DNA from: Caldilineaceae bacterium SB0661_bin_34
GTDB lineage: Bacteria > Chloroflexota > Anaerolineae > Caldilineales > Caldilineaceae
Assembly: GCA_009841145.1 (NCBI GenBank)
Contig: VXMJ01000072.1
Span: 1-64,000, forward strand
Length of the DNA stretch: 64,000 nt
Direction: 5' to 3'
Below the pieces are notes generated by a model. The model worked only from the letters and a program-made list of their open reading frames with translations, was not told the DNA's origin and did no database searches. Positions 1 through 64,000 of this stretch are shown piece after piece; the stretch's first letter is position 1, and every line of letters starts with the position of its first letter. A program made the position numbers and the translations under genes.

Positions 1-225
1 CTCCGTTGCCAAGCAGACCCAATCCTAACCGGCCGCGTTTTTCAGCAGCCTGCTAATAGTGTTTCCCAATCCGCCTTTGGTACATGTCCCGTGTCTGCTG
101 CACTATAGTGGGCTTGGCCTCGCAGCAACAGTGCTTGCCATTGTCGTCGGCACTGTCACGGGCATGCAATGGCTGTGTCGACGGTGGGTAGTGGGCGCGG
201 GTTTAGCGCGAACGGAGGTGGAGAG

Positions 226-2052
226 TTGACCCCCAGCAACGAGGCGTACCATGACACGGCGGTCCAGCAAGACCTGGATGCCCTGATCAACACCGTCCCG
301 GTGGGAGTGGCGGTCTTCGACGTGGCTACGGGGATGCCCCGGTACTTCAACCGGGAGGCCGGCCGCCTTGTGGACAAGCTGGCGGATCCGGGCCAGTCGC
401 CGGAGGACCTGCTGAAGGTGTTAACCTTCCGTCGGTCGGACGGCCGGGAGATATCGCTGTCGGAGTTTTCTTTGGCCCAGACCCTGGCCGCGGGCGAGAC
501 GGTGCGCGCCGAGGAGATTGTCCTGCAGGTGCCCGACGGGCGCCGGGTCACGATCCTGATCAACTCTACCCCGGTTCCCGCCGCAGAGGGCGGCGTGGCG
601 ACTATGGTGGTGACAATGCAGGATATGACGCCCCTGGAGGACTTGGCGCAGCGACGGGCCGAGTTCGTGGCCTTGGTGGGTCGGGAGTTGCGCGCACCGG
701 TGACATCGATCAAGGGATCCGCCGCCGCGGCGCTGCGGGCCGTTGACATGCGGGATCCGGCCGAGACGACCCAGTTATTCCACATCATCGACGACCAAGC
801 CGATCGCATGCTGGATCTGATCAGCGATCTGACTGATGCAGCCCGTCTGGACATCGGCGACCTCTCGGTTTCCCCCGAACCTTCGGATGTGGGCATGCTG
901 GTGGAACGGGCCCGTGCCGCCTTTCTCAGCACTGGGGGTCGTAACCACGTCTGTCTCGATCTGCCCCCAGACCTGCCGCGGGTGATGGCGGACTTTCGGC
1001 GCATTGTGCAGGTGCTGGGCAATCTCATGTCCAATGCGGAACGGCGTTCCCCGGAGTCTGCCGCTATACGGGTGGGTGCCGTGGCAGAGGGTCTTGAAGT
1101 GGCCATATCCGTCGCCGCCGCGGGCTCGGAAGTGCCACCCGAACATCTGCAGCACCTGTTCCAGAAGTTCGGCGACCCCAAGGACGGTGGCCGGTTGGGG
1201 CGAGGCTCTGGGCTGGGCTTAGCCATTTGCCGGGGTGTGGTGGAGGCCCACGGGGGGCGCATCCGGGCCGAGAGCGGCCCTAATCAGGGCATCCGGTTCA
1301 CCTTTACCCTGCCGACAGAAGTGGCGGTTCATTCCCCCGCGCCCGGTCGGCGGGCACGCGTGCTGGTGGTGGATGCCAACCCGGCGCACCTGCACCAGGT
1401 CCGCCGCGACCTCACGGACGCGGGTTATGCGGTGACCGCCGTCGGCGAGCCGGAGCAGGCCCTGCGCTTGATGGCGGAACAGCGACCCCATCTGGTGCTG
1501 ACGAGCCTGGAGCTGTCCGGCGTCGATGTCAACGCATTCATACAAGCCCTCCTAGGGGTGGCAGACGTGCCGGTTCTGTGTCTGTCCGACGCGGGGCGCG
1601 ACCAGGACATTGCAAAGGCCTTCGAGATGGGAGCCGATGACTATCTGGTCCGGCCCTACTCGCCCTCGGAACTGGCGGCCCGGATGCGGGCGGCCTTGGG
1701 CCGCCGAGCCGCGGCTCGGCCAACCGAGCCGTCCGAACCCTACATGAGAGGGGCACTGACCATTGACTTCACCCGGCGGTTGGTCACGATGGACGGCCAG
1801 CCGCTGCCGCTGACCGCTACCGAATACGGCCTGCTGGCTGAACTGGCTACCCACGCTGGCTCCGCACTTACCTACGATCATCTGTTGCAGCGCGTGTGGG
1901 GCTGGAATAATCCGGGCAACCCCTATGTGGTCCGCACCCACCTGATGCGGCTGCGGCGCAAGCTGGGGGAGGACGGACACAACCCTGCCTACATCCTCGC
2001 CGAGCCCCGCGTGGGGTACCGCATGGTTCCTCCTGACGAGGGACCGCTGTAA
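226..2052 (+). CDS. Hybrid PAS / histidine-kinase-like / receiver-like / OmpR-type DNA-binding regulator with degenerate phospho-sites
   Basis: The protein has, in order, a PAS-like sensor region (about residues 20-135), a HisKA-like helix pair (145-210), a HATPase with N-box LGNLMSNAERRSP and G2 box GSGLGLAIC, a receiver-like domain (380-495) and a C-terminal winged helix of the PhoB/OmpR class (510-600). It should act in the cytoplasm as a transcription regulator. The H-box reads VGRELRAP, so the phospho-accepting His is Arg (codon 682-684). The receiver reads LVLTSLELSG, so the acceptor Asp is Ser (1504-1506), and the conserved Lys is Arg (1651-1653). I chose the TTG at 226 because a strong GGAGGTG site lies seven bases upstream. 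An in-frame ATG at 169 lacks such a site but would add 19 residues. The domain order is clear; signalling by phosphotransfer looks impossible. Confidence 0.85.
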   Translation: MTPSNEAYHDTAVQQDLDALINTVPVGVAVFDVATGMPRYFNREAGRLVDKLADPGQSPEDLLKVLTFRRSDGREISLSEFSLAQTLAAGETVRAEEIVLQVPDGRRVTILINSTPVPAAEGGVATMVVTMQDMTPLEDLAQRRAEFVALVGRELRAPVTSIKGSAAAALRAVDMRDPAETTQLFHIIDDQADRMLDLISDLTDAARLDIGDLSVSPEPSDVGMLVERARAAFLSTGGRNHVCLDLPPDLPRVMADFRRIVQVLGNLMSNAERRSPESAAIRVGAVAEGLEVAISVAAAGSEVPPEHLQHLFQKFGDPKDGGRLGRGSGLGLAICRGVVEAHGGRIRAESGPNQGIRFTFTLPTEVAVHSPAPGRRARVLVVDANPAHLHQVRRDLTDAGYAVTAVGEPEQALRLMAEQRPHLVLTSLELSGVDVNAFIQALLGVADVPVLCLSDAGRDQDIAKAFEMGADDYLVRPYSPSELAARMRAALGRRAAARPTEPSEPYMRGALTIDFTRRLVTMDGQPLPLTATEYGLLAELATHAGSALTYDHLLQRVWGWNNPGNPYVVRTHLMRLRRKLGEDGHNPAYILAEPRVGYRMVPPDEGPL

Positions 2053-2082
2053 CTGCCTCCGCTGGCTTCCCTAACAGGGATA

Positions 2083-2115
2083 AGAGCCCCAATCCGCATT
2101 GTGGATTGGGGCTCT
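2083..2115 (+). terminator. Hairpin after the hybrid regulator
   Basis: A perfect 13-bp inverted repeat (arm AGAGCCCCAATCC) with a 7-nt loop begins 31 bases after the stop codon at 2052. There is no T-run after it, so it is either a T-less terminator or an mRNA 3-prime stabiliser. Confidence 0.6.
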
Positions 2116-2591
2116 GGGTTGGTGGCTCCACCCACTGCAACTCCCAGGGCGGAGTCGATTCCGGGAGGGTTGCAGCCAGCACCGCGTACGCTCTGGCCGT
2201 CGGTCAGTGCAAAGGCGTCCTGTACCCCATCCCGAAAGCCCTTCTCGAACCGGGGCATCCATCCGGGCGAAGCCCCACTCCAGCGTGTTGTTTGAGGAGA
2301 TCCTGTGGGGCCGCCCGGGAAGGTGCCCAACCAGATCTCGTAGAGCTGTTCCAAGAGGACGGGCCACGCGAGGGTCGACACCGCAGATGACCCGGCACGG
2401 ACAGCACTAAGATGTCCGTCAGGTTGTACCGTTTGGTCCGGTCAACCCGCGGATCCCCGGGGTCGCCAGGGTCTCGACCAAGGACGAGGACATCTGGCCC
2501 GGTCGTGTCCATCCCGGTCAGGGATTCCTTTCTGTTATCGTTAAAAACTAAGGTAACGGAGCCCCGTCGTCCGTTCGGGGTTGGGACCAGA

Positions 2592-2614
2592 ATCAACGAA
2601 ACTGAAACGGTGCC
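2592..2614 (-). repeat. Dispersed repeat, copy 1
   Basis: Read on the minus strand this contains GTTTCAGTTTCGTTGAT preceded by GGCACC. The same 17-mer occurs at 43567-43583 (plus) and 43701-43717 (minus), and a near-identical version is at 17361-17383 (plus). It lies just upstream of the promoter-like box of the propeller gene. Confidence 0.6.
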
Positions 2615-2649
2615 TTGGTCCGTGTGACCTGTCCGGTCCGGCGGGACTA

Positions 2650-2655
2650 TATAAT
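2650..2655 (+). promoter_or_regulatory. Consensus -10 box upstream of the propeller-protein gene
   Basis: A perfect TATAAT lies about 115 bases before the ATG at 2770. The best -35 candidate, GTGACC at 2624-2629, is only partly matched and sits about 20 bases upstream, so spacing is poor. The assignment rests on the -10 box alone. Confidence 0.4.
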
Positions 2656-2769
2656 TAGCGTGCCTCTGGTGCATTCGGATTCATGATGCCGCAATCCAAC
2701 ACTGGTGATTGGCGTCGGCGATCCGGCCGCGGCCCCTGAAGCACACGCGGACAAACGGAAAAGCATTCG

Positions 2770-4266
2770 ATGAACCACCGCGACCGACGTCTGCCGGCCA
2801 CCGCTCTCCGTTGGGTCCTTGCCTGGCTGCTGGCCGCGGTGTTGCTGCCGGTCGGGACTGCGCCATTGTTGGCCCAGGATGAAGCCGCGTCTGGCTTTCC
2901 ATCCGAAAACGCTCCGATTTCAATTTCCGTCGCGCCGAATGACGGCGCGCGCATTACGGTTGGCACCATCAATGCCCCCGGCGACAGCGGAGTGTTCACC
3001 AGCCAGGACGGCGGCGTGACCTGGGTGCAGGCCCGCGGTTTTCCTTCCGGCTTGAGTTTCGCCGCGGTGGAGCACGATGTCGTCGATCCCGCGATCATTT
3101 ACGTGGGCGACGCGGCGCAGGGCCTCCTGTTCAGAAGCCAGGACGGAGGAACCAGCTTTGCCGAGCTGACCGACTTCCAGGACTGGCTAAGCGTGGACAG
3201 CGGAGTCGGCGTCCTGTATTCGCGGGAGGCCAACGGCTTCTCGGTTCTTCATGCAGGTACTCGCTCCGATGGTGTTCTCACGAGCTATGACAACGGCGAG
3301 TCCTGGATCATCAATGCCATTGGCCTACCACTGGAACCGGCCGGCGCGCAGACGGCGCGCCGGGTGCGCGCCATCAAGGCGTTCGGGGACGATCTCTACG
3401 CCGGAACCCACGACGGGGTCTATCGCCAGCGCGCCGGCAGCGACGCGTGGGAGCGGGTCTCCTTCTTCGAACCCGGCGAGGTGATTCGAACCCTGGCGGT
3501 CTACAGGGATCGGCTGTACGCCGGCCTGGTCGGAGCCGGCATGTTCCGCACCGCGGACGGCGACGCGTGGGAGCGGGTCCCGGACTTTCCGGACATCGCG
3601 ACCGTCTTTGGCCTGACCGCTTCCGATCAGTTGATCACTGCCGCTACCGGAGTCGGTATTTGGACCGGCAACGGCGACCAGTGGCTAAAGTCGCAGGTGG
3701 ACGGAGGCAACTGGTCCGAGCAGTCCTGGTCCATGGATGCGGGCCCGAATGGCCAGAACGTCTACATCGCCACGGATACGGACTGGATTGTCCGTTCGGT
3801 TGATCTGGGTTTTTCCTTCGAAACCTGGGGTTCGTACACGGAGCTGTCACCCCAGCCGCTGCCGCCCATCTCCCGGCCTATCGCGGTTCCTGTTGAAGCC
3901 GAACCTGCTCCCGCCCAGGAAGCGGCGGAGGATTCGGCCCAAGAGACCGATCAGGCACCCGCCGAAACCGAGGCTGAAGCGTCTGAAGCCGAAGCGCCGG
4001 TACCGGCGGCGGAATCCGAAACACCGGTTGATCCCACCCCTGTTCCCGAAGAAGCCGAACCTGCAGCACCGCAACCCACGCCACAGGCCGCGGTGCCGTC
4101 CGGATTCCAGCCCACGTTCCTTTCGGGATTGGATTTGCCGGACGTGGAGTTGCCTTTCCTCGGGCCTGTCTCGCTCTTGGTGTTTGCCGCGGCGGTGATC
4201 CTGTTGCTCCTCATCATTGTGGGCATCGTATCCGTGTTCCGCTCCCCCGAGGACGACGGCGAGTAG
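2770..4266 (+). CDS. Secreted, membrane-anchored BNR/YCF48-like beta-propeller protein
   Basis: The protein begins with a signal peptide (about residues 10-36, ending near LLAQDE). About 330 residues follow with repeated Asp-box-like segments such as FTSQDGGVTW and FRSQDGGTSF, typical of sialidase-type or YCF48-type propellers. Residues of roughly 370-450 form a Pro/Glu/Ala-rich linker, followed by one strongly hydrophobic segment (about 468-490) and a short charged tail. It is probably displayed outside the cell on a flexible stalk. Sialidase catalytic residues are not evident, so a binding or assembly role is more likely than hydrolysis. It lies 12 bases before the MurE-type gene and may be cotranscribed with it. 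Confidence 0.75.
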   Translation: MNHRDRRLPATALRWVLAWLLAAVLLPVGTAPLLAQDEAASGFPSENAPISISVAPNDGARITVGTINAPGDSGVFTSQDGGVTWVQARGFPSGLSFAAVEHDVVDPAIIYVGDAAQGLLFRSQDGGTSFAELTDFQDWLSVDSGVGVLYSREANGFSVLHAGTRSDGVLTSYDNGESWIINAIGLPLEPAGAQTARRVRAIKAFGDDLYAGTHDGVYRQRAGSDAWERVSFFEPGEVIRTLAVYRDRLYAGLVGAGMFRTADGDAWERVPDFPDIATVFGLTASDQLITAATGVGIWTGNGDQWLKSQVDGGNWSEQSWSMDAGPNGQNVYIATDTDWIVRSVDLGFSFETWGSYTELSPQPLPPISRPIAVPVEAEPAPAQEAAEDSAQETDQAPAETEAEASEAEAPVPAAESETPVDPTPVPEEAEPAAPQPTPQAAVPSGFQPTFLSGLDLPDVELPFLGPVSLLVFAAAVILLLLIIVGIVSVFRSPEDDGE

Positions 4267-4278
4267 CTACGTTGTTTG

Positions 4279-5973
4279 ATGCCGCCTGGGACTGCAACCT
4301 GGACTGACCTGCAGTGGTTCCTGCAGGTTCGCGACAATCTACAGCTTGTCACCGCACTGCCGGCCGACGCGCGCCCCCTCGGACCTGTTCGCTGGGACAG
4401 CCGGGAAGTGGATGCAGGTGATGTCTTCATTGCCAAGTCGGGCTTGGAGACGGATGGTCACCTGTACGTTCCCGATGCAGTTGCCGCCGGCGCCGCGCTG
4501 GTCCTGGGCACGGAGGCCAAAGCTGTGGTTGAAGCCCGGTGTGCCGGAAGCGGCCTGGTACTGCCGGCCTACCTTCAGGTGAAGGACAGCGAACGCGCGT
4601 TTGCCCAGGCTTCCGCTCTCTGGTTCGGATTTCCGGCCCGCCGGCTGACAACCGTGGGTATTACGGGGACCGACGGCAAGACAACGACCGTGGGCCTGTT
4701 GACCAGCATTTTGGACTCCGCGCATCGGAGGAGCGGCGCGGGCGGTGGTGGTTTCCAAGCCGGCGCCGTGTCCACTCTGGGTTTCGTGGAGAGGGGCCGG
4801 GTGACCGATTCCGGCTTTCATGTCACGACTCCGGATGCCTGGAACATACAGGCCGCACTGGACCGCATGAGCGGCCACGGTTGTCAAATTGCCATCCTCG
4901 AGTGCACCAGCCACGGTCTGGCACAGCACAGGACGGACGAAATCGACCTGAACCTGGCCGGTTTCACCAACATTACCTATGAACATCTCGACTACCACGG
5001 CACCTTCGAGGCCTACGTGGGAGCCAAGTGTTCAATGTTGGACTTGCTGACAGACCGGCCCGACCAGACGGCTGCCGTGATATTCAATGCCGACGATCCC
5101 ATCAGCTGCCAGGCCGTTCCGGACAAGCTGGATGCCATCGGCCGCGATGGCATGAATACGGACACCTATAGCCAACGTTTTGGAACCCATGCCACGTGGA
5201 TGGGCCTGGAGCCCGAAGTTCGTCCCGGCGGGATGTTCGTCCGGGCCTGCGGGCCCGGGAATCGGGCTGGTGCCCTGCAGGCCGCGCTCGTCGGGGAGTT
5301 CAACATCTCCAACATGCTGTTGGCCACCGCCCTGGGATATCGCCTGGGGTGTCCCATGAGCGCCATTGAGGAAGGCATTGGCAGGTACCCGGGGACGCCG
5401 GGCCGCATGGAACCCGTGGATGTCGGCCAGGAATTCCGGGCCTTTGTCGATTTCGCCCACACACCCGCCAGCATGGAAGCCGCCCTGTCCTCCCTGCGGA
5501 GAATCCTGACTGCCGAAGCTCGGGGCGGTCGGTTGATTGCCACCTTTGGCTGCGCGGGCCTGCGGGACCGGCGCAAGCGCGGCTTGATGGGAGCGGCCGC
5601 GGGTCGCTGGGCCGATCACGTAGTCATCACCGCCGAGGATCCGCGTACGGAAGATCTCCGGTCCATCTGTCGCGAGATTGAGCAGGGGATTGCGTCGACG
5701 GCCCGGTCCGCAGACTGGGACGTGGTATTGGACCGGGCGGAGGCGCTTGAGCACGCGGTGGCGCTGGCCCGCCCCCAGGACATTGTGGTGGCATGCGGCA
5801 AGGGGCATGAACAGAGCATGTGCTTTGGAACCACGGAGTATCCCTGGAGTGACCGCCTGGCCCTCAGACTGGCGCTGGAACGGTTGTTGGGTATTGCTGT
5901 GGATCCCCGCGCTTCGATCTATCAATTGCCAACCGGTCAGGGGCCGGAGTCGGTTTCCAACAGGGGTTCGTGA
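4279..5973 (+). CDS. murE: MurE-type UDP-N-acetylmuramoyl-dipeptide ligase
   Basis: This cytoplasmic peptidoglycan enzyme adds the third amino acid to UDP-MurNAc-L-Ala-D-Glu. The N-terminal Mur domain is followed by the ATP loop GITGTDGKTTT (about residue 128) and the central and C-terminal ligase domains, including GCAGLRDRRKR and GKGHEQ. The residue-selecting motif, DNPR in meso-DAP-adding enzymes, is EDPR here (TAEDPRTE, about residue 452), so the amino acid added cannot be assumed to be meso-DAP. The length of 564 residues is slightly above the usual ~500. The ATG at 4279 is chosen over an adjacent TTG at 4276. No strong Shine-Dalgarno is visible, which fits coupling to the gene upstream. 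Confidence 0.85.
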   Translation: MPPGTATWTDLQWFLQVRDNLQLVTALPADARPLGPVRWDSREVDAGDVFIAKSGLETDGHLYVPDAVAAGAALVLGTEAKAVVEARCAGSGLVLPAYLQVKDSERAFAQASALWFGFPARRLTTVGITGTDGKTTTVGLLTSILDSAHRRSGAGGGGFQAGAVSTLGFVERGRVTDSGFHVTTPDAWNIQAALDRMSGHGCQIAILECTSHGLAQHRTDEIDLNLAGFTNITYEHLDYHGTFEAYVGAKCSMLDLLTDRPDQTAAVIFNADDPISCQAVPDKLDAIGRDGMNTDTYSQRFGTHATWMGLEPEVRPGGMFVRACGPGNRAGALQAALVGEFNISNMLLATALGYRLGCPMSAIEEGIGRYPGTPGRMEPVDVGQEFRAFVDFAHTPASMEAALSSLRRILTAEARGGRLIATFGCAGLRDRRKRGLMGAAAGRWADHVVITAEDPRTEDLRSICREIEQGIASTARSADWDVVLDRAEALEHAVALARPQDIVVACGKGHEQSMCFGTTEYPWSDRLALRLALERLLGIAVDPRASIYQLPTGQGPESVSNRGS

Positions 5974-6053
5974 GCCATGTTTCCAGTCGTATGGAAGGTG
6001 CGTCCATCGGCCTGTGAACCGGCCGGATCGGATCGGGCAGGACCCGTTTGCTG

Positions 6054-6062
6054 TGCTACAAT
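6054..6062 (+). promoter_or_regulatory. Extended -10 promoter candidate for the repeat lipoprotein
   Basis: TGCTACAAT matches an extended -10 element (TGn plus TACAAT). It lies about 145 bases before the ATG at 6206 in the 232-base gap after murE. No good -35 box is visible, as is often true for extended -10 promoters. Confidence 0.4.
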
Positions 6063-6205
6063 CCGCGCATTGCGCGTGAGGGCAACAGGCGTTGATTCCA
6101 GGCGGAAAACAACCTGTTTTTGATTTGGATTCCGAGTACTGCGCCCCTCTTGACGCCCACCGGTTTGGCGCTTGAATGCAAATGCGCTGGGGGAGACGAC
6201 TTCTG

Positions 6206-8593
6206 ATGCGAAATCGAAAAGGCCTGCGCGTCCGGGTTCTGCTGTTGACAAGTGTGCTCGCGCTTGTGCTGGGAGCCTGCGGAGGGGCCAGTACCGGCTC
6301 CACGTGGTTCAACCTCCCGTCCGTCACCGTCAATGTCCGCGACGACGGATCCCTCAGGGTCATGGGGATTGCCGTGGGCACGACGGCGAGCACGGGTTTG
6401 GCCGCCGTGGTCGATCCGCTGCAGGCGGCGGGTGCCGACACTCTCGAGGTCCGCATCGGATACAACGGCATCCACATCTACCTGGACGGCCAGGACCTGC
6501 CCTACATCGCCTGGGACGAGGATTCGGCAGCGATGCTAGCCTCCATCATTGAGACACAGTCCCCGGGCATCGGCGCCGATCAGTTGCTGGACTGGGCCCG
6601 GAGAGTTGGGGTCGGCGTCCGCATCCAGATGTCGGACACCCGCACCCCGCGTTGGCGCGGTGAGACCAGCTATGCCCCGATGGAAGCGCCGGCCGAGCTT
6701 GTCGGTCCCATGGATCTGTCGGGGCTGGCTTTCGATGGCAACGGCGTTCTCACGGTGGAAGGGGTGGATCTTGGACTGGGAGCCCTGCTCCCGGCACACA
6801 TCGGCGGTATTCTGAGCGATCTCGGGGCCGAGACGATTTCGCTGAACTTCACGCCCAACACCCTCGATTTGGCCCTGAACGGCCAGGAACTGCCGTCCCT
6901 GGCCTATGACAGCGACAGCCTGGCGGCCGGACTGGAACTCGCCTCGGCACTGCTGGCGAACGACCCGGCGACACTGTCCCTGGTCGAGTCTTTCCTGCCC
7001 AAGCTTCCGGCGCTTGCCATCAGCGGGACTATTTCCTTTACCGGCCAGGCGGCCGGCAACCTGGCCCTGCCCGAGCGTATCGTGGTGCCGGTGAACGCCG
7101 ACGGAACGTTGGGCGACGTCATGGGACTTCCGCTTGGCGCGATCCTGACCGATCCGGTCCTGCCGGCCGACATGATTGGCAAACTTACCGGTGCAGGGGT
7201 CACGAGGTTGGATGTTAGCTTGAGCGGCCTCAACGTGGCGGCCGCGGTGGACGGTGCACCCATTCCCGAGATTGCCCTCCATGATGGTGCCAAGCCCCTG
7301 CTGGCCTCGTTGGCTCCCCTTCCCGATGGCACCCTGGAATTGGTTGAGACACTGACCGGCGCCCGACCGCTGAACTTGGTTCTCAGTCTGCCCGGCGATG
7401 CTTCCGATACCTCCGTGTCCCTGCTGGGCGCCATGTCCCTGGAGGCGCCGTCGACGGCTGCGGGTCCGCTGGTCCTGCCGATCACCATCACCGGCAACGC
7501 CATTACCGGCATCGGCGGTCCCGATCCGGCGGCGCTCGGACTGGGCGATGTTGCCTTGCCGGACGGCATTCTGGACATGCTGGGCGACCTGGGCATCACG
7601 TCGTTGACGATTGTCAACTCGCCCAACAGTCTCGTAATCGAGACCAACGGCTCCGAAGCCGTGGGCCTGGCCTACGATGCGGCGACCATGACCACGCTGG
7701 TTGGCCTCTTGCCGGCACTGGTGGACATCGATGCCGAAACACTGGACATGGCGGGATCCCTCGTCGGTGCCCTGCCCGGGCTTGACCTTACCGTGACCGT
7801 TTCCCTCAGCGGCCCTGCCCCGGGCAGCCTGACCTTGCCCGAACAGTTGGTGGTCACGGTTAACCCGGACGGGACCTTGGGTACCGCACTGGGTTTGCCG
7901 GTGGGTTCCATCCTGTCCGAGCCGCTGCTGCCGGCGGACTTGATCGGCCAGCTGGCCGAAGCCGGCATAAACAGGCTGGATCTTCGGTTGAGCGGCATGT
8001 CGGTTCAGGCCGCGGTTAACGGTGCGCTGTCGCCGGCGATTACCATCCATCCCGGCGGCGCGGCCCTGTTGCCGCTGCCCGAAGGCATTCTGGATACGAT
8101 CCAGGCCCTAACCGCAACGCAGCCGTTGCATGCGGTGTTGAGCCTGCCCGGCGACATGCCCGGCGACATGGCGGATCCCTTCGCCGATGCGTCCCTGGTG
8201 ATTCCCGACCTTGCGCCCGGCATGACGGCAACCGTGCGATTGCCGCTGACCATTACCGGCAACACCATCACGGACATCGGCGGACCTGATCCGGCGGCAC
8301 TGGGGCTGGGCGATGTCACCATCCCGGACGATGTCCTGAGCCTGCTGCACGACAATGGCGTTACGTTGGTCAGGGTGGTCAATTCACCGAACAGCCTCGT
8401 CATCGAGACGAATGGTGAAGTGGCCCTTGAACTGGCCTATGACGGTCCCTCCTTGCTGACGCTGCTGGAATTGGTGCCGGCGCTGACCGGTGCCGACCTC
8501 ATTTCCAACGACGGTCTCATGACCCTTCTGGAGGGACCGATCATGGATCAGATTGTGGCGGCGGATGCACAGATCGAGGTGAACCTGGAGTAG
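6206..8593 (+). CDS. Large lipoprotein of tandem repeats, function unknown
   Basis: The ATG at 6206 has a GGGGGAGA site eight bases upstream and gives a signal peptide ending in the lipobox VLGAC (Cys25), so the mature protein is lipid-anchored outside the membrane. The ATG at 6176 is less likely. The rest is built from alternating units of about 128 residues. Each has a motif like LP..I.V..DG.LG......GAIL followed by LPADLIGQL, and each pair ends with NSPNSLVIETNG and LAYD. Two copies of a 256-residue super-repeat are obvious (about residues 288-543 and 544-795). No enzyme motif is recognisable; a structural or binding role is possible. Confidence 0.75.
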   Translation: MRNRKGLRVRVLLLTSVLALVLGACGGASTGSTWFNLPSVTVNVRDDGSLRVMGIAVGTTASTGLAAVVDPLQAAGADTLEVRIGYNGIHIYLDGQDLPYIAWDEDSAAMLASIIETQSPGIGADQLLDWARRVGVGVRIQMSDTRTPRWRGETSYAPMEAPAELVGPMDLSGLAFDGNGVLTVEGVDLGLGALLPAHIGGILSDLGAETISLNFTPNTLDLALNGQELPSLAYDSDSLAAGLELASALLANDPATLSLVESFLPKLPALAISGTISFTGQAAGNLALPERIVVPVNADGTLGDVMGLPLGAILTDPVLPADMIGKLTGAGVTRLDVSLSGLNVAAAVDGAPIPEIALHDGAKPLLASLAPLPDGTLELVETLTGARPLNLVLSLPGDASDTSVSLLGAMSLEAPSTAAGPLVLPITITGNAITGIGGPDPAALGLGDVALPDGILDMLGDLGITSLTIVNSPNSLVIETNGSEAVGLAYDAATMTTLVGLLPALVDIDAETLDMAGSLVGALPGLDLTVTVSLSGPAPGSLTLPEQLVVTVNPDGTLGTALGLPVGSILSEPLLPADLIGQLAEAGINRLDLRLSGMSVQAAVNGALSPAITIHPGGAALLPLPEGILDTIQALTATQPLHAVLSLPGDMPGDMADPFADASLVIPDLAPGMTATVRLPLTITGNTITDIGGPDPAALGLGDVTIPDDVLSLLHDNGVTLVRVVNSPNSLVIETNGEVALELAYDGPSLLTLLELVPALTGADLISNDGLMTLLEGPIMDQIVAADAQIEVNLE
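7067..8593 (+). repeat. Two tandem 768-bp coding repeats in the lipoprotein gene
   Basis: The segment starting at 7067 (LPERIVVPVN) and the one starting at 7835 (LPEQLVVTVN) are exactly 768 bp apart and align at DNA and protein level to the end of the gene. Shared landmarks are GGPDPAALGLGDV and VNSPNSLVIETNG. The conservation implies a fairly recent duplication on top of older, shorter repeats nearer the N-terminus. Confidence 0.7.
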
Positions 8594-8635
8594 CTGTCCA
8601 TGGCCGGTACCAGGCCGGTCCAGAAGAGGAAATTC

Positions 8636-8668
8636 CGCAGCCGGAAGCATATGCTTCCGGCTGTTGCG
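8636..8668 (+). terminator. Palindromic terminator hairpin
   Basis: A perfect 24-bp palindrome (arm AGCCGGAAGCAT, 8639-8662) starts 45 bases after the lipoprotein stop codon. Bulged GCG/CGC pairs extend the stem outward. There is no T-run. Confidence 0.6.
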
Positions 8669-8931
8669 TTGGCAGGGCATGCAAGTGTGGATGCCGAACT
8701 CCTTCCTCCCAAGCCGGTTGTCACCGCATGGCCCTCCGACCACTGACAGGGGACGTTGTTGTTTGAGGAACAGGTTGGTGTCTATCGACATCTGAACCAC
8801 GTGCCGGGAATCTCGTTGTGCCGGCCCGTTCCGGATGGGTTCCCGCAGGAGACGATAAGTCCGAGTACAATCCGGACGGCTTGAAGAACCAGGCGCTGGA
8901 CTACACAGAGTCCCCCATCGACTCACCGACT
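8669..8931. other. Intergenic gap, nothing recognised
   Basis: The reading frame of the next gene is open back to a GTG at 8818, but that 38-codon extension does not resemble the family N-terminus. I see no RNA gene or convincing promoter. Confidence 0.4.
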
Positions 8932-10692
8932 ATGGCTCTGCCCTTTCTGCACCCGGATCAATCGGCGTTCATCCCGATTCGTCGGGCCGGTGGCCTGTAT
9001 GTCGACAAGACCGGTCACCTGCGCAAGCTGTTGGCTCCGGCCGATGGCCCTGGCTCCCAGTTGCAGTCGAAATACGCCTTCCTGGCCAGACCCCGCCGTT
9101 TTGGCAAGACGTTGCTGGTTTCTACCTTGGAGGCCTTCTTCCAGGGCGATCTGCCAAGGATGGGAAGTCCCGACAACGCTTCCTTTGATCCCAATGCCGG
9201 GGAGCGGGCCGAACTGTTCAGGGGTACCGCTGTCGAGGACCTCGTTCGCCAAACCCGAGTGCATCCGGTGGTGCGGCTCAACTTGGCAATGGCGACCTCG
9301 GACACCCCTGAACGGTTGCAAACCAGGCTTCTGGCGCACTTGGAAAGTGTTTATACCAGTTGGCATGGCCGGGGAGTGGCAACCGGCATTGAACCTCAAA
9401 CCGTGGGTGGTTTTGTTCAGTTCCCACCACCGCCCACAGGTTCCGAATCGGTTCCCGCTGTTGCCCGCTTGGAACGCTTGCTGCATGTACTCGAACGGCA
9501 ATTCGATGCCCCTCCCGTGGTTCTAATCGACGAGTATGATGCACCGCTCACCCACCTGCTGGGCAGAGACATCGATCCTGAACCCTTCATCGCGGTGTTG
9601 AGGGAGTTCTTCGGCCTGCTCAAGCATTTGGAAGAGCAACTGTACTTCGTGTTCATCACGGGCATCAGTCGCTTTGCTCACGTGAACCTGTTTTCCGCCC
9701 TGAACAACCTCAAGGACATCTCGTGGGATCCCGACTATGCGGATCTGTGCGGGTTCAGGGAAGAGGACCTGCAAGATTCACTGCTGCCTTACCTGCAGGC
9801 CGGTGCCGTAAACCTTGGCAAGCCTGTCGAGGATGTGACGCAGGAACTGCGGGATCACTACAACGGGTACTGCTTCGGTGTTCCGGGATTTGATGACAAC
9901 GTTTACAACCCCTATTCGCTCCTGAACTGCCTGGACGACATGCAGGGCGCGGCCGCCGCCAGGTGGAAACTGTTCGGATGGCCCAACTACTGGTCCGAGT
10001 CGGGAACCCCTCGGTTTCTGGTGCGGATGGCCCGGAACGGAGACCTCCCCCTGGCCAAGGAGCCACCTGCGATCCATCAGCTGATGCGGACCACCTACGA
10101 CCTGAACAACATCGACTACGGCAGCCTGATGCTGCAGACCGGTTACTTCACGCTGCGGATGGACCAAGGGCGAAGACTGCGGTACGACTATCCCAACAAC
10201 GAGGTCCGGCTGACCTTCGCTTCCAGCTTGCTGGAGAGCTTCGGCCGGTATGCCAACACCGACGAACTGACGGAACTGCACCGGGCCTTGGCGATCGAGG
10301 ACTACGCAGACTTCTGCACGCGGCTGAACACCTTCATGGCGGGGATACCGGGCGAGAAGATCACCGGCGAGACCGACTGTCACTTGATCCTGCACGCCCT
10401 GTGCCAACTGATGCGGGTCGAGTTCCAGTCGGAGGTGCACCAGTTGGGCGGCCGGTCGGACCTGGAGGTGCTTTTCTCCGGGCATGTCTGCATATTCGAG
10501 TTCAAGTACAACCAGTCGGTAGAGGCCGCCCTGGAACAGATCGAGGCGCGCGATTATGGTCGTCGGTACTTTGCCTCCGGGCGGCGCGTGGTGGCGATCG
10601 GCCTGAACTTCGTCGCTGGCAGTGCGGAGGTGCCGCCCCGCATCGAATACCAGGCGCGCGTTCGAGGCTTGTCCGATCCCGACTCCGACTGA
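8932..10692 (+). CDS. AAA-ATPase-like protein with C-terminal PD-(D/E)XK nuclease-like domain
   Basis: The N-terminus carries the family signature YVDKT (about residue 24), a Walker A variant ARPRRFGKT (52-60), a Walker B region VVLIDEYDAP (about 198) and FITGISRF. The C-terminus has a PD-(D/E)XK-like core, GGRSDLEVLF followed by IFEFKYN (about 506-527). This matches the AAA-ATPase-like plus PDDEXK_9 proteins common in Bacteroidetes, Chloroflexota and gut bacteria. Their cellular role is unproven; nuclease and selfish-element roles have been suggested. The ATG at 8932 is chosen because MALPFLHPD immediately precedes the conserved start. Its 3-prime end overlaps the convergent gene by 139 bases. 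Confidence 0.85.
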   Translation: MALPFLHPDQSAFIPIRRAGGLYVDKTGHLRKLLAPADGPGSQLQSKYAFLARPRRFGKTLLVSTLEAFFQGDLPRMGSPDNASFDPNAGERAELFRGTAVEDLVRQTRVHPVVRLNLAMATSDTPERLQTRLLAHLESVYTSWHGRGVATGIEPQTVGGFVQFPPPPTGSESVPAVARLERLLHVLERQFDAPPVVLIDEYDAPLTHLLGRDIDPEPFIAVLREFFGLLKHLEEQLYFVFITGISRFAHVNLFSALNNLKDISWDPDYADLCGFREEDLQDSLLPYLQAGAVNLGKPVEDVTQELRDHYNGYCFGVPGFDDNVYNPYSLLNCLDDMQGAAAARWKLFGWPNYWSESGTPRFLVRMARNGDLPLAKEPPAIHQLMRTTYDLNNIDYGSLMLQTGYFTLRMDQGRRLRYDYPNNEVRLTFASSLLESFGRYANTDELTELHRALAIEDYADFCTRLNTFMAGIPGEKITGETDCHLILHALCQLMRVEFQSEVHQLGGRSDLEVLFSGHVCIFEFKYNQSVEAALEQIEARDYGRRYFASGRRVVAIGLNFVAGSAEVPPRIEYQARVRGLSDPDSD

Positions 10693-13184
10693 TCGGTTTT
10701 GTTCCGTTGCCAGAGCAGCCCCGCCAGTGCCAAGTTCATGGCGGCCACGTCCGGCAGCATCCAGAAAGTGTCCACCATCGAGTGGGCCAGGCCGGCCGCC
10801 AATGCCGCGGCCAGACCCGTGCCCATCAGGTCGCGGGTGTCACGGCTGCGATGTCGCAGGCCAGTCCACAGGAGCGGCAGCAGGATCAGGACGGGCAGCA
10901 AGCCCCAGCCACCCCAGCGCAGTATCGACTCCAGTAGCACGTTGTGCGGATGATGCAGATCGGGCGAAATCCCAGGATTGAACGGTGCCCGGTCCATGTG
11001 CATCGCAAAGCGGTCCGGACCGGGCCCCAGAGGGTTTGATTTGGAGATCAGCTCTGCACCGTACTGCCAGATGTCAATCCGGGCCTGAATCGGTTCTGCA
11101 TCCGTCAAGCGGTCCCACAGGGGCCCGAAGTTTGAGCCCCAGCCGTAGAGCAGGAGGCCGATAGTCAGCGCACTTGCCGCCACCAATCCGATTTTTGGTC
11201 GGTCATTGGGATGCGAATCTGCATCAAGGTTTGGAGCTTGCCGGCCCCGCCGCCCGGTGAGTGTCCACAACAGTCCCGCGGGAAGGCCGAACAACAGGGC
11301 GCTCCGGCTGATGGTTGCAAACAGGGCCGCTGCATGCAGGGCCACTGCCGCTGCAGACACGGCTCTGGCGGGTTTGGTCTTCGCCAACCCGTACAGCGCC
11401 GCGGCCACCCACAGGCCCCGTTCCGCAATCATGGCGGCGTGGTTGGGGGAGAACGTTAGACCGGACAGGCGCACCGCGCCCGTTGTTTGGTGCACCTCGG
11501 TCAACCACTCGCCCAGGCCCTGCACGGAGAAAAGGCATGTGCCGATGACCAGTGCCACGGTTCCACCCTGCCACGCTCGTTGTCCCCGGGCCTGTTGCAG
11601 CGTTGTCGCGAGCACGCCCAATGGCAGCCAGTCAAGCAGCAGGGTCGCCTGCGACCCGGAAGTGTCGGGCGAATGGGCCAGTCCGTAGACTGCCAGTCCG
11701 AACCAAGCCGCGGCAAACCAATGGGCCGCCGATACCGTTCGCAGATCCGCCAACCGCCGAGGCCAGCCCTTGGCCGCCTCCGCCAGTGTCCGGGGCATCA
11801 GGCCCAGCAGCAGGAGATGGGCAGGACTTAGGGAAATCAAGGATGTTCCCAGCAGGGAACCCGAGTCGGCGTGGACCTGTTGGAACGGCAGGGCGACCAA
11901 CATCAGCCACCAGTTGTGCACGGGCCACACAAAGGCCAGCCCGCAAAGCAGGACCAGCCCGCAGCTTGTCCACAACCAGTTGTGGGAAGCCACCGCAAGG
12001 ATCAGGATCGTTGCCAACATCGCCAGCACCGCCATGTCCCGGGGAAGGTGAGCCCCGGCATCCGACCGGCCGGCCAGAATTGTGTGCACCGGTTTCGTGG
12101 CGGTGCCAAGGCCGCGCACGGCCAGGACCGCCGCCATCAGCCAGATCAACCCCAATAGCGGCGTGGTTCGCTGCGGAGGCAAGGCGACCTCCCTGAAGTC
12201 GATTCCGAACCGGTCAAACAGGCAGTGCCCAGGAGTGGCGCCGACTGCGGCCGTCCCCAATTGGTAGCCGTACAGTTCACCAGTTCCCGGTGCCGCGGGA
12301 TTGGGCCGGACGAGCGTAAGCGACGCCACCGGACGCCGGCTCGCGTCGGGTGCCGAGACTGCCGCGGACAGCAATGCAACCAGGTTGGCTTCGGCATTGT
12401 CGAACGGCACCAGAGCGGGAGCCAGTTGCAATCCTCCCATTGCTTCGATGCCCCTTGATTGTCTGAACCTCCGGATCCAGTCCGACCGGTCGAACACGAC
12501 CGAACCTGCGGGGCTTTCCGGTCTAAGAGGCGCCGACAACAGGCACAGTCCGTTCCTTTCGGAGTTCATGGCTGCGGCCGCGGCGCTGACCATCTGGCCG
12601 TACCGCACCGGATGCACCGGGAACGGAAAGCCGTCCCGTGCACCGTTGGCGGTGGAGCCCATCTGAATATGGGTGACAGTGGGTCCGAGTTCGCGCACCG
12701 CCTCCCTCGCGAACCGCGCATATTCGTTCGGCCAGGTGGAGGGAAGGCCGGGATCATCCCTGCCCCAATGGGCGGCCGGATCCGGCTCCTCCGCCAGTTC
12801 GGGCGGCACACCGTCGAGGATGAGCACCGGCAATGCACCTTCGTTCCGAACCCGGTTCAGTCGGGTGCGCACCTCCTGCCAGTCCGTCCTGGGTTCCTGC
12901 GTGGATTGCCAGTGTGCCGACACAAACACGATTGTCGGGTTTGCCTCCGAGCGTTCCGTGTCGGATTCCAGACACAGTTTTGTTTTCGCAATGGTTTCTT
13001 CGCTACTGCAATCAAGGTAGGCTACGGGGGCTTCGGCGGCCAGAACAGATGTATCCTGAACCGGTCTGTCCACCAATAGGGGGCGCAGGCTCACTGCCCA
13101 CACGTCCGGTACAATCGCCAGCAGCAGCCACAGTGGCAGTGACCGGATCAGCATGCCCGCGATGTACCTGCCTGAGAGGCGCAT
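10554..13184 (-). CDS. O-antigen ligase/polymerase-like membrane protein with extracytoplasmic N-terminal domain
   Basis: An N-terminal signal-anchor (MLIRSLPLWLLLAIV) is followed by about 300 residues with TIM-barrel-like features (VLILDGVP, YARFAREAVRELGP, HIQMGSTAN). About ten transmembrane segments of the Wzy/WaaL type then follow, with RSALLF and the typical HPHNVLLESILRWG loop near the end. Such proteins join or polymerise surface polysaccharide. The NEP-type glycosidase acid/base motif is absent (GSTAN in its place), so the barrel-like domain is probably not hydrolytic; that comparison is tentative. Possible starts are a GTG at 13211 and ATGs at 13184 and 13154; none has a clear ribosome site. 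The last 46 or so codons lie antisense to the AAA/PD-(D/E)XK gene. Confidence 0.75.
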   Translation of the reverse strand: MRLSGRYIAGMLIRSLPLWLLLAIVPDVWAVSLRPLLVDRPVQDTSVLAAEAPVAYLDCSSEETIAKTKLCLESDTERSEANPTIVFVSAHWQSTQEPRTDWQEVRTRLNRVRNEGALPVLILDGVPPELAEEPDPAAHWGRDDPGLPSTWPNEYARFAREAVRELGPTVTHIQMGSTANGARDGFPFPVHPVRYGQMVSAAAAAMNSERNGLCLLSAPLRPESPAGSVVFDRSDWIRRFRQSRGIEAMGGLQLAPALVPFDNAEANLVALLSAAVSAPDASRRPVASLTLVRPNPAAPGTGELYGYQLGTAAVGATPGHCLFDRFGIDFREVALPPQRTTPLLGLIWLMAAVLAVRGLGTATKPVHTILAGRSDAGAHLPRDMAVLAMLATILILAVASHNWLWTSCGLVLLCGLAFVWPVHNWWLMLVALPFQQVHADSGSLLGTSLISLSPAHLLLLGLMPRTLAEAAKGWPRRLADLRTVSAAHWFAAAWFGLAVYGLAHSPDTSGSQATLLLDWLPLGVLATTLQQARGQRAWQGGTVALVIGTCLFSVQGLGEWLTEVHQTTGAVRLSGLTFSPNHAAMIAERGLWVAAALYGLAKTKPARAVSAAAVALHAAALFATISRSALLFGLPAGLLWTLTGRRGRQAPNLDADSHPNDRPKIGLVAASALTIGLLLYGWGSNFGPLWDRLTDAEPIQARIDIWQYGAELISKSNPLGPGPDRFAMHMDRAPFNPGISPDLHHPHNVLLESILRWGGWGLLPVLILLPLLWTGLRHRSRDTRDLMGTGLAAALAAGLAHSMVDTFWMLPDVAAMNLALAGLLWQRNKTDQSESGSDKPRTRAWYSMRGGTSALPATKFRPIATTRRPEAKYRRP

Positions 13185-13247
13185 CCCCGGACGAGTTACC
13201 GGCACCACCACCCCACCCTGAGATCCCTACGTCCGTCTCGAAGTTCC

Positions 13248-14099
13248 ATGCCGGATTTTCGTCAACGCATCAGCTTGGTCGGTTGGGTCATGGCGCTTTT
13301 GATGACCTTGACCCTGGTATGGCAACTGCCTGACATCACCTGGACCTCACCCCAGATTTTCGGGCGCGATTTCTCCGTAACCGCGACGCCCAACGTCATA
13401 GAGGGTCTGTTGGCGCTGCTGGTGTCCTTTGCCGTCTCCGACAGCATCATCCAGGTTCACCCTCGCCTGCAGGCACTTTCAGCCATCCAAAGGCTGCAGC
13501 GGTTCTGGCCCGTCTACAGCCTGCCGGCCGCGGAAGCCCTGGTGGTTGTGGTGGCCCAGCCGGTATCGGATGTACCGGCCCTGTCGGCGTTGGGCATGGT
13601 CGTGGCCATTGGCGCCTACATGCTGACCCAGTTTCTGTTGTATGAGTCCCTCGATCTGTCCACTCCCCACATCGGACAGTTTGTGTTTGTTCTGCATGGA
13701 CTGGCCTACATAACCGGTCTGCTGCTGTTCTTGCTGGTCTACCAAAACAAGGGCAGCCACCTGGTGGCCGTGCCGTTCATAGGAGCCACGGCGGTGCTCC
13801 TTGCCATGGAGTTGTTGCGGCGGGAGGATGTCACAAATCTTGGGTTGCTGCGATCCACGGGCATTGTCGGATTGGCGATGGCGGCCGCGGCCCTACTGAT
13901 GACCATCACCAATCTTTCCAATCTAACGCAGGGCATCTTGCTGCTGTGGATGTTCTTCCTCATGATTAGCAACTTCCAGGACGGACTGCCGAAGTCCTGG
14001 CGCAACCGGCGCCTGTTGGAGTACCTCTGTTTTTCGCTCCTGGTTCTGGTGTTGGCGGTCCTGATCGAAAACGGCAGCCTCCACCTGACCCTCGCCTGA
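13248..14099 (+). CDS. Multi-pass membrane protein, function unknown
   Basis: The 283-residue product has about eight hydrophobic segments (first at residues 10-28, last near the C-terminus) separated by short loops and no recognisable catalytic motif. It starts divergently from the polysaccharide ligase-like gene with a short gap and ends three bases before the convergent glpD. The divergent pairing suggests shared control with the surface-polysaccharide gene. Confidence 0.65.
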   Translation: MPDFRQRISLVGWVMALLMTLTLVWQLPDITWTSPQIFGRDFSVTATPNVIEGLLALLVSFAVSDSIIQVHPRLQALSAIQRLQRFWPVYSLPAAEALVVVVAQPVSDVPALSALGMVVAIGAYMLTQFLLYESLDLSTPHIGQFVFVLHGLAYITGLLLFLLVYQNKGSHLVAVPFIGATAVLLAMELLRREDVTNLGLLRSTGIVGLAMAAAALLMTITNLSNLTQGILLLWMFFLMISNFQDGLPKSWRNRRLLEYLCFSLLVLVLAVLIENGSLHLTLA

Positions 14100-14102
14100 G
14101 TA

Positions 14103-15791
14103 TTACGGCAGGTTCACGCCGTGGCGCCGGGCCAGGAGCAGCGTTGTCTCCTTGATTTCCCGCTGGCGCCGGTTCTCGGACCATCCCAGAATGGGCGCGG
14201 CCATGCGTGCGACGGCCTCCAGCAGTTCCGGTGTTGTCTCACCCAGCATGGCCATCAGCGTGCGCCGCTGCATGATGTCCTCCAGGCAGGCCACCATCTC
14301 TGTGCGGCAGATGTGGGCGACTTCCCCGGCCAGGTACCTGGAACCCGGCAGCCGCTCGTCCATACCCGGGTGACTGCAGGCCTTGGCAACGACAGCTGCC
14401 GTGGTGCCGTACCGGTCGTACAGGGCCTCCGCGTCCGTCGGTTTCAGCCGGCCGTCCAAGGTCGCGTCCCGAATGGCCCGTTCCTTGTCCGCCTTCGTGC
14501 GGGGAAGGTTTGCGCCGCCCCCAATGGGTGTGCCCCCGGTCGCGGAGGTCCGTTTCCGGCCCAGTTCCCCAAGTACGCGGTTGGAGGCCTGTTCGGCGAA
14601 GGCCCGGAAGGTTGTCCACTTGCCCCCCACCAGCGAGAGAACCGGGAGGGCCGACCCAGCTCCCCGGTGCAGGTGCAGACTGTGGTCCCTGCTGATTTGC
14701 CCGGCTTCCCCTTCGCCCCTCCCCAAAGGCCGCACACCGCAGTAGCGGTATACAACGTGCCGTGCGTCCATCTGGATTCCGGGAAACATCTGCGGTACCA
14801 AGGCCAGCAGATAGGCCTCCTCCTCCGGGGTGCATTGATCGGCGTCCGGATCGTCGGTGCGGATGTCCGTGGTGCCCAGCAGCACCCGGTCGTGGAAGGG
14901 ACAGATCAGCACAATCCTGCCGTCGGCGGCCTCGAAGAAGATCATATGTCCCCCGAGTGCGGCGAACAGGTTCGGATGGTCCAGCACCAGATGGGAGCCC
15001 TTGGTGCCGCCTATCAGGCGGGAAGCCTGTCCCAGATTGCCGTTCACCCGGTCGATCCAAGGGCCTGCCGCATTGACCACGATGCGCGGTTCCACCACAA
15101 GTTCGCGCCCAGTGGCTTCGTCCCTGAGCTTCACTTGCGCATCCGACATGCCGGCAACGGACACGTAGTTGAGGGCCAGGCACTGCCGGGACCTTTGCAT
15201 GCCCTCCGCCACCAGTTCCCAGATTAGCCGTTCCGGGTGCAGGATGAGGGCATCGTGGTACAACGCACAGGCCTTCAATTCCGTGGTCAGGTGTGGCAGA
15301 AGACGGCCCACATCGGTTCGGTTCAGCACCTGGTGCCCGGGCAGGTCGTTGTCGACGGTGTTGGAGAACAGACTGTAGAAGGCCAGCCCGATTCGGACCA
15401 CCCAGGCTCCCCTGGGACTGGCCCGGTCCCGCAGCCGCAGAAATCGCAGGGGGGCGTTCAGCAGCCCCGAGCCGCGCGTTCGCAGCGGCATGGCCGTGGG
15501 GAGCGGTTTGACCAGATGTCCGGCATTCGACAGTAGCCGGTTGCGTTCCTGTACGGCTTCGCGCACCAGGCGGAACTCGCCGTACTCGAGGTAGCGGATG
15601 CCGCCGTGGGCCAGGTGGGAGGACGCCGCACTCGTTCCGGAACCGAAGTCTCCCTTGTCCACTAGCAGGACCGACAGGCCCTGGGCTGCCAGATCCCGGA
15701 ATACGCCGGCGCCGTTGACTCCGGCTCCGATCACCAGAACATCGAAACGCGTCCGGGCAGCGAGTTTACCCAGGGCGATGTCCCTGTTCAT
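14103..15791 (-). CDS. glpD: Glycerol-3-phosphate dehydrogenase, FAD-dependent
   Basis: The enzyme oxidises glycerol-3-phosphate to dihydroxyacetone phosphate and passes electrons to the quinone pool at the membrane. It has the FAD-binding motif VIGAGVNGAGVFRD (about residues 20-33), the GlpD signature SSHLAHGGIRYLEYGEF, and a C-terminal DAO_C domain with YRYCGVRPL and GGKWTTFRAFAEQ. The length of 562 residues is normal. It lies 97 bases downstream of the PhyH-HEAT gene on the same strand. The other glycerol genes (glpK, glpF, plsY) are about 28 kb away. Confidence 0.95.
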   Translation of the reverse strand: MNRDIALGKLAARTRFDVLVIGAGVNGAGVFRDLAAQGLSVLLVDKGDFGSGTSAASSHLAHGGIRYLEYGEFRLVREAVQERNRLLSNAGHLVKPLPTAMPLRTRGSGLLNAPLRFLRLRDRASPRGAWVVRIGLAFYSLFSNTVDNDLPGHQVLNRTDVGRLLPHLTTELKACALYHDALILHPERLIWELVAEGMQRSRQCLALNYVSVAGMSDAQVKLRDEATGRELVVEPRIVVNAAGPWIDRVNGNLGQASRLIGGTKGSHLVLDHPNLFAALGGHMIFFEAADGRIVLICPFHDRVLLGTTDIRTDDPDADQCTPEEEAYLLALVPQMFPGIQMDARHVVYRYCGVRPLGRGEGEAGQISRDHSLHLHRGAGSALPVLSLVGGKWTTFRAFAEQASNRVLGELGRKRTSATGGTPIGGGANLPRTKADKERAIRDATLDGRLKPTDAEALYDRYGTTAAVVAKACSHPGMDERLPGSRYLAGEVAHICRTEMVACLEDIMQRRTLMAMLGETTPELLEAVARMAAPILGWSENRRQREIKETTLLLARRHGVNLP

Positions 15792-15888
15792 TTCCGGGGG
15801 GACCCGTGGTAGTCAGGACGGGCGGACCCGGTGCGGCTGACGGCGATGGGCCAACCTGGACGAGGCAGCCCGTCGGCACAGGCCGGGA

Positions 15889-17235
15889 TCAGTTGTCCAT
15901 GATATGAAGTGCCAACTGCGAGTTGGACTTCACGTACTTCACGTCCGAGGACACGGCCTGTTTCAGGTCTCCGGCGGCATCCTGGGCATTCCGGGCCATC
16001 TTGCAGAGGGCCAGGGACGAATTCTGCGCAACGCGCGGCGCGGCATCGGACAGGTGCCGCCCCAGCACCGCGGCACTGGTTCCGTCGTCGTCGAGGATGC
16101 CCAGGGAAAACGCCGCGTTGCGGCGCACCCACTCCGAGTCGTCCTCCATGGCATTGACGAGTGCCGGGATGGCTCCCCGGGCCGGAAAGCCGATGTCGCC
16201 GAGTCGATCGGCGGCGCTGGCCCGGATCCACCAGTGTTCGCTGCCCAGGCTTTCTTGGAGGCGCTCCACGGAAGTACCGTTGGCGGCCGTCAGGCCGTGG
16301 GTGCTTAGGAGTTCGCTCGGATTGCGGAAGCGGCCCGTGACATTGCTCTCGAGTTTGTTCACCGATTCGTCGGTCCAGTAGTCGAAGAGACGCTTGCAGC
16401 CGTCCTCGCCCGCGGCGCCCAGCCGGTAGGCGGCGTTCATGGCCCGGTGTTCGTCCGGGTGGTCGAGTTCCGCTCCCAGGGCGTCCAGATCGGCCCCGTT
16501 GGTGCCGATACTGTCGTCGGTTCGGCCCAGGTGCCAGTTCCAGATGGATTGCCAGATTGGATCGGCATTGTGGTTGTAAACATGCTGCGGACCCATCCAC
16601 ATGTCCGAATCGCTGTACCAACTCGGCGCGACCGGCTCGGACGACCGGCAGAACAGGAACTTGTTCATGTACCGGTTGCGGTCGGTGTTGTTGGACAGGC
16701 CCCGGTGCCAGACATCGTAGTGAACGAAGACAATGTTGCCCGCCTCGGCGACCAGCGGGATCTCGTCGTGTTTGCGGGCGGCGTCGGGAGTGATGAAGTA
16801 CTGGGTCCCCGGCCGCACGCCGGTCGGACCGATAGCCATCGGCGTGTCCTGCGGGTAGTAGAAGGCCATGGCCCATCGGACTCGGTGGTGTCGGACAAAA
16901 TGGTCGGCCGGAATGCTGTCCTTGTGATCGTGCTGGGCCTGGCGGCGGGGCGGTGTCAGGTGGCAGTGGCGGTGTGGATACATGAAGTAGTCCTCGCCCA
17001 GGATGCTGGTCAGGGTGCCGACGACCAGTGGATGATCGAACACCTCCTTGAGCATGGGCACGGCATCGTAGACGTCGTCGCCCGGATTGCCCTGTGCCGC
17101 AAATACCTCCTCGGTCTCTGCATAACAGGCCTCATGGAAACCCGTGTCCATGGGCAGCGAGAACTTCAGGTATCCGTTCACGATGAACGCCCGCATCTGG
17201 GCGTCGTTCAGCAAATAGTCCTCAACGGTGGTCAT
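15889..17235 (-). CDS. Phytanoyl-CoA dioxygenase (PhyH)-like protein with C-terminal HEAT repeats
   Basis: The N-terminal ~240 residues look like a PhyH-family Fe(II)/2-oxoglutarate oxygenase. There is a candidate metal pair in HKD (within HDHKDSIPADH), the distal metal His in HYDVWHRGLSN and a following Arg in NRYMNKF. The C-terminal ~130 residues are HEAT/PBS-lyase-like repeats (WWIRASAADRLGDIG, SEWVRRNAAFSLGIL). The substrate cannot be told from sequence. The HEAT part may bind a partner protein. It lies upstream of glpD on the same strand, so the two may be cotranscribed. Confidence 0.8.
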   Translation of the reverse strand: MTTVEDYLLNDAQMRAFIVNGYLKFSLPMDTGFHEACYAETEEVFAAQGNPGDDVYDAVPMLKEVFDHPLVVGTLTSILGEDYFMYPHRHCHLTPPRRQAQHDHKDSIPADHFVRHHRVRWAMAFYYPQDTPMAIGPTGVRPGTQYFITPDAARKHDEIPLVAEAGNIVFVHYDVWHRGLSNNTDRNRYMNKFLFCRSSEPVAPSWYSDSDMWMGPQHVYNHNADPIWQSIWNWHLGRTDDSIGTNGADLDALGAELDHPDEHRAMNAAYRLGAAGEDGCKRLFDYWTDESVNKLESNVTGRFRNPSELLSTHGLTAANGTSVERLQESLGSEHWWIRASAADRLGDIGFPARGAIPALVNAMEDDSEWVRRNAAFSLGILDDDGTSAAVLGRHLSDAAPRVAQNSSLALCKMARNAQDAAGDLKQAVSSDVKYVKSNSQLALHIMDN

Positions 17236-17360
17236 GAGGTAGGAGTCCGTGTCCGCTTGGTTGGAATGTGGGTTGGGCTCGCCATTGTATACCGGCCCTC
17301 ACCGTGGGACTGCCGGGGCTAGGGGCATCCGCCCGCGCGGTGGCCGCGAGACACTTTCCC

Positions 17361-17383
17361 TGGCACTGTTTCAGTTTTGTTGG
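17361..17383 (+). repeat. Dispersed repeat, copy 2
   Basis: GGCACTGTTTCAGTTTTGTTG matches the copy at 43561 at all but one position over its first 22 bases. It sits in the 271-base gap between the PhyH-HEAT and DUF2306-like genes, where no gene is recognised. Confidence 0.6.
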
Positions 17384-17506
17384 GACTGGCTTGGGCCGAA
17401 ATGGTCGGCTTTATTCATGATGGCGACGGCCAAGGCAATTTGGCGGATCTTGTGCTGACGGCGGAGCCGTGGCCAAGGAGATTCGGACAACGCCTACTGT
17501 CACCAC

Positions 17507-18160
17507 TCAACGGAGCGGACGAAGGCCGTATTTCACGATGCGTAGATTCCACCAGACTATCACCGGAACCATCACAATCGTGGGCAGAATCCAGGGCAAC
17601 CACACGGGCTCCATGTCCACGTTCACCACCGTGACCGCAGTCACGGTGGCAATGGTGGCGGCCAGCATGTTGGTCAAATGGCGCTGCAGTCGCTGACGGC
17701 CCCCGCCCTTGCGACTCCGCGTCTGTCGCCGAAAGTAGATGGCGTCCGCCGCCGCCAGGGCGATGGCGATTACTGCGAACACCAGCATGGTGACCCATTG
17801 GCCATCGCCTTCTCCTAGCAGGAAGGCACCGTAGATCAGCATGCCGATGCCGGTCAGGCCCAGGATCGCGATCGAGGCCCAGTCGACAGTCTGCGGCCGA
17901 CCGCTGCGGTTGACCGCGAACCGCCATCCGGCCAAGACAAGGTAGAAGCTGAAAACGGCTATCAGCAGCAGGAAGACGTCGGCTCCGAATATGGCCAGCG
18001 GCACTGCCGTCAGGAATACGACCGTCATGCCGATGGCGTATACCCGCCCCACATTGGCGTGGGCCTTGCCACCCTTGCGGGTTGCCAACGCGGTGGCGGC
18101 GCTGAAGAGGGCGATGGTTCCTGCCGCAATATGCAGGTACAGTAAGGAAGTTTGCAGCAT
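17507..18160 (-). CDS. DUF2306-like integral membrane protein
   Basis: The 217-residue product has about six hydrophobic segments. It begins with LLYLHIAAGTIALFSAATAL and the motif RKGGKAHANVGRVYAIGM, which resembles the start of DUF2306 membrane proteins (first helix, then G..H...G). Function is unknown. The ATG at 18160 is chosen because it begins right before the first helix; the frame is open to 18214. No clear ribosome site is seen. Confidence 0.65.
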   Translation of the reverse strand: MLQTSLLYLHIAAGTIALFSAATALATRKGGKAHANVGRVYAIGMTVVFLTAVPLAIFGADVFLLLIAVFSFYLVLAGWRFAVNRSGRPQTVDWASIAILGLTGIGMLIYGAFLLGEGDGQWVTMLVFAVIAIALAAADAIYFRRQTRSRKGGGRQRLQRHLTNMLAATIATVTAVTVVNVDMEPVWLPWILPTIVMVPVIVWWNLRIVKYGLRPLR

Positions 18161-18485
18161 GGCGGGGATCTTTCCCGAGGCAGTGGCTGGCTCAATCGTA
18201 CAGGACCGTGGCATTCAAGTTGTACAAAGTCCACATCACTGGTCGCAACCTGCCCGGACCTGTGCCATTTACCAAGTTCTGACAGAGAGCAGCGGGGAGA
18301 CGATCAAGATGTCGTTAGGTCGGGTGTAGGCTACGGCCACCTCCAGCCCCGTGTGCTTCGCGGCAGGCACGGCGCTGGAATGAGTGTCTATGTAGATTGG
18401 GGCACAGTCTGTCGCCGCGAGCGTGTCCTGCTCATGGCAGTATCCTGATTATGGGCGCGTGTGTAGCTACTGAGAACCCAACAAC
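18161..18485. other. Divergent intergenic region, nothing recognised
   Basis: This 325-base gap separates two divergently read genes and presumably holds both promoters. I could not pick out convincing -35/-10 pairs, a hairpin or a small gene. Confidence 0.35.
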
Positions 18486-21014
18486 ATGCAAGTAAACACC
18501 ATCCCGTACCGAGCGACATCCGACGGCTTCCTCGATCACTGGCTGGTGGCGGGGCCGGCGGATACCGAGGCGAAGATAGTAAGTGGCCGGATGCGGCTAC
18601 CAGCACCGGATTTTCTGTCCGTGTTGGACTGCCTTGGCACGCAACAACGTCCAGTGGAGTGGGAGCCACCACTGCGGGTCGGGTCCGATTCCCACCGCTG
18701 GATGTATCGGTGCAGTTTGGCCGATCACCGACTGGATCTGGCGGACACCCACGCCGAACCGGTCTTGCGCCGGTATTGGCTGTACGTCGAAGTCCTGCCC
18801 GGCCACCAGTCGGAGTTGGCACTGGTCGTGGAAGCCGCCGGCAAGGTGTTCTTGTGGGCCAACGGTCGCGAGGTTGAGGCCGAGTGCCTGGAGGGTGGTG
18901 GTTCAGCAGAGCGGTTTCGGTTTGCCCTGCCTCGCCATGAAGGCACGCTGCGATTGTTCCTGGAATTTCGGGCCTTTGTCTGCGGTGCCTGGCCCGGTTT
19001 TCTGTCCACGTGTTTGGAACCTCACGTGGGCAGTGCCAGAATCAACTTGCCGACCGCCGTCAATCCGGAGCGTCGTCTGGGTCTCGAGGCCGTCATCGGC
19101 GACTTTGCCCTGGATCGCCATGTCTTTTCCCGAACCGATCCGATCACGTTGCGCTGGCCCGAGGACTACGACCGGACGGCCATTTTGGGTTTCAACTTGC
19201 GTCGGCCGGACGGAGCCACCTACGTTGAGGTGATGCAGGCGGAAGTCAAGGTGGGCACCGAACACGCCCTCAATATGGACTTTACCGGTCCCGACGGCCG
19301 CTATCAGCTGACGGTCAAGCCACACCTCCAGGAGTACTACGAAGAGAACCAACGGGTTGAGTGCGTCCAGGATGTGTACGTAATCGACCACGTGTTCGAA
19401 CAAACCCCGGAGCAGGAGGACGAGGACCGGGTTCAGCGGCTATTGCAGGCGGCCTTTCGGCACCAAGAGCATTCTTACCGCGAGCTGGCGGTACTTCAAC
19501 GTCCGGGCGAGGAACCGGATCGACGATTGCTGGAGGACTGCATCCGTACCCTCGCGGAGGGTTCCGCCGACGCGGAAACAGCATTCCTCGCACTTTGGCA
19601 AATGGGCCGTGACCTGGAGGCCAGGCGAGATCAAGAAAGCCTTGCGATTCTGGACGGCAGTTGGAGCCGGTACCTTCCATCTACTGCCATCAACGGGGTG
19701 GAAAACAACCCTGTCCGCGGGTTCCTGGCGTGCGTCTGTCAGGTGTTGGCCGGTTTGCAGGACCCGCTCGCCGTGTTCGTCGGGTTTGGCGGCAGGTTGG
19801 GTTCGGACCTGGTCCGGGAGGGCGCCACCTTGGCCCAGGCATGGATGCTGAACCGCTTGGCACGCGGGTTCGGGGGATGTGAATCGGAGGTCGAACTGAG
19901 CTTGATCCTGCTGGGGTGCAGTTGCCTTGCGGAGGGTTGTGGTGATGAGGATTTGGCGAATCTGTCCCTGATGCTGATGGATCGCGTTCTCTTTGGGGTT
20001 GCCTGTGGTTCCTACCGCGGCGTGTACGGCTTGGCGTCCACCGGTGCGGACACGGACAGCGTCCTGGATGCAAGGCTCGGTGCCTTGGCACCAGTGGCTT
20101 ACGGTGCCTGGGGCCTGGGCACGGCCAACGGGCACATTCAAACCCCTGTGGCCCTGGCCAGATCGGACTATGAAGCTCCTGTCGTGGTTCGCGAGCTGGG
20201 GTTGTTTGTACCGGACGCCGTTTGGTCGCGGGAGCGGTACGCCCGGGCCGGTGAGCCGGTTACCGAGGACACTGGAGACGAGGAAGTCCACCGGGTCGCC
20301 TGGCGTACGGCCGACGGCATGCTGAGTTGCCTGCCTGACTACCGCGTCGGAGAGCAAGGACACCGGGAACTGGTCTGGCAGGCCGTGCTGGGCGTGGCCG
20401 CCAAGGTGCACGTCAATGGCCCCGCGAGCATGAGTACGAACGATGCCGTCCCGCGCAACTTCTGGCGGGGCAATGCGCGTCTGCCCAGAGTGGTCCAGTG
20501 GCAGGACGTGCTGATGGCTTTCTACCGGGGAGTTGATGCAGGCCAACTTGGCTTCACCCATGCACATTTCCCGGTCCACGCCTTTGCGGAGACGGACATC
20601 CGGGAGCATTGGGCGTTCGGCCGCCACGGCACGGGCTGGTTGGGCCTGTACGCAGCCAACGGTCTGGAGCTGATCACCAGCGGACCCGGTGCCGGCCGGG
20701 AACTTCATTCGCCGGGTGCGGACAACACCTGGCTTTGCCTGATGGGAGGCGAAGGATCGGGCGAGGACTTCGATGCTTTTCGTGAACGTCTTACGAGCAC
20801 GCTGGCCGTTGCCTCCGATGTAGTCTCGATCGCAAACACGGAAGGCCAAACGGTGTCCTGTGGATTGGCGGTACCGCTCACGGTGGATGGCAAACCCATG
20901 GATCTTGCCGGCAGCCTGCACTTGGACAGCCCCTTCTGTCGAGCTCCCTATCCGGCTTCGGCACTGACGATCCAGGGTCCGGGAACCAGCAGTTTGGAGC
21001 TGGCTTTCGGCTGA
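18486..21014 (+). CDS. Uncharacterised 842-residue protein, possibly polysaccharide-active
   Basis: There is no signal peptide or transmembrane segment, so the protein is probably cytoplasmic. The N-terminal third is beta-rich, the middle (about 300-560) is helical and may be an alpha/alpha toroid, and the C-terminal part is beta-rich with GMLSCLPDYRVGEQGHREL, NFWRGNARLPRVVQW and GFTHAHFPVHAF. This resembles uncharacterised proteins with a heparinase-lyase-like shape found near sugar transporters. That comparison is from memory and no catalytic residue is proven. It is the first gene before an oligosaccharide ABC operon, which supports a role in processing the imported sugar. Confidence 0.6.
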   Translation: MQVNTIPYRATSDGFLDHWLVAGPADTEAKIVSGRMRLPAPDFLSVLDCLGTQQRPVEWEPPLRVGSDSHRWMYRCSLADHRLDLADTHAEPVLRRYWLYVEVLPGHQSELALVVEAAGKVFLWANGREVEAECLEGGGSAERFRFALPRHEGTLRLFLEFRAFVCGAWPGFLSTCLEPHVGSARINLPTAVNPERRLGLEAVIGDFALDRHVFSRTDPITLRWPEDYDRTAILGFNLRRPDGATYVEVMQAEVKVGTEHALNMDFTGPDGRYQLTVKPHLQEYYEENQRVECVQDVYVIDHVFEQTPEQEDEDRVQRLLQAAFRHQEHSYRELAVLQRPGEEPDRRLLEDCIRTLAEGSADAETAFLALWQMGRDLEARRDQESLAILDGSWSRYLPSTAINGVENNPVRGFLACVCQVLAGLQDPLAVFVGFGGRLGSDLVREGATLAQAWMLNRLARGFGGCESEVELSLILLGCSCLAEGCGDEDLANLSLMLMDRVLFGVACGSYRGVYGLASTGADTDSVLDARLGALAPVAYGAWGLGTANGHIQTPVALARSDYEAPVVVRELGLFVPDAVWSRERYARAGEPVTEDTGDEEVHRVAWRTADGMLSCLPDYRVGEQGHRELVWQAVLGVAAKVHVNGPASMSTNDAVPRNFWRGNARLPRVVQWQDVLMAFYRGVDAGQLGFTHAHFPVHAFAETDIREHWAFGRHGTGWLGLYAANGLELITSGPGAGRELHSPGADNTWLCLMGGEGSGEDFDAFRERLTSTLAVASDVVSIANTEGQTVSCGLAVPLTVDGKPMDLAGSLHLDSPFCRAPYPASALTIQGPGTSSLELAFG

Positions 21015-21089
21015 CGAATCGAAATGAAGGCGGGAATCGGGATAGGGTAGGATTTTCTCCCCTAACCGCAAACAAGAGGAGTTGTTCTC

Positions 21090-23117
21090 ATGACTCGCAA
21101 GTTCACGCGCCGCGAGGTATTTAGGATCTCCGGTGCCGCGGCCACCGGAGCAGTGTTGGTCGCCTGCGGCGGTCCGGCGGAGGAGGAACCTGCGCCGGAG
21201 GCCGATGCCCCCATGGCGGAAGAGGCCATGGCCGAAGAGGCGATGGGCAAGGAATCGCCCTTGCTGGCCAAGCGGGTGGCTGCCGGCGACTTGCCGCCTG
21301 TCGAGGAACGGTTGCCACTGAACCCGCAGATCGTCCAGACTTGGCACGAAGTGGGAACCTATGGCGGCATGTTCACCGTCGGCAACCCGGCGGCAGGCAC
21401 GTTCCACAGTGGTCGGACCGGTGTGGGACAGGACGGCATCTGCCGCATCGGTACGGACCTCACCTCTGTGGTACCCAACATCGTCGAGAGCTTCAATATC
21501 AGCACCGATGGCCGCGAGCTAACCCTAAACCTGAGGCGCGGCACGAAGTGGTCGGACGGCCACCCACACACGGCCGACGACTTCGAGTTCTGGTACGTCG
21601 ACATGCTGAACGACGAACTGTCCCCGACCAAGCCGGGCTGGCTCCAGACCAGCGGTAATTTCATGGACTTCGAACGGGTGGACGACCATACGGTCAAGTT
21701 CATCTTTACGGATCCCTATCCGTTCATTCTGAAGTATCTGTGCCATATCCACGGTTGTTCGGTCGTGCATCCGAAACACTACGGCCAGCAGTTCCACGCG
21801 ACCTACGTGGATGTTGAAGAGCTGGAGGCACAGGCCAAGGACAGGGGCCTGGACAGCTGGATGGATTTATTCAGCGCGATGGCACAACTGGACGAGGGGG
21901 TGCCCCAGAGTAATCCCGATCTGCCCACGCTGGGTGCCTACAAGCTTCTCGAGAAGACCGAAACCCACTGGCTCTTCGAGCGCAACCCCTACTACTGGAA
22001 GACCGATCAGGCCGGCAACCAACTGCCCTACATCGATGCCTCGTTCATCAAGCTGCTGCAGGATCGGGAAATTCAGGACGCCGCCTTCATCAGTGGCGAG
22101 GTGGACATCGAATTCGGCTGGATGCCCAATCCCTCCAACTGGCCCCTCTACAAGAGCAACGAGGAACAGGGCGAGTACATCGCCATCGCCGCGCAGAACC
22201 TGACCGGTTCCGTACTGCATTTCCAGCCCAACCAGACGTACGAAGGGGATACTGTACTGCGGGACATCTTCCGCGACGTGCGTTTCCGAATCGCGCTGTC
22301 CCATTCCATCAACCGCGACGAGATCAGCGAACTGGCCTTCTTCGGCCGGGCCACACCGCAGCAGGCCACTGTGATTCCGGCGTGCTCCTTCTACGAGGAG
22401 GAATATGCCAAGCTGAACATCGAATACGATGTGGACAAGGCCAACGGGCTCCTCGACGAGATGGGCTTGGCCTGGGACAGCAACAACGAGTGGCGGCTGC
22501 GTCCGGATGGCGAAAGGCTGTCCTGGACCATCGAGTCCGGCATTGATCCGCAGTCCAATACCGTGTGGCAACTGTGCAAGGGCTACTTTGCGGCGATTGG
22601 ATGCGATGTCGCGATCAAGACTGTTACCGGCGAGCTCATCTCGGAACGCTATCCCGGTAACCAGGTGGCCATGGGCACCTGGGGCGCGGACAAGTGCACC
22701 GACTGGCTCTTCCCGTTGACCCCCCAGTTCTGGGTGCCCTACAACCTGGGCTGGGAATCCACAATGTATCCGCTGTGGACACGCTGGATTGTGACCGACG
22801 GCGAAACCGGCGAGGAACCGCCGGATGAGCTGAAGCTCCTCTGGGATCTCTGGCAGGAAATGAAGGTTACGACCGATCAGGCCCGGCAGGTCGAACTGGG
22901 CAAGGAGATCGTCCGCATCAACGCGGAAAGCATGTATGTGATCGGCACCGTGGCCCTGCCTCCGCATCCGGTCATCATCAAGGACAACCTTGGCAACATG
23001 CCCACCATTGAGCAGGGCCTGCTCTTTGGATGGGATCTCTATCAGTTCTATCCGTATCACAGCGAGCAGCTGTATCTCAAGCAGCCCCTGCACACGCGGC
23101 AGGAGTACAACGCGTAG
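21090..23117 (+). CDS. ABC transporter substrate-binding lipoprotein, family 5, Tat-type
   Basis: The N-terminus has a twin-arginine motif (TRREVFRIS, Arg7-Arg8) and a lipobox ending in Cys26 (VLVAC). An Ala/Glu-rich linker follows, then an SBP_bac_5 domain of about 600 residues with LNLRRGTKWSDGHPHTADDFEFW. It binds the transported oligomer outside the membrane. Family 5 proteins carry peptides or oligosaccharides; the GH2 gene in the operon favours a saccharide. A good AAGAGGAG site precedes the ATG. Confidence 0.9.
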   Translation: MTRKFTRREVFRISGAAATGAVLVACGGPAEEEPAPEADAPMAEEAMAEEAMGKESPLLAKRVAAGDLPPVEERLPLNPQIVQTWHEVGTYGGMFTVGNPAAGTFHSGRTGVGQDGICRIGTDLTSVVPNIVESFNISTDGRELTLNLRRGTKWSDGHPHTADDFEFWYVDMLNDELSPTKPGWLQTSGNFMDFERVDDHTVKFIFTDPYPFILKYLCHIHGCSVVHPKHYGQQFHATYVDVEELEAQAKDRGLDSWMDLFSAMAQLDEGVPQSNPDLPTLGAYKLLEKTETHWLFERNPYYWKTDQAGNQLPYIDASFIKLLQDREIQDAAFISGEVDIEFGWMPNPSNWPLYKSNEEQGEYIAIAAQNLTGSVLHFQPNQTYEGDTVLRDIFRDVRFRIALSHSINRDEISELAFFGRATPQQATVIPACSFYEEEYAKLNIEYDVDKANGLLDEMGLAWDSNNEWRLRPDGERLSWTIESGIDPQSNTVWQLCKGYFAAIGCDVAIKTVTGELISERYPGNQVAMGTWGADKCTDWLFPLTPQFWVPYNLGWESTMYPLWTRWIVTDGETGEEPPDELKLLWDLWQEMKVTTDQARQVELGKEIVRINAESMYVIGTVALPPHPVIIKDNLGNMPTIEQGLLFGWDLYQFYPYHSEQLYLKQPLHTRQEYNA

Positions 23118-23145
23118 GCATCCGCATCCCGAGGACGGTTGTAAC

Positions 23146-23172
23146 GGGGCGCGGCCATCACGGCCGCGCTCC
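23146..23172 (+). terminator. Hairpin between binding-protein and permease genes
   Basis: An 11-bp GC-rich stem (core GCGCGGCC paired with GGCCGCGC, loop ATCAC) begins 29 bases after the binding-protein stop. A further GGTT/AACC pairing can extend it. It probably attenuates transcription or protects the upstream mRNA, giving excess binding protein over permease. Confidence 0.6.
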
Positions 23173-23327
23173 AACCTCCTTACTTTCATCGAACGACCTT
23201 CCTGGACCCGCATGCCGCCCCGGTGCCGCGACGGGATCCGGTCATCCTTATAACCGCCAATCCACATCCTTCGTAATCCGTAACGCCGCGGTTGCGGCGG
23301 CTATCCCACGAACCTGTTCCGATCGAC

Positions 23328-24320
23328 ATGGCAATGCTGAAGTACGGCGTACGCCGGCTGCTCTACATGCTTCTGTTGATGGTCATGCTGTCCGTGGTTG
23401 CGTTTGTCATCATCCAACTGCCGCCCGGCGATTTCCTGACCTCCTACATCGTCGAACTGCAGCAGAGCGGCCAGCCGGCAGACGAAGAGGAGATTGAGGC
23501 TCTCAGGGTGCGGTACGGACTCGACAAGCCCATGTACCTGCGGTATCTCAAATGGATGTGGGACATGATTCGGTACGGGGACCTGGGCATGTCCTTCGAA
23601 CGGGAGCAGCCGGTGGCCGAAATCGTGGCTGCCCGTTTGCCCCTGACGATTCTCATCTCCCTCCTCACCACTCTGTTCGCCTATGGCGTCTCGATCCCCA
23701 TCGGCATTTTCTCGGCGGTGCGCCAGTACTCCGTTACCGACTATGTGGTGACGGTGTTGGGGTTTATTGGCCTGGCCATCCCGAACTTTCTGCTGGCGCT
23801 GATCATCATGTACATCCTGTACGCCGGGTTCCAGACCGACATCGGCGGCCTGTTTTCGCCGGAGTATGAACTGGCGGACTGGAGCTGGGCCCGGTTTGTG
23901 GACATGCTCAAGCATTTGCCTCCGGTGGTGATTGTGGTCGGCACCGGCTCCACGGCCTGGCTCGTGCGCGTGATGCGGGGCGTGCTATTGGACGAACTGT
24001 CCAAACCCTATGTCATTGCCGCCCGCGCCAAGGGCATTTCGGAACTCAGGTTGTTGATCAAGTATCCGGTCCGGGTGGCCATCAATCCCATCATCAGCAC
24101 CATCGGCTGGACCCTGCCCGGCATCGTGTCCGGTGCCACCATCACTTCCATTGTGCTGGGCCTGCCCACCACCGGCCCCATGTACCTGCAGTCGCTGCGT
24201 TCCCAGGACATGTACCTGGCCGGTAGCTTCACCATGTTCCTGACCCTGCTGACTCTGATTGGCACCTTCATCTCCGACATCCTGTTGGCTTGGATGGACC
24301 CGCGCATCCGATTCGAATGA
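23328..24320 (+). CDS. ABC transporter permease (DppB type)
   Basis: This inner-membrane subunit has six predicted helices and the DppB-type N-terminus (helix, then RYGLDKPMYLRYLKWM). The EAA-loop region reads PYVIAARAKGISELRLLIKYPVR. It forms the pore with the next gene product. The ATG at 23328 is preferred; the frame is open to 23292. Its stop overlaps the next start in ATGA. Confidence 0.9.
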   Translation: MAMLKYGVRRLLYMLLLMVMLSVVAFVIIQLPPGDFLTSYIVELQQSGQPADEEEIEALRVRYGLDKPMYLRYLKWMWDMIRYGDLGMSFEREQPVAEIVAARLPLTILISLLTTLFAYGVSIPIGIFSAVRQYSVTDYVVTVLGFIGLAIPNFLLALIIMYILYAGFQTDIGGLFSPEYELADWSWARFVDMLKHLPPVVIVVGTGSTAWLVRVMRGVLLDELSKPYVIAARAKGISELRLLIKYPVRVAINPIISTIGWTLPGIVSGATITSIVLGLPTTGPMYLQSLRSQDMYLAGSFTMFLTLLTLIGTFISDILLAWMDPRIRFE

Positions 24321-25456
24321 GCATGACCGTCCAAGTACCCCCCACAGCCGACGAGAACGTTGAAACCTTTTATGCCGCCTCGCAGTGGCAGCTCATGTGG
24401 AGTGCCTTCAAGAAGCACCGCATGGCGATGGTGGGCAGCTTCGTCCTGCTCTTCATCTATCTCGTCACCGTAGCGTTCAGCGATCTGCTTTCGCCCTACT
24501 CCATCGAAGGCGTGCATGCCGACTATCCCTACGCACCGCCCCAGCTGATCCGGTTCATCGATGCGGAGGGCCGCTTCCACCTGCGGCCATTCGTCTACGG
24601 ATGGTCCGTGGAGGAGGATCCGGTGACCTGGGAGGATATCTTCGTCAAGGACACCGAAGCCGTATACCCCATCAAACTCGGCGTGCGGGGCGAGCAGGTC
24701 AAGATTTGGGGCACGTTCAAGACCGACTGGCACCTGTTCGGGGTCGAGGAGCCGGGTGTCATGTTCCTGTTCGGAACCGACCAACTGGGCCGGGACCTGT
24801 TTACCCGGACCCTGCACGCCGGGCGCATCTCGCTGTCCATCGGCTTCATCGGCGTGGCCATCAGTTTTGTCCTCGGTAATCTGCTGGGCGGTATTTCCGG
24901 CTTCTATGGCGGTCCAGTGGACAACATCATCCAAAGGGTCATCGAGTTCTTCATCTCCATCCCGACCATTCCCCTGTGGATGGCGCTGGCTGCGGCCCTG
25001 CCTCCGGAATGGCCCACAATTCGGGTCTATCTGGGCATCACCATCATCCTGTCCTTCCTGGGCTGGACTGGCTTGGCCCGCGTGGTGCGCGGCAAGTTGC
25101 TGGAACTGCGCGAGGAGGACTTCGTCATGGCCGCCAAGCTGGTCGGCGAAACGGATCTCGGGATCATCCGTCGGCATCTGCTGCCGAGTTTCCTCAGTTA
25201 TCTGATCGTTAGCCTGACCCTTTCGGTGCCGGGCATGATTCTGGGAGAGACGGCCCTTAGTTTCCTGGGATTGGGATTGCGGCCCCCGGTGGTCAGTTGG
25301 GGCGTACTGTTGAGCACGGCCCAAAGTTTCCAGACCGTGGCGTTGTACCCTTGGCTGTTCATTCCCGCCGGCTTCGTGATTGCCGTGGTGCTCAGCTTCA
25401 ACTTCATGGGCGATGGCCTGCGCGATGCCGCCGATCCCTACGCGCACGGTCGCTGA
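24317..25456 (+). CDS. ABC transporter permease (DppC type)
   Basis: The N-terminal OppC-type helix (about residues 30-55) is followed by an extracytoplasmic insert of about 90 residues, the motif LFGTDQLGRDLFTR, five further helices and the EAA loop EEDFVMAAKLVGETDLGIIRR. The start overlaps the stop of the upstream permease (ATGA), indicating translational coupling. It is the partner of the DppB-type permease. Confidence 0.9.
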   Translation: MSMTVQVPPTADENVETFYAASQWQLMWSAFKKHRMAMVGSFVLLFIYLVTVAFSDLLSPYSIEGVHADYPYAPPQLIRFIDAEGRFHLRPFVYGWSVEEDPVTWEDIFVKDTEAVYPIKLGVRGEQVKIWGTFKTDWHLFGVEEPGVMFLFGTDQLGRDLFTRTLHAGRISLSIGFIGVAISFVLGNLLGGISGFYGGPVDNIIQRVIEFFISIPTIPLWMALAAALPPEWPTIRVYLGITIILSFLGWTGLARVVRGKLLELREEDFVMAAKLVGETDLGIIRRHLLPSFLSYLIVSLTLSVPGMILGETALSFLGLGLRPPVVSWGVLLSTAQSFQTVALYPWLFIPAGFVIAVVLSFNFMGDGLRDAADPYAHGR

Positions 25457-25494
25457 GCCCGTTCCTGGTTCCTTTTCCGCACAGGATTGCCGCC

Positions 25495-28400
25495 ATGTCC
25501 GACACCGCTTCGAACGCCCTGCCACATCGGGATCCGGCACTGGCTCTGTGGCCTCGTCAGCCCACCCTGCACATGCCGGACCGCGTCGCGGACGTCGCGT
25601 CTCCGGTCGTGTCCCTGGACGGCGACTGGAAGTTCCACCCGCACCCTCCGGACGGCTTTTGGCGGGCCGCTGTCAGAAAGGATGCATGGAAAGCTTTGCC
25701 GGTCCCCTCCTGTACCTTTTCACACGGCTACGATTTGGAAGAGGGCGAAGAATATGCCTACGCCCGGACGGTGGACATCCCGCACGACTTCGTCGGCCAA
25801 AGGGTGTTCCTACGCTTTGACGGTGTAACGGGCAAGGCCCGGGTCTGGATCGACGGGAACCCGATCCGCAGCCACTTCGGCGGTTATACAACCTGGTTTG
25901 CCGAGATCACGGACCGCGTGGTTCCCGGAACCCCGGCGGAGATCGTGGTCGGGGTCGCAGATGCCCAGTCCGAGCTGTGCGTCTTCAATCTCGGTGGCAT
26001 CATTCGCCCGGTTTCGCTGGTGGCCGTGCCGCCGACGCATCTTTCCCGCTGCCACGTAGGCATTTCGCTGACGGATGACCACCACACATCCGACATAACT
26101 CTTGTCGTGGGCGTGGACGGGAGCGACCTGAGCGGCCTGTCCCTGGAGGTTGAACTGACTGATCCAACGGGTGAGGTCGTAGCGGGTGGCAGTGGAACCT
26201 GGGCGTTGCCGCAGGACTCTCCGGACAGCACCATTGACCTTTCCATCGGAGCGGACTATCTGTGGGATGCGGAACATCCGCACCTGTATCGGCTTGAGGC
26301 AACCCTGATGCGGGATGGCCGCATGCTTCAGCAGGTCAGCCGGCGCTTCGGGATTCGACAAGTGGAGGTTGACGGGCAGGAACTTCTGATCAATGGCCGT
26401 CCGGTCAAGCTCCGGGGTGTGAACCGGCATGATGTGGCCCTGTTGACGGGTCGCACTTTGACGCCCGAACAACTGGAGCAGGACGTGTTGCTGTTCCGCG
26501 AGGCAAACGTCAATTTCATCCGCACCTCGCACTATCCACCCCGCGAGGACTTTCTGGAACTGTGCGACCGGCACGGGATTTACGTGGAGGACGAGGCGGC
26601 GGTCGCCTTCATCGGACAGTTCATCCAATGCGTCCAGAACGACCCCGATTACACGGCCCAATTCATGGACCAGATGGCGGAACAGGTGGAACGCCACCGC
26701 AGCCATCCCTGCGTGATTATGTGGTCCCTGGCCAACGAATGCTACTGGGGCACGAACTTCCACAAGTGCTTTGACTATGTGAAGGCCGCGGACCCGTCCC
26801 GGCCGGTGCTGTTCAGCTATCCCAACACAATGCCCGAGGGCTCTCCTCCCTGCGACATCTGGAGTTCCCACTATGCGGACTGGGACAGTGATCCCAGTGC
26901 CATGAGCGACACCTGGAGCCAGCATGGCCCGGGCCTGTTCCCCATGCCGGTTCTGCACGACGAATACGCCCATGGGACCTGCTACAACATGAGCGAGCAG
27001 CACCGCGATCCGGCCGTGCGGGAGTTCTGGGGCGAAAGCATCAAGCGCTGGTGGGAGAACATCTTCACGACGCCGGGTGCCTTGGGCGGGGCGATCTGGG
27101 GCGGTATCGACGACGAGATGATTACCAACAACGGGTACACCGTCAACCGCGAGTGGGGTCTGATCGACGGCTGGCGCCGGCGCAAGCCCGAACACTGGCT
27201 GACCAAGAAGGCCTACTCGCCCATTCGGATCACGGATCGGACGCTCCCCGCGCCGCAGGCGGATGGGTCCGCCCTGGTGACGGTCGCAAACTGGTTCGAC
27301 CATACGGACTTGAACGAGCTGGACATCGTCTGGCACCAGGACGAAGAGACCTGGGGACAAGTCGAGTGCCCGAGCATTCCGCCCCGCGCCCAAGGCTTGC
27401 TGAGGATTCCGGCCGCGCCCGTGTCATCGGGCAGGCCTGTCTATCTGATGTTCTCGAAACGCGGCCTTGAATCCACAGACGGCTACGACGTGGATGAGTT
27501 CATGCTGTCTCCGGCGTCGGAATCAGTGGCAGCTGCACCTTCCGTCTCCGAGGCTCCCAGGCTGGTCGAGACGAACGGAGCCTTGGAGGTTCGGCACGCG
27601 GGCTTCAGCCTGAGTCTGTCCCGCGAGACCGGCATGCTGTCCGGTTCCGTTGACGGTGAGCGGATTCTGGAGGGTGGTCCCCACTTGGTGTTGACAGGAT
27701 ATCCCCTGCCGGAATGGCAGGCAACCTCGGTGGCCGGTCGCCAGGAGGACGATGCGGTGGTTCTGGATATTGCCGGCTGTCACGGCGAACTGCAGGTGGA
27801 GTACTCCATTCGGGTTGACGGGACCGGCCTGCTTGACTTGTCCTACCGATTGCCGGTGCAGCCGTTTGCCAGCCCGCGCCGGCGCGGGTTGCGCGCCGGG
27901 CGCGATGTCGGCGGGTTTCGGGAAGTGGGTGTGGCCTTCGACCTGACCCACGAGGTGGATTGCGTGTCCTGGCGGCGCAACGGGCTCTGGTCCCTGTACC
28001 CCGACGACCACATTGGCCGCAATGAGGGCGTTGCTCCCAGAAATCGTGCGGAAGGGGACGAGACCTTTCGACAGGAGCCGGACTGGTCCTGGGGTGAGGA
28101 CATGCGCGGCTATTCCCTCTTCGGCCGTTACGACTTCGGCCGTCGGGGGACCAACGACTTCCGAGCCATGAAACACTCAATTCAGCAGGCCAGTGCCCTG
28201 GTGGCCGGCAGCGAAGCCCGTTTCAGTGCCGTTTCCGACAAGGACGACGCAGTTCGTCTGGAAGTGCTGCCCGATCCCGACTTCCAGTGTACGGGCGACG
28301 ACCTGTTGCGCCATGTGACCGGCAACTGGGTGCAGGCGGTGCCGGGTTCCAACCGGGACCTCATGTCCAACAAGACCGGGGACTTTGCGGAGTTCCGGTT

Positions 28401-28818
28401 CGAAGGTCCGGGTGTGGCCTGGCTTGGTTCGCGGGATAACATCCACGGCATGGCCAGAGTCCTGTTGGACGGCCAGGAAGTCGCTGTGGTCGACCTGTTC
28501 TGCGGCATCCTGCACGGCGTGGCACGCGGCGAACTCAAGTTCGAGAACGAGATTCTGTTCAGCTGTGAAGGGCTTGCACCGGGTTCTCACACGCTTCGCA
28601 TCGAGGTGTTGGGGGAGAAGAACCCGGAATCCGATGCCGCATATGTCAGTGTGTCCGGCTTCCGCGTACTGAAGGATGGCGGCAGGGATCGGATTCGCTT
28701 CCACATCGTCAACGAGTGGAATTATCCCGAGTTGACTTGGGGCAATTACATGAAGCCTCCCATCGGCATTGGTTCGGGCTATGCCAACCGGGTTCAGGCA
28801 AGGATGCACGGGGCGTGA
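25495..28818 (+). CDS. Glycoside hydrolase family 2 (beta-galactosidase/beta-glucuronidase-like)
   Basis: The 1107-residue protein has a GH2 sugar-binding domain (residues 30-200), an Ig-like domain, a TIM barrel (about 300-560), further beta domains and a C-terminal jelly-roll-like module (LDGQEVAVVDLF). The acid/base is Glu415 in WSLANECYW and the nucleophile is Glu490 in LHDEYAHG, both in family positions. There is no signal peptide, so it should cleave imported oligosaccharides in the cytoplasm. It is embedded between the permease and ATPase genes, and its stop overlaps the GTG start of the ATPase gene. The exact glycosidic specificity cannot be read. Confidence 0.88.
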   Translation: MSDTASNALPHRDPALALWPRQPTLHMPDRVADVASPVVSLDGDWKFHPHPPDGFWRAAVRKDAWKALPVPSCTFSHGYDLEEGEEYAYARTVDIPHDFVGQRVFLRFDGVTGKARVWIDGNPIRSHFGGYTTWFAEITDRVVPGTPAEIVVGVADAQSELCVFNLGGIIRPVSLVAVPPTHLSRCHVGISLTDDHHTSDITLVVGVDGSDLSGLSLEVELTDPTGEVVAGGSGTWALPQDSPDSTIDLSIGADYLWDAEHPHLYRLEATLMRDGRMLQQVSRRFGIRQVEVDGQELLINGRPVKLRGVNRHDVALLTGRTLTPEQLEQDVLLFREANVNFIRTSHYPPREDFLELCDRHGIYVEDEAAVAFIGQFIQCVQNDPDYTAQFMDQMAEQVERHRSHPCVIMWSLANECYWGTNFHKCFDYVKAADPSRPVLFSYPNTMPEGSPPCDIWSSHYADWDSDPSAMSDTWSQHGPGLFPMPVLHDEYAHGTCYNMSEQHRDPAVREFWGESIKRWWENIFTTPGALGGAIWGGIDDEMITNNGYTVNREWGLIDGWRRRKPEHWLTKKAYSPIRITDRTLPAPQADGSALVTVANWFDHTDLNELDIVWHQDEETWGQVECPSIPPRAQGLLRIPAAPVSSGRPVYLMFSKRGLESTDGYDVDEFMLSPASESVAAAPSVSEAPRLVETNGALEVRHAGFSLSLSRETGMLSGSVDGERILEGGPHLVLTGYPLPEWQATSVAGRQEDDAVVLDIAGCHGELQVEYSIRVDGTGLLDLSYRLPVQPFASPRRRGLRAGRDVGGFREVGVAFDLTHEVDCVSWRRNGLWSLYPDDHIGRNEGVAPRNRAEGDETFRQEPDWSWGEDMRGYSLFGRYDFGRRGTNDFRAMKHSIQQASALVAGSEARFSAVSDKDDAVRLEVLPDPDFQCTGDDLLRHVTGNWVQAVPGSNRDLMSNKTGDFAEFRFEGPGVAWLGSRDNIHGMARVLLDGQEVAVVDLFCGILHGVARGELKFENEILFSCEGLAPGSHTLRIEVLGEKNPESDAAYVSVSGFRVLKDGGRDRIRFHIVNEWNYPELTWGNYMKPPIGIGSGYANRVQARMHGA

Positions 28819-29834
28819 CACCGCAGGACGATCAGAGACTGCTTGAGATTCGGAATCTCAAGGTGCAGTTCGCCTTGGAAGAGGGTACGGTGCGTGCCGT
28901 GGACGGTATGAACCTTGCCATCAACCGGGGCCAGACCGTGGGCGTGGTCGGGGAGAGCGGCTGCGGCAAGAGCGTGACCGCCCAGGCACTTCTGCGCATC
29001 GTGCCCAAGCCGGGCGAAATTGTGGAAGGGGAGCTTCTCTACTACCGGCCGACCAATGGCGACGGTGACAACCTGCACGTTACCGACTTGGCAGGACTGC
29101 CGGCCAACGGCGACGAGATGCGCGACCTCCGGGGCAACGAGATTGTTATGGTGTTCCAGGAACCCATGAGTTCCTTGGCGCCCGTGTACACGATCGGCCA
29201 TCAAATCATGGAGGCCATCGAGCTGCACCAACACGTGGGCAAGCAGGAGGCGAGGGAGCGGACACTTGAGATCCTGCAGCGCGTCGGCATGCCCCAGCCT
29301 TCCCAAACCATCGACAGCTACCCCCATCAGATGAGCGGTGGCATGCGGCAGCGGGGCATGATCGCCATCGCGCTGTCCTGCAACCCCACTCTCCTGATCG
29401 CCGACGAGCCCACCACGGCGCTGGACGTAACGACCCAGGGCCAGATCTTGGAGCTGATGCAGAAGCTGCAGAACGACTTCGGCATGGCCATCATGTTCAT
29501 CACGCACGACCTGGGCGTGGTTGCCAAGATGACCGAGTACGTGACGGTGATGTACCTCGGCAAGGTGGTGGAGTCCGCGGACGTGGACACCATCTTCCAC
29601 GATCCCAAGCACCCCTACACCAAGGCGCTGTTGCGTTCGATGCCGCGCATGGGAGTCAAGTCACGACGGCTGGAGGCAGTTACCGGCATGGTTCCGGATC
29701 CCTTCCACGTCCCGCCGGGTTGTCCCTTCCATCCTCGCTGTGAGGACTTCATCGCAGGACGTTGCGATGCCGAAGAGCCGCCTTGGATCGAAACCGAACC
29801 AGGCCACGGAGTGCGCTGTGTCCTCTACGAATAG
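28815..29834 (+). CDS. ABC transporter ATP-binding protein (DppD type)
   Basis: This cytoplasmic ATPase has Walker A GESGCGKS, the signature [11 protein letters not shown], Walker B LLIADEP and the C-terminal oligopeptide-ABC extension with [10 protein letters not shown]. It couples ATP hydrolysis to transport with the next gene product. The GTG at 28815 overlaps the GH2 stop (GTGA); the frame is open upstream but inside the GH2 gene. Confidence 0.92.
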
Positions 29835-30876
29835 CCCGGCGGACGTGGATTCGGGCAGGTCCGTGCGGGAGACGCCGCTCCTTGAGGTCAAGGGACTGCG
29901 CAAGTACTACCCCATTCGGCGCGGCTTCCTGTCCCGCACGCGGGGGTATGTCAAGGCGGTCGATGGCGTTGACTTCACCATCCAGCGCGGCGAGACGTTG
30001 GGGCTGGTGGGTGAATCGGGATGCGGCAAGAGCACGACCGGGCGCTGCCTGTTGCGCGCTGTGGATGCCACCGAGGGACAGGTACGGTACTGGATATCGG
30101 ATGAAACCGGCTGGACCGACATCTACCAACTGGCAGGCGAAGACCTGCGCCGATTCCGACAGTTTGCGCAGATGATCTTCCAGGATCCGTTCTCGTCGCT
30201 CAATCCTCGCATGACACTGCTGCAGATTGTGGGGGAGCCCCTGACGGTCAACCGCCTGGCCTCGGGCGAGGAGCTGGAGCACCGGGTGGCCGACCTGCTG
30301 CGTCGAGTCGGCCTCCGGCCGGAGTACATGAAGCGCTATCCCCATGCCTTCAGCGGGGGACAACGTCAGCGCATCGGCATCGCCCGTTCCCTGGCCCTGG
30401 AACCGAACTTCATCGTCTGTGACGAGCCGGTGTCGGCCTTGGACGTGTCCATTCAGGCCCAGACCCTGAACCTCCTGCAGGATCTGCAGGAGGAGTTCCA
30501 CCTAACCTATCTCTTCGTGGCCCACGATCTGAATGTGGTGGCCCACATTGCCGATCGGGTTGCGGTGATGTATGTGGGCAAGATGGTGGAACTGGCCGAA
30601 AGCGACGACTTGTTTGACAATCCCCTGCACCCGTACACCGAGGTGTTGATGAGTTCGGTGCTGCCACCGGACCCGAGGATCAAGACCAGTCAGATTGAGA
30701 TGACCGGTGAGGTGGCCGACCCTGCCAATCCCCCGTCCGGTTGCTATTTTCATCCCCGCTGTCAATATGCGGAGGACCGGTGTCGGCATGAGACACCGGA
30801 ACTGCGCGAGGTTCGACCCAGCCACTTCGTGAGCTGCCACCGGGCGGAAGAGATCACACTGCAAGGCGTGATCTGA
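29818..30876 (+). CDS. ABC transporter ATP-binding protein (DppF type)
   Basis: The second ATPase of the transporter has Walker [11 protein letters not shown]-loop [13 protein letters not shown], signature [11 protein letters not shown], Walker B FIVCDEP and a C-terminal cysteine cluster ([17 protein letters not shown]). The GTG at 29818 with CGGAG upstream is chosen; it overlaps the previous gene by 17 bases. An ATG at 29767 in frame would overlap more. Confidence 0.9.
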
Positions 30877-30924
30877 CGGAACCGTGCCCTGCCGGGAGAA
30901 GTGGTGGTGGAGGTGACCTGATAC

Positions 30925-30952
30925 AAGCTGGACTTTGTATAAAGTCCAGCTT
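30925..30952 (+). terminator. Operon terminator hairpin
   Basis: A perfect 12-bp stem (arm AAGCTGGACTTT, loop GTAT) lies 49 bases after the last ATPase gene. No long T-run follows. It fits the end of the saccharide operon. Confidence 0.65.
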
Positions 30953-31405
30953 AGGCCACAACCACCATCCGACACTTCATTTCCAGCCAATCTCCTCGGC
31001 CGCGTTCCTGCCAGCGGCCCGAGACTGCTGCGGCCTCGAACATGTTTTGTACTGGATACTGGACGTCTCGTGCGGGGAGGACGACCAGTGCTGTCTGTAC
31101 AGTGATTCGTCTCATGGCGGCCGTACAGCATCTGGCTCACTTTCTACCGTGCCACGGCGGATGGAGTTGCGTGGGTCACCGAACACATGCGGCACTAGCA
31201 GGCTACTGAAGAATGGGTTTGGGATGCCCTCGGTAACGACGGAGGGTGCGCGGTAGGGGAGTTTAGGCAGTCCAGAGGGCCCTGGAACCGCCGCCACGGC
31301 CCCATGCGCGGGTTTCGGGGGCCCCGCAGGTCCCTTGTCACCCCTGGCCGGAGCAGGTGACTAACAAGCTGATAGAGGCTGAGGTGGCGATACCCGAGGA
31401 CCGCA
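30953..31405. other. Gene-free start of accessory island
   Basis: No convincing gene is visible. The stretch runs from the operon terminator to a truncated transposase. Short minus-strand frames are open but unsupported. It may hold decayed insertion-sequence DNA. Confidence 0.4.
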
Positions 31406-31693
31406 CAGTTCACGGCCGATACCTTCACCGCTTGCTTGCTCGCAGCCAACATTCAAGTCAGCATGGACGGCCGCGGCCGCGCCCTCGACAACGTCTTCTG
31501 TGAACGCCTATGGCGCAGCGTCAAGTACGAGAACATCTATCTCAACCAGTATGACACAGTACGTCAGCTGCAGGTTGGCCTGAGCGCCTATTTCGACTTC
31601 AAAAATCATGAGAGACCGCATCAAAGTCTCAACTATCGCACGCCGGCGGAAGAGCACTTCGTGCTCTGTTCAGAGCCGGCCGTATTCGCCTGA
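31406..31693 (+). pseudogene. IS3-family transposase C-terminal fragment
   Basis: The frame begins abruptly with QFTADTFTA and continues through ISMDGRGRALDN-like and RLWRSVKYENIYL segments to NHERPHQSLNYRTPAEEHF. This is the catalytic-core end of an IS3 orfB integrase. The first ~200 residues, with the first catalytic aspartates, are missing. The final 20 codons are antisense to the methyltransferase reading frame. Confidence 0.8.
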
Positions 31694-32496
31694 ATGCACC
31701 TTATTTCTCCCATTTCGTGGTCTAACGATTGGGGCTCACCATACCCTTGATGGGTACAGATAGCGTTCTCCATCACTTCCCCACTCTGTTCGAGAACTGT
31801 GAATCCATGACTCTTGAGTTCTGTGCGCAGATTCTCAGGAGTCCGATAACGTCGTCGATGGATAAACCAAACTCCGTTAACTAGAATCGTCCCATCGAAA
31901 TCCTCCGGGCCGGCGCCTGGCCGAAGAGGATCGACGTAAAACCGGTTGTAGCAGGTCTCAGTGTCGCCGTCCCAAAGATCGTTGCCATCGAATGCCGTGA
32001 AAACCTTTCCGGTGGCTTCATCGACAACCTGTGTTTCAGGAGTTTCTCGATGTTGTTCGAAAACCGAGCAACTCATCAAGAGATACCCGTGACTAGCTAG
32101 ACGAGCCTTGACGCCCGAAAACATCGCAGCCCGATCTTTGTCCGTTACGATGCCTTGGGAGCAGTAGCCGTCAATAATGAGTTCGTATGGCTTGCCTTCA
32201 TGAGGCAGGTGGCACACATCCATCACGTCGTACTTGATGTCCAAACCCCGCTCTGCAGCGATCTCTCTGGCTTTGTCAATGGCATCAGGTATCACATCGA
32301 TACCATGCACCCGGTATCCTAACGCAGCCAAGAAACAAGAGCCCGGACCAGTCCCACACCCTAGATCCAGAACTCGCGCTCCCGCATTCACATTCAATCG
32401 TGGAAGAGTCTCGGTCAGGAAGGACTTGGAGGAGAATTCATTGAAGCCGAGACCTCCATATAGTTCGTCTCTTGACATCAGTCCTTTGGCCTTCAC
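31633..32496 (-). CDS. Class I SAM-dependent methyltransferase
   Basis: The 287-residue protein has the SAM motif VLDLGCGTGPGS (about residues 42-53), an acidic loop (GIDVIPDAID) and a motif IV-like segment (LIIDGYCSQGI). The substrate is unknown. It lies between two direct repeats and looks lower in GC than its neighbours. The last ~37 codons read through the repeat and the antisense of the IS3 remnant (ending TAGSEQSTKCSSAGVR), so the native C-terminus was probably replaced when the IS joined. The start at 32496 is the first ATG before the conserved fold. It may be cargo of a mobile element. Confidence 0.75.
   Translation of the reverse strand: MKAKGLMSRDELYGGLGFNEFSSKSFLTETLPRLNVNAGARVLDLGCGTGPGSCFLAALGYRVHGIDVIPDAIDKAREIAAERGLDIKYDVMDVCHLPHEGKPYELIIDGYCSQGIVTDKDRAAMFSGVKARLASHGYLLMSCSVFEQHRETPETQVVDEATGKVFTAFDGNDLWDGDTETCYNRFYVDPLRPGAGPEDFDGTILVNGVWFIHRRRYRTPENLRTELKSHGFTVLEQSGEVMENAICTHQGYGEPQSLDHEMGEIRCIQANTAGSEQSTKCSSAGVR
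31697..31743 (+). repeat. 47-bp direct repeat, copy 1 (IS-end candidate)
   Basis: The repeat starts three bases after the transposase-fragment stop and ends in GATTGGGGCTCACCATA. It matches 32601-32647 at 42 of 47 positions in the same orientation. The position right after an IS3 transposase stop suggests it is the IS right end. On the minus strand it encodes part of the methyltransferase C-terminus. Confidence 0.7.
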
Positions 32497-32600
32497 TATG
32501 GAGTAGTCTGCCAGATGCTCGTGATAGAAGTATTTTTGCTTTATGATTCCTCAATTGTACCACCCGTGACCGATCAGAACATTACGCATCAGTCCGGATC

Positions 32601-32647
32601 CACCATATTTTTCCCGTTTCGTGGTCCAAAGATTGGGGCTCACCATA
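32601..32647 (+). repeat. 47-bp direct repeat, copy 2
   Basis: This copy lies upstream of the methyltransferase start, 904 bases from copy 1, same orientation, five mismatches, identical in the last 17 bases. No transposase sequence precedes it, so it is a solo copy. Confidence 0.7.
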
Positions 32648-32930
32648 TGGTTTTGAGGGCTAGACGACATCAAAGAAAACAGAGAAAGCTGAACAATATG
32701 CTGTCGCTGATGGTACTGTTTGACCAAGTGTACCATTGCTCCCATTTTGATCTAGGCTATGGTTTGGACATTTTTGAGGCCTGAATCGTATTGCCAAGTC
32801 GGTTGGAGGATGGCCTTTGGGGGCTGGTCGGCTCCGGTTCGAGAGGAGGTGCGCGCAACCACAGGCGTTCCGGCGGAATGCGGTGGTGGCCGGCCGCGGC
32901 ATTGGCGGCATTTCGGCCTGCGGGCGACCG

Positions 32931-32952
32931 GCAGGGCAACCGAAAAGTCGCG
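32931..32952. repeat. Terminal inverted repeat of the ISAs1 element, end near transposase stop
   Basis: 22 bp, a perfect inverted match to 34318-34339. It lies one base beyond the transposase stop codon. Confidence 0.85.
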
Positions 32953-32953
32953 C

Positions 32954-34108
32954 TCAGGCCAGGATCGGAGTCAGGATCCAGGGTTGTCGGCCGATGCGGT
33001 CGCGCAGCAGTCCCATGGACACATCCGGTTCAAATGGTTGCTGAAAGGTCTTAACCATGTTCAGGGCGGCCCGGCGCAGGATGGCCATGACGGCGGGGGC
33101 GTGGCCCCTGCGCAGGCGGCAGTCGTCCTCGCGGAACTGCACGTCCAGGGTGTGGTGCAGACCGTTCTCAATGCCCCAGTGGCCGCGGACCAGTTCCAGC
33201 AGGGCCTCCGCATCCACGGGACGGCTGGAGATGTAGTAGCGCACCGAGCGTTGCCGGCGCCCGCGGGGTCCGGTGCGCTCGGCCTGCACCCGGATCAGGC
33301 TGCGCAGGTCGGGCTAGGTCTTGGGGTCCGCGACCCACTCGCCGAGGCCGGGGCCGCCTAGGACCGTACAGGTGCGCCGCTCGCGGCGGCCGCCGTTGCG
33401 CTCGACGGTCTCGCAGCGGTCCTCCGCCTGCGGTGCGAAGGTGCCCCGCTCGGCCTCGTCGAAGACCGCCTTCACCTCCCGTTGGAGGGTCGGCTGGTTG
33501 CGCTTGACGGCCAGCAGGTGGTCGGCGCCGGCCTCCCGCAACGCCTGCACGATGGCCGTCTGGCAGCCGGCGGCGTCGATCGTGACCACGGCCCCCTCCA
33601 GGTGGATGCGGTCGAGCAGGCGGGGGATGGCCGTAATCTCGTTGCTCTTGGCGTCGCACGGCTCCTGGGCCAGGGTGAGCCCCTCCCGCACCAGGAAGGC
33701 GCTCACCATGTGCAGGGGGCGGAGGCCGTCGGCCCGGTCGCCCGAGCGGCGCGCCGCCTTGCCGTCCAAGGCCAGGACCAGCTCCGCCAGACCGGGTAGG
33801 CTGGTGCCGTCCAGGAGCAGCAGGGCCGCCTTCATGGCCGTTTCCGGATCCAGCCGCCGCACCCACAGCCGGTAGGTGTCGTCGGTCGGCACGCTCGCCC
33901 CCAGGGGCAGCCACTGTCGGAACCAGGCCCGGTGGTCGCGCGTGAAGGCGGCCACGGCCAGGCCCACCAGCAGCGTGCCCAGGAGCACGGCTTGGGGATA
34001 GCGCACCCCGCGCCGGTCGCGCGGGTCGGGCAGCAGGGCCAGGCGGTCGGCGAAGGCGCACAGGACCTCCAAGAGCTTGGGGTCTTGACATGCGACAATG
34101 TATTCCAT
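32954..34108 (-). pseudogene. ISAs1-family DDE transposase interrupted by one amber codon
   Basis: The frame reads from MEYIVACQDPKLLE through ALDGKAARRS (first Asp) and VTIDAAGCQTAI (second Asp) to WVADPKT, where an in-frame TAG (33314-33316) stops it. The same frame then continues with PDLRSLIRVQAERT, RYYISS and HWGIENGLHHTLDVQFREDD, which holds the third catalytic region. Relatives usually have Trp at this point, so a single TGG to TAG change explains the break. Without readthrough the catalytic triad is incomplete. Confidence 0.88.
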
Positions 34109-34317
34109 GAGGGCAACCGTGGGTCCCGTGAGGTATTAACGTCACCCCATAAGACGCATGGCGGCCCTCTTTGTTGCATCCCAGGCGGGTGGGAAACGAC
34201 CGCTGATGCGGACAGCCTGTGCCGGATTAACCCGAAATCCGCGTTTTTCTGTTCCGTGCCAACCCGTCGTCCAAAGGCATCGCACGGGGCTCCCTCAGCC
34301 CTGATTCACCCTCACCC

Positions 34318-34339
34318 CGCGACTTTTCGGTTGCCCTGC
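34318..34339. repeat. Terminal inverted repeat of the ISAs1 element, promoter-side end
   Basis: 22 bp, a perfect inverted match to 32931-32952. It lies about 210 bases from the transposase start. Confidence 0.85.
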
Positions 34340-34457
34340 TGATGTAGCGGATCTGCATAGCTACAAAAGATGATGGTGACAGATGGTAGCATTAGGCTAT
34401 GCTGAGCAAAGCCCACCGGCTACTTGAACGGTGGAAGTGGCTCTCAAGGAGAATCCG

Positions 34458-34679
34458 ATGTTGTTCCGTAACCGCAAGGTGAGAAGTAACGACAGAGAGA
34501 GCGTACATGTCCATGTATCTCCGCGTGGAGAGTTGCGTGTGAGCGCGGATGAGGTTTTTGCAACGGAAAGTGTACAGAAACTTGTGGAACAGGTATCGAA
34601 GATAAGGACCGAGTATACCGTGCGGAAGAGAATTCAAGACAAATCTGCAAGTGACCAACCAGGCAATCAACACCTGTAG
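34458..34679 (+). CDS. Small hypothetical protein
   Basis: The 73-residue product is charged and soluble (MLFRNRKVRSNDRES to the C-terminal DQPGNQHL). It has no recognised family. The ATG at 34458 has an AAGGAGA site six bases upstream, which makes translation likely. It directly precedes the next membrane-protein gene and shares its lower GC, so the two probably came together by transfer. Confidence 0.55.
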   Translation: MLFRNRKVRSNDRESVHVHVSPRGELRVSADEVFATESVQKLVEQVSKIRTEYTVRKRIQDKSASDQPGNQHL

Positions 34680-34698
34680 TTTGCGAAAGCTTCATCCC

Positions 34699-35412
34699 AT
34701 GGACTTTGGTCAATTGCTCATACCTGTGCTAAGCGGTTACCTGTTGCTAACCCTCTCAAACTTCTTCCGATACAGATTTGAAAGACTCTCGGGCTACCAC
34801 TTGCTATTTTGGTCCGCATTCACTGGTGTTCTTCTTCTTGTTACGGCGTTGTTGGTGAAATCATATGTCAATTCCCGTTTGTGGAATTTGAATACATACG
34901 GAAGTTTGCCGATTTTCGAACTTGCGCCAGTAGAGCATTTTCTCTGTGCAATCGCAAGTCTGATGTTCATATTATTTGGAAATGTGCTGTGTAGCAAGCG
35001 CCGCGCGGCTTACGTGGAGCTGATAAGGAGTGGCAGCGATATCGAGCTGTTGTTGGCCGATGCACTGAACAATCATACCATGGTGGAACTAACCACAAAA
35101 AGTAGAAAGGTATATGCGGGAATTGTTGTTGAGTGCAATTTACCCACACGGAAAGATTCGGGGGTCGGGATTGTTCCCATGCTGAGTGGTTTCAGATCAA
35201 GTGAGAGGTTGGATGTCAGGTACATGATCAACTATGCCCAGATCCAGCAGATCGCCGTAAAGGATGAGATTGTTGATGACCTTGATTCGAGTATGAAAAT
35301 CGTGATTCCATATGACGAATTAATCTCTGTACGGCCTTTCAATCCTGAATTGTATGACTTGTTCGAGTTTGCGAATACTGAAGGAAGTGCAGACAAGACT
35401 GATGGTCAGTAA
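34699..35412 (+). CDS. Membrane protein with cytoplasmic domain, function unknown
   Basis: The 237-residue product has three hydrophobic segments in the first ~100 residues (GQLLIPVLSGYLLLTL, FWSAFTGVLLLVTALLV, FLCAIASLMFILFGNV). A soluble domain with VELTTKSRKVYAGIVVECNLP and DSSMKIVIPYDELISVRPF follows. That domain looks like a small beta fold but I cannot name it. The ATG at 34699 lies 19 bases after the previous stop; a GTG at 34651 in frame would overlap it. The codon use is AT-richer than the surroundings. Confidence 0.6.
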   Translation: MDFGQLLIPVLSGYLLLTLSNFFRYRFERLSGYHLLFWSAFTGVLLLVTALLVKSYVNSRLWNLNTYGSLPIFELAPVEHFLCAIASLMFILFGNVLCSKRRAAYVELIRSGSDIELLLADALNNHTMVELTTKSRKVYAGIVVECNLPTRKDSGVGIVPMLSGFRSSERLDVRYMINYAQIQQIAVKDEIVDDLDSSMKIVIPYDELISVRPFNPELYDLFEFANTEGSADKTDGQ

Positions 35413-35485
35413 TTGCCTGCAACGACACGGCAGCCGACAGGAACGTGTGGCAGCCTGATATCGCGGCTCATCTCAAACCGCAATC

Positions 35486-35529
35486 CCCTGTGGCACAGGG
35501 ACATCCTGGGTATTGTTGTCTCCAGGATG
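35486..35529. terminator. Two tandem hairpins between convergent genes
   Basis: CCCTGT-GGC-ACAGGG (35486-35500) and CATCCTGG with CCAGGATG (35502-35529) lie between the convergent genes ending at 35412 and 35643. They could terminate transcription from either side. No T-run is present. Confidence 0.45.
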
Positions 35530-35642
35530 CGAGTCGGTCGATCCGTAGCTGCTCCAGGGTGCTGGCGCAGACCGTGACGGACACATTCGGGGAGTATTGG
35601 CCTCGGACTCCGTGTTGGTCCGGGTAGTGGGTCCATCCGGTG

Positions 35643-36452
35643 TCAGTCGTAGTTGCTTTTTACGTGGTCTCCCAGCAGGCGCCGCTGCCGCGGCGAGGCC
35701 TGGTCCAACAACTCCTGGTCGAACTGGAACCGGTTCAGGTAGGGCGGGAACTTCTGCGTGATCATCCGCTGGGCGTAGTGGACCTGCAGCAGGTACCGGG
35801 TTTCGTCGCTGGTGTTCGGTGTGCCCCGGTGCCAGACCTCGCAGCGGAACACCACCGCATCCCCGGCCTTGACAATGCAGTCCTGCATCCCGCGGCCGTT
35901 CCAGGTGATTTCTCCTTGGGCGGGGCGCCGGCCGGACCGATGGCTGCCGGGGATGAACTGGGTCGGTCCCAGTTCCGGATAGATATCGTTCAAGTAGAAG
36001 TGGCATGTCGTGATGAAGACCGGCATGCGCACATTGGGATCCTGCAGTACGTACTCTGGAACTTCGACCGGCATCCAGTCGACGTGTAGGGTTTGTGTCG
36101 GGCGGCCGGGACCGGTCACCCAGCCGGTCATGCCGATGACATGGCAGTCGTCGCCATGGACTGCCTCTTCCAGTTCGATGATCCCCGGCCGGTCCAGATA
36201 GGAGAAGAACAGGGCGTTGCGGTTGAAGGCGTTGTTGATGACCTTCTCCCGGAAGACGGCGCCGTTTTCCCCAGCCCGGGTATCCCGGTCGAAATGTTCC
36301 GCCATGGCCGCCGTGTCGTCCATGGCCTGGCGCAGGACCTGGACTTCGGCGTCCGTTAGATAGCCGGGAAAGTAGGCGAAGCCGTCGCGTTCGAGGCTTG
36401 CGACACGCTCTTCGAGGGTGTCAAAGCTCTTCAGTTCCATTGCCTGGGTCAT
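35643..36452 (-). CDS. Phytanoyl-CoA dioxygenase (PhyH) family protein
   Basis: The 269-residue protein is a Fe(II)/2-oxoglutarate oxygenase of the PhyH family, with metal pair HVD in TLHVDWMP, distal His in CEVWHRGTPN and the 2-oxoglutarate Arg in ETRYLLQ. The substrate is unknown. It is the last gene of a sugar-type ABC operon, 56 bases after the MalG-type permease, so it may hydroxylate the imported compound or a derivative. The ATG at 36452 is chosen because the frame upstream lies in the permease gene. Confidence 0.85.
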   Translation of the reverse strand: MTQAMELKSFDTLEERVASLERDGFAYFPGYLTDAEVQVLRQAMDDTAAMAEHFDRDTRAGENGAVFREKVINNAFNRNALFFSYLDRPGIIELEEAVHGDDCHVIGMTGWVTGPGRPTQTLHVDWMPVEVPEYVLQDPNVRMPVFITTCHFYLNDIYPELGPTQFIPGSHRSGRRPAQGEITWNGRGMQDCIVKAGDAVVFRCEVWHRGTPNTSDETRYLLQVHYAQRMITQKFPPYLNRFQFDQELLDQASPRQRRLLGDHVKSNYD

Positions 36453-36508
36453 GGTTGTGCCTTGGGGAATCGCGGATGAATGAGTGAACCGAACCGTCCA
36501 GTCCGGGT

Positions 36509-37354
36509 TCAGACCTTGATGGCGCCGGAGGTCAGGCCCTCCACAAACCATCGGCTGGTGAAGAAGAACAGAACGATCAGGGGTATGGATCCTATCAGGA
36601 GGCCAGCCATCAGGAATCCGTAGCGCGTGAAATTTTCCACCTGGTAGGACCAGAGCCCCGGCGTCAGCGTCTGGCGTTCTAGATGGGAGATGGTCAAGGC
36701 GGGCCAGATCAGGTTGTTCCAGGTTCCCAGGATGTTGAGGATGGCGGCGACCCCCAGCATCGACTTGGACATGGGGAGGGCGATCATGAAGTAGCCCTGC
36801 CACTCGCTGGCGCCGTCGATGCGTGCGGCATCGAACAGTTCACCGGGCAGGCTTTGGAGATAGGTGCGGAGAATGAAGATGGCGAAGACCTGTCCGCTGG
36901 CAATCCAGGGCAGGATCAGGGACCAGCGCGTGTTCAGAAGCTGCAGGTTTTTGACCAACACGAATGACGGGATCAACGTCAGGGTGGCCGGCACCATCAT
37001 CAGGGCCAACACCAGGTAGAACAGAAATTCGCGGCCCGGATAGCGGAGGATGGCGAAGGAGTAGGCGGCCAGCGATCCCAGGGCCAGCACGCCGACAACG
37101 GTCAGGCCCGACACGAACACGGTGTTGAACAGGAACAGCCGGACGATTTCCCAGGCTGAAAGATAGTTCTCCCAGTGCAGAGGGAACGTGGGCAGAAATG
37201 GAACCCGCGAGAACTGGGGGATGGTCTTGAACGAAATGAAGAAGGCCATGAGCAGCGGCAGCAGCTGCAACCCGCATAGGACGGTCAGCAAAAGAGCCCG
37301 CCAGAAATCGTGTCTCCGGAACTGTCGTTCGGATGTCACCGTCGCAGCGGCCAT
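36509..37354 (-). CDS. Carbohydrate ABC transporter permease (MalG type)
   Basis: Six hydrophobic segments and the EAA loop ELFDAARIDGASEWQGYF mark the MalG/UgpE class of CUT1 sugar permeases. The length of 281 residues is typical. It follows the MalF-type gene after ten bases. No ATPase gene is in the operon, as is usual where one shared ATPase serves several CUT1 systems. Confidence 0.9.
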   Translation of the reverse strand: MAAATVTSERQFRRHDFWRALLLTVLCGLQLLPLLMAFFISFKTIPQFSRVPFLPTFPLHWENYLSAWEIVRLFLFNTVFVSGLTVVGVLALGSLAAYSFAILRYPGREFLFYLVLALMMVPATLTLIPSFVLVKNLQLLNTRWSLILPWIASGQVFAIFILRTYLQSLPGELFDAARIDGASEWQGYFMIALPMSKSMLGVAAILNILGTWNNLIWPALTISHLERQTLTPGLWSYQVENFTRYGFLMAGLLIGSIPLIVLFFFTSRWFVEGLTSGAIKV

Positions 37355-37364
37355 GGCCCGGACT

Positions 37365-38288
37365 CTAGTATTCCTGGGTCGTGATGTACTTCATGTTGAT
37401 CAGGGTCAGGATCAACGTCAATACGAAAAGGATCACCCCGATGGCCGCCGCATAGCCCATCTTGTTGATGCGGAAGGCGTTCCAGAACATCCACATCCCG
37501 GGCACCATCGTCTTGTTGATGGGACCGCCCTGGGTCATGGCGAAGACCGCCGTGAATTCCTGGACTCCCCACATGATGGTTAGGACTGTCAGCAGCTTGA
37601 TTTGACCCGTGATCAAGGGAAACTCCACGGACCGCAGGATGCGCCAGTTGGTGGCACCATCGATGCGGGCGCTCTCGATGATCTCCTGGGGAATCACTTG
37701 GAGGCCGGCCAGCAGGATGAGGATGGCCACGCCGTCCACCCAGGGGAAATTGCGCAGCATCACGGCGTAGAGCGCCGTGTTGGGATTGGCCAGCCAGGCC
37801 CGCGTCCATTCCTCCAGGCCGATGGCGATCAGCAGCATGTTGAGGGGCCCGACCGTGGCGTCGTAGATGAATTTCCACAGCATCAACAGCACGATGCCGG
37901 GAATGATGACGGGTAGGATGGCCAGAAAGCGATAGAGGTATTTGAGACGCTGGCTGATCATCCGGTGCAGCAGGATGGCCACGAACAGCGACACGAATAC
38001 AGTGGAAAGGACGTACCAGAGGGACAGCTGGAGCATGTTGCCCATGGACTGCTGGAACACCTTGTCCTTGGTGAACAGCTTGACAAAGTTGCCCAGTCCG
38101 ACGAAGTCCGCGTCCAGACCCGGTGCCCAGTCGAACAGGGAGCGATAGAGCCCCAGGAACGCCGGATAGTACATGAACACCCCGAGCAGCACCATGGTGG
38201 GCACCAGCATCAGGTAGCCCGTGCGTCCCTTCCACACCTGCAGCAGCAGCGGGTCCCTGGAATTGCCTGGAGCAGGACGCGCAGTCAT
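37365..38288 (-). CDS. Carbohydrate ABC transporter permease (MalF/UgpA type)
   Basis: About six helices follow the N-terminal GYLMLVPTMVLLGVFMYYP. The EAA loop reads EIIESARIDGATNWRIL, and the end is LINMKYITTQEY. It forms the sugar channel with the MalG-type subunit. The ATG at 38288 is chosen; a TTG at 38321 is also in frame. A strong hairpin lies between it and the binding-protein gene. Confidence 0.9.
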   Translation of the reverse strand: MTARPAPGNSRDPLLLQVWKGRTGYLMLVPTMVLLGVFMYYPAFLGLYRSLFDWAPGLDADFVGLGNFVKLFTKDKVFQQSMGNMLQLSLWYVLSTVFVSLFVAILLHRMISQRLKYLYRFLAILPVIIPGIVLLMLWKFIYDATVGPLNMLLIAIGLEEWTRAWLANPNTALYAVMLRNFPWVDGVAILILLAGLQVIPQEIIESARIDGATNWRILRSVEFPLITGQIKLLTVLTIMWGVQEFTAVFAMTQGGPINKTMVPGMWMFWNAFRINKMGYAAAIGVILFVLTLILTLINMKYITTQEY

Positions 38289-38328
38289 GGGCCCGCGTTG
38301 TCGGGAACTGTCTGAAAGCAAGAATACG

Positions 38329-38355
38329 GGCCAGGCCGCAGAATGCGGCCTGGCC
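38329..38355 (-). terminator. Intercistronic hairpin after the sugar-binding-protein gene
   Basis: A perfect 12-bp stem (arm GGCCAGGCCGCA, loop GAA) lies ten bases after the binding-protein stop and before the permease start. It probably causes partial termination or stabilises the binding-protein mRNA. Confidence 0.65.
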
Positions 38356-38365
38356 TAGGGTCGGC

Positions 38366-39838
38366 TCAGCAGGTGAGGCCTTCCCGTTCGATAAACCTGT
38401 CGGCGTAGGAATCAAAGGCCTCGGAAATGGTCGCCACGGCGTCATCCTGAGACATCTGATCCAGCAGATAGGCGCGCCAGGCCTGACCGATTGGCTCAGC
38501 CGCCTCGGCATCCATCTTCACCTCTTCATAGATGAACATCTGGGTTTCGCCAATCTGGGTGGTCAACAGCTCGAAGGGTTCCTGGAACCTGGGATCGACG
38601 GGCACACCCTTTACATTGGGCATGGTGGTGCCGATTTCGGACTGGATCTGGTAGAGGTTGTCCGGAACCGAGATGAACTGCATCAGATCGACGGCATTGG
38701 CCAGGACTCCGTCCTTCTCGGCGCGGGTGGCGATGGCCATCTGGTCGCCGACCGGGCCGCCGATGGGCCAGGCGGGGGTGGGCGGCTCGGTCACGTACGC
38801 GGACGATTCCGCCGTCAGCAGGGGCGCGAAGAAGGTATCCCATTCGAAGTCGACCAGGGGATCCGTCAGCAGGCGGGGGAACGACCAGGTACCGTTCTCC
38901 ATGATCGGTTCGTGCTTGGTCAGGAACTTGGCATGGGAGTCGGTGGCCCGCACGGTCCAGTCCTCCGGACGGTAGGGCACGTTGAGCTTCCAGAGGCGCA
39001 GCCATTCCCGGTACTGTTCCGAATCCGGCTGGTAGATGCCGTTCTCGATCGCGCAGGCGACCTCCTCGTAGCTGGCGTTGTCCCGGTCCGGATTCACCTG
39101 CGGCTCCACGTCGCGGGCAAACACCATGCCGCCGAGCTGCAGGCGATACCAGTGGTCGGTGTCCGAGATGGATCCGGTCCAGCCGCCGTAGGCGCGGACG
39201 CCCTCGTCCAGGAAGGCCTGGCAGACCTCCAGGAACTCGGCGTAGTTGGATGGTCCGCTGAGGCCCAGTTCGTTGAACCAGTCTACGTTGTAGTAGAAGA
39301 ACGTGGTAATCAGGCCGAACACCATGTTGTAGTACCCGTCCCGCATCAGGATTTCCTTGGTGGGGATGGGGAAGAACTGGTCCACCCACGCGCTGCTGCC
39401 CGGTTCGCCCGACGGGATGTGGGGATTGGGCGCGTTCATGAAGGGCGTAAGTTCCTGCCACCAGTTCTTGTCCAGGTCGTCCTTGACATGCCAGTGGGCT
39501 TGGGGCGTGATGTGGGGAATCGTGCCGGCGTTCTGCTGGGCGATGGTCCATTCCCGGCCGCCCATGGCGGACGGAACCCGGATCCATTCCACGTTCGTGT
39601 TGGGAGCCACGTCCTGGTAGGCCTCCAGCACCTGCAGGATGTTGTCGTGCGGGATGGGATTGTCCTCGCTGCGTTCCTGTGACTGGGTCGGTGTCCATCC
39701 GCCCCAATTGGCCACGAGTTCCGCGACCTCGGCGGCACCTGCGCCTTCAGGGGACGGTGCCACGGCACAGGCGGCGATGGCACCGGTGACCGTAGCCATG
39801 CCTGCTACCTGCAAAAACCTGCGACGGGATACCTTCAT
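38366..39838 (-). CDS. Extracellular solute-binding lipoprotein, family 1, Tat-type
   Basis: The N-terminus carries a twin-arginine motif (SRRRFLQVAG) and a lipobox ending at Cys24 (AIAAC). The 490-residue protein is a family 1 (maltose/multiple-sugar type) binding protein that delivers ligand to the MalF/MalG-type permeases. The exact ligand cannot be read. It is divergent from the XRE regulator across a 164-base region, so that regulator is the likely controller. Confidence 0.88.
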   Translation of the reverse strand: MKVSRRRFLQVAGMATVTGAIAACAVAPSPEGAGAAEVAELVANWGGWTPTQSQERSEDNPIPHDNILQVLEAYQDVAPNTNVEWIRVPSAMGGREWTIAQQNAGTIPHITPQAHWHVKDDLDKNWWQELTPFMNAPNPHIPSGEPGSSAWVDQFFPIPTKEILMRDGYYNMVFGLITTFFYYNVDWFNELGLSGPSNYAEFLEVCQAFLDEGVRAYGGWTGSISDTDHWYRLQLGGMVFARDVEPQVNPDRDNASYEEVACAIENGIYQPDSEQYREWLRLWKLNVPYRPEDWTVRATDSHAKFLTKHEPIMENGTWSFPRLLTDPLVDFEWDTFFAPLLTAESSAYVTEPPTPAWPIGGPVGDQMAIATRAEKDGVLANAVDLMQFISVPDNLYQIQSEIGTTMPNVKGVPVDPRFQEPFELLTTQIGETQMFIYEEVKMDAEAAEPIGQAWRAYLLDQMSQDDAVATISEAFDSYADRFIEREGLTC

Positions 39839-39964
39839 GTTGTTCGTACCTACTGGCTGATGGGGTTGCACAACCTCGTTGGACGCGAGGTTTCCTGACT
39901 CCAGCATGGTGGGCACCGTGTCGGAAGATGCCGAGGCGGCGCGGCATTGTTCGGTTGTGAAATC

Positions 39965-40003
39965 TTGCAACACAACACGAAAGTGTGTACTATGTAGTAC
40001 ACA
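39965..40003 (+). promoter_or_regulatory. Promoter and palindromic operator of the XRE regulator
   Basis: TTGCAA (39965-39970) and TACTAT (39988-39993) are spaced by 17 bases. A perfect palindrome TGTGTACTA-TG-TAGTACACA (39984-40003) covers the -10 box and reaches the A of the ATG at 40003. Transcription would start about at the start codon and no ribosome site precedes it, so the mRNA is probably leaderless. The palindrome is the likely operator for the encoded regulator. Confidence 0.65.
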
Positions 40004-40353
40004 TGACACTAGGAAGCTACCTTCGGAACGTAAGAGAACGGCACCGGGAGCGGGATCGGACCTACTCCTTGCGTCAGGTGGCCCTGCGTATTGGGGTGGA
40101 ACCCGCCTATCTAAGCAAGATCGAACGGGATGTCGTGCCTCCACCCTCGGAAGGCACCATCCGGCGGTTGGCCCGCGACTTGGAAGAGGATCCCGATCTG
40201 CTGCTGGCCATGGCCGGCAAGGTGTCCGGTGACCTCCAGGCCATCATCCTGCAGCGGCCCCAACTCTTTGCGGACCTGTTGCGCCAGCTGAAGGATGCAC
40301 CCGACCACGCGATATTGACCGTCGTGCGCGAAGTGCGCGATGGGGATTGGTGA
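40003..40353 (+). CDS. XRE-family transcriptional regulator
   Basis: The 116-residue protein has an N-terminal helix-turn-helix (about residues 5-65, with SLRQVALRIGVEPAYLSKIE) and a short helical C-terminal part. It probably represses its own gene through the palindrome over its start codon and may control the divergent sugar operon. The following gene (40391) is read the same way after 37 bases. Confidence 0.85.
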   Translation: MTLGSYLRNVRERHRERDRTYSLRQVALRIGVEPAYLSKIERDVVPPPSEGTIRRLARDLEEDPDLLLAMAGKVSGDLQAIILQRPQLFADLLRQLKDAPDHAILTVVREVRDGDW

Positions 40354-40390
40354 TTCGAAACCGTACGGTTCAGGAAAGGAGAAAAACCAC

Positions 40391-41374
40391 ATGATTGTCC
40401 TGCAAGACGACCGCCTTGAGTTCCGGTTTCCGGAGGTGCACGCGAAGGCCCGGTGTTCGATCAGCTTCATGCGTACGCTGCGCCTGCCCGACGACAACCG
40501 GAGTTATCCGCTGCCGCCCGGCTTGGGACACTTCCCGCTTCATCATGTCGATGACTTTGGTGCCACGGTGCCGTCGGCCTGGATGCAGCACGGCGGCGTG
40601 TTCCTGCCCATGTACCAGGCCGAAGCAATGTGGATCAATTTCAGCTGCCACTATCCCATGGCCCTGAAGATCGCGGCCGGCAAGGTGTGTGCCTTGACAG
40701 GCGAGACCTGGGCACCGGAACTGGTACCTGAACCACAGAACTATCTGGTGGTACCGGATCAACCCTGGTTGGACGGGTTCTGCGTCGGCCAGGACCTGAT
40801 CCGCCAGTTTGTGGCGATGCCCCTGGGCGAAGGCTACTCCGCTGAGGAGCAGTTGACCGGAGAGGCGCGGTACGGCGGTCTGCAGATCCTGGCCTACCCC
40901 ATGAAGGCGGATGTTTATAAGGCCCGGTTTGAACAACCCAAACTGCAACGGCTGTATTCACCAATGATGGCGGAGGCTGCATATGCGCCTCCCGAAATGG
41001 GATTGGCACCGGGCGGCCTTATGCGGCAGGAGGTCTACGAGGACAACCACGGTTTTGAAGCATGGGATACATCCGTCAGTTCCCGCTGCTTCGTGCACAT
41101 CCTGAACAGTGTCCAGTACCGGACTGTGACGGGGAACTACCCGCCTTCGGCACCTCCCTCCGCCGCGGACTATGCCGAGGCCGGCCTGCCCTGGTTCGAG
41201 TACTACGCCAGTGACTTGGCGGCCCTGTCTGGGGCGGCCAGCTTGGCGGGCCTTGACAGTATCGCGGCCAAGAAGATCAAGAAGGGGGAGGGCGAATGGG
41301 AAGACAACGAAGCAATTCAATCCGACCGGATAGTCAAGCTGTCGAATGGTCAGGTGCGCGAAGGGACGTTCTGA
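40391..41374 (+). CDS. Conserved protein of unknown function partnered with XRE regulator
   Basis: The 327-residue soluble protein has strongly patterned segments (LRLPDDNRSYPLPPGLG, FPLHHVDDF, GGVFLPMYQAEAMWI, DQPWLDGFCVGQD, RQFVAMPLGEGYSAEEQL). These match a widespread uncharacterised bacterial family as I recall it. I can assign no enzyme class. An AAAGGAG site lies about ten bases before the ATG at 40391. It probably forms a two-gene unit with the XRE gene. Confidence 0.7.
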   Translation: MIVLQDDRLEFRFPEVHAKARCSISFMRTLRLPDDNRSYPLPPGLGHFPLHHVDDFGATVPSAWMQHGGVFLPMYQAEAMWINFSCHYPMALKIAAGKVCALTGETWAPELVPEPQNYLVVPDQPWLDGFCVGQDLIRQFVAMPLGEGYSAEEQLTGEARYGGLQILAYPMKADVYKARFEQPKLQRLYSPMMAEAAYAPPEMGLAPGGLMRQEVYEDNHGFEAWDTSVSSRCFVHILNSVQYRTVTGNYPPSAPPSAADYAEAGLPWFEYYASDLAALSGAASLAGLDSIAAKKIKKGEGEWEDNEAIQSDRIVKLSNGQVREGTF

Positions 41375-41502
41375 GGATTTGGTTCACAAGCGTGAGAGAC
41401 AAGGGTTCATATATTGGAACTCCGCCGAAAAACCGTCTCGTAAATCAAGCCTCAACATGGCATGGATGACGACTGAACGGTTACCGGGAAACCACTGAGC
41501 AT

Positions 41503-42230
41503 ATGCCTCAATTTGACGAGGCCCTGACCCTTGTCCGCGACCGTATCACCGGTTTGTTTGGTATGGGCTGCTCCTTTGAACGCCTGATGCAAGTCGCCCT
41601 GATCAGGGCGACTTGCATCGAGCGCGTGCGGCTGCGGCGTGAATGGCCGGACCGTGACGGACCGGATACCGGCATTGCTTTGATGGCCGAAGAGCGGGAA
41701 GGGAATCCCTGTGCCATTCAGTGCAAGTTCTTTGAGCCCCACCGGCCCATCCTAAACGGGCCATTGACTCGTTTCGGGCGAGGTCAGTGCCAACTCAGCA
41801 CATCTCGCGCCTGAGCATCAACACGGATGGGGCCATCCAGCACAAGGCCTTGGGCACTCTGCAGGCTTCGCCCAAGCCGGATACCGCGGAACTGAACGGC
41901 TGGGACATGGACTGGCTGCGCTATGTGGACAACCCGGAAAACTTGGGGTTTCGCACACGCGGACCCTACACATCCCCTGCCAGCAGGAAGCCGTGGACAA
42001 GGTGTGTGAGGGTTTTGTCACCAGTAAACCGGGGCCAGCTGATCCTGCCTTGTGGCGCGGGCAAGACCAGCGGCATCGGCAACCATCCCAACGCTTGGTT
42101 CGCAGACAATCCGGTACTGGGGACTGCATTTGGCGCGCTTAGTCACTGTTTCCGTGGAGTCGGCGTGCATCATCTGCAACCAGTCAGTTGCACTGACATT
42201 GGTTTCCGTATGGCAAATCCGGCTCCCTGA
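41503..42230 (+). pseudogene. Remnant of a Type ISP-like restriction helicase gene
   Basis: The first frame (from 41503) has an Mrr-like nuclease core, EWPDRDGPDTGIALMAEE and CAIQCKFFEP, which stops at 41814. A second frame holds DWLRYVDNPENLGF, then a third LHIPCQQEAVDKVCEGFVTS. After another shift comes RGQLILPCGAGKTSGIG, a helicase Walker A. The order (nuclease, linker, Q-motif, Walker A) matches DEAD-helicase restriction enzymes of the LlaGI/Type ISP kind. Several frameshifts and the loss of everything downstream mark it as dead. Confidence 0.65.
41586..41619. repeat. Perfect 34-bp palindrome inside the restriction-gene remnant
   Basis: The 17-nt arm GATGCAAGTCGCCCTGA is followed immediately by its exact reverse complement with no spacer. 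It lies between the SFERLMQ segment and the nuclease-core segment of the remnant and preserves the local reading frame. It may be a small insertion or a recombination scar. Confidence 0.8.
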
Positions 42231-42500
42231 TGGTGGTCCGGAGAATCGGGCAGTATGTGCATGGCAGAAGCAGGACCATCACTTCGAGTAGTGTCCGCTC
42301 CTTCTGCGTGTGTGTTCAAGGGCATTGCTCACAGGAGCCCAACCTCTCTCCACGTCTGTGGTGGACGGTGCTCGTAACATTGGTGCTAAGTGGTCCAACA
42401 AGGGAGACGACATTCTGTGCCGTGTTACTGTGCACGCAATGTGTTTGGCTTCCGACCTGCCTGATTGAAAAATTGTACAAAGTACTCCAAATAAATATCC

Positions 42501-43604
42501 ATGAAAATCTTTGTCAAATTGATCCACCTGTTGATTCCGGTTCTGTTGGTGTGGAATCTGGTTGCCTGTGAGATGGTTGTTCCTCCGCCGCCATCCCCGC
42601 CGCAACCTTGCACGGATCGTGAAACGGCCCTTGACTTTGGCTTCTACGCCTATTTTGAACCTGTGAGCTACAGTGCCGATGACAATCCTGCGGTGCCTGA
42701 CTTCAATACCCACCTGGGCTATGAAGCGGATCTCTTATCGGCCCTGGAAGCAATGGAGTACACAGGCCTGTCCTTTGCCCGAAGCGGGATCGCGGCTTGG
42801 GATCGAATCTGGTTGCTGTCTGCCCAACCGCAGTTCGATATGGTCGGAGGCGGTATCACCATTCTTGACTCCCGTACCTACAACGCCAGCAGCGAACGCG
42901 TGGTGGCCTTTACCTCCGGGCATATCGCGTTTCGACAGTCGCTCTTGGTGCGGGTGGCGGACGCTGACCGTCTGGCAAGCCACGATCTCTTGACAAGCGA
43001 CGTGCGCGTGGGTGTGCTGGCGGGAACGACGGGCGAGGCTCGGTTGCTGCAACTGACGGGCCTGGCCGATGACGCGGGGATGCTGCGCGCAGGCACGCGT
43101 ATCGACACTCCACAGGGGTCAGTGGTGTCGGACGGGAGCGCGGATTACGCTGTCACAGCTGCCGGTGCCTCGCCTGCCCTAAAGGGGCGCATGCACCTAT
43201 ATCCTCCGCGCGATGACATGCCCCAGGTCGTCTATTTGGGAGACGACCTGGGCGAGGAGGTGAATATTGCCGAAGCGTTGCGTCTGGGACAAGTCGATGC
43301 CGTGGCCCGAGGAGAGATTGGCAACCGCGATGCGGTCCACGCACTGGGGCCTGACTTCACGGTCACCGGACTCGACAGTGAAGTTGAATTCGGCGGCTTT
43401 ACGTTGCCGGTGGAAAATGCAAGCTTGATTGCCTGCATCAACGAAAAGATTGATTGGCTGACTGACAACCGAAACATCGGCTATGCGGAGTGGCGGGCCG
43501 ATCCGGGAGTATTCCGTCAACGGGCCGATCAGTGGAATGCACAATGGCCCAAAGAAGAATGGCACTGTTTCAGTTTCGTTGATAACAGGTACTGCTGGCA
43601 GTAG
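42501..43604 (+). CDS. Family 3-like solute-binding lipoprotein
   Basis: A signal peptide with lipobox LVAC (Cys23) and a Pro-rich linker precede a periplasmic-binding fold resembling the amino-acid-binding SBP_bac_3 family: LDFGFYAYFEP, a first lobe with DMVGGGITIL, a second lobe with VRVGVLAGTTGE, and a return with DAVARGEIGN. The ligand is unknown. No permease or ATPase gene is nearby, so it is an orphan binding protein. Its 3-prime end contains one copy of the dispersed repeat. Confidence 0.75.
   Translation: MKIFVKLIHLLIPVLLVWNLVACEMVVPPPPSPPQPCTDRETALDFGFYAYFEPVSYSADDNPAVPDFNTHLGYEADLLSALEAMEYTGLSFARSGIAAWDRIWLLSAQPQFDMVGGGITILDSRTYNASSERVVAFTSGHIAFRQSLLVRVADADRLASHDLLTSDVRVGVLAGTTGEARLLQLTGLADDAGMLRAGTRIDTPQGSVVSDGSADYAVTAAGASPALKGRMHLYPPRDDMPQVVYLGDDLGEEVNIAEALRLGQVDAVARGEIGNRDAVHALGPDFTVTGLDSEVEFGGFTLPVENASLIACINEKIDWLTDNRNIGYAEWRADPGVFRQRADQWNAQWPKEEWHCFSFVDNRYCWQ
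43567..43583 (+). repeat. Dispersed repeat, copy 3
   Basis: GTTTCAGTTTCGTTGAT near the end of the binding-protein gene. It encodes FSFVD in the product. It forms an inverted pair with 43701-43717; similarity extends past the stop codon through GGCA-TAGAC-GGTCA-like bases. Confidence 0.6.
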
Positions 43605-43682
43605 ACAGGTCAGTTACCCGTTCCATCGCGTCCGACGCCGACTGTAGTCGACGGTATGTCAGCACGGTGTGACCATGACCGT

Positions 43683-43916
43683 CTATTGCCCTGGGCCGTA
43701 ATCAACGAAACTGAAACATTGCCGCCCGAGTAGTCCTCCAACAGCCGCGGCGGGGATGTTGCAGTTCCTGAACAGGTGGTTGGTATCGCGGTTCGGCGAT
43801 GGCAGCCATGGGCATCGAGTGTCCCGGAGCAACCGGCCTTGCTGAGGCGTCTTGCCTGTTGTCCTTGGTGCCGACTCGCGTGCAGAACCCAACCAGAATG
43901 CGGCCCGGTAACACAC
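43683..43916 (-). other. Possible decayed gene end, minus strand
   Basis: This 77-codon open frame ends with CFSFVDYGPGQ, like the end of the plus-strand binding protein. The rest does not resemble a binding protein. It may be an inverted partial duplication or chance. It lies in the 367-base gap before glpK, where nothing else is recognised. Confidence 0.3.
43701..43717 (-). repeat. Dispersed repeat, copy 4
   Basis: An exact reverse complement of copy 3, 117 bases downstream. It ends a minus-strand open frame (43683-43916) with QCFSFVDYGPGQ, comparable to HCFSFVDNRYCWQ at the end of the plus-strand binding protein. Confidence 0.6.
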
Positions 43917-43971
43917 CTATTCGGGCTGTGACCGCAATCAGTTCCGGGAACTGGTCCGTAGGGGTTCCGAT

Positions 43972-45477
43972 TCAGGCCACCCAGTTCAGGGTCCTGTCCA
44001 CCGCCTTGAGCCAGTTGGCATGCAGTGCGTCGCGCTCCTCGACGCCAAGGGTGGGCTCCCAAACCCGGTCCACCCGGAATCCGGTCCGGATTGTCTCCTC
44101 GGATTCCCAGTAGCCGATGGCCAGACCGGCGGCATAGGCCGCGCCCAGGCTGGTGGTTTCCGTGATCACGGGCCGGACTACGGGAATGCCCAGAATGTCG
44201 GCCTGCAACTGCATCAGGAAGTCGTTGGCCGTGGCGCCGCCGTCCACGTTGAGGCGTGGCATGGCAATGCCGCCTTCCTCGATCATCACGTTGAGCACGT
44301 CCCGCGACTGGAAGCAAATGGCTTCCAACGCGGCCCGCACCACGTGCGCCTTGGTTACATAACGGGTCAAGCCGGCCAGCACACCGCGGGCATCGCTGCG
44401 CCACCAGGGGGAAAAGAGGCCGCTGAAGGCCGGCACCAGGTAGCAGCCCCCGTTGTCGGGCACGCTGGAGGCCAGTTCCTCGGTGTCGGCGGCATCATCA
44501 ATCATCTGCATCTCGTCGCGGAGCCACTGCACCGTGGCGCCGCCCATGGCCACCGACCCTTCCAGCGCATAGATGGCCGGCCGGTTGTCGAACCGGTAGG
44601 CCACCGTGGAAATCAAACCCTTGGTACTCCGCCGGATTTCCTGCCCCGTGTTGAGCAGGAGGAAGCAGCCGGTGCCGTAGGTGTTCTTGGCCTCTCCCGG
44701 TGCCAGACAGGCCTGGCCAACGGTGGCGGCCTGTTGGTCGCCCAGAATGCCGCAGATGGGGACCTGGGCGCCGAGCGGCCCATCGGCCGCGGTTGCACCT
44801 AGGGCATCGGTGCTGCTACTGGGTGCGATCATCGGGAGAATGGCGGCCGGAATGTCCAGGGCTGCGAGCAGGTTTTCATCCCAGTCCAGTGTCTCCAGGT
44901 TCATGCACATGGTGCGGCTGGCATTGGTCACGTCCGTGACGTGTCGGCGGTCGGCGCTGAGCTGGAGCAACAGCCAGGTGTCGATTGTTCCGAAACAGAG
45001 GTCCCCGCGTCGGGCCCTGGCCATGCCGTTGTCGATGTGGTCCAGGATCCAGCGGATTTTGGACGAGGCGAAGTAGGGGGAGATAGGCAGGCCGCTGCGA
45101 TGGGCTATTTCCGGTTCCAATCCGTCCGCCAGCCATTGGTTGCACAGTCGGTCGGTACGTGTGTCCTGCCAGACCAGAGCGTTGTGGACCGGACGTCCCG
45201 TCGCGCGTTCCCAGATGACAGTGGTCTCCCGCTGGTTGGTGATGCCCAAAGCCCCGATGTCGTTGCCGGTCAGTCCGACGGAGGACAGGGCCGTGCGTAT
45301 CACCTCGGCGCAGTTGGCCCAGATTTCCAGAGGGTCGTGTTCGACCCATCCCTGCTGCGGGAAGATTTGACGGTGTTCCTTTTGGGCCTGTGCCACCACC
45401 TTGGCTTCGTGGTTGAACACCATGAAGCGCACACTGGTGGTGCCGGCGTCCAAGGCACCGATGTAACGTGTCGACAT
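43972..45477 (-). CDS. glpK: Glycerol kinase
   Basis: The enzyme phosphorylates glycerol to glycerol-3-phosphate in the cytoplasm. It has the FGGY-kinase start GALDAGTTSVRFMVF, the motif TNQRETTVIWERATGRPVHNALVWQDTRT and the C-terminal signature GGATANDFLMQLQADIL. The length of 501 residues is normal. It lies 50 bases after glpF on the same strand, giving uptake plus trapping of glycerol; its product feeds GlpD and PlsY. Confidence 0.96.
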   Translation of the reverse strand: MSTRYIGALDAGTTSVRFMVFNHEAKVVAQAQKEHRQIFPQQGWVEHDPLEIWANCAEVIRTALSSVGLTGNDIGALGITNQRETTVIWERATGRPVHNALVWQDTRTDRLCNQWLADGLEPEIAHRSGLPISPYFASSKIRWILDHIDNGMARARRGDLCFGTIDTWLLLQLSADRRHVTDVTNASRTMCMNLETLDWDENLLAALDIPAAILPMIAPSSSTDALGATAADGPLGAQVPICGILGDQQAATVGQACLAPGEAKNTYGTGCFLLLNTGQEIRRSTKGLISTVAYRFDNRPAIYALEGSVAMGGATVQWLRDEMQMIDDAADTEELASSVPDNGGCYLVPAFSGLFSPWWRSDARGVLAGLTRYVTKAHVVRAALEAICFQSRDVLNVMIEEGGIAMPRLNVDGGATANDFLMQLQADILGIPVVRPVITETTSLGAAYAAGLAIGYWESEETIRTGFRVDRVWEPTLGVEERDALHANWLKAVDRTLNWVA

Positions 45478-45527
45478 GGGGCTTGCGGAGAAAAGGGGGA
45501 CGGAAGTTGCTCGGGAGTGCCTGCCGA

Positions 45528-46325
45528 CTAGGACGGCGGCGCTCCATTTTGGAGAGGGTGACGGCCGCGGTGCCGCCTGCCGGACCTGCGGGAACGGCAG
45601 CCTTCAGGTTCACCATCCGATGGCCAATGCGCGCGGTTCCCGTTGCCCTTGTTGGACAGCATGAAGAACCTGTTGTAAAGGCCGGCCAGGGCTGCGCCGC
45701 CAAACGTAGCCACCATATAGAGCCAAATGCCCGCGTAGTTGCCCGTGGCCACGGCGGGTCCCAAGGTGCGGGCGGGGTTGAAGGACGCACCGGTCAGTGG
45801 ACCGAATGCCACGATTAGGGCACCTACGGTGAAGGCGATGGCGATGGGTGCCAGGTTGCCGGCCTTGCCCTTGACGGCGCAGTGCAGGATAGCGTTGACC
45901 ATCAGGAACGTGCCGAGCACCTCAAGCGCGAACGCGGCCGGAACAGAAACGCCGTCGGCAATGACCGTGGCGCCGTAGGCTGACGTCGCGCCGGACAAGT
46001 CCACCATACCTTTGAAGGCAAATTGCACAAACAGGCCTCCCGCAACGCCGCCGGCCAACTGGACCACGATGAACGGCAGGACCCGGACTCGCTCGATGGC
46101 ACCGGCCACGAACAGGCCAAGGGTAGCCGCGGGATTGATGATGCTGCCGCTGATGTCGCCGTGGGCATAGGCCATGACCATGATGACTAAGGCATGGGCG
46201 AACATGATCGAGACCAGGGAGCCGATCCCCAGATCCGCCAACACGACAGCGCCGGTACCGGCAAAGATGAGCAAAAATGTGCCGAGGAACTCGGCCAGCA
46301 AACGGCGAGCAGTTTCTTTGCGCAT
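45528..46325 (-). CDS. glpF: Glycerol uptake facilitator, MIP/aquaporin family
   Basis: This membrane channel has six helices plus two half-helices. The NPA boxes appear as INPAATLG and FNPARTLGP. A basic C-terminal tail of about 35 residues is longer than usual. The ATG at 46325 (MRKETARRLLAEF) starts just before the first helix; upstream ATGs at 46379 and 46376 are in frame. The neighbouring glpK favours glycerol over water as substrate. Confidence 0.88.
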   Translation of the reverse strand: MRKETARRLLAEFLGTFLLIFAGTGAVVLADLGIGSLVSIMFAHALVIMVMAYAHGDISGSIINPAATLGLFVAGAIERVRVLPFIVVQLAGGVAGGLFVQFAFKGMVDLSGATSAYGATVIADGVSVPAAFALEVLGTFLMVNAILHCAVKGKAGNLAPIAIAFTVGALIVAFGPLTGASFNPARTLGPAVATGNYAGIWLYMVATFGGAALAGLYNRFFMLSNKGNGNRAHWPSDGEPEGCRSRRSGRRHRGRHPLQNGAPPS

Positions 46326-46499
46326 GGTGTCGCCGTTCGGATTCGGCAGTCTGGCGTCAACGGTCCGGGATGTCATCATTCCTGGCTTGTGAGACAGCAA
46401 CGAGGGGCCCACGCGACCCGGTTGCTACTGTTGCAACACAGATGGCAATGGGTGGCGGAAAGTCGACTTCAACCCGTGACGGCTCAACGGAACCGGGCC

Positions 46500-47141
46500 C
46501 TACCAAAGGGTGATGATCCGTTCGTCCTGCTGTCGTAGCTTTTCCCGGTTGGACCGGAGTGAGACGATGATGGCCAGACAGGCGGGGATGGCGAAGGCCA
46601 GGTAGGACCAGGACAGCACTCCGTTTGCGGACAGGGCCAGAAAGCCGGTCAAGGAGACCACACCGGTGGACAAGGTCGCGATCGCGGCAATGCGGCCCCA
46701 CCAAATCATGGTGGCCCCGACCAGGACCACAATCAGGCCGACGATTGGGTTGAGGGCCAGGCAGGTCAACGCGCACGTCATGCCGCCGGCCCCTCCCCTG
46801 AAGCCCAGGAAGACCGACCAGTTGTGACCCAGAACGGCGCCGCCGCCGGCCGCGGCCGCGGCCAGGACGCTGAGGTCCTCCGTCGCCGCGGGAGCCAGTT
46901 GTGCCAGCAGCCATCGGACCAGGACCACGGCTGCGACGCCTTTCAGGGCATCGCCCAGGGCCGTCGGCAGGGCTGCCTTGAGGCCGGCGGCGCGCCAGGC
47001 GTTGGTGGCACCGGTCCGTCCGGACCCGACGGTCCGGATGTCCACGCCCCAGACCCGGCAGGCAAGGAACCCGACCGGGACGGCCCCCAGCAGGTAGCCG
47101 ATGAGGATTGCAGCCGGGACATACAGGTATGGGCTGTCCAT
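46500..47141 (-). CDS. plsY: PlsY-type glycerol-3-phosphate acyltransferase
   Basis: This integral membrane protein of about five helices transfers an acyl group from acyl-phosphate to glycerol-3-phosphate at the start of phospholipid synthesis. The first motif reads GSGRTGATN (usual GSGNIGATN) and the second GHNWSVFLGFRGGAGG (usual FKGGKG), so a conserved Lys is replaced. GDALKG is kept. It sits upstream of glpF and glpK, linking glycerol uptake to lipid synthesis. The family call is firm; full activity is less certain. Confidence 0.85.
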   Translation of the reverse strand: MDSPYLYVPAAILIGYLLGAVPVGFLACRVWGVDIRTVGSGRTGATNAWRAAGLKAALPTALGDALKGVAAVVLVRWLLAQLAPAATEDLSVLAAAAAGGGAVLGHNWSVFLGFRGGAGGMTCALTCLALNPIVGLIVVLVGATMIWWGRIAAIATLSTGVVSLTGFLALSANGVLSWSYLAFAIPACLAIIVSLRSNREKLRQQDERIITLW

Positions 47142-47185
47142 CGCCGGAGCCGTAGGGGTCTCCCTGCGAGTCGCCGGCTGGCCGG

Positions 47186-47704
47186 TTACAGCAGGGCCTT
47201 GACCGCCTCCAAGGCTGCCGCGTAGTCGGGTTCGTCCGTCAGTTCGTCGAGGTACTCGACGTAGGTGACCTTGTCCTTCTTGTCAATGACGAACACGGAA
47301 CGGTGGTTCAGGCGCAATTCCTTGACCTCGGTGCCATAGGCTTGGCCGAACGCCATGGCCTTGTGATCAGACAGCATCTTCAGGTTCTCGATGCCGTCGG
47401 CCGCACACCAGCGTTCCTGGGCCACCGGCAGGTCGGCACTGACGGTCAGTACGACCACTTGGGCATCGTCCAAGGCCGCAGCCTCTTCGTTGAAGTTCCT
47501 GGTTTGCGTCTGGCAGACGGGAGTGTCGATGCTGGGTACGACGCTGACGAGGCGAATCTTGCCCACACTGTCGCCGAGCAGGTTGTAGGTGTCGGCTAGG
47601 GTGGCGGCGAGCTCCACATCGGGAGCCTCGTCGCCCACGGATACCTGCCTGCCCTCCAAGTGCAGCTCGGTGTCTCTCAGGAAGGTTACGGTTCTCCAGC
47701 TCAT
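47186..47704 (-). CDS. tpx: Thiol peroxidase (Tpx, atypical 2-Cys peroxiredoxin)
   Basis: The 172-residue protein reduces hydroperoxides. The peroxidatic Cys is in SIDTPVCQTQTRNFNEEA and the resolving Cys in ERWCAADGIENL. The start at 47704 (MSWRTVTFLRD) fits the family; nine extra codons upstream are open. No redox partner is adjacent. Confidence 0.93.
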   Translation of the reverse strand: MSWRTVTFLRDTELHLEGRQVSVGDEAPDVELAATLADTYNLLGDSVGKIRLVSVVPSIDTPVCQTQTRNFNEEAAALDDAQVVVLTVSADLPVAQERWCAADGIENLKMLSDHKAMAFGQAYGTEVKELRLNHRSVFVIDKKDKVTYVEYLDELTDEPDYAAALEAVKALL

Positions 47705-47770
47705 GATTGATCGTCCTCGTGATGACAAATCGGGGAATAGAGTAAGGGGGTGCGCACACCAGGCTGGCTG

Positions 47771-48289
47771 TCAGGCACCAATTTCGGGCGGCGGCCGCGT
47801 TTGCACATCTGTGGTTCGGGTGATGACGTCCGACGTGATCTCGGTGGGTGATGCCTGGTGCCGGTGGTCGGCTGAACCCAACAGGAACATCTCCGCCTTC
47901 ATGACCGCATTCTCATCGATGTAGATGGTGTTGACATGAACATGGCCGTGGACTTCGGCGCCCTGCAGGATCTCGGCCCGATCGGCGGTCAGGGTGCCAC
48001 TGTATACGCCGCGGATTGAGACAATCTGGGCAGTCAGGTCGGCACCCACGCGGGCATCCTCGGCAATGATTATATTGGCGGATGTTTCGATGAGCGCATT
48101 TTCAACCATGCCTTCGATGATCACGGTGTTCCGGCACCGCAGGTGGCCGCTGAACCAGGTGTCGGATCCCAGGATCAGTTCCGTTCCGGGTTGTTCCCGA
48201 AGTGCTCCGGTTCCGTTGATCCAACCGCCCATCGCGCGCACGATGCGCTGGATGCCGGTGGTTTGGTTTTCGCTGGTCATTGCTGTCAT
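47771..48289 (-). CDS. Bactofilin family protein
   Basis: The 172-residue protein has a central right-handed beta-helix-like run of short hydrophobic repeats (NTVIIEGMVENALIETSANIIIAEDARVG broken by Gly and Asp turns) typical of polymer-forming bactofilins. A Pro/Thr-rich tail follows. Bactofilins build cytoskeletal filaments at the membrane and influence cell shape. The ATG at 48289 is chosen; the frame is open to 48400. It follows livF on the same strand. Confidence 0.75.
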   Translation of the reverse strand: MTAMTSENQTTGIQRIVRAMGGWINGTGALREQPGTELILGSDTWFSGHLRCRNTVIIEGMVENALIETSANIIIAEDARVGADLTAQIVSIRGVYSGTLTADRAEILQGAEVHGHVHVNTIYIDENAVMKAEMFLLGSADHRHQASPTEITSDVITRTTDVQTRPPPEIGA

Positions 48290-48396
48290 GCGCTCGGAGG
48301 CGCCGCGTGGCAGATGCGGCCCGACGGCAAGGTCATTGTAGTCATTTACAGAATGCTGCGGGCGGCGTACCGGCCCTGGCGGGGCTGTCCCGGACG

Positions 48397-49107
48397 TCAA
48401 CCCCCCAGATACGCCTCGATGACCGCGGGGTCATTGGCCAAGTCGGCGGCGAAGCCCTCAAGCGTCAAGCGGCCCGTCTCCATCACGTAGGCGCGGTTGG
48501 CCAGCGTTAGTGCCCGCCGCGCGTTCTGTTCCACCAGCAGGATAGTGGTGCCCTGGTGGCTGATGTCCGCCACCTTCTCGAAGATCTGGTCCACCAGGAC
48601 CGGAGCCAGTCCCATGGACGGTTCGTCCATCAACAGGAGACGCGGCCGGGTCATCAGGGCGCGCCCCATGGCCAGCATCTGCTGTTCACCGCCGCTGAGC
48701 AACCCCGCAGGTTGTTTCATGCGCTCGCCCAGGCGCGGGAACAGACCTGTCACCATGTCCATGTCGGCGCGTACACCGTCCTTGTCGTTGCGCTGATAGG
48801 CACCCATCAACAGGTTCTCGTATACCGACATCCGGGCAAAGACACCGCGGTTTTCCGGCACCATCACCATGCCGCGCCCGACCAGTTCGTGCACTTCGGC
48901 ACCACGGGTGTCCCGCCCGTCGAACAGTACCGCGCCGGTAGTGGGCGACATCAGGTTGCAAATGGTGCGCAGGGTGGTGGTCTTGCCGGCACCGTTGGCT
49001 CCGATCAGTGAGACGATCTCGCCTTCGTCCACGAACAGGGAGATGCCGTGCAGGGCCTCCAGATTGCCGTAGGCGGCGCGGACGTCCCGCAACTCAAGCA
49101 GATGCAT
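48397..49107 (-). CDS. livF: Branched-chain amino-acid-type ABC ATPase (LivF)
   Basis: The 236-residue ATPase has Walker A GANGAGKTTT, signature LSGGEQQMLAMGRA, Walker B LLLMDEPSMGLAP and the LivF ending AVIEAYLGG. It energises import with LivG, LivH and LivM at the inner membrane. It is the fourth gene of the livHMGF run. Confidence 0.92.
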   Translation of the reverse strand: MHLLELRDVRAAYGNLEALHGISLFVDEGEIVSLIGANGAGKTTTLRTICNLMSPTTGAVLFDGRDTRGAEVHELVGRGMVMVPENRGVFARMSVYENLLMGAYQRNDKDGVRADMDMVTGLFPRLGERMKQPAGLLSGGEQQMLAMGRALMTRPRLLLMDEPSMGLAPVLVDQIFEKVADISHQGTTILLVEQNARRALTLANRAYVMETGRLTLEGFAADLANDPAVIEAYLGG

Positions 49108-49128
49108 GGCATTTCAACCCGGGGGCGG

Positions 49129-49905
<777 letters not shown>

Positions 49906-49912
49906 GGCCGTG

Positions 49913-51607
49913 TCAGCCGGAGGCTGCGGAGGAACTGGCTGCCGGAGTCCCGCCGGCCGGCTGCGGGGCCGGTTCGGTGCGGTAGTGGCGCGCCCGGGCC
50001 GGCATCAGGCCGCCGGGCCGGTAGATGGCCACTGCCATGAGGAGGATCCCGTACAGGAGGAAGCGAAACTCGGAGAATTCGCGCAGGAGTTCCGGTACGC
50101 CGATCAGCATCAGGGTGCCAAGCACCATGCCGCGTATGCTGCCCATGCCACCCACGATGATGATGCACAGGACATTCATCGAAATCAGGAGCGAGAAGGA
50201 GTGGGGGAAGATGGTGCCCAGCTTCGAGGCGAAGATGGCGCCGGCCAGCCCGCCGCTGGCGGCGCTGAGCGTGAAGGCCAGGGTTTTGATCCAGGTGGTG
50301 TCGATTCCAATGGCGTTGGCTACGGTTTCGTCGTCGCGGATGGCCATCCAGCGACGACCGGTCAGCGAAAGGTCCAGGCGGTTGATCACCACCAGCATCA
50401 CGAGGCTGGCTGCCAGGATGATGTAGAAGAGATGCTGGGGCGTCTGGAAGGTGAACGCACCGATGTTCGGCTTGGGAATGAACAGGACACCCTGCGAGCC
50501 ACCGATCAGCGGTGCCAGCCAGTCGGACAGGGCCAACAGGCGGATGATTTCGCCGAATCCCATGGTGGCAATGGCCAGATAGTCCCCGCGCATGCGAATC
50601 ACCGGCAGCGCCAACAGGAGGCCGGTGAACATGGCCGCCAGGATGCTCACGGGCAGGATGAGCCAGAAGTTGAATTCCCCGGTGGCCTGCGGGCCCGAAT
50701 TGGTGAGCACGCCCATCAGGTAGGCGCCCACCGCAAAGTTGGTCACGTAGCCGAGGTCGAACAGGCCGGCCAGGCCCACGGCAATGTTCAGTCCCAGGGC
50801 CATCAGCAGGTAGAGGCCGACGTTGGCCAGCACTTCGCTGAGGTAACTGCCCACCAGCCAAGGCAGCACCAGCAGCACTAGGACGCCGGCACCGCGGACC
50901 GCCAGCGACACCTGCCGCTGACGTTCCGGTTCGAGCTGCGGCAGGCGGTCCTGCATCCGCAGCCGGATGCGCGGCACCAGACCGCGCCAGGCGAACACGG
51001 ACGCAACCGCGATGGCCGCCACCGCGGGTCGGAGCGCTCCCTGGCTAAACAGCAGCCGATCGGGTCGTCCGTTCAGGATTTGCCGCAGGACCTGGCTGAT
51101 CAGCTCGCTCAGCAGAGCCATACCGACTACTATCAGGGCGGCTATGAAGATCGTGTTGCGCAAGTAGGCCGGCATCAAGGCTAGGCCGGAACCGACGGCA
51201 CCGGCCCCTAGGGCTGTCACCGCAAACAGCCCCAGGCCGGCCGCCAGCACATCCTGTCCCATGGTCATGTACGCAACCAGGGCCGGCGAGGCATGCGTGA
51301 ACATGTGTCGGATGGATACGGCATCGATGAACAGGATGAACAGGCCCGTCGCGACCATGCCTGCAAGACAGGCGACGAGCACCCGAATCCAGCCGACCCT
51401 CCTGTTTGGAGCCTGTTGCTGCAGCAACAGGCCCAGGCCCACAAAGGGGCCGAACAGTACCAACTTGCCCAGGTCCAGGACGCCCATGACAATCTCGCGC
51501 TCGCCGAAGGCCTCCATCATGCCCGTCAGCGCGATGTAGATGCACAGGACGCCGGCCACGGCTCCCTGTGAGAGGGGTTTGGCCAATTGTTTGAGCAGGC
51601 GCTGCAT
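49913..51607 (-). CDS. livM: LivM-type permease with long N-terminal membrane extension
   Basis: The C-terminal ~320 residues are a normal LivM (LGLNIAVGLAGLFDLGYVTNFAVGAY, MRGDYLAIATMGFGEIIRL, GTIFPHSFSLLISMNVL). In front is an extra ~230-residue region with several more hydrophobic segments (SQGAVAGVLCIYIALTG, VLVACLAGMVATGLFIL), not usual in LivM. The start overlaps the livH stop by one base (TGATG). The product is the second half of the permease. Confidence 0.88.
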   Translation of the reverse strand: MQRLLKQLAKPLSQGAVAGVLCIYIALTGMMEAFGEREIVMGVLDLGKLVLFGPFVGLGLLLQQQAPNRRVGWIRVLVACLAGMVATGLFILFIDAVSIRHMFTHASPALVAYMTMGQDVLAAGLGLFAVTALGAGAVGSGLALMPAYLRNTIFIAALIVVGMALLSELISQVLRQILNGRPDRLLFSQGALRPAVAAIAVASVFAWRGLVPRIRLRMQDRLPQLEPERQRQVSLAVRGAGVLVLLVLPWLVGSYLSEVLANVGLYLLMALGLNIAVGLAGLFDLGYVTNFAVGAYLMGVLTNSGPQATGEFNFWLILPVSILAAMFTGLLLALPVIRMRGDYLAIATMGFGEIIRLLALSDWLAPLIGGSQGVLFIPKPNIGAFTFQTPQHLFYIILAASLVMLVVINRLDLSLTGRRWMAIRDDETVANAIGIDTTWIKTLAFTLSAASGGLAGAIFASKLGTIFPHSFSLLISMNVLCIIIVGGMGSIRGMVLGTLMLIGVPELLREFSEFRFLLYGILLMAVAIYRPGGLMPARARHYRTEPAPQPAGGTPAASSSAASG

Positions 51608-52752
51608 CAGGCCTTCTCCTCCTCGATGACCTCGCCCATGATGCCCTGCGGCCGGAAAATCAGGATCAGGACCAGCATCAGGAAGGCGATGACGTCCTTG
51701 AGTTGATTGGAGCCGGGAATGCCCAAGCCGGTCAGCACCAGATTGGGGCCCAGCGCTTCGAAGATGCCAAGCAGGAGGCCGCCGATCAAGGCGCCCGGCA
51801 CACTGCCGATGCCCCCCAGTACCGCGGCCGTGAAGGCCTTGACGCCGGGGAAGAAGCCCATGATGAAGCTGACGCCCTGCGGCTTGTAGAGACCGTTGAT
51901 GACACCTGCGGCGCCGGCCAGCGCGCCGCCGATGCCGAACGTGAACATGATGACGCGTTCGATGTTTACCCCCATCAGGCGGGCAGTTTCCATGTTCTCG
52001 GATACGGCCCGCATGGCCCGTCCGATCCGGGTCTTTTCCACAAGGATGTACAGACCCGCCATCAGTGCCAGGGCGACCGTGAAAACGGTGATTTGCACAT
52101 GCGGCACCGTGATTTGTCCCAGTTCCAGGCGCCCGTCGAGTCCCGGCACCGTCGGATAGGAGCGGAACGCGGTGCTGAAGAAGCCGCGGGCCGTGTACTG
52201 GAGGAAAAACGATGCGCCGATCGCGGAAATCAGCATCACCAGCCGCGGTTTGTTGCGCAGGGGCTTGTAGGCCACCCGTTCCACCAGCACGGCGACCGAC
52301 ATCGAAACCAAGGCTGCGAACAGAATCCAGCTCAGGACCGTGATCGCGGGGGCGCGTTCCAGAATGCCTTGCTGAGACGTCCATATGGCCAGAAACACTG
52401 TGCAGAACGCCCCGAACATGAAGACGTCGCCGTGGGCGAAATTGATCAGGCGCAGGATGCCGTATACCAGCGTGTAGCCCAGTGCAATCAGGGAGTAGAT
52501 GCTGCCCTGGGCCACGCCGGCGGAAATCAGCGTGCCCCACTGCGCCGCCGAGAACCGGCCTTCCATGAAGGTCCGCGTCGACCCGATTATCACCGCGCTG
52601 ATGAATCCGATGCGAATTAGCAACAGGACGACGTCAACCCACGACATCCTGTCGAGGGCCAGGCGGCGCACCAGGGTGGCGGCCAGAGAGGAGTCCGCGG
52701 CGGTCACGGGGCCCGGCTTGCCGTCGATGGGGCAACGGGTCCGGTCCGGCAT
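51607..52752 (-). CDS. livH: LivH-type permease
   Basis: The protein has the LivH signature LGYTLVYGILRLINFAHGDVFMFGA and about eight helices. Motifs MRAVSENMETARLMGVNIERV and GGIGSVPGALIGG are present. I chose the ATG at 52752; an ATG at 52647 (MSWVDVVLLL) would give a more usual length and neither has a clear ribosome site. No Liv binding-protein gene is visible in the window. Confidence 0.88.
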   Translation of the reverse strand: MPDRTRCPIDGKPGPVTAADSSLAATLVRRLALDRMSWVDVVLLLIRIGFISAVIIGSTRTFMEGRFSAAQWGTLISAGVAQGSIYSLIALGYTLVYGILRLINFAHGDVFMFGAFCTVFLAIWTSQQGILERAPAITVLSWILFAALVSMSVAVLVERVAYKPLRNKPRLVMLISAIGASFFLQYTARGFFSTAFRSYPTVPGLDGRLELGQITVPHVQITVFTVALALMAGLYILVEKTRIGRAMRAVSENMETARLMGVNIERVIMFTFGIGGALAGAAGVINGLYKPQGVSFIMGFFPGVKAFTAAVLGGIGSVPGALIGGLLLGIFEALGPNLVLTGLGIPGSNQLKDVIAFLMLVLILIFRPQGIMGEVIEEEKA

Positions 52753-52816
52753 CCTCGCGGCTTCAAAGGCATGCGCCCGGACATGCCGTCCCGGTGCCGG
52801 CGGATGTCGGTCATGA

Positions 52817-53293
52817 TCAGTCGGCCAATACCATTTGGCTGATTTCAATCCCGGCCTGGCTCATCATCTCAAGGGAGGTGGCGACATCGCCATGCACGCG
52901 GTTGTAGACCACGCGTCGGATCCCTGCGTTGATGATCATTTTCGCGCAGGTCAGGCAGGGAGCGTGCGTGACGTAGACCGTGCCGCCGTTGGTCGAGACG
53001 CCGTGCAGGGCCGCCTGGATCAGCGCGTTCTGCTCGGCATGCAGGGTCCGGAGGCAGTGGTCGGGACGGTTGGGGTCCGCAAAGAGGTGGCCCACCTCGT
53101 TGCAATGGGGCAGGCCGCTGGGGGCGCCGTTGTAGCCGGTCACCAGAACCCGGTGATGCCGCACGATCAGGCACCCGACCGCCGCCCGGTCGCAGGTGCT
53201 GCGGGTGGCCGCCACACGCGCGAGCTGCATGAAATATTGATCCCAGGTTGGGCGGTGGTCCGGGGCGGCCTGGCCGGGAGGAGTCTGGTTCAA
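52817..53293 (-). CDS. Deoxycytidylate deaminase (dCMP deaminase)
   Basis: The 158-residue zinc enzyme converts dCMP to dUMP. The zinc site is TLHAEQNAL plus APCLTCAKMI, and the substrate-loop segment GYNGAPSGLPHC is conserved. The start overlaps the stop of the upstream membrane-protein gene (ATGA), showing coupling. Confidence 0.92.
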   Translation of the reverse strand: MNQTPPGQAAPDHRPTWDQYFMQLARVAATRSTCDRAAVGCLIVRHHRVLVTGYNGAPSGLPHCNEVGHLFADPNRPDHCLRTLHAEQNALIQAALHGVSTNGGTVYVTHAPCLTCAKMIINAGIRRVVYNRVHGDVATSLEMMSQAGIEISQMVLAD

Positions 53294-53985
53294 GGATGGT
53301 TCGGTTCGATGGCGGCGGGTTGCGTGTCCAGGTCGGCGGCCAGCCGCCGTCGATCCTGTTCGCTGTCACAGGCCAGATAGGTGGTGCCCATTATCCGCTT
53401 GACGTGCCGCCTGCGCAACCGGCTGGGCCGTTCCTGACGGTGTGTCAGGCGCACACAGGGCTTCCTGAACGAACCAAAGTACAGCTCGCCGACGGCTATG
53501 TCTACGATGTCTCCGGGCTGGCAGAAGATATACCACATGCCTTCCAACTGCTCGCGGCTACGTCCAATGCCGCAATACCGGGTTGGTTCAAGCCTTGTGA
53601 TGACCGCGTGTTCCCGGGTGGGAAAGGTCCGGTACTCGCCTGACAGCCAGACATGGCGGCGGCAGCGCTCCTCCACCGCGAACAATCCCGTGACCGAAAC
53701 CTGAATCGCCTGTCCCGGCGGCAACGGCACAGGTTTCGGAGGGGTGCCGCGCTCGGGCTGGAACATCACATAGTCATGGGTGTGCGCGGTCCACCAGACA
53801 TAGGCCAGCAGTGCCAAACCGGCAACCGGAAAAGCCGCTGACCAATTCGGCAGGGCAGTGGCGTTGAGGGCCAGGAGGACGGCCGATGCCAACAACAGCA
53901 CGCAGAGCCACTGCAACAGGCTGGGGGATCCCACATGGTGGTGGGCCAACCCGTGCATGACGCGCATGATGGCAGGTGAGCGCAT
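53290..53985 (-). CDS. Membrane-anchored protein, function unknown
   Basis: Two hydrophobic segments (LQWLCVLLLASAVLLAL and AAFPVAGLALLAYVWW) near the N-terminus are followed by a ~150-residue soluble, Arg-rich domain (HVWLSGEYRTFPTREHAVITRL, GMWYIFCQPGDIVDIAVGELYFG). No family is recognised. Starts at 53985, 53967 or upstream to 54048 are possible. It is translationally coupled to the dCMP deaminase. Confidence 0.6.
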   Translation of the reverse strand: MRSPAIMRVMHGLAHHHVGSPSLLQWLCVLLLASAVLLALNATALPNWSAAFPVAGLALLAYVWWTAHTHDYVMFQPERGTPPKPVPLPPGQAIQVSVTGLFAVEERCRRHVWLSGEYRTFPTREHAVITRLEPTRYCGIGRSREQLEGMWYIFCQPGDIVDIAVGELYFGSFRKPCVRLTHRQERPSRLRRRHVKRIMGTTYLACDSEQDRRRLAADLDTQPAAIEPNHP

Positions 53986-54053
53986 GAACCTGGTTGGCAG
54001 GTCTGACGTTGCGGACCCGGACTGGCGGAACGCGGTGGTGCCGGCCACCGCCC

Positions 54054-56024
<1,971 letters not shown>

Positions 56025-56140
56025 AGGGGGATGCGCTCGCCTTCAGGCGTTACTTGTAGATGCATTTTACCCCAGAAAGGCGTGCGGCTTTCCAGCCTCC
56101 GGCCTGAATCAACACGGACATCCACAGGCTTGGCGGACGG

Positions 56141-56983
56141 TCAATTCGGTTCGGACAGGCCGCGGCGCAGCAGTTCGTACAGCACGACCGCGACGCTGAC
56201 GGACAGATTCAGGCTGTCCATGCCCGGGGTCATGGGGATGGCGGCCACCGCGTGGGCGACATCGCGCCAGATCGGGGACAGACCGGTCGCTTCGCTGCCG
56301 AAGACGCAGGCGACCGTTCCCGGCAAACCGTCTGTGCTGTACAGGCTGCGTCCCTCGGGGGACACGGCTAGGACGGTGCACTGCTGGCGGTTGAGCCAGC
56401 CGACAACTTCCTCCACCGGGGCCTCCACGCACCGTAGGTCGAAGCACAGACCGACGCTGGCGCGAATCACATTCGGGTTCATCAGGTCGGTACCACCCCT
56501 GCCGTGCGTAGCCAGAATCAGGGTGCCGCTCCCGGCGGCCCGCATGGTTCGGAGGACGGCGCCGATGTTGCCGGGCTTGTCCACATCCTCCAATACCACC
56601 AGCCGCTCGTTCGGATGGGGAACCAGGCCGCGCAGGGAGTGGACCGGAGGTTTGATTTCGACCAGCAGGCCGCCCACGGAAGCGCGCATGGCCAGACGTC
56701 CGTAGACGTGGCGCGACACGGTATGGAAGCGGCCGCCACCGGTTTGCGTCCGGGACTGCAGGCGCGCCGCGAGTTCCGTTCCCTCCGGGCTGAGCAGGAG
56801 TTCCTCGCACACGAACACGGTCTGGATGGGAACGCCGTTGCGCAGAACCGCTTCGATTTCCCGGTAGCCTTCGGCCAGGGTTTGCCGATGGGCGCGGCGG
56901 TATGCGCTCTGGCGCAGGCGCAGGGCATGACGAATCCTGGGATTGCGGGTACTGGAGATGTGGCCGTGGCCGGTGTCCGACAT
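56141..56983 (-). CDS. SpoU/TrmH-family RNA 2-prime-O-methyltransferase
   Basis: The 280-residue protein has an N-terminal substrate-binding domain and a SPOUT domain with VLEDVDKPGNIGAVLRT, NPNVIRASVG, FGSEATGLS and MTPGMDSLNLSVSVAVVLYE. It methylates ribose in rRNA or tRNA. The target nucleotide cannot be assigned. It is divergent from secD. Confidence 0.88.
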   Translation of the reverse strand: MSDTGHGHISSTRNPRIRHALRLRQSAYRRAHRQTLAEGYREIEAVLRNGVPIQTVFVCEELLLSPEGTELAARLQSRTQTGGGRFHTVSRHVYGRLAMRASVGGLLVEIKPPVHSLRGLVPHPNERLVVLEDVDKPGNIGAVLRTMRAAGSGTLILATHGRGGTDLMNPNVIRASVGLCFDLRCVEAPVEEVVGWLNRQQCTVLAVSPEGRSLYSTDGLPGTVACVFGSEATGLSPIWRDVAHAVAAIPMTPGMDSLNLSVSVAVVLYELLRRGLSEPN

Positions 56984-57055
56984 GGTCAGAAGATTGCCTG
57001 CGGGGTGCCGCGGTGCTTGGGACGATCACTGCCAAACGGTTATGTGGCCGCCTTT

Positions 57056-57085
57056 TTGGTCGAGTTCCGATCCCTACTCTATACT
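57056..57085 (+). promoter_or_regulatory. Promoter candidate for the secDF run
   Basis: TTGGTC (57056-57061) and TATACT (57080-57085) are separated by 18 bases in the region divergent from the TrmH-family gene, about 79 bases before the secD ATG. The -10 matches five of six bases; the -35 is weak. Confidence 0.4.
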
Positions 57086-57163
57086 GCGCGCTGCGGTCAG
57101 GATTAGCCTCCAGTTCATTGCCGGTTGCGGAAGCCGGCCCAGGCCGATGTCCGGCAGTATTCC

Positions 57164-58567
57164 ATGCGTTCTAATCCCTTGTCCCTGCTGTTGACCGTTC
57201 TGCTGGCGGCGGCAGCCCTTTACGTGGCCCTGCCTCTCGATCACCTGCCGGGTTTGGAGTCGGCTCTGGGCACGCCAGAGGAACCCAGGGACCTGCGTGA
57301 TTTGGTCAGGGGCCTGGATCTGCAGGGTGGCACCCAAATCCTGTTGGAGGCGGATTTGCCCGCCGACACAGAGATCCCCGAAGGCTCGATGGCCACGGCC
57401 CGCATCATCGTCGAGAACCGGGTCAACAGCCTCGGTGTGACGGAGCCCGCGGTCCAGGGCCAGGGTACGCGCCGGATTATCGTGGAGCTGCCTGGTATCG
57501 ACAATCCGGAACAAGCCATCGAGACGCTGCGGTCCACCGGGCAGCTGGAGTTCATTGATCCAGGCGACGCGCAACTCCTGTCCGGGTACATCATCAATAC
57601 AACCAATCGTCCCACGGCCTCGGCGGACGCCATGACCGCCATGGCGGCCGGCGTCATGGATCCGGCCCCGGTGCCGTTCCCGGACAGGGTGTTCGAAACG
57701 GCCATGACCGGCGACGTGCTGAACGACGCCGTGCCGGGCCTGGACGACACCACCGGCCTCTGGCAAATCAACTTCGAGCTCGCGGGTGACGGATCGGACC
57801 AGTTCTTCAACTACACCCAGGCTAACGTGGGCCGGCCCATGCCGATTGTCCTGGACGGGGTGGTCCTGTCGGCGCCGATCATCAACGCCGCCATCCGGGA
57901 CATCGGAGTGATCTCGGGCGATTTCACTGAGGAGGAGGCGCGCAGCCTGGCCATCCAGATGCGCTACGGTGCCCTGCCGGTGCCACTCCAGGTGGTCGAT
58001 GTCCGCACCATCGGCGCGACGCTGGGACAGGAATCGGTCTCCCGCAGCCTGATTGCCGGACAGGTCGGCCTGTTGATGGTCCTGCTGTTCATGCTGGTCA
58101 TCTACCGTCTGCCGGGCCTGCTGGCCTGCCTGGCCCTGGTCATTTACGTTGCCCTGAACGTGGCCGTGTTCAAGCTGGTGCCGGTGACCCTGACACTGCC
58201 GGGCATCGCGGGATTCCTCCTGTCCATTGGGATGGCGGTCGATGCCAACATCCTCATTTTCGAGCGTCTGCGCGAGGAACTGCGCGCCGGCCGCTCCCTG
58301 CGTCTGGCGATCCGCACCGGCTTCAATCGGGCCTGGCCCGCCATCCGCGACGGCAACCTCTCGACCTTGATCTCGTGTGCCGTGCTGTTCTGGTTCGGAA
58401 GCAATTTCGGCGCCAGCGTGGTCAAGGGCTTTGCCCTGACGCTGGCCATCGGCGTGGTGCTGTCGATGTTTACGGCGGTCCTGGTGACGCGCACCTTCCT
58501 CCAGACCTTTCTCACCTTGACCGCCGGCGTCGAAGACGATTCGCGCCGGTTGCTCGTCGGCCACTAG
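57164..58567 (+). CDS. secD: Protein translocase subunit SecD
   Basis: The 467-residue membrane protein helps drive export with SecYEG using the proton gradient. It has an N-terminal helix, the D1 signature [15 protein letters not shown] (read here as [15 protein letters not shown]), a periplasmic domain and C-terminal helices with [19 protein letters not shown]. The ATG at 57164 is preferred; the frame is open to 57125. secF follows after 31 bases. Confidence 0.95.
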
Positions 58568-58598
58568 CCCCAGTGTCCGCATTTCGGGAGATGAGTTC

Positions 58599-59567
58599 AT
58601 GGGCCTGCTGACCAGTCGCATGGGGACCGCCGCCATCGTGGAGCGGCGCAACCTGTGGTTCCTTCTGTCACTCTTGCTGATTCTGCCCGGCATCCTGCTC
58701 ATGGCCTGGCGCGGCGTTACGGGCAATTCGTTGCTGCCCCTGAGCATCGACTACACGGGCGGCGTTCAGTGGGAAATCCGATTTGACGAACCGGCCAGCC
58801 CGGAAGCGGTGCGGGCCATCCTGCTACGAGCCGGTCTGGCGGACACGACCGCCTTCCAGGTGCAGGACGATCGGACCGTGCAGCTGAAGCTGAAGGCGAT
58901 TGACAATCAGGTCAAGGAGCGGCTGGAAGGCGAGATCGAAGCCGAGATCGGGCCCTTCGACGAACAGTTCTTCCGCAACATCGGGCCGGCGATCGGCTCC
59001 GAGGTGAGCCGGGCGGCCGGCCTGGCCATCCTGGTTGCGGTCGTTGGCATTCTGATTTACATCACGGCCGCGTTCCGCCACCTCAATCACGCAACCCGTT
59101 ATGGTGCCTGCGCCGTGTTTGCGCTCGCACACGACGTCCTGGTGACACTGTCCTTCATTTCCATCATGAGCCTGGTGTCGGCCTGGGAGGTGGATGCCCT
59201 CTTCCTGACGGCCGTACTCACCGTGATCGGCTTCAGTGTCAACGACACTATTGTGGTGTTCGACCGGATCCGCGAGAACCAGCGGCGCTACCAGGGGGAA
59301 CCCTTTGCCCGCATCGCCAACCGCAGCCTGGTGGAAACCCTGCAGCGTTCGCTCGCCACGCAGGTGACCGCCCTATTGGTGCTAGTGGCCATCCTGATTC
59401 TGGGTGGAGCCACGCTACAGCAGTTCATGGCCACGTTGATTGTCGGCTTGGTGTCCGGAACCTACAGTTCGCTGTGCAACGCGACCCCTATTCTGGTCGC
59501 CTGGGAAGAACGCCGTTTCCTGGTCAAGGCGGATGTGGCCGATCCGGTTCCGGTTCCGGCCGCCTGA
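58599..59567 (+). CDS. secF: Protein translocase subunit SecF
   Basis: The 322-residue partner of SecD has six helices, SIDYTGGVQWEIRF near the N-terminus and VIGFSVNDTIVVFDRIREN in the conserved C-terminal block. The start at 58599 follows an imperfect GGAGAT site. Confidence 0.95.
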   Translation: MGLLTSRMGTAAIVERRNLWFLLSLLLILPGILLMAWRGVTGNSLLPLSIDYTGGVQWEIRFDEPASPEAVRAILLRAGLADTTAFQVQDDRTVQLKLKAIDNQVKERLEGEIEAEIGPFDEQFFRNIGPAIGSEVSRAAGLAILVAVVGILIYITAAFRHLNHATRYGACAVFALAHDVLVTLSFISIMSLVSAWEVDALFLTAVLTVIGFSVNDTIVVFDRIRENQRRYQGEPFARIANRSLVETLQRSLATQVTALLVLVAILILGGATLQQFMATLIVGLVSGTYSSLCNATPILVAWEERRFLVKADVADPVPVPAA

Positions 59568-59612
59568 GACGGGTTCACGTTCGTTCCCGGTCGGGGATTA
59601 TCCTGGGTTTGG

Positions 59613-59630
59613 CGCCGCGTGCAGGCGGCG
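59613..59630 (+). terminator. Weak hairpin after secF
   Basis: CGCCGC and GCGGCG pair around a 6-nt loop, 45 bases after the secF stop. No T-run follows. The short stem makes this tentative. Confidence 0.3.
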
Positions 59631-59718
59631 TCGATCATAATGTTGGTACTGCCGCTCCCCGGTAATCGGGCATGTTCCCTGCCGCCGGGGACTTAACCGA
59701 GGTTTCCGACCACTTTCA

Positions 59719-60456
59719 GTGCAAGTCACCAAGACCCGTTTGGTAGCCATAGACGGCGTGGCCGGTGCCGGAAAGTCCACGGCTGGCGCCCTGTTGGCGC
59801 AAAGGTTGGGATGGACGTTTTTCGATACCGGTATATTGTTCCGGGTTGCGTGTCACCTGGCACTGTCCCATGGTCAGCCGCCCTACGGCGAGGACCTGCT
59901 GGCAACCTTGTTGGAGCAAATGGAAAGGGACTTGGACATTAGGAGCGATTCCCGCTCCGACCGGGATGAGAGTCTTGAGACGCAGGTGCTGCTGGACGGA
60001 TGCGATGTCACTGCCGCGCTGCGCCGGGAGGCGGTGGATCGCCTGCTGCCGGTTCTGTCCGGCCTGGATCCGGTGAGACGGTCCCTGACCCGGATGATGC
60101 GCAGCATGGGCCGTCGCTTGGCCGAGCAGGCGGGTGTGGTTGTGGTGGGCAGGGACATCGGCACGACCGTGTTTCCGGAGGCGCGCGTGAAGTTCTACCT
60201 CGACGCTGCCTCCGATGTCAGAGCCCATCGCAGGTGGCGGGATCTCCAAGCCCGAGGACTTGCGGTTCCGCTGGTCCAGGTGCACCGGGATCTTGTGGAG
60301 CGGGATCGACTGGACAGCAGTCGCACCAATTCACCGGCGGCCCGGGCCACCGATGCCTTTCTGATAGACACAACCAGTGCCGGCGTTGACGAAGTGTTGG
60401 CCCAACTGGAGTCGGTCTGTCGGCAAATCCTGGGCCATGGAATAGGGGCCTCATGA
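59719..60456 (+). CDS. cmk: Cytidylate kinase
   Basis: The 245-residue enzyme phosphorylates CMP and dCMP. It has the P-loop IDGVAGAGKSTAG, the segment FFDTGILFR (usually YLDTGAMYR), VGRDIGTTVFPEA and the Asp-Arg-rich lid region ERDRLDSSR. The GTG at 59719 is taken as start. Its stop overlaps the pdhA start in ATGA. Confidence 0.88.
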   Translation: MQVTKTRLVAIDGVAGAGKSTAGALLAQRLGWTFFDTGILFRVACHLALSHGQPPYGEDLLATLLEQMERDLDIRSDSRSDRDESLETQVLLDGCDVTAALRREAVDRLLPVLSGLDPVRRSLTRMMRSMGRRLAEQAGVVVVGRDIGTTVFPEARVKFYLDAASDVRAHRRWRDLQARGLAVPLVQVHRDLVERDRLDSSRTNSPAARATDAFLIDTTSAGVDEVLAQLESVCRQILGHGIGAS

Positions 60457-61421
60457 CTAGTCTGTCCGCCGTCGAGCGTCTGGACATCTACCGCTGGATG
60501 TACCGTACCCGGCGCTTCGACGAGGTGATGGTCTCCATGTTCAAGCAGGGACGCGGCCTGGGCACCTGCTTCAGCGCGCGCGGCCACGAAGCCGTCAGCA
60601 TCGGTGCCGGTTGGGGGCTCCAGCCCGAGGATTTCGCGGCCCCCATGCACCGTAATGTCGGCATGTTCATGTTACGGGGCCTGCCGCCTGACCAGCTGTA
60701 TTCCAACTACCTTGGCCGGGCCAACGGCACGACCCGGGGACGCGACGCCAACCTGCATGGCAACGGGGACCTTTCGCACAATTTGATTGGGTTCATCAGC
60801 CATATTCCCCAATCCCTGCCGGTGGCGCTGGGCACAGCCATGAGTTTCCGCTATCGTCGGCAGCCGCAGGCCGCCCTCACGGTCTGCGGCGACGGGGGAT
60901 CAACGGCCGGGGTTTTCCACGAAACCCTGAACATGGCGGTTCTTTACATGGCGCCGTTGGTAGTGGTGCTTGAGAACAACCAGTACGCCTATTCCACACC
61001 GGTCGCAGAGCACACGGCCGTCTCCGAACTGCATCTCAAGGCACGGGCCTACGATATGCCCAGCCAGGTGGTCGACGGCAACGATGTCCTGGAGGTGTTC
61101 GAGGCCGTGTCCGCGGCCCTGGCACGGGCCCGTGCCGGCGAAGGGCCGTCCCTGGTCGAAGCGCGCACCATGCGCATGCTGGGTCATGCCATCCATGACG
61201 GTGCCGAGTACGTTCCGGGTGAACTCCTGGCCCATTGGGAGGCCAGGGATCCGGTGGTCCGGTTCCGACGGTGGCTGCAGGACAACGATGGGGTCGGCCC
61301 TGACGTGTTGCAGGAGTTGGAGCGCACCGAGACGGATCTGATCGATCAGGCCTTCGCCGCGGCCGAGGCCAGTCCCTTCCCGGATCCGGATACCGTCGAG
61401 GCAGGCGTGTATGCCGACTGA
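60453..61421 (+). CDS. pdhA: 2-oxoacid dehydrogenase E1 component, alpha subunit (pyruvate dehydrogenase-like)
   Basis: The thiamine-diphosphate motif GDGGSTAGVFHETLNMA to ENNQYAYST is intact. The 322-residue length fits PdhA/AcoA-type alpha subunits. With the beta subunit it decarboxylates a 2-oxoacid, most likely pyruvate. AcoA or branched-chain specificity is not excluded. No E2 or E3 gene is in the window. The start overlaps the cmk stop (ATGA). Confidence 0.88.
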   Translation: MTSLSAVERLDIYRWMYRTRRFDEVMVSMFKQGRGLGTCFSARGHEAVSIGAGWGLQPEDFAAPMHRNVGMFMLRGLPPDQLYSNYLGRANGTTRGRDANLHGNGDLSHNLIGFISHIPQSLPVALGTAMSFRYRRQPQAALTVCGDGGSTAGVFHETLNMAVLYMAPLVVVLENNQYAYSTPVAEHTAVSELHLKARAYDMPSQVVDGNDVLEVFEAVSAALARARAGEGPSLVEARTMRMLGHAIHDGAEYVPGELLAHWEARDPVVRFRRWLQDNDGVGPDVLQELERTETDLIDQAFAAAEASPFPDPDTVEAGVYAD

Positions 61422-62415
61422 CAGCCGTGCCGGCAACAATCGCCGGATCACTTACCTGGAGGCGTTGGCCGAAGCGCTGGATCAGGAAATGGCCAGGGAC
61501 CCGGACGTGCTGGTTCTGGGCGAGGACATCGGTGGCGAGTTCGGGGGAGCCTTCAAGGCCACCAAGGGGTTGTGGCAGAAGTACGGGGAAGACCGGGTGA
61601 TCAACACCCCCATGGCGGAACTGGGCTTCACCGGCATGGCGACGGGTATGGCCCTGGCCGGTCTGCGCCCGGTGATCGAGATGCAGTTTGCCGATTTCAT
61701 CTCGACGGCCTTCGATGCCATTGTCCAGTACGCAGCCTCCACCCACTACATCTGGCAGGGGGCGGTGCCCTGGACCATACGGGCCCCGGCGGACGGAGGC
61801 ACCAGTTCCGGGCCGTTCCACAGCCAGAACCCGGAGGCGTGGTTTGCCCACGTCCCCGGGTTGAAAGTCATCTGTCCCGGGACGCCGGCCGACGTCAAGG
61901 GCCTGCTGACCTCCGCGATCCGCGACAACAATCCGGTCATCTTCTTTGAAAGCAAGACCCTGTACCGCTCCCTGCGTGGTCCGGTGCCCCCCGGCGAGCA
62001 TCTGGTGCCCATCGGCAAGGCTCGGCAGGCGCGACCGGGTGCCGACCTGACCATCATCACCTACGGGGCAATGCTGCAATCGGCACTGGCGGCAGCCGAG
62101 GAGTTGGCCGGGGAAGACATTGAGGCCGCGGTTCTGGATCTGCGCACGGTGAAGCCGCTGGATACGGACCAAATCCTGGAGTCCGTCAAGGCTACTGGCA
62201 AGGCGCTCATTGTGCATGCCGCCAACCGCATGATGGGATGCGGCGCCGAAGTGGCGGCTCTCATTGCGGAGGAGTGTTTCGAATATCTGGACGCCCCCGT
62301 CAGGCGTCTGGGCGGTTTGGACACGCCTGTGCCCTTCAGTCCGCCCCTGGAGCAGGCCTATCGGCCCGATGCCGACCGGATCGCGGCGGCCGCGCGGGAC
62401 TTGGACGCCTGGTAG
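61411..62415 (+). CDS. pdhB: 2-oxoacid dehydrogenase E1 component, beta subunit
   Basis: The 334-residue protein has the beta-subunit motifs VLGEDIGGEFGGAFKAT, NTPMAELGFTGMATGMAL, EMQFADF and the C-terminal transketolase fold. It overlaps the alpha subunit by 11 bases, as expected for a cotranslated heterotetramer. Confidence 0.9.
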   Translation: MPTDSRAGNNRRITYLEALAEALDQEMARDPDVLVLGEDIGGEFGGAFKATKGLWQKYGEDRVINTPMAELGFTGMATGMALAGLRPVIEMQFADFISTAFDAIVQYAASTHYIWQGAVPWTIRAPADGGTSSGPFHSQNPEAWFAHVPGLKVICPGTPADVKGLLTSAIRDNNPVIFFESKTLYRSLRGPVPPGEHLVPIGKARQARPGADLTIITYGAMLQSALAAAEELAGEDIEAAVLDLRTVKPLDTDQILESVKATGKALIVHAANRMMGCGAEVAALIAEECFEYLDAPVRRLGGLDTPVPFSPPLEQAYRPDADRIAAAARDLDAW

Positions 62416-62439
62416 GGACAGGCACGACCGGCAACGCGA

Positions 62440-62919
62440 ATGGCAACCATTCTTGGCACCCTCTGCTATCTGAAGCGGGATGGCAAGACGCTGATGCTGT
62501 ACCGGAACCGCAAGGCCAACGACTTCCATGAAGGCAAGTGGAATGGTCTGGGCGGGAAGTTCGAACCCGGCGAATCCCCGGAGGCCTGCGCCATCCGAGA
62601 GGTCAGGGAAGAAAGCGGTCTGGAGGTGGAGGCGCCCCGCCTGCATGGCATGCTCACGTTTCCGGGTTTCGACGGCGAGAACGACTGGTACGTGTTCGTC
62701 TTCTCGGCCGAACGCTTCTCCGGCAGCCTCATTGACTCCCCGGAAGGGGAGCTCCATTGGATCGAGGATGCAAGGCTGCTGGATCTCAATCTGTGGGAGG
62801 GAGACCGGATCTTTTTGCCCTGGCTGGACCAGGATCGGTTTTTCTCCGGCACGTTCGTCTATGCCAACGGGGTTCTGAAGAATCACGACGTCGTGTTTTA
62901 CTCTAGCGGGTATGGCTAG
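62440..62919 (+). CDS. Nudix hydrolase (8-oxo-dGTP diphosphatase-like)
   Basis: The Nudix box GGKFEPGESPEACAIREVRE plus ESGL matches GX5EX7REUXEEXGU. The 159-residue protein, with FHEGKWNGLGGKFE, resembles MutT/MTH1-type enzymes that remove oxidised nucleotides. The substrate is inferred. It follows pdhB after 24 bases. Confidence 0.85.
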   Translation: MATILGTLCYLKRDGKTLMLYRNRKANDFHEGKWNGLGGKFEPGESPEACAIREVREESGLEVEAPRLHGMLTFPGFDGENDWYVFVFSAERFSGSLIDSPEGELHWIEDARLLDLNLWEGDRIFLPWLDQDRFFSGTFVYANGVLKNHDVVFYSSGYG

Positions 62920-62985
62920 GAAGCCGACCGCCGGTCGGCAGCCAGCCTGTCGGTTGCACGTCGCTGCCCATTTCACTTGCTTGAC

Positions 62986-64000
62986 ATGATCCGCATCTTC
63001 AACGCAGCCGAGGCTGCCGCTTCCATTCTTGAACGCGCCCCACTGGCGGATGCCCAGGTGCCCGACAGCTGGCTGGCAACCTGGAAGGATATGTTCGGCC
63101 AGGCCTTGGGCGTCGAGGAAGCCGTGGCAGCCATCATCGATGCGGTGCGCACCCGAGGGGATGCCGCGCTGTATGAATTTGGAAACCGCCTTGACGGTGT
63201 CGCCCCCGCGAGCCTGTGTCTGGAACAGGATCGCTTGGAAGCGGCTTGGCTGGCCCTGGACAACGAGACGGCCGCTGCCATGCAGTTGGCGGCCGATCGC
63301 GTGCACGCCTTCCACGAACGGCAGCCTGTGTCCGACTGGGTGTACGAATCGGCGGACGGCACGTTGGGACAGCTTGTGCGACCCATTGAGAAGGTAGGAA
63401 TTTATGTGCCTGGGGGCACCGCGCCGCTGCCGAGCGCGTTGTTGATGAGCGCAATACCGGCGCGGGTGGCCGGCGTGCCCGAGATATCGATCATCACACC
63501 GCCGGCAAGCCCGGCGGGGGAACCCGCGCCGATCCTCTTGGCCGCGGCTTGGTTGGCCGGTGTGCCGCGTTTGTATGTCAGTGGCGGTGCCCAGGCCATC
63601 GCCGCCTTGGCCTATGGTACGGAGTCCGTGCCGGCGGTGGACAAAATCGCCGGTCCCGGCGGCCTGATGACGACCGAAGCCAAGCGGCAGGTGTACGGGC
63701 AGGTTGGTCTTGACGGACTGTATGGGCCCACCGAAACCATGATTGTGGCCGACGAGTCGGCTGACCCTGAGGTGGTGGCGGCAGATCTGTTGGCCCAGGC
63801 GGAACACGATGTTCTGGCCAGCGCCATCCTGGTCACACCCAGTGTCCGCCTGGCCGAGTCGGTTCAGGCGGCTGTCGGCCAAATGCTCGAGGACCTGCCC
63901 CGGGCCGAGATCATCGCAGGCTCCCTGGAACGCGGCAGTGGGATCGTGCTCGTGGATTCGCTGGAGGCAGGGATTGGCGTAGCCAATCAATATGCCGCGG
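62986..64000 (+). CDS. hisD: Histidinol dehydrogenase, truncated by the window end
   Basis: The protein reads without a stop from [13 protein letters not shown] to the window edge (338 codons of a usual ~430). It has the HisD landmarks [51 protein letters not shown] and LLAQAEHD. It catalyses the last two oxidation steps of histidine synthesis. Confidence 0.92.

Follow-up and report, generated by a model that had tools for sequence, protein, structure and literature searches.

We have found that a gene of Caldilineaceae bacterium SB0661_bin_34 encodes a hybrid histidine kinase homologue in which the residues of phosphotransfer are replaced in donor and acceptor alike. The gene lies on the forward strand at 226..2052 of the window (the whole 64,000-nucleotide stretch of DNA analysed). 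Judged from its sequence, the 608-amino-acid product is probably a former hybrid histidine kinase that now works as a phosphate-independent one-component transcription regulator of the form PAS–pseudo-kinase–pseudo-receiver–winged helix-turn-helix (wHTH). Five changes, namely H-box His to Arg, G1-box Asp to Ala, second receiver acid from Asp to Ala, receiver Asp to Ser and receiver Lys to Arg, are identical in this protein and in its two congeneric orthologues, L001 from Caldilineaceae IRC1_bin_30 (genome G003; 91% identical) and L002 from Caldilineaceae bin34 (G001; 87% identical). The source of bin34 is the sponge Aplysina aerophoba (PMC5649159). Three related species, probably sponge-dwelling, retain the gene intact under selection.

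Translation is taken to begin at TTG 226. A probable ribosome-binding site, GGAGGTGGAG, stands directly before this codon (209..222, forward strand). Both orthologues keep the TTG and the site, the latter with a single mismatch in L002, and just upstream the alignment, made over the first 300 nt, breaks into indels. The protein is therefore 608 amino acids long, and residue numbers below refer to this form. An ATG at 169, from which the reading frame is also readable, was rejected as the start, neither it nor the upstream region being conserved. Because the start codon is conserved, the N-terminal GAF domain is excluded in all three orthologues; Pfam found none in the window protein or L001. 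Directly 3' of the gene is a hairpin formed by a perfect inverted repeat, GAGCCCCAATCC/GGATTGGGGCTC (2084..2114, no strand assigned), which is largely kept in L001 and L002 with few changes. Lacking a T-run, it is at most a possible terminator. A Mur ligase gene lies downstream. Among neighbouring genes, no conserved partner was found except copies of the hybrid family itself.

Pfam placed PAS, HisKA, HATPase_c, Response_reg and Trans_reg_C, in that order, in a single chain encoded on the forward strand. The PAS input domain (271..627) is a weak match (2e-5). The HisKA dimerisation domain (655..852; 4e-11) scored 43.3 bits against a cut-off of 26.9 despite R153 in place of the H-box His (nt 682-684), as in a pseudo-histidine kinase; the residue at H+4 is Ala157. 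In HATPase_c (991..1320; 4e-22) the N-box Asn, N270, and the G2 box are kept, the latter reading GLDL in one orthologue, and the G1 box carries Ala298 for Asp (nt 1117) and Glu302 for Gly (nt 1129). The receiver (1360..1686; 3e-15) scored 56.7 bits in PF00072 against a cut-off of 30.2, with the second acid replaced by Ala384 (nt 1375), the Asp by Ser427 (nt 1504) and the Lys by Arg476 (nt 1651), making it a pseudo-receiver; further changes are Tyr478 for Phe at K+2 and Cys452 for Phe. The chain ends in an OmpR/PhoB-type winged helix (Trans_reg_C; 1795..2025; 67.9 bits, 8e-19). With HisKA, HATPase_c and Response_reg all above Pfam cut-offs, the protein is a hybrid histidine kinase by homology; R153, A298 and S427, present in all three orthologues, set it apart from functional ones. 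No membrane segment was found, the sole hydrophobic peak being the receiver core, and the protein is soluble. The initial annotation, which had named the reading frame, the three phosphotransfer replacements, a degenerate G1 box and the persistence of N-box, G2 box and DNA-binding domain, was borne out in its coordinates and in every residue; A298 and E302, A384, the PAS domain and the missing GAF domain are additions to it. From these replacements we infer that phosphorylation and ATP binding have probably been lost.

Three separate assemblies agree on the five changes, so sequencing or assembly error is rejected. The locus is syntenic downstream among the orthologues; a fourth genome of the genus gave no match to the window protein. 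The orthologue clade (support 100) has a long stem (0.62) and short tips (0.06-0.09), and no frameshift or stop interrupts the gene in any of the three species. Values of dN/dS among the orthologues (Nei-Gojobori) were 0.215, 0.288 and 0.34 overall and 0.08-0.20 in the wHTH, compared with 0.09-0.31 for family pairs of more than 75% identity, almost all of them intact. The gene is under purifying selection, perhaps slightly relaxed, since the orthologue values are somewhat higher than those of most intact pairs. General decay of this copy, which had been named as grounds for abandoning the initial reading, was not seen, although His and Asp are present in homologues further removed. The proposal that the regulator does not work by phosphorelay is well supported by losses fixed in three species, a metal-binding receiver acid among them, and by purifying selection; its other half, that ligand-driven conformation takes over, is what we infer, and would be in keeping with the lack of change at conserved PAS and wHTH positions.

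The gene belongs to a paralogous Chloroflexota family of GAF–PAS–HisKA–HATPase_c–REC–wHTH proteins, with several copies in many genomes. Its members were collected by searching at family, class and phylum level and in genome contigs, and several of its named records are sponge bins (PMC5649159). When 100 distinct members were aligned, the phospho-His was His in 86 and the receiver Asp was Asp in 90, counts that are not population rates because the sample was uneven and picked by similarity to the window protein. As background, about 0.9% of HisKA domains are His-less and 2.0% of receivers Asp-less (PMC12632262). On a tree built without the His and Asp columns, His changed at least eight times, Asp at least six and both together four times, which shows that conversion to an apparently phosphate-dead form occurred several times in the family. 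The two losses were associated across raw sequences (Fisher p=0.0004) and not significantly so on independent pairs, which were too few. The window clade is sister, with support 96, to the group L003-L008, which is intact apart from one member with Gln for His. Intact Chloroflexota members (for instance L003-L008 and L009) are likewise soluble PAS–HisKA–HATPase_c–REC–Trans_reg_C proteins, 50-60% identical to the window protein, but differ in having GAF (in the Pfam-scanned members) and in keeping His, Asp, Lys, both acids and the G1 Asp.

Positions conserved in at least 95% of 82 intact members served as a reference for where the changes fell. The window clade has changed 0 of 20 such positions in PAS and 0 of 13 in the wHTH, against 4 of 17 in HisKA, 2 of 34 in HATPase (both in the G1 box) and 6 of 27 in the receiver. 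The core of kinase and receiver thus has 12 of 78 positions changed compared with none at either end (Fisher p=0.017), and at 11 of the 12 one common residue is found in all three species. Other members that have lost His or Asp show a like trend, with kinase and receiver degenerating and the wHTH kept, 0/13 of its positions being changed in all but one and 1/13 in that one. Such a pattern would be expected if input and output were retained while the chemistry was discarded. Untouched ends combined with targeted loss of chemistry help to tell repurposing from decay.

Among the matches of our search, the window genome (G000) holds one other full-length member and a lone receiver-wHTH gene. In the full-length member, L111 (G000:C62:46066-47874), Gln stands in place of the H-box His and the receiver Asp has become Ala, with Lys and the G1 Asp kept; by its sequence it is a putative independent double loss. 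The lone gene, L122 (G000:C53, 4747-5487), shares 88% identity with the C-terminal end of L119, an intact hybrid of G003, and its sensor-kinase part appears to have been lost in the window genome. A search of this genome for an Hpt protein found none. In G001 the dead copy is the only family member, so that an intact full-length partner from the family is not needed everywhere, allowing for genome gaps. Obligate pairing with an intact full-length paralogue was rejected, no such paralogue having been found in G000 or G001. An AlphaFold2 model (24 family sequences) had a mean pLDDT of 76.8 and a pTM of 0.50, values at which the domains are credible and the packing between them is unreliable. Foldseek matched it to WalK, LOV kinases, ShkA (6qrj), PrrA/KdpE, DivL and RitR, as expected from the domain content, and to NifL-NifA.

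Direct repeats with an 11-bp period (at least 8 of 10 matches) occur in 36 of 98 family promoters, compared with a mean of 9.4 and a maximum of 15 in shuffled sequences, and this period is commoner there than others. Such repeats are suggestive of tandem OmpR/PhoB-type operators and of autoregulation. The repeat is degenerate before the window gene (best 6/10), and both orthologues carry it. Their sequences are TTGGCACTGTATTGGCACTAT for L001 and TTGGCACTGGATTGGCACTAT for L002, and nothing else in either genome matches the searched pattern perfectly; a perfect copy of TTGGCACT-N3-TTGGCACT precedes solely the G001 and G003 orthologues and is absent from G000. One weaker match common to G000:C93 and G003:C262 has no clear gene start there. 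Sister-clade promoters carry GATAACnATATGGTAACA boxes, and those of L004-L008 have tandem GRTAACA boxes at 11-bp spacing, likely autoregulatory operators. As a regulon box, GRTAACA-N4-GRTAACA was rejected, being not enriched in the window genome (15 matches vs 29 for the reversed control). No target genes came to light. In its recognition-helix segment, RTHLMRLRRKLG, the window protein agrees with intact members of the sister clade.

A mechanism for the phosphate-independent regulator can be proposed from these features. The protein presumably dimerises, most likely via the HisKA helices, senses a signal through PAS and binds DNA. The signal, perhaps a small molecule or a redox change, would reshape the scaffold now formed by the kinase-like and receiver-like domains, and would thereby shift the seating of the two wHTH heads on tandem 11-bp direct repeats. 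With the N-box Asn still present and the G2 box largely so, weak nucleotide binding is possible. A phosphatase-only role is not favoured, H+4 being Ala rather than Thr or Asn, although this argument is weak, most intact members of the sister clade having Ala there as well.

The main competitor is a protein whose input is dead too, which would sit on DNA as a constitutive repressor or act as a dominant-negative, either occupying the operators of intact regulators or heterodimerising with them. The shared recognition helix would suit such a role, as would the fact that in other genomes degenerate copies adjoin intact ones (L008, L018 and L152). Against this, our search found no intact full-length paralogue in the window genome, G001 has the dead copy alone, and PAS retains every one of its 20 conserved positions, which together make it unlikely. 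We give less credence still to nucleotide sensing, in which HATPase would bind ATP or ADP and signal by conformation to the DNA head, as NifL does towards NifA. NifL-NifA is among the Foldseek matches, and the F-box and the N-box Asn persist, as does the G2 box for the most part, but the G1-box Asp, which contacts adenine in the HATPase fold, is Ala in all three species, the G1 Gly is Glu, and one species reads GLDL in the G2 box.

The relay might have given way to another kind of modification, such as phosphorylation of S427 in the Ser/Thr manner or redox chemistry involving Cys452. Ser427 is fixed in all three orthologues, as is Cys452, where intact relatives have Phe, and redox or Ser/Thr control has precedents in RitR and GlnR (PMC12632262); Cys452, however, lies by homology in a buried beta strand, and we regard this explanation as improbable. 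The least credible reading, for which very little room is left, is an early pseudogene drifting to loss. The genome of the genus without a match and a dN/dS of up to 0.34, near or above the top of the intact-pair range, would accord with it, but the frame is open in three species, dN/dS is well below 1, the wHTH is nearly unchanged and the replacement residues are identical in all three.

Precedents for the parts of a phosphate-independent hybrid are known separately, as pseudo-receivers, as pseudo-kinases and as the His-less hybrid BT4236. BT4236, a Bacteroides hybrid two-component system (HTCS) protein, has Gln for His and has been proposed to use a phosphorylation-independent mode (PMC11253607). 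Like the window protein, Bacteroides HTCS join kinase, receiver and DNA-binding domain in a single chain, but they are membrane sensors, whereas the window protein is soluble, has an OmpR-type head and has lost donor and acceptor both. HTCS heads are of the AraC type. Assignment to the Bacteroides type fails on two counts, the window protein having no membrane sensor and its head being Trans_reg_C. ChxR, HP1043, RitR, JadR1 and GlnR are mostly OmpR-type regulators whose receivers are without phosphorylation-site or other active-site residues (PMC12632262); these stand alone, whereas here the pseudo-receiver is fused to a pseudo-kinase and PAS. In the hybrid kinase ShkA of Caulobacter, a pseudo-receiver controls domain arrangement (PMC12632262). 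Unlike the window protein, ShkA functions as a kinase, has an additional receiver that is a true one, and carries no DNA-binding head. The DivL or NifL-like mode likewise employs a HisKA/HATPase core without His phosphotransfer, DivL being a Foldseek match of our model, but acts on separate partners, whereas the window protein has the output head in its own chain. In the open-access literature we found no description of a natural hybrid that has lost both donor and acceptor and carries an OmpR-type head.

We tentatively suggest that this largely sponge-associated Chloroflexota family repeatedly drops phosphate, with PAS input and DNA-binding output retained, and may contain an undescribed one-component class in which dead kinase and dead receiver serve as a joint allosteric transmission. 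How pseudo-receivers switch has been described as an open question (PMC12632262). With donor, acceptor, sensor and output in one chain, and with relatives that differ in what they have lost, the family offers a natural test series, which could be used to test conformation-only signalling through kinase and receiver folds and the conversion of a phosphorelay into a one-component system. In one pair of members, L167 (G007:C25) and L177 (G005:C139), His has become Arg and the ATP site is wholly degenerate; the receiver Asp is kept in one and is Ala in the other, so that the order of decay can be read. In the clade of L154, L155 and L156, His is intact and the receiver Asp has become Asn.
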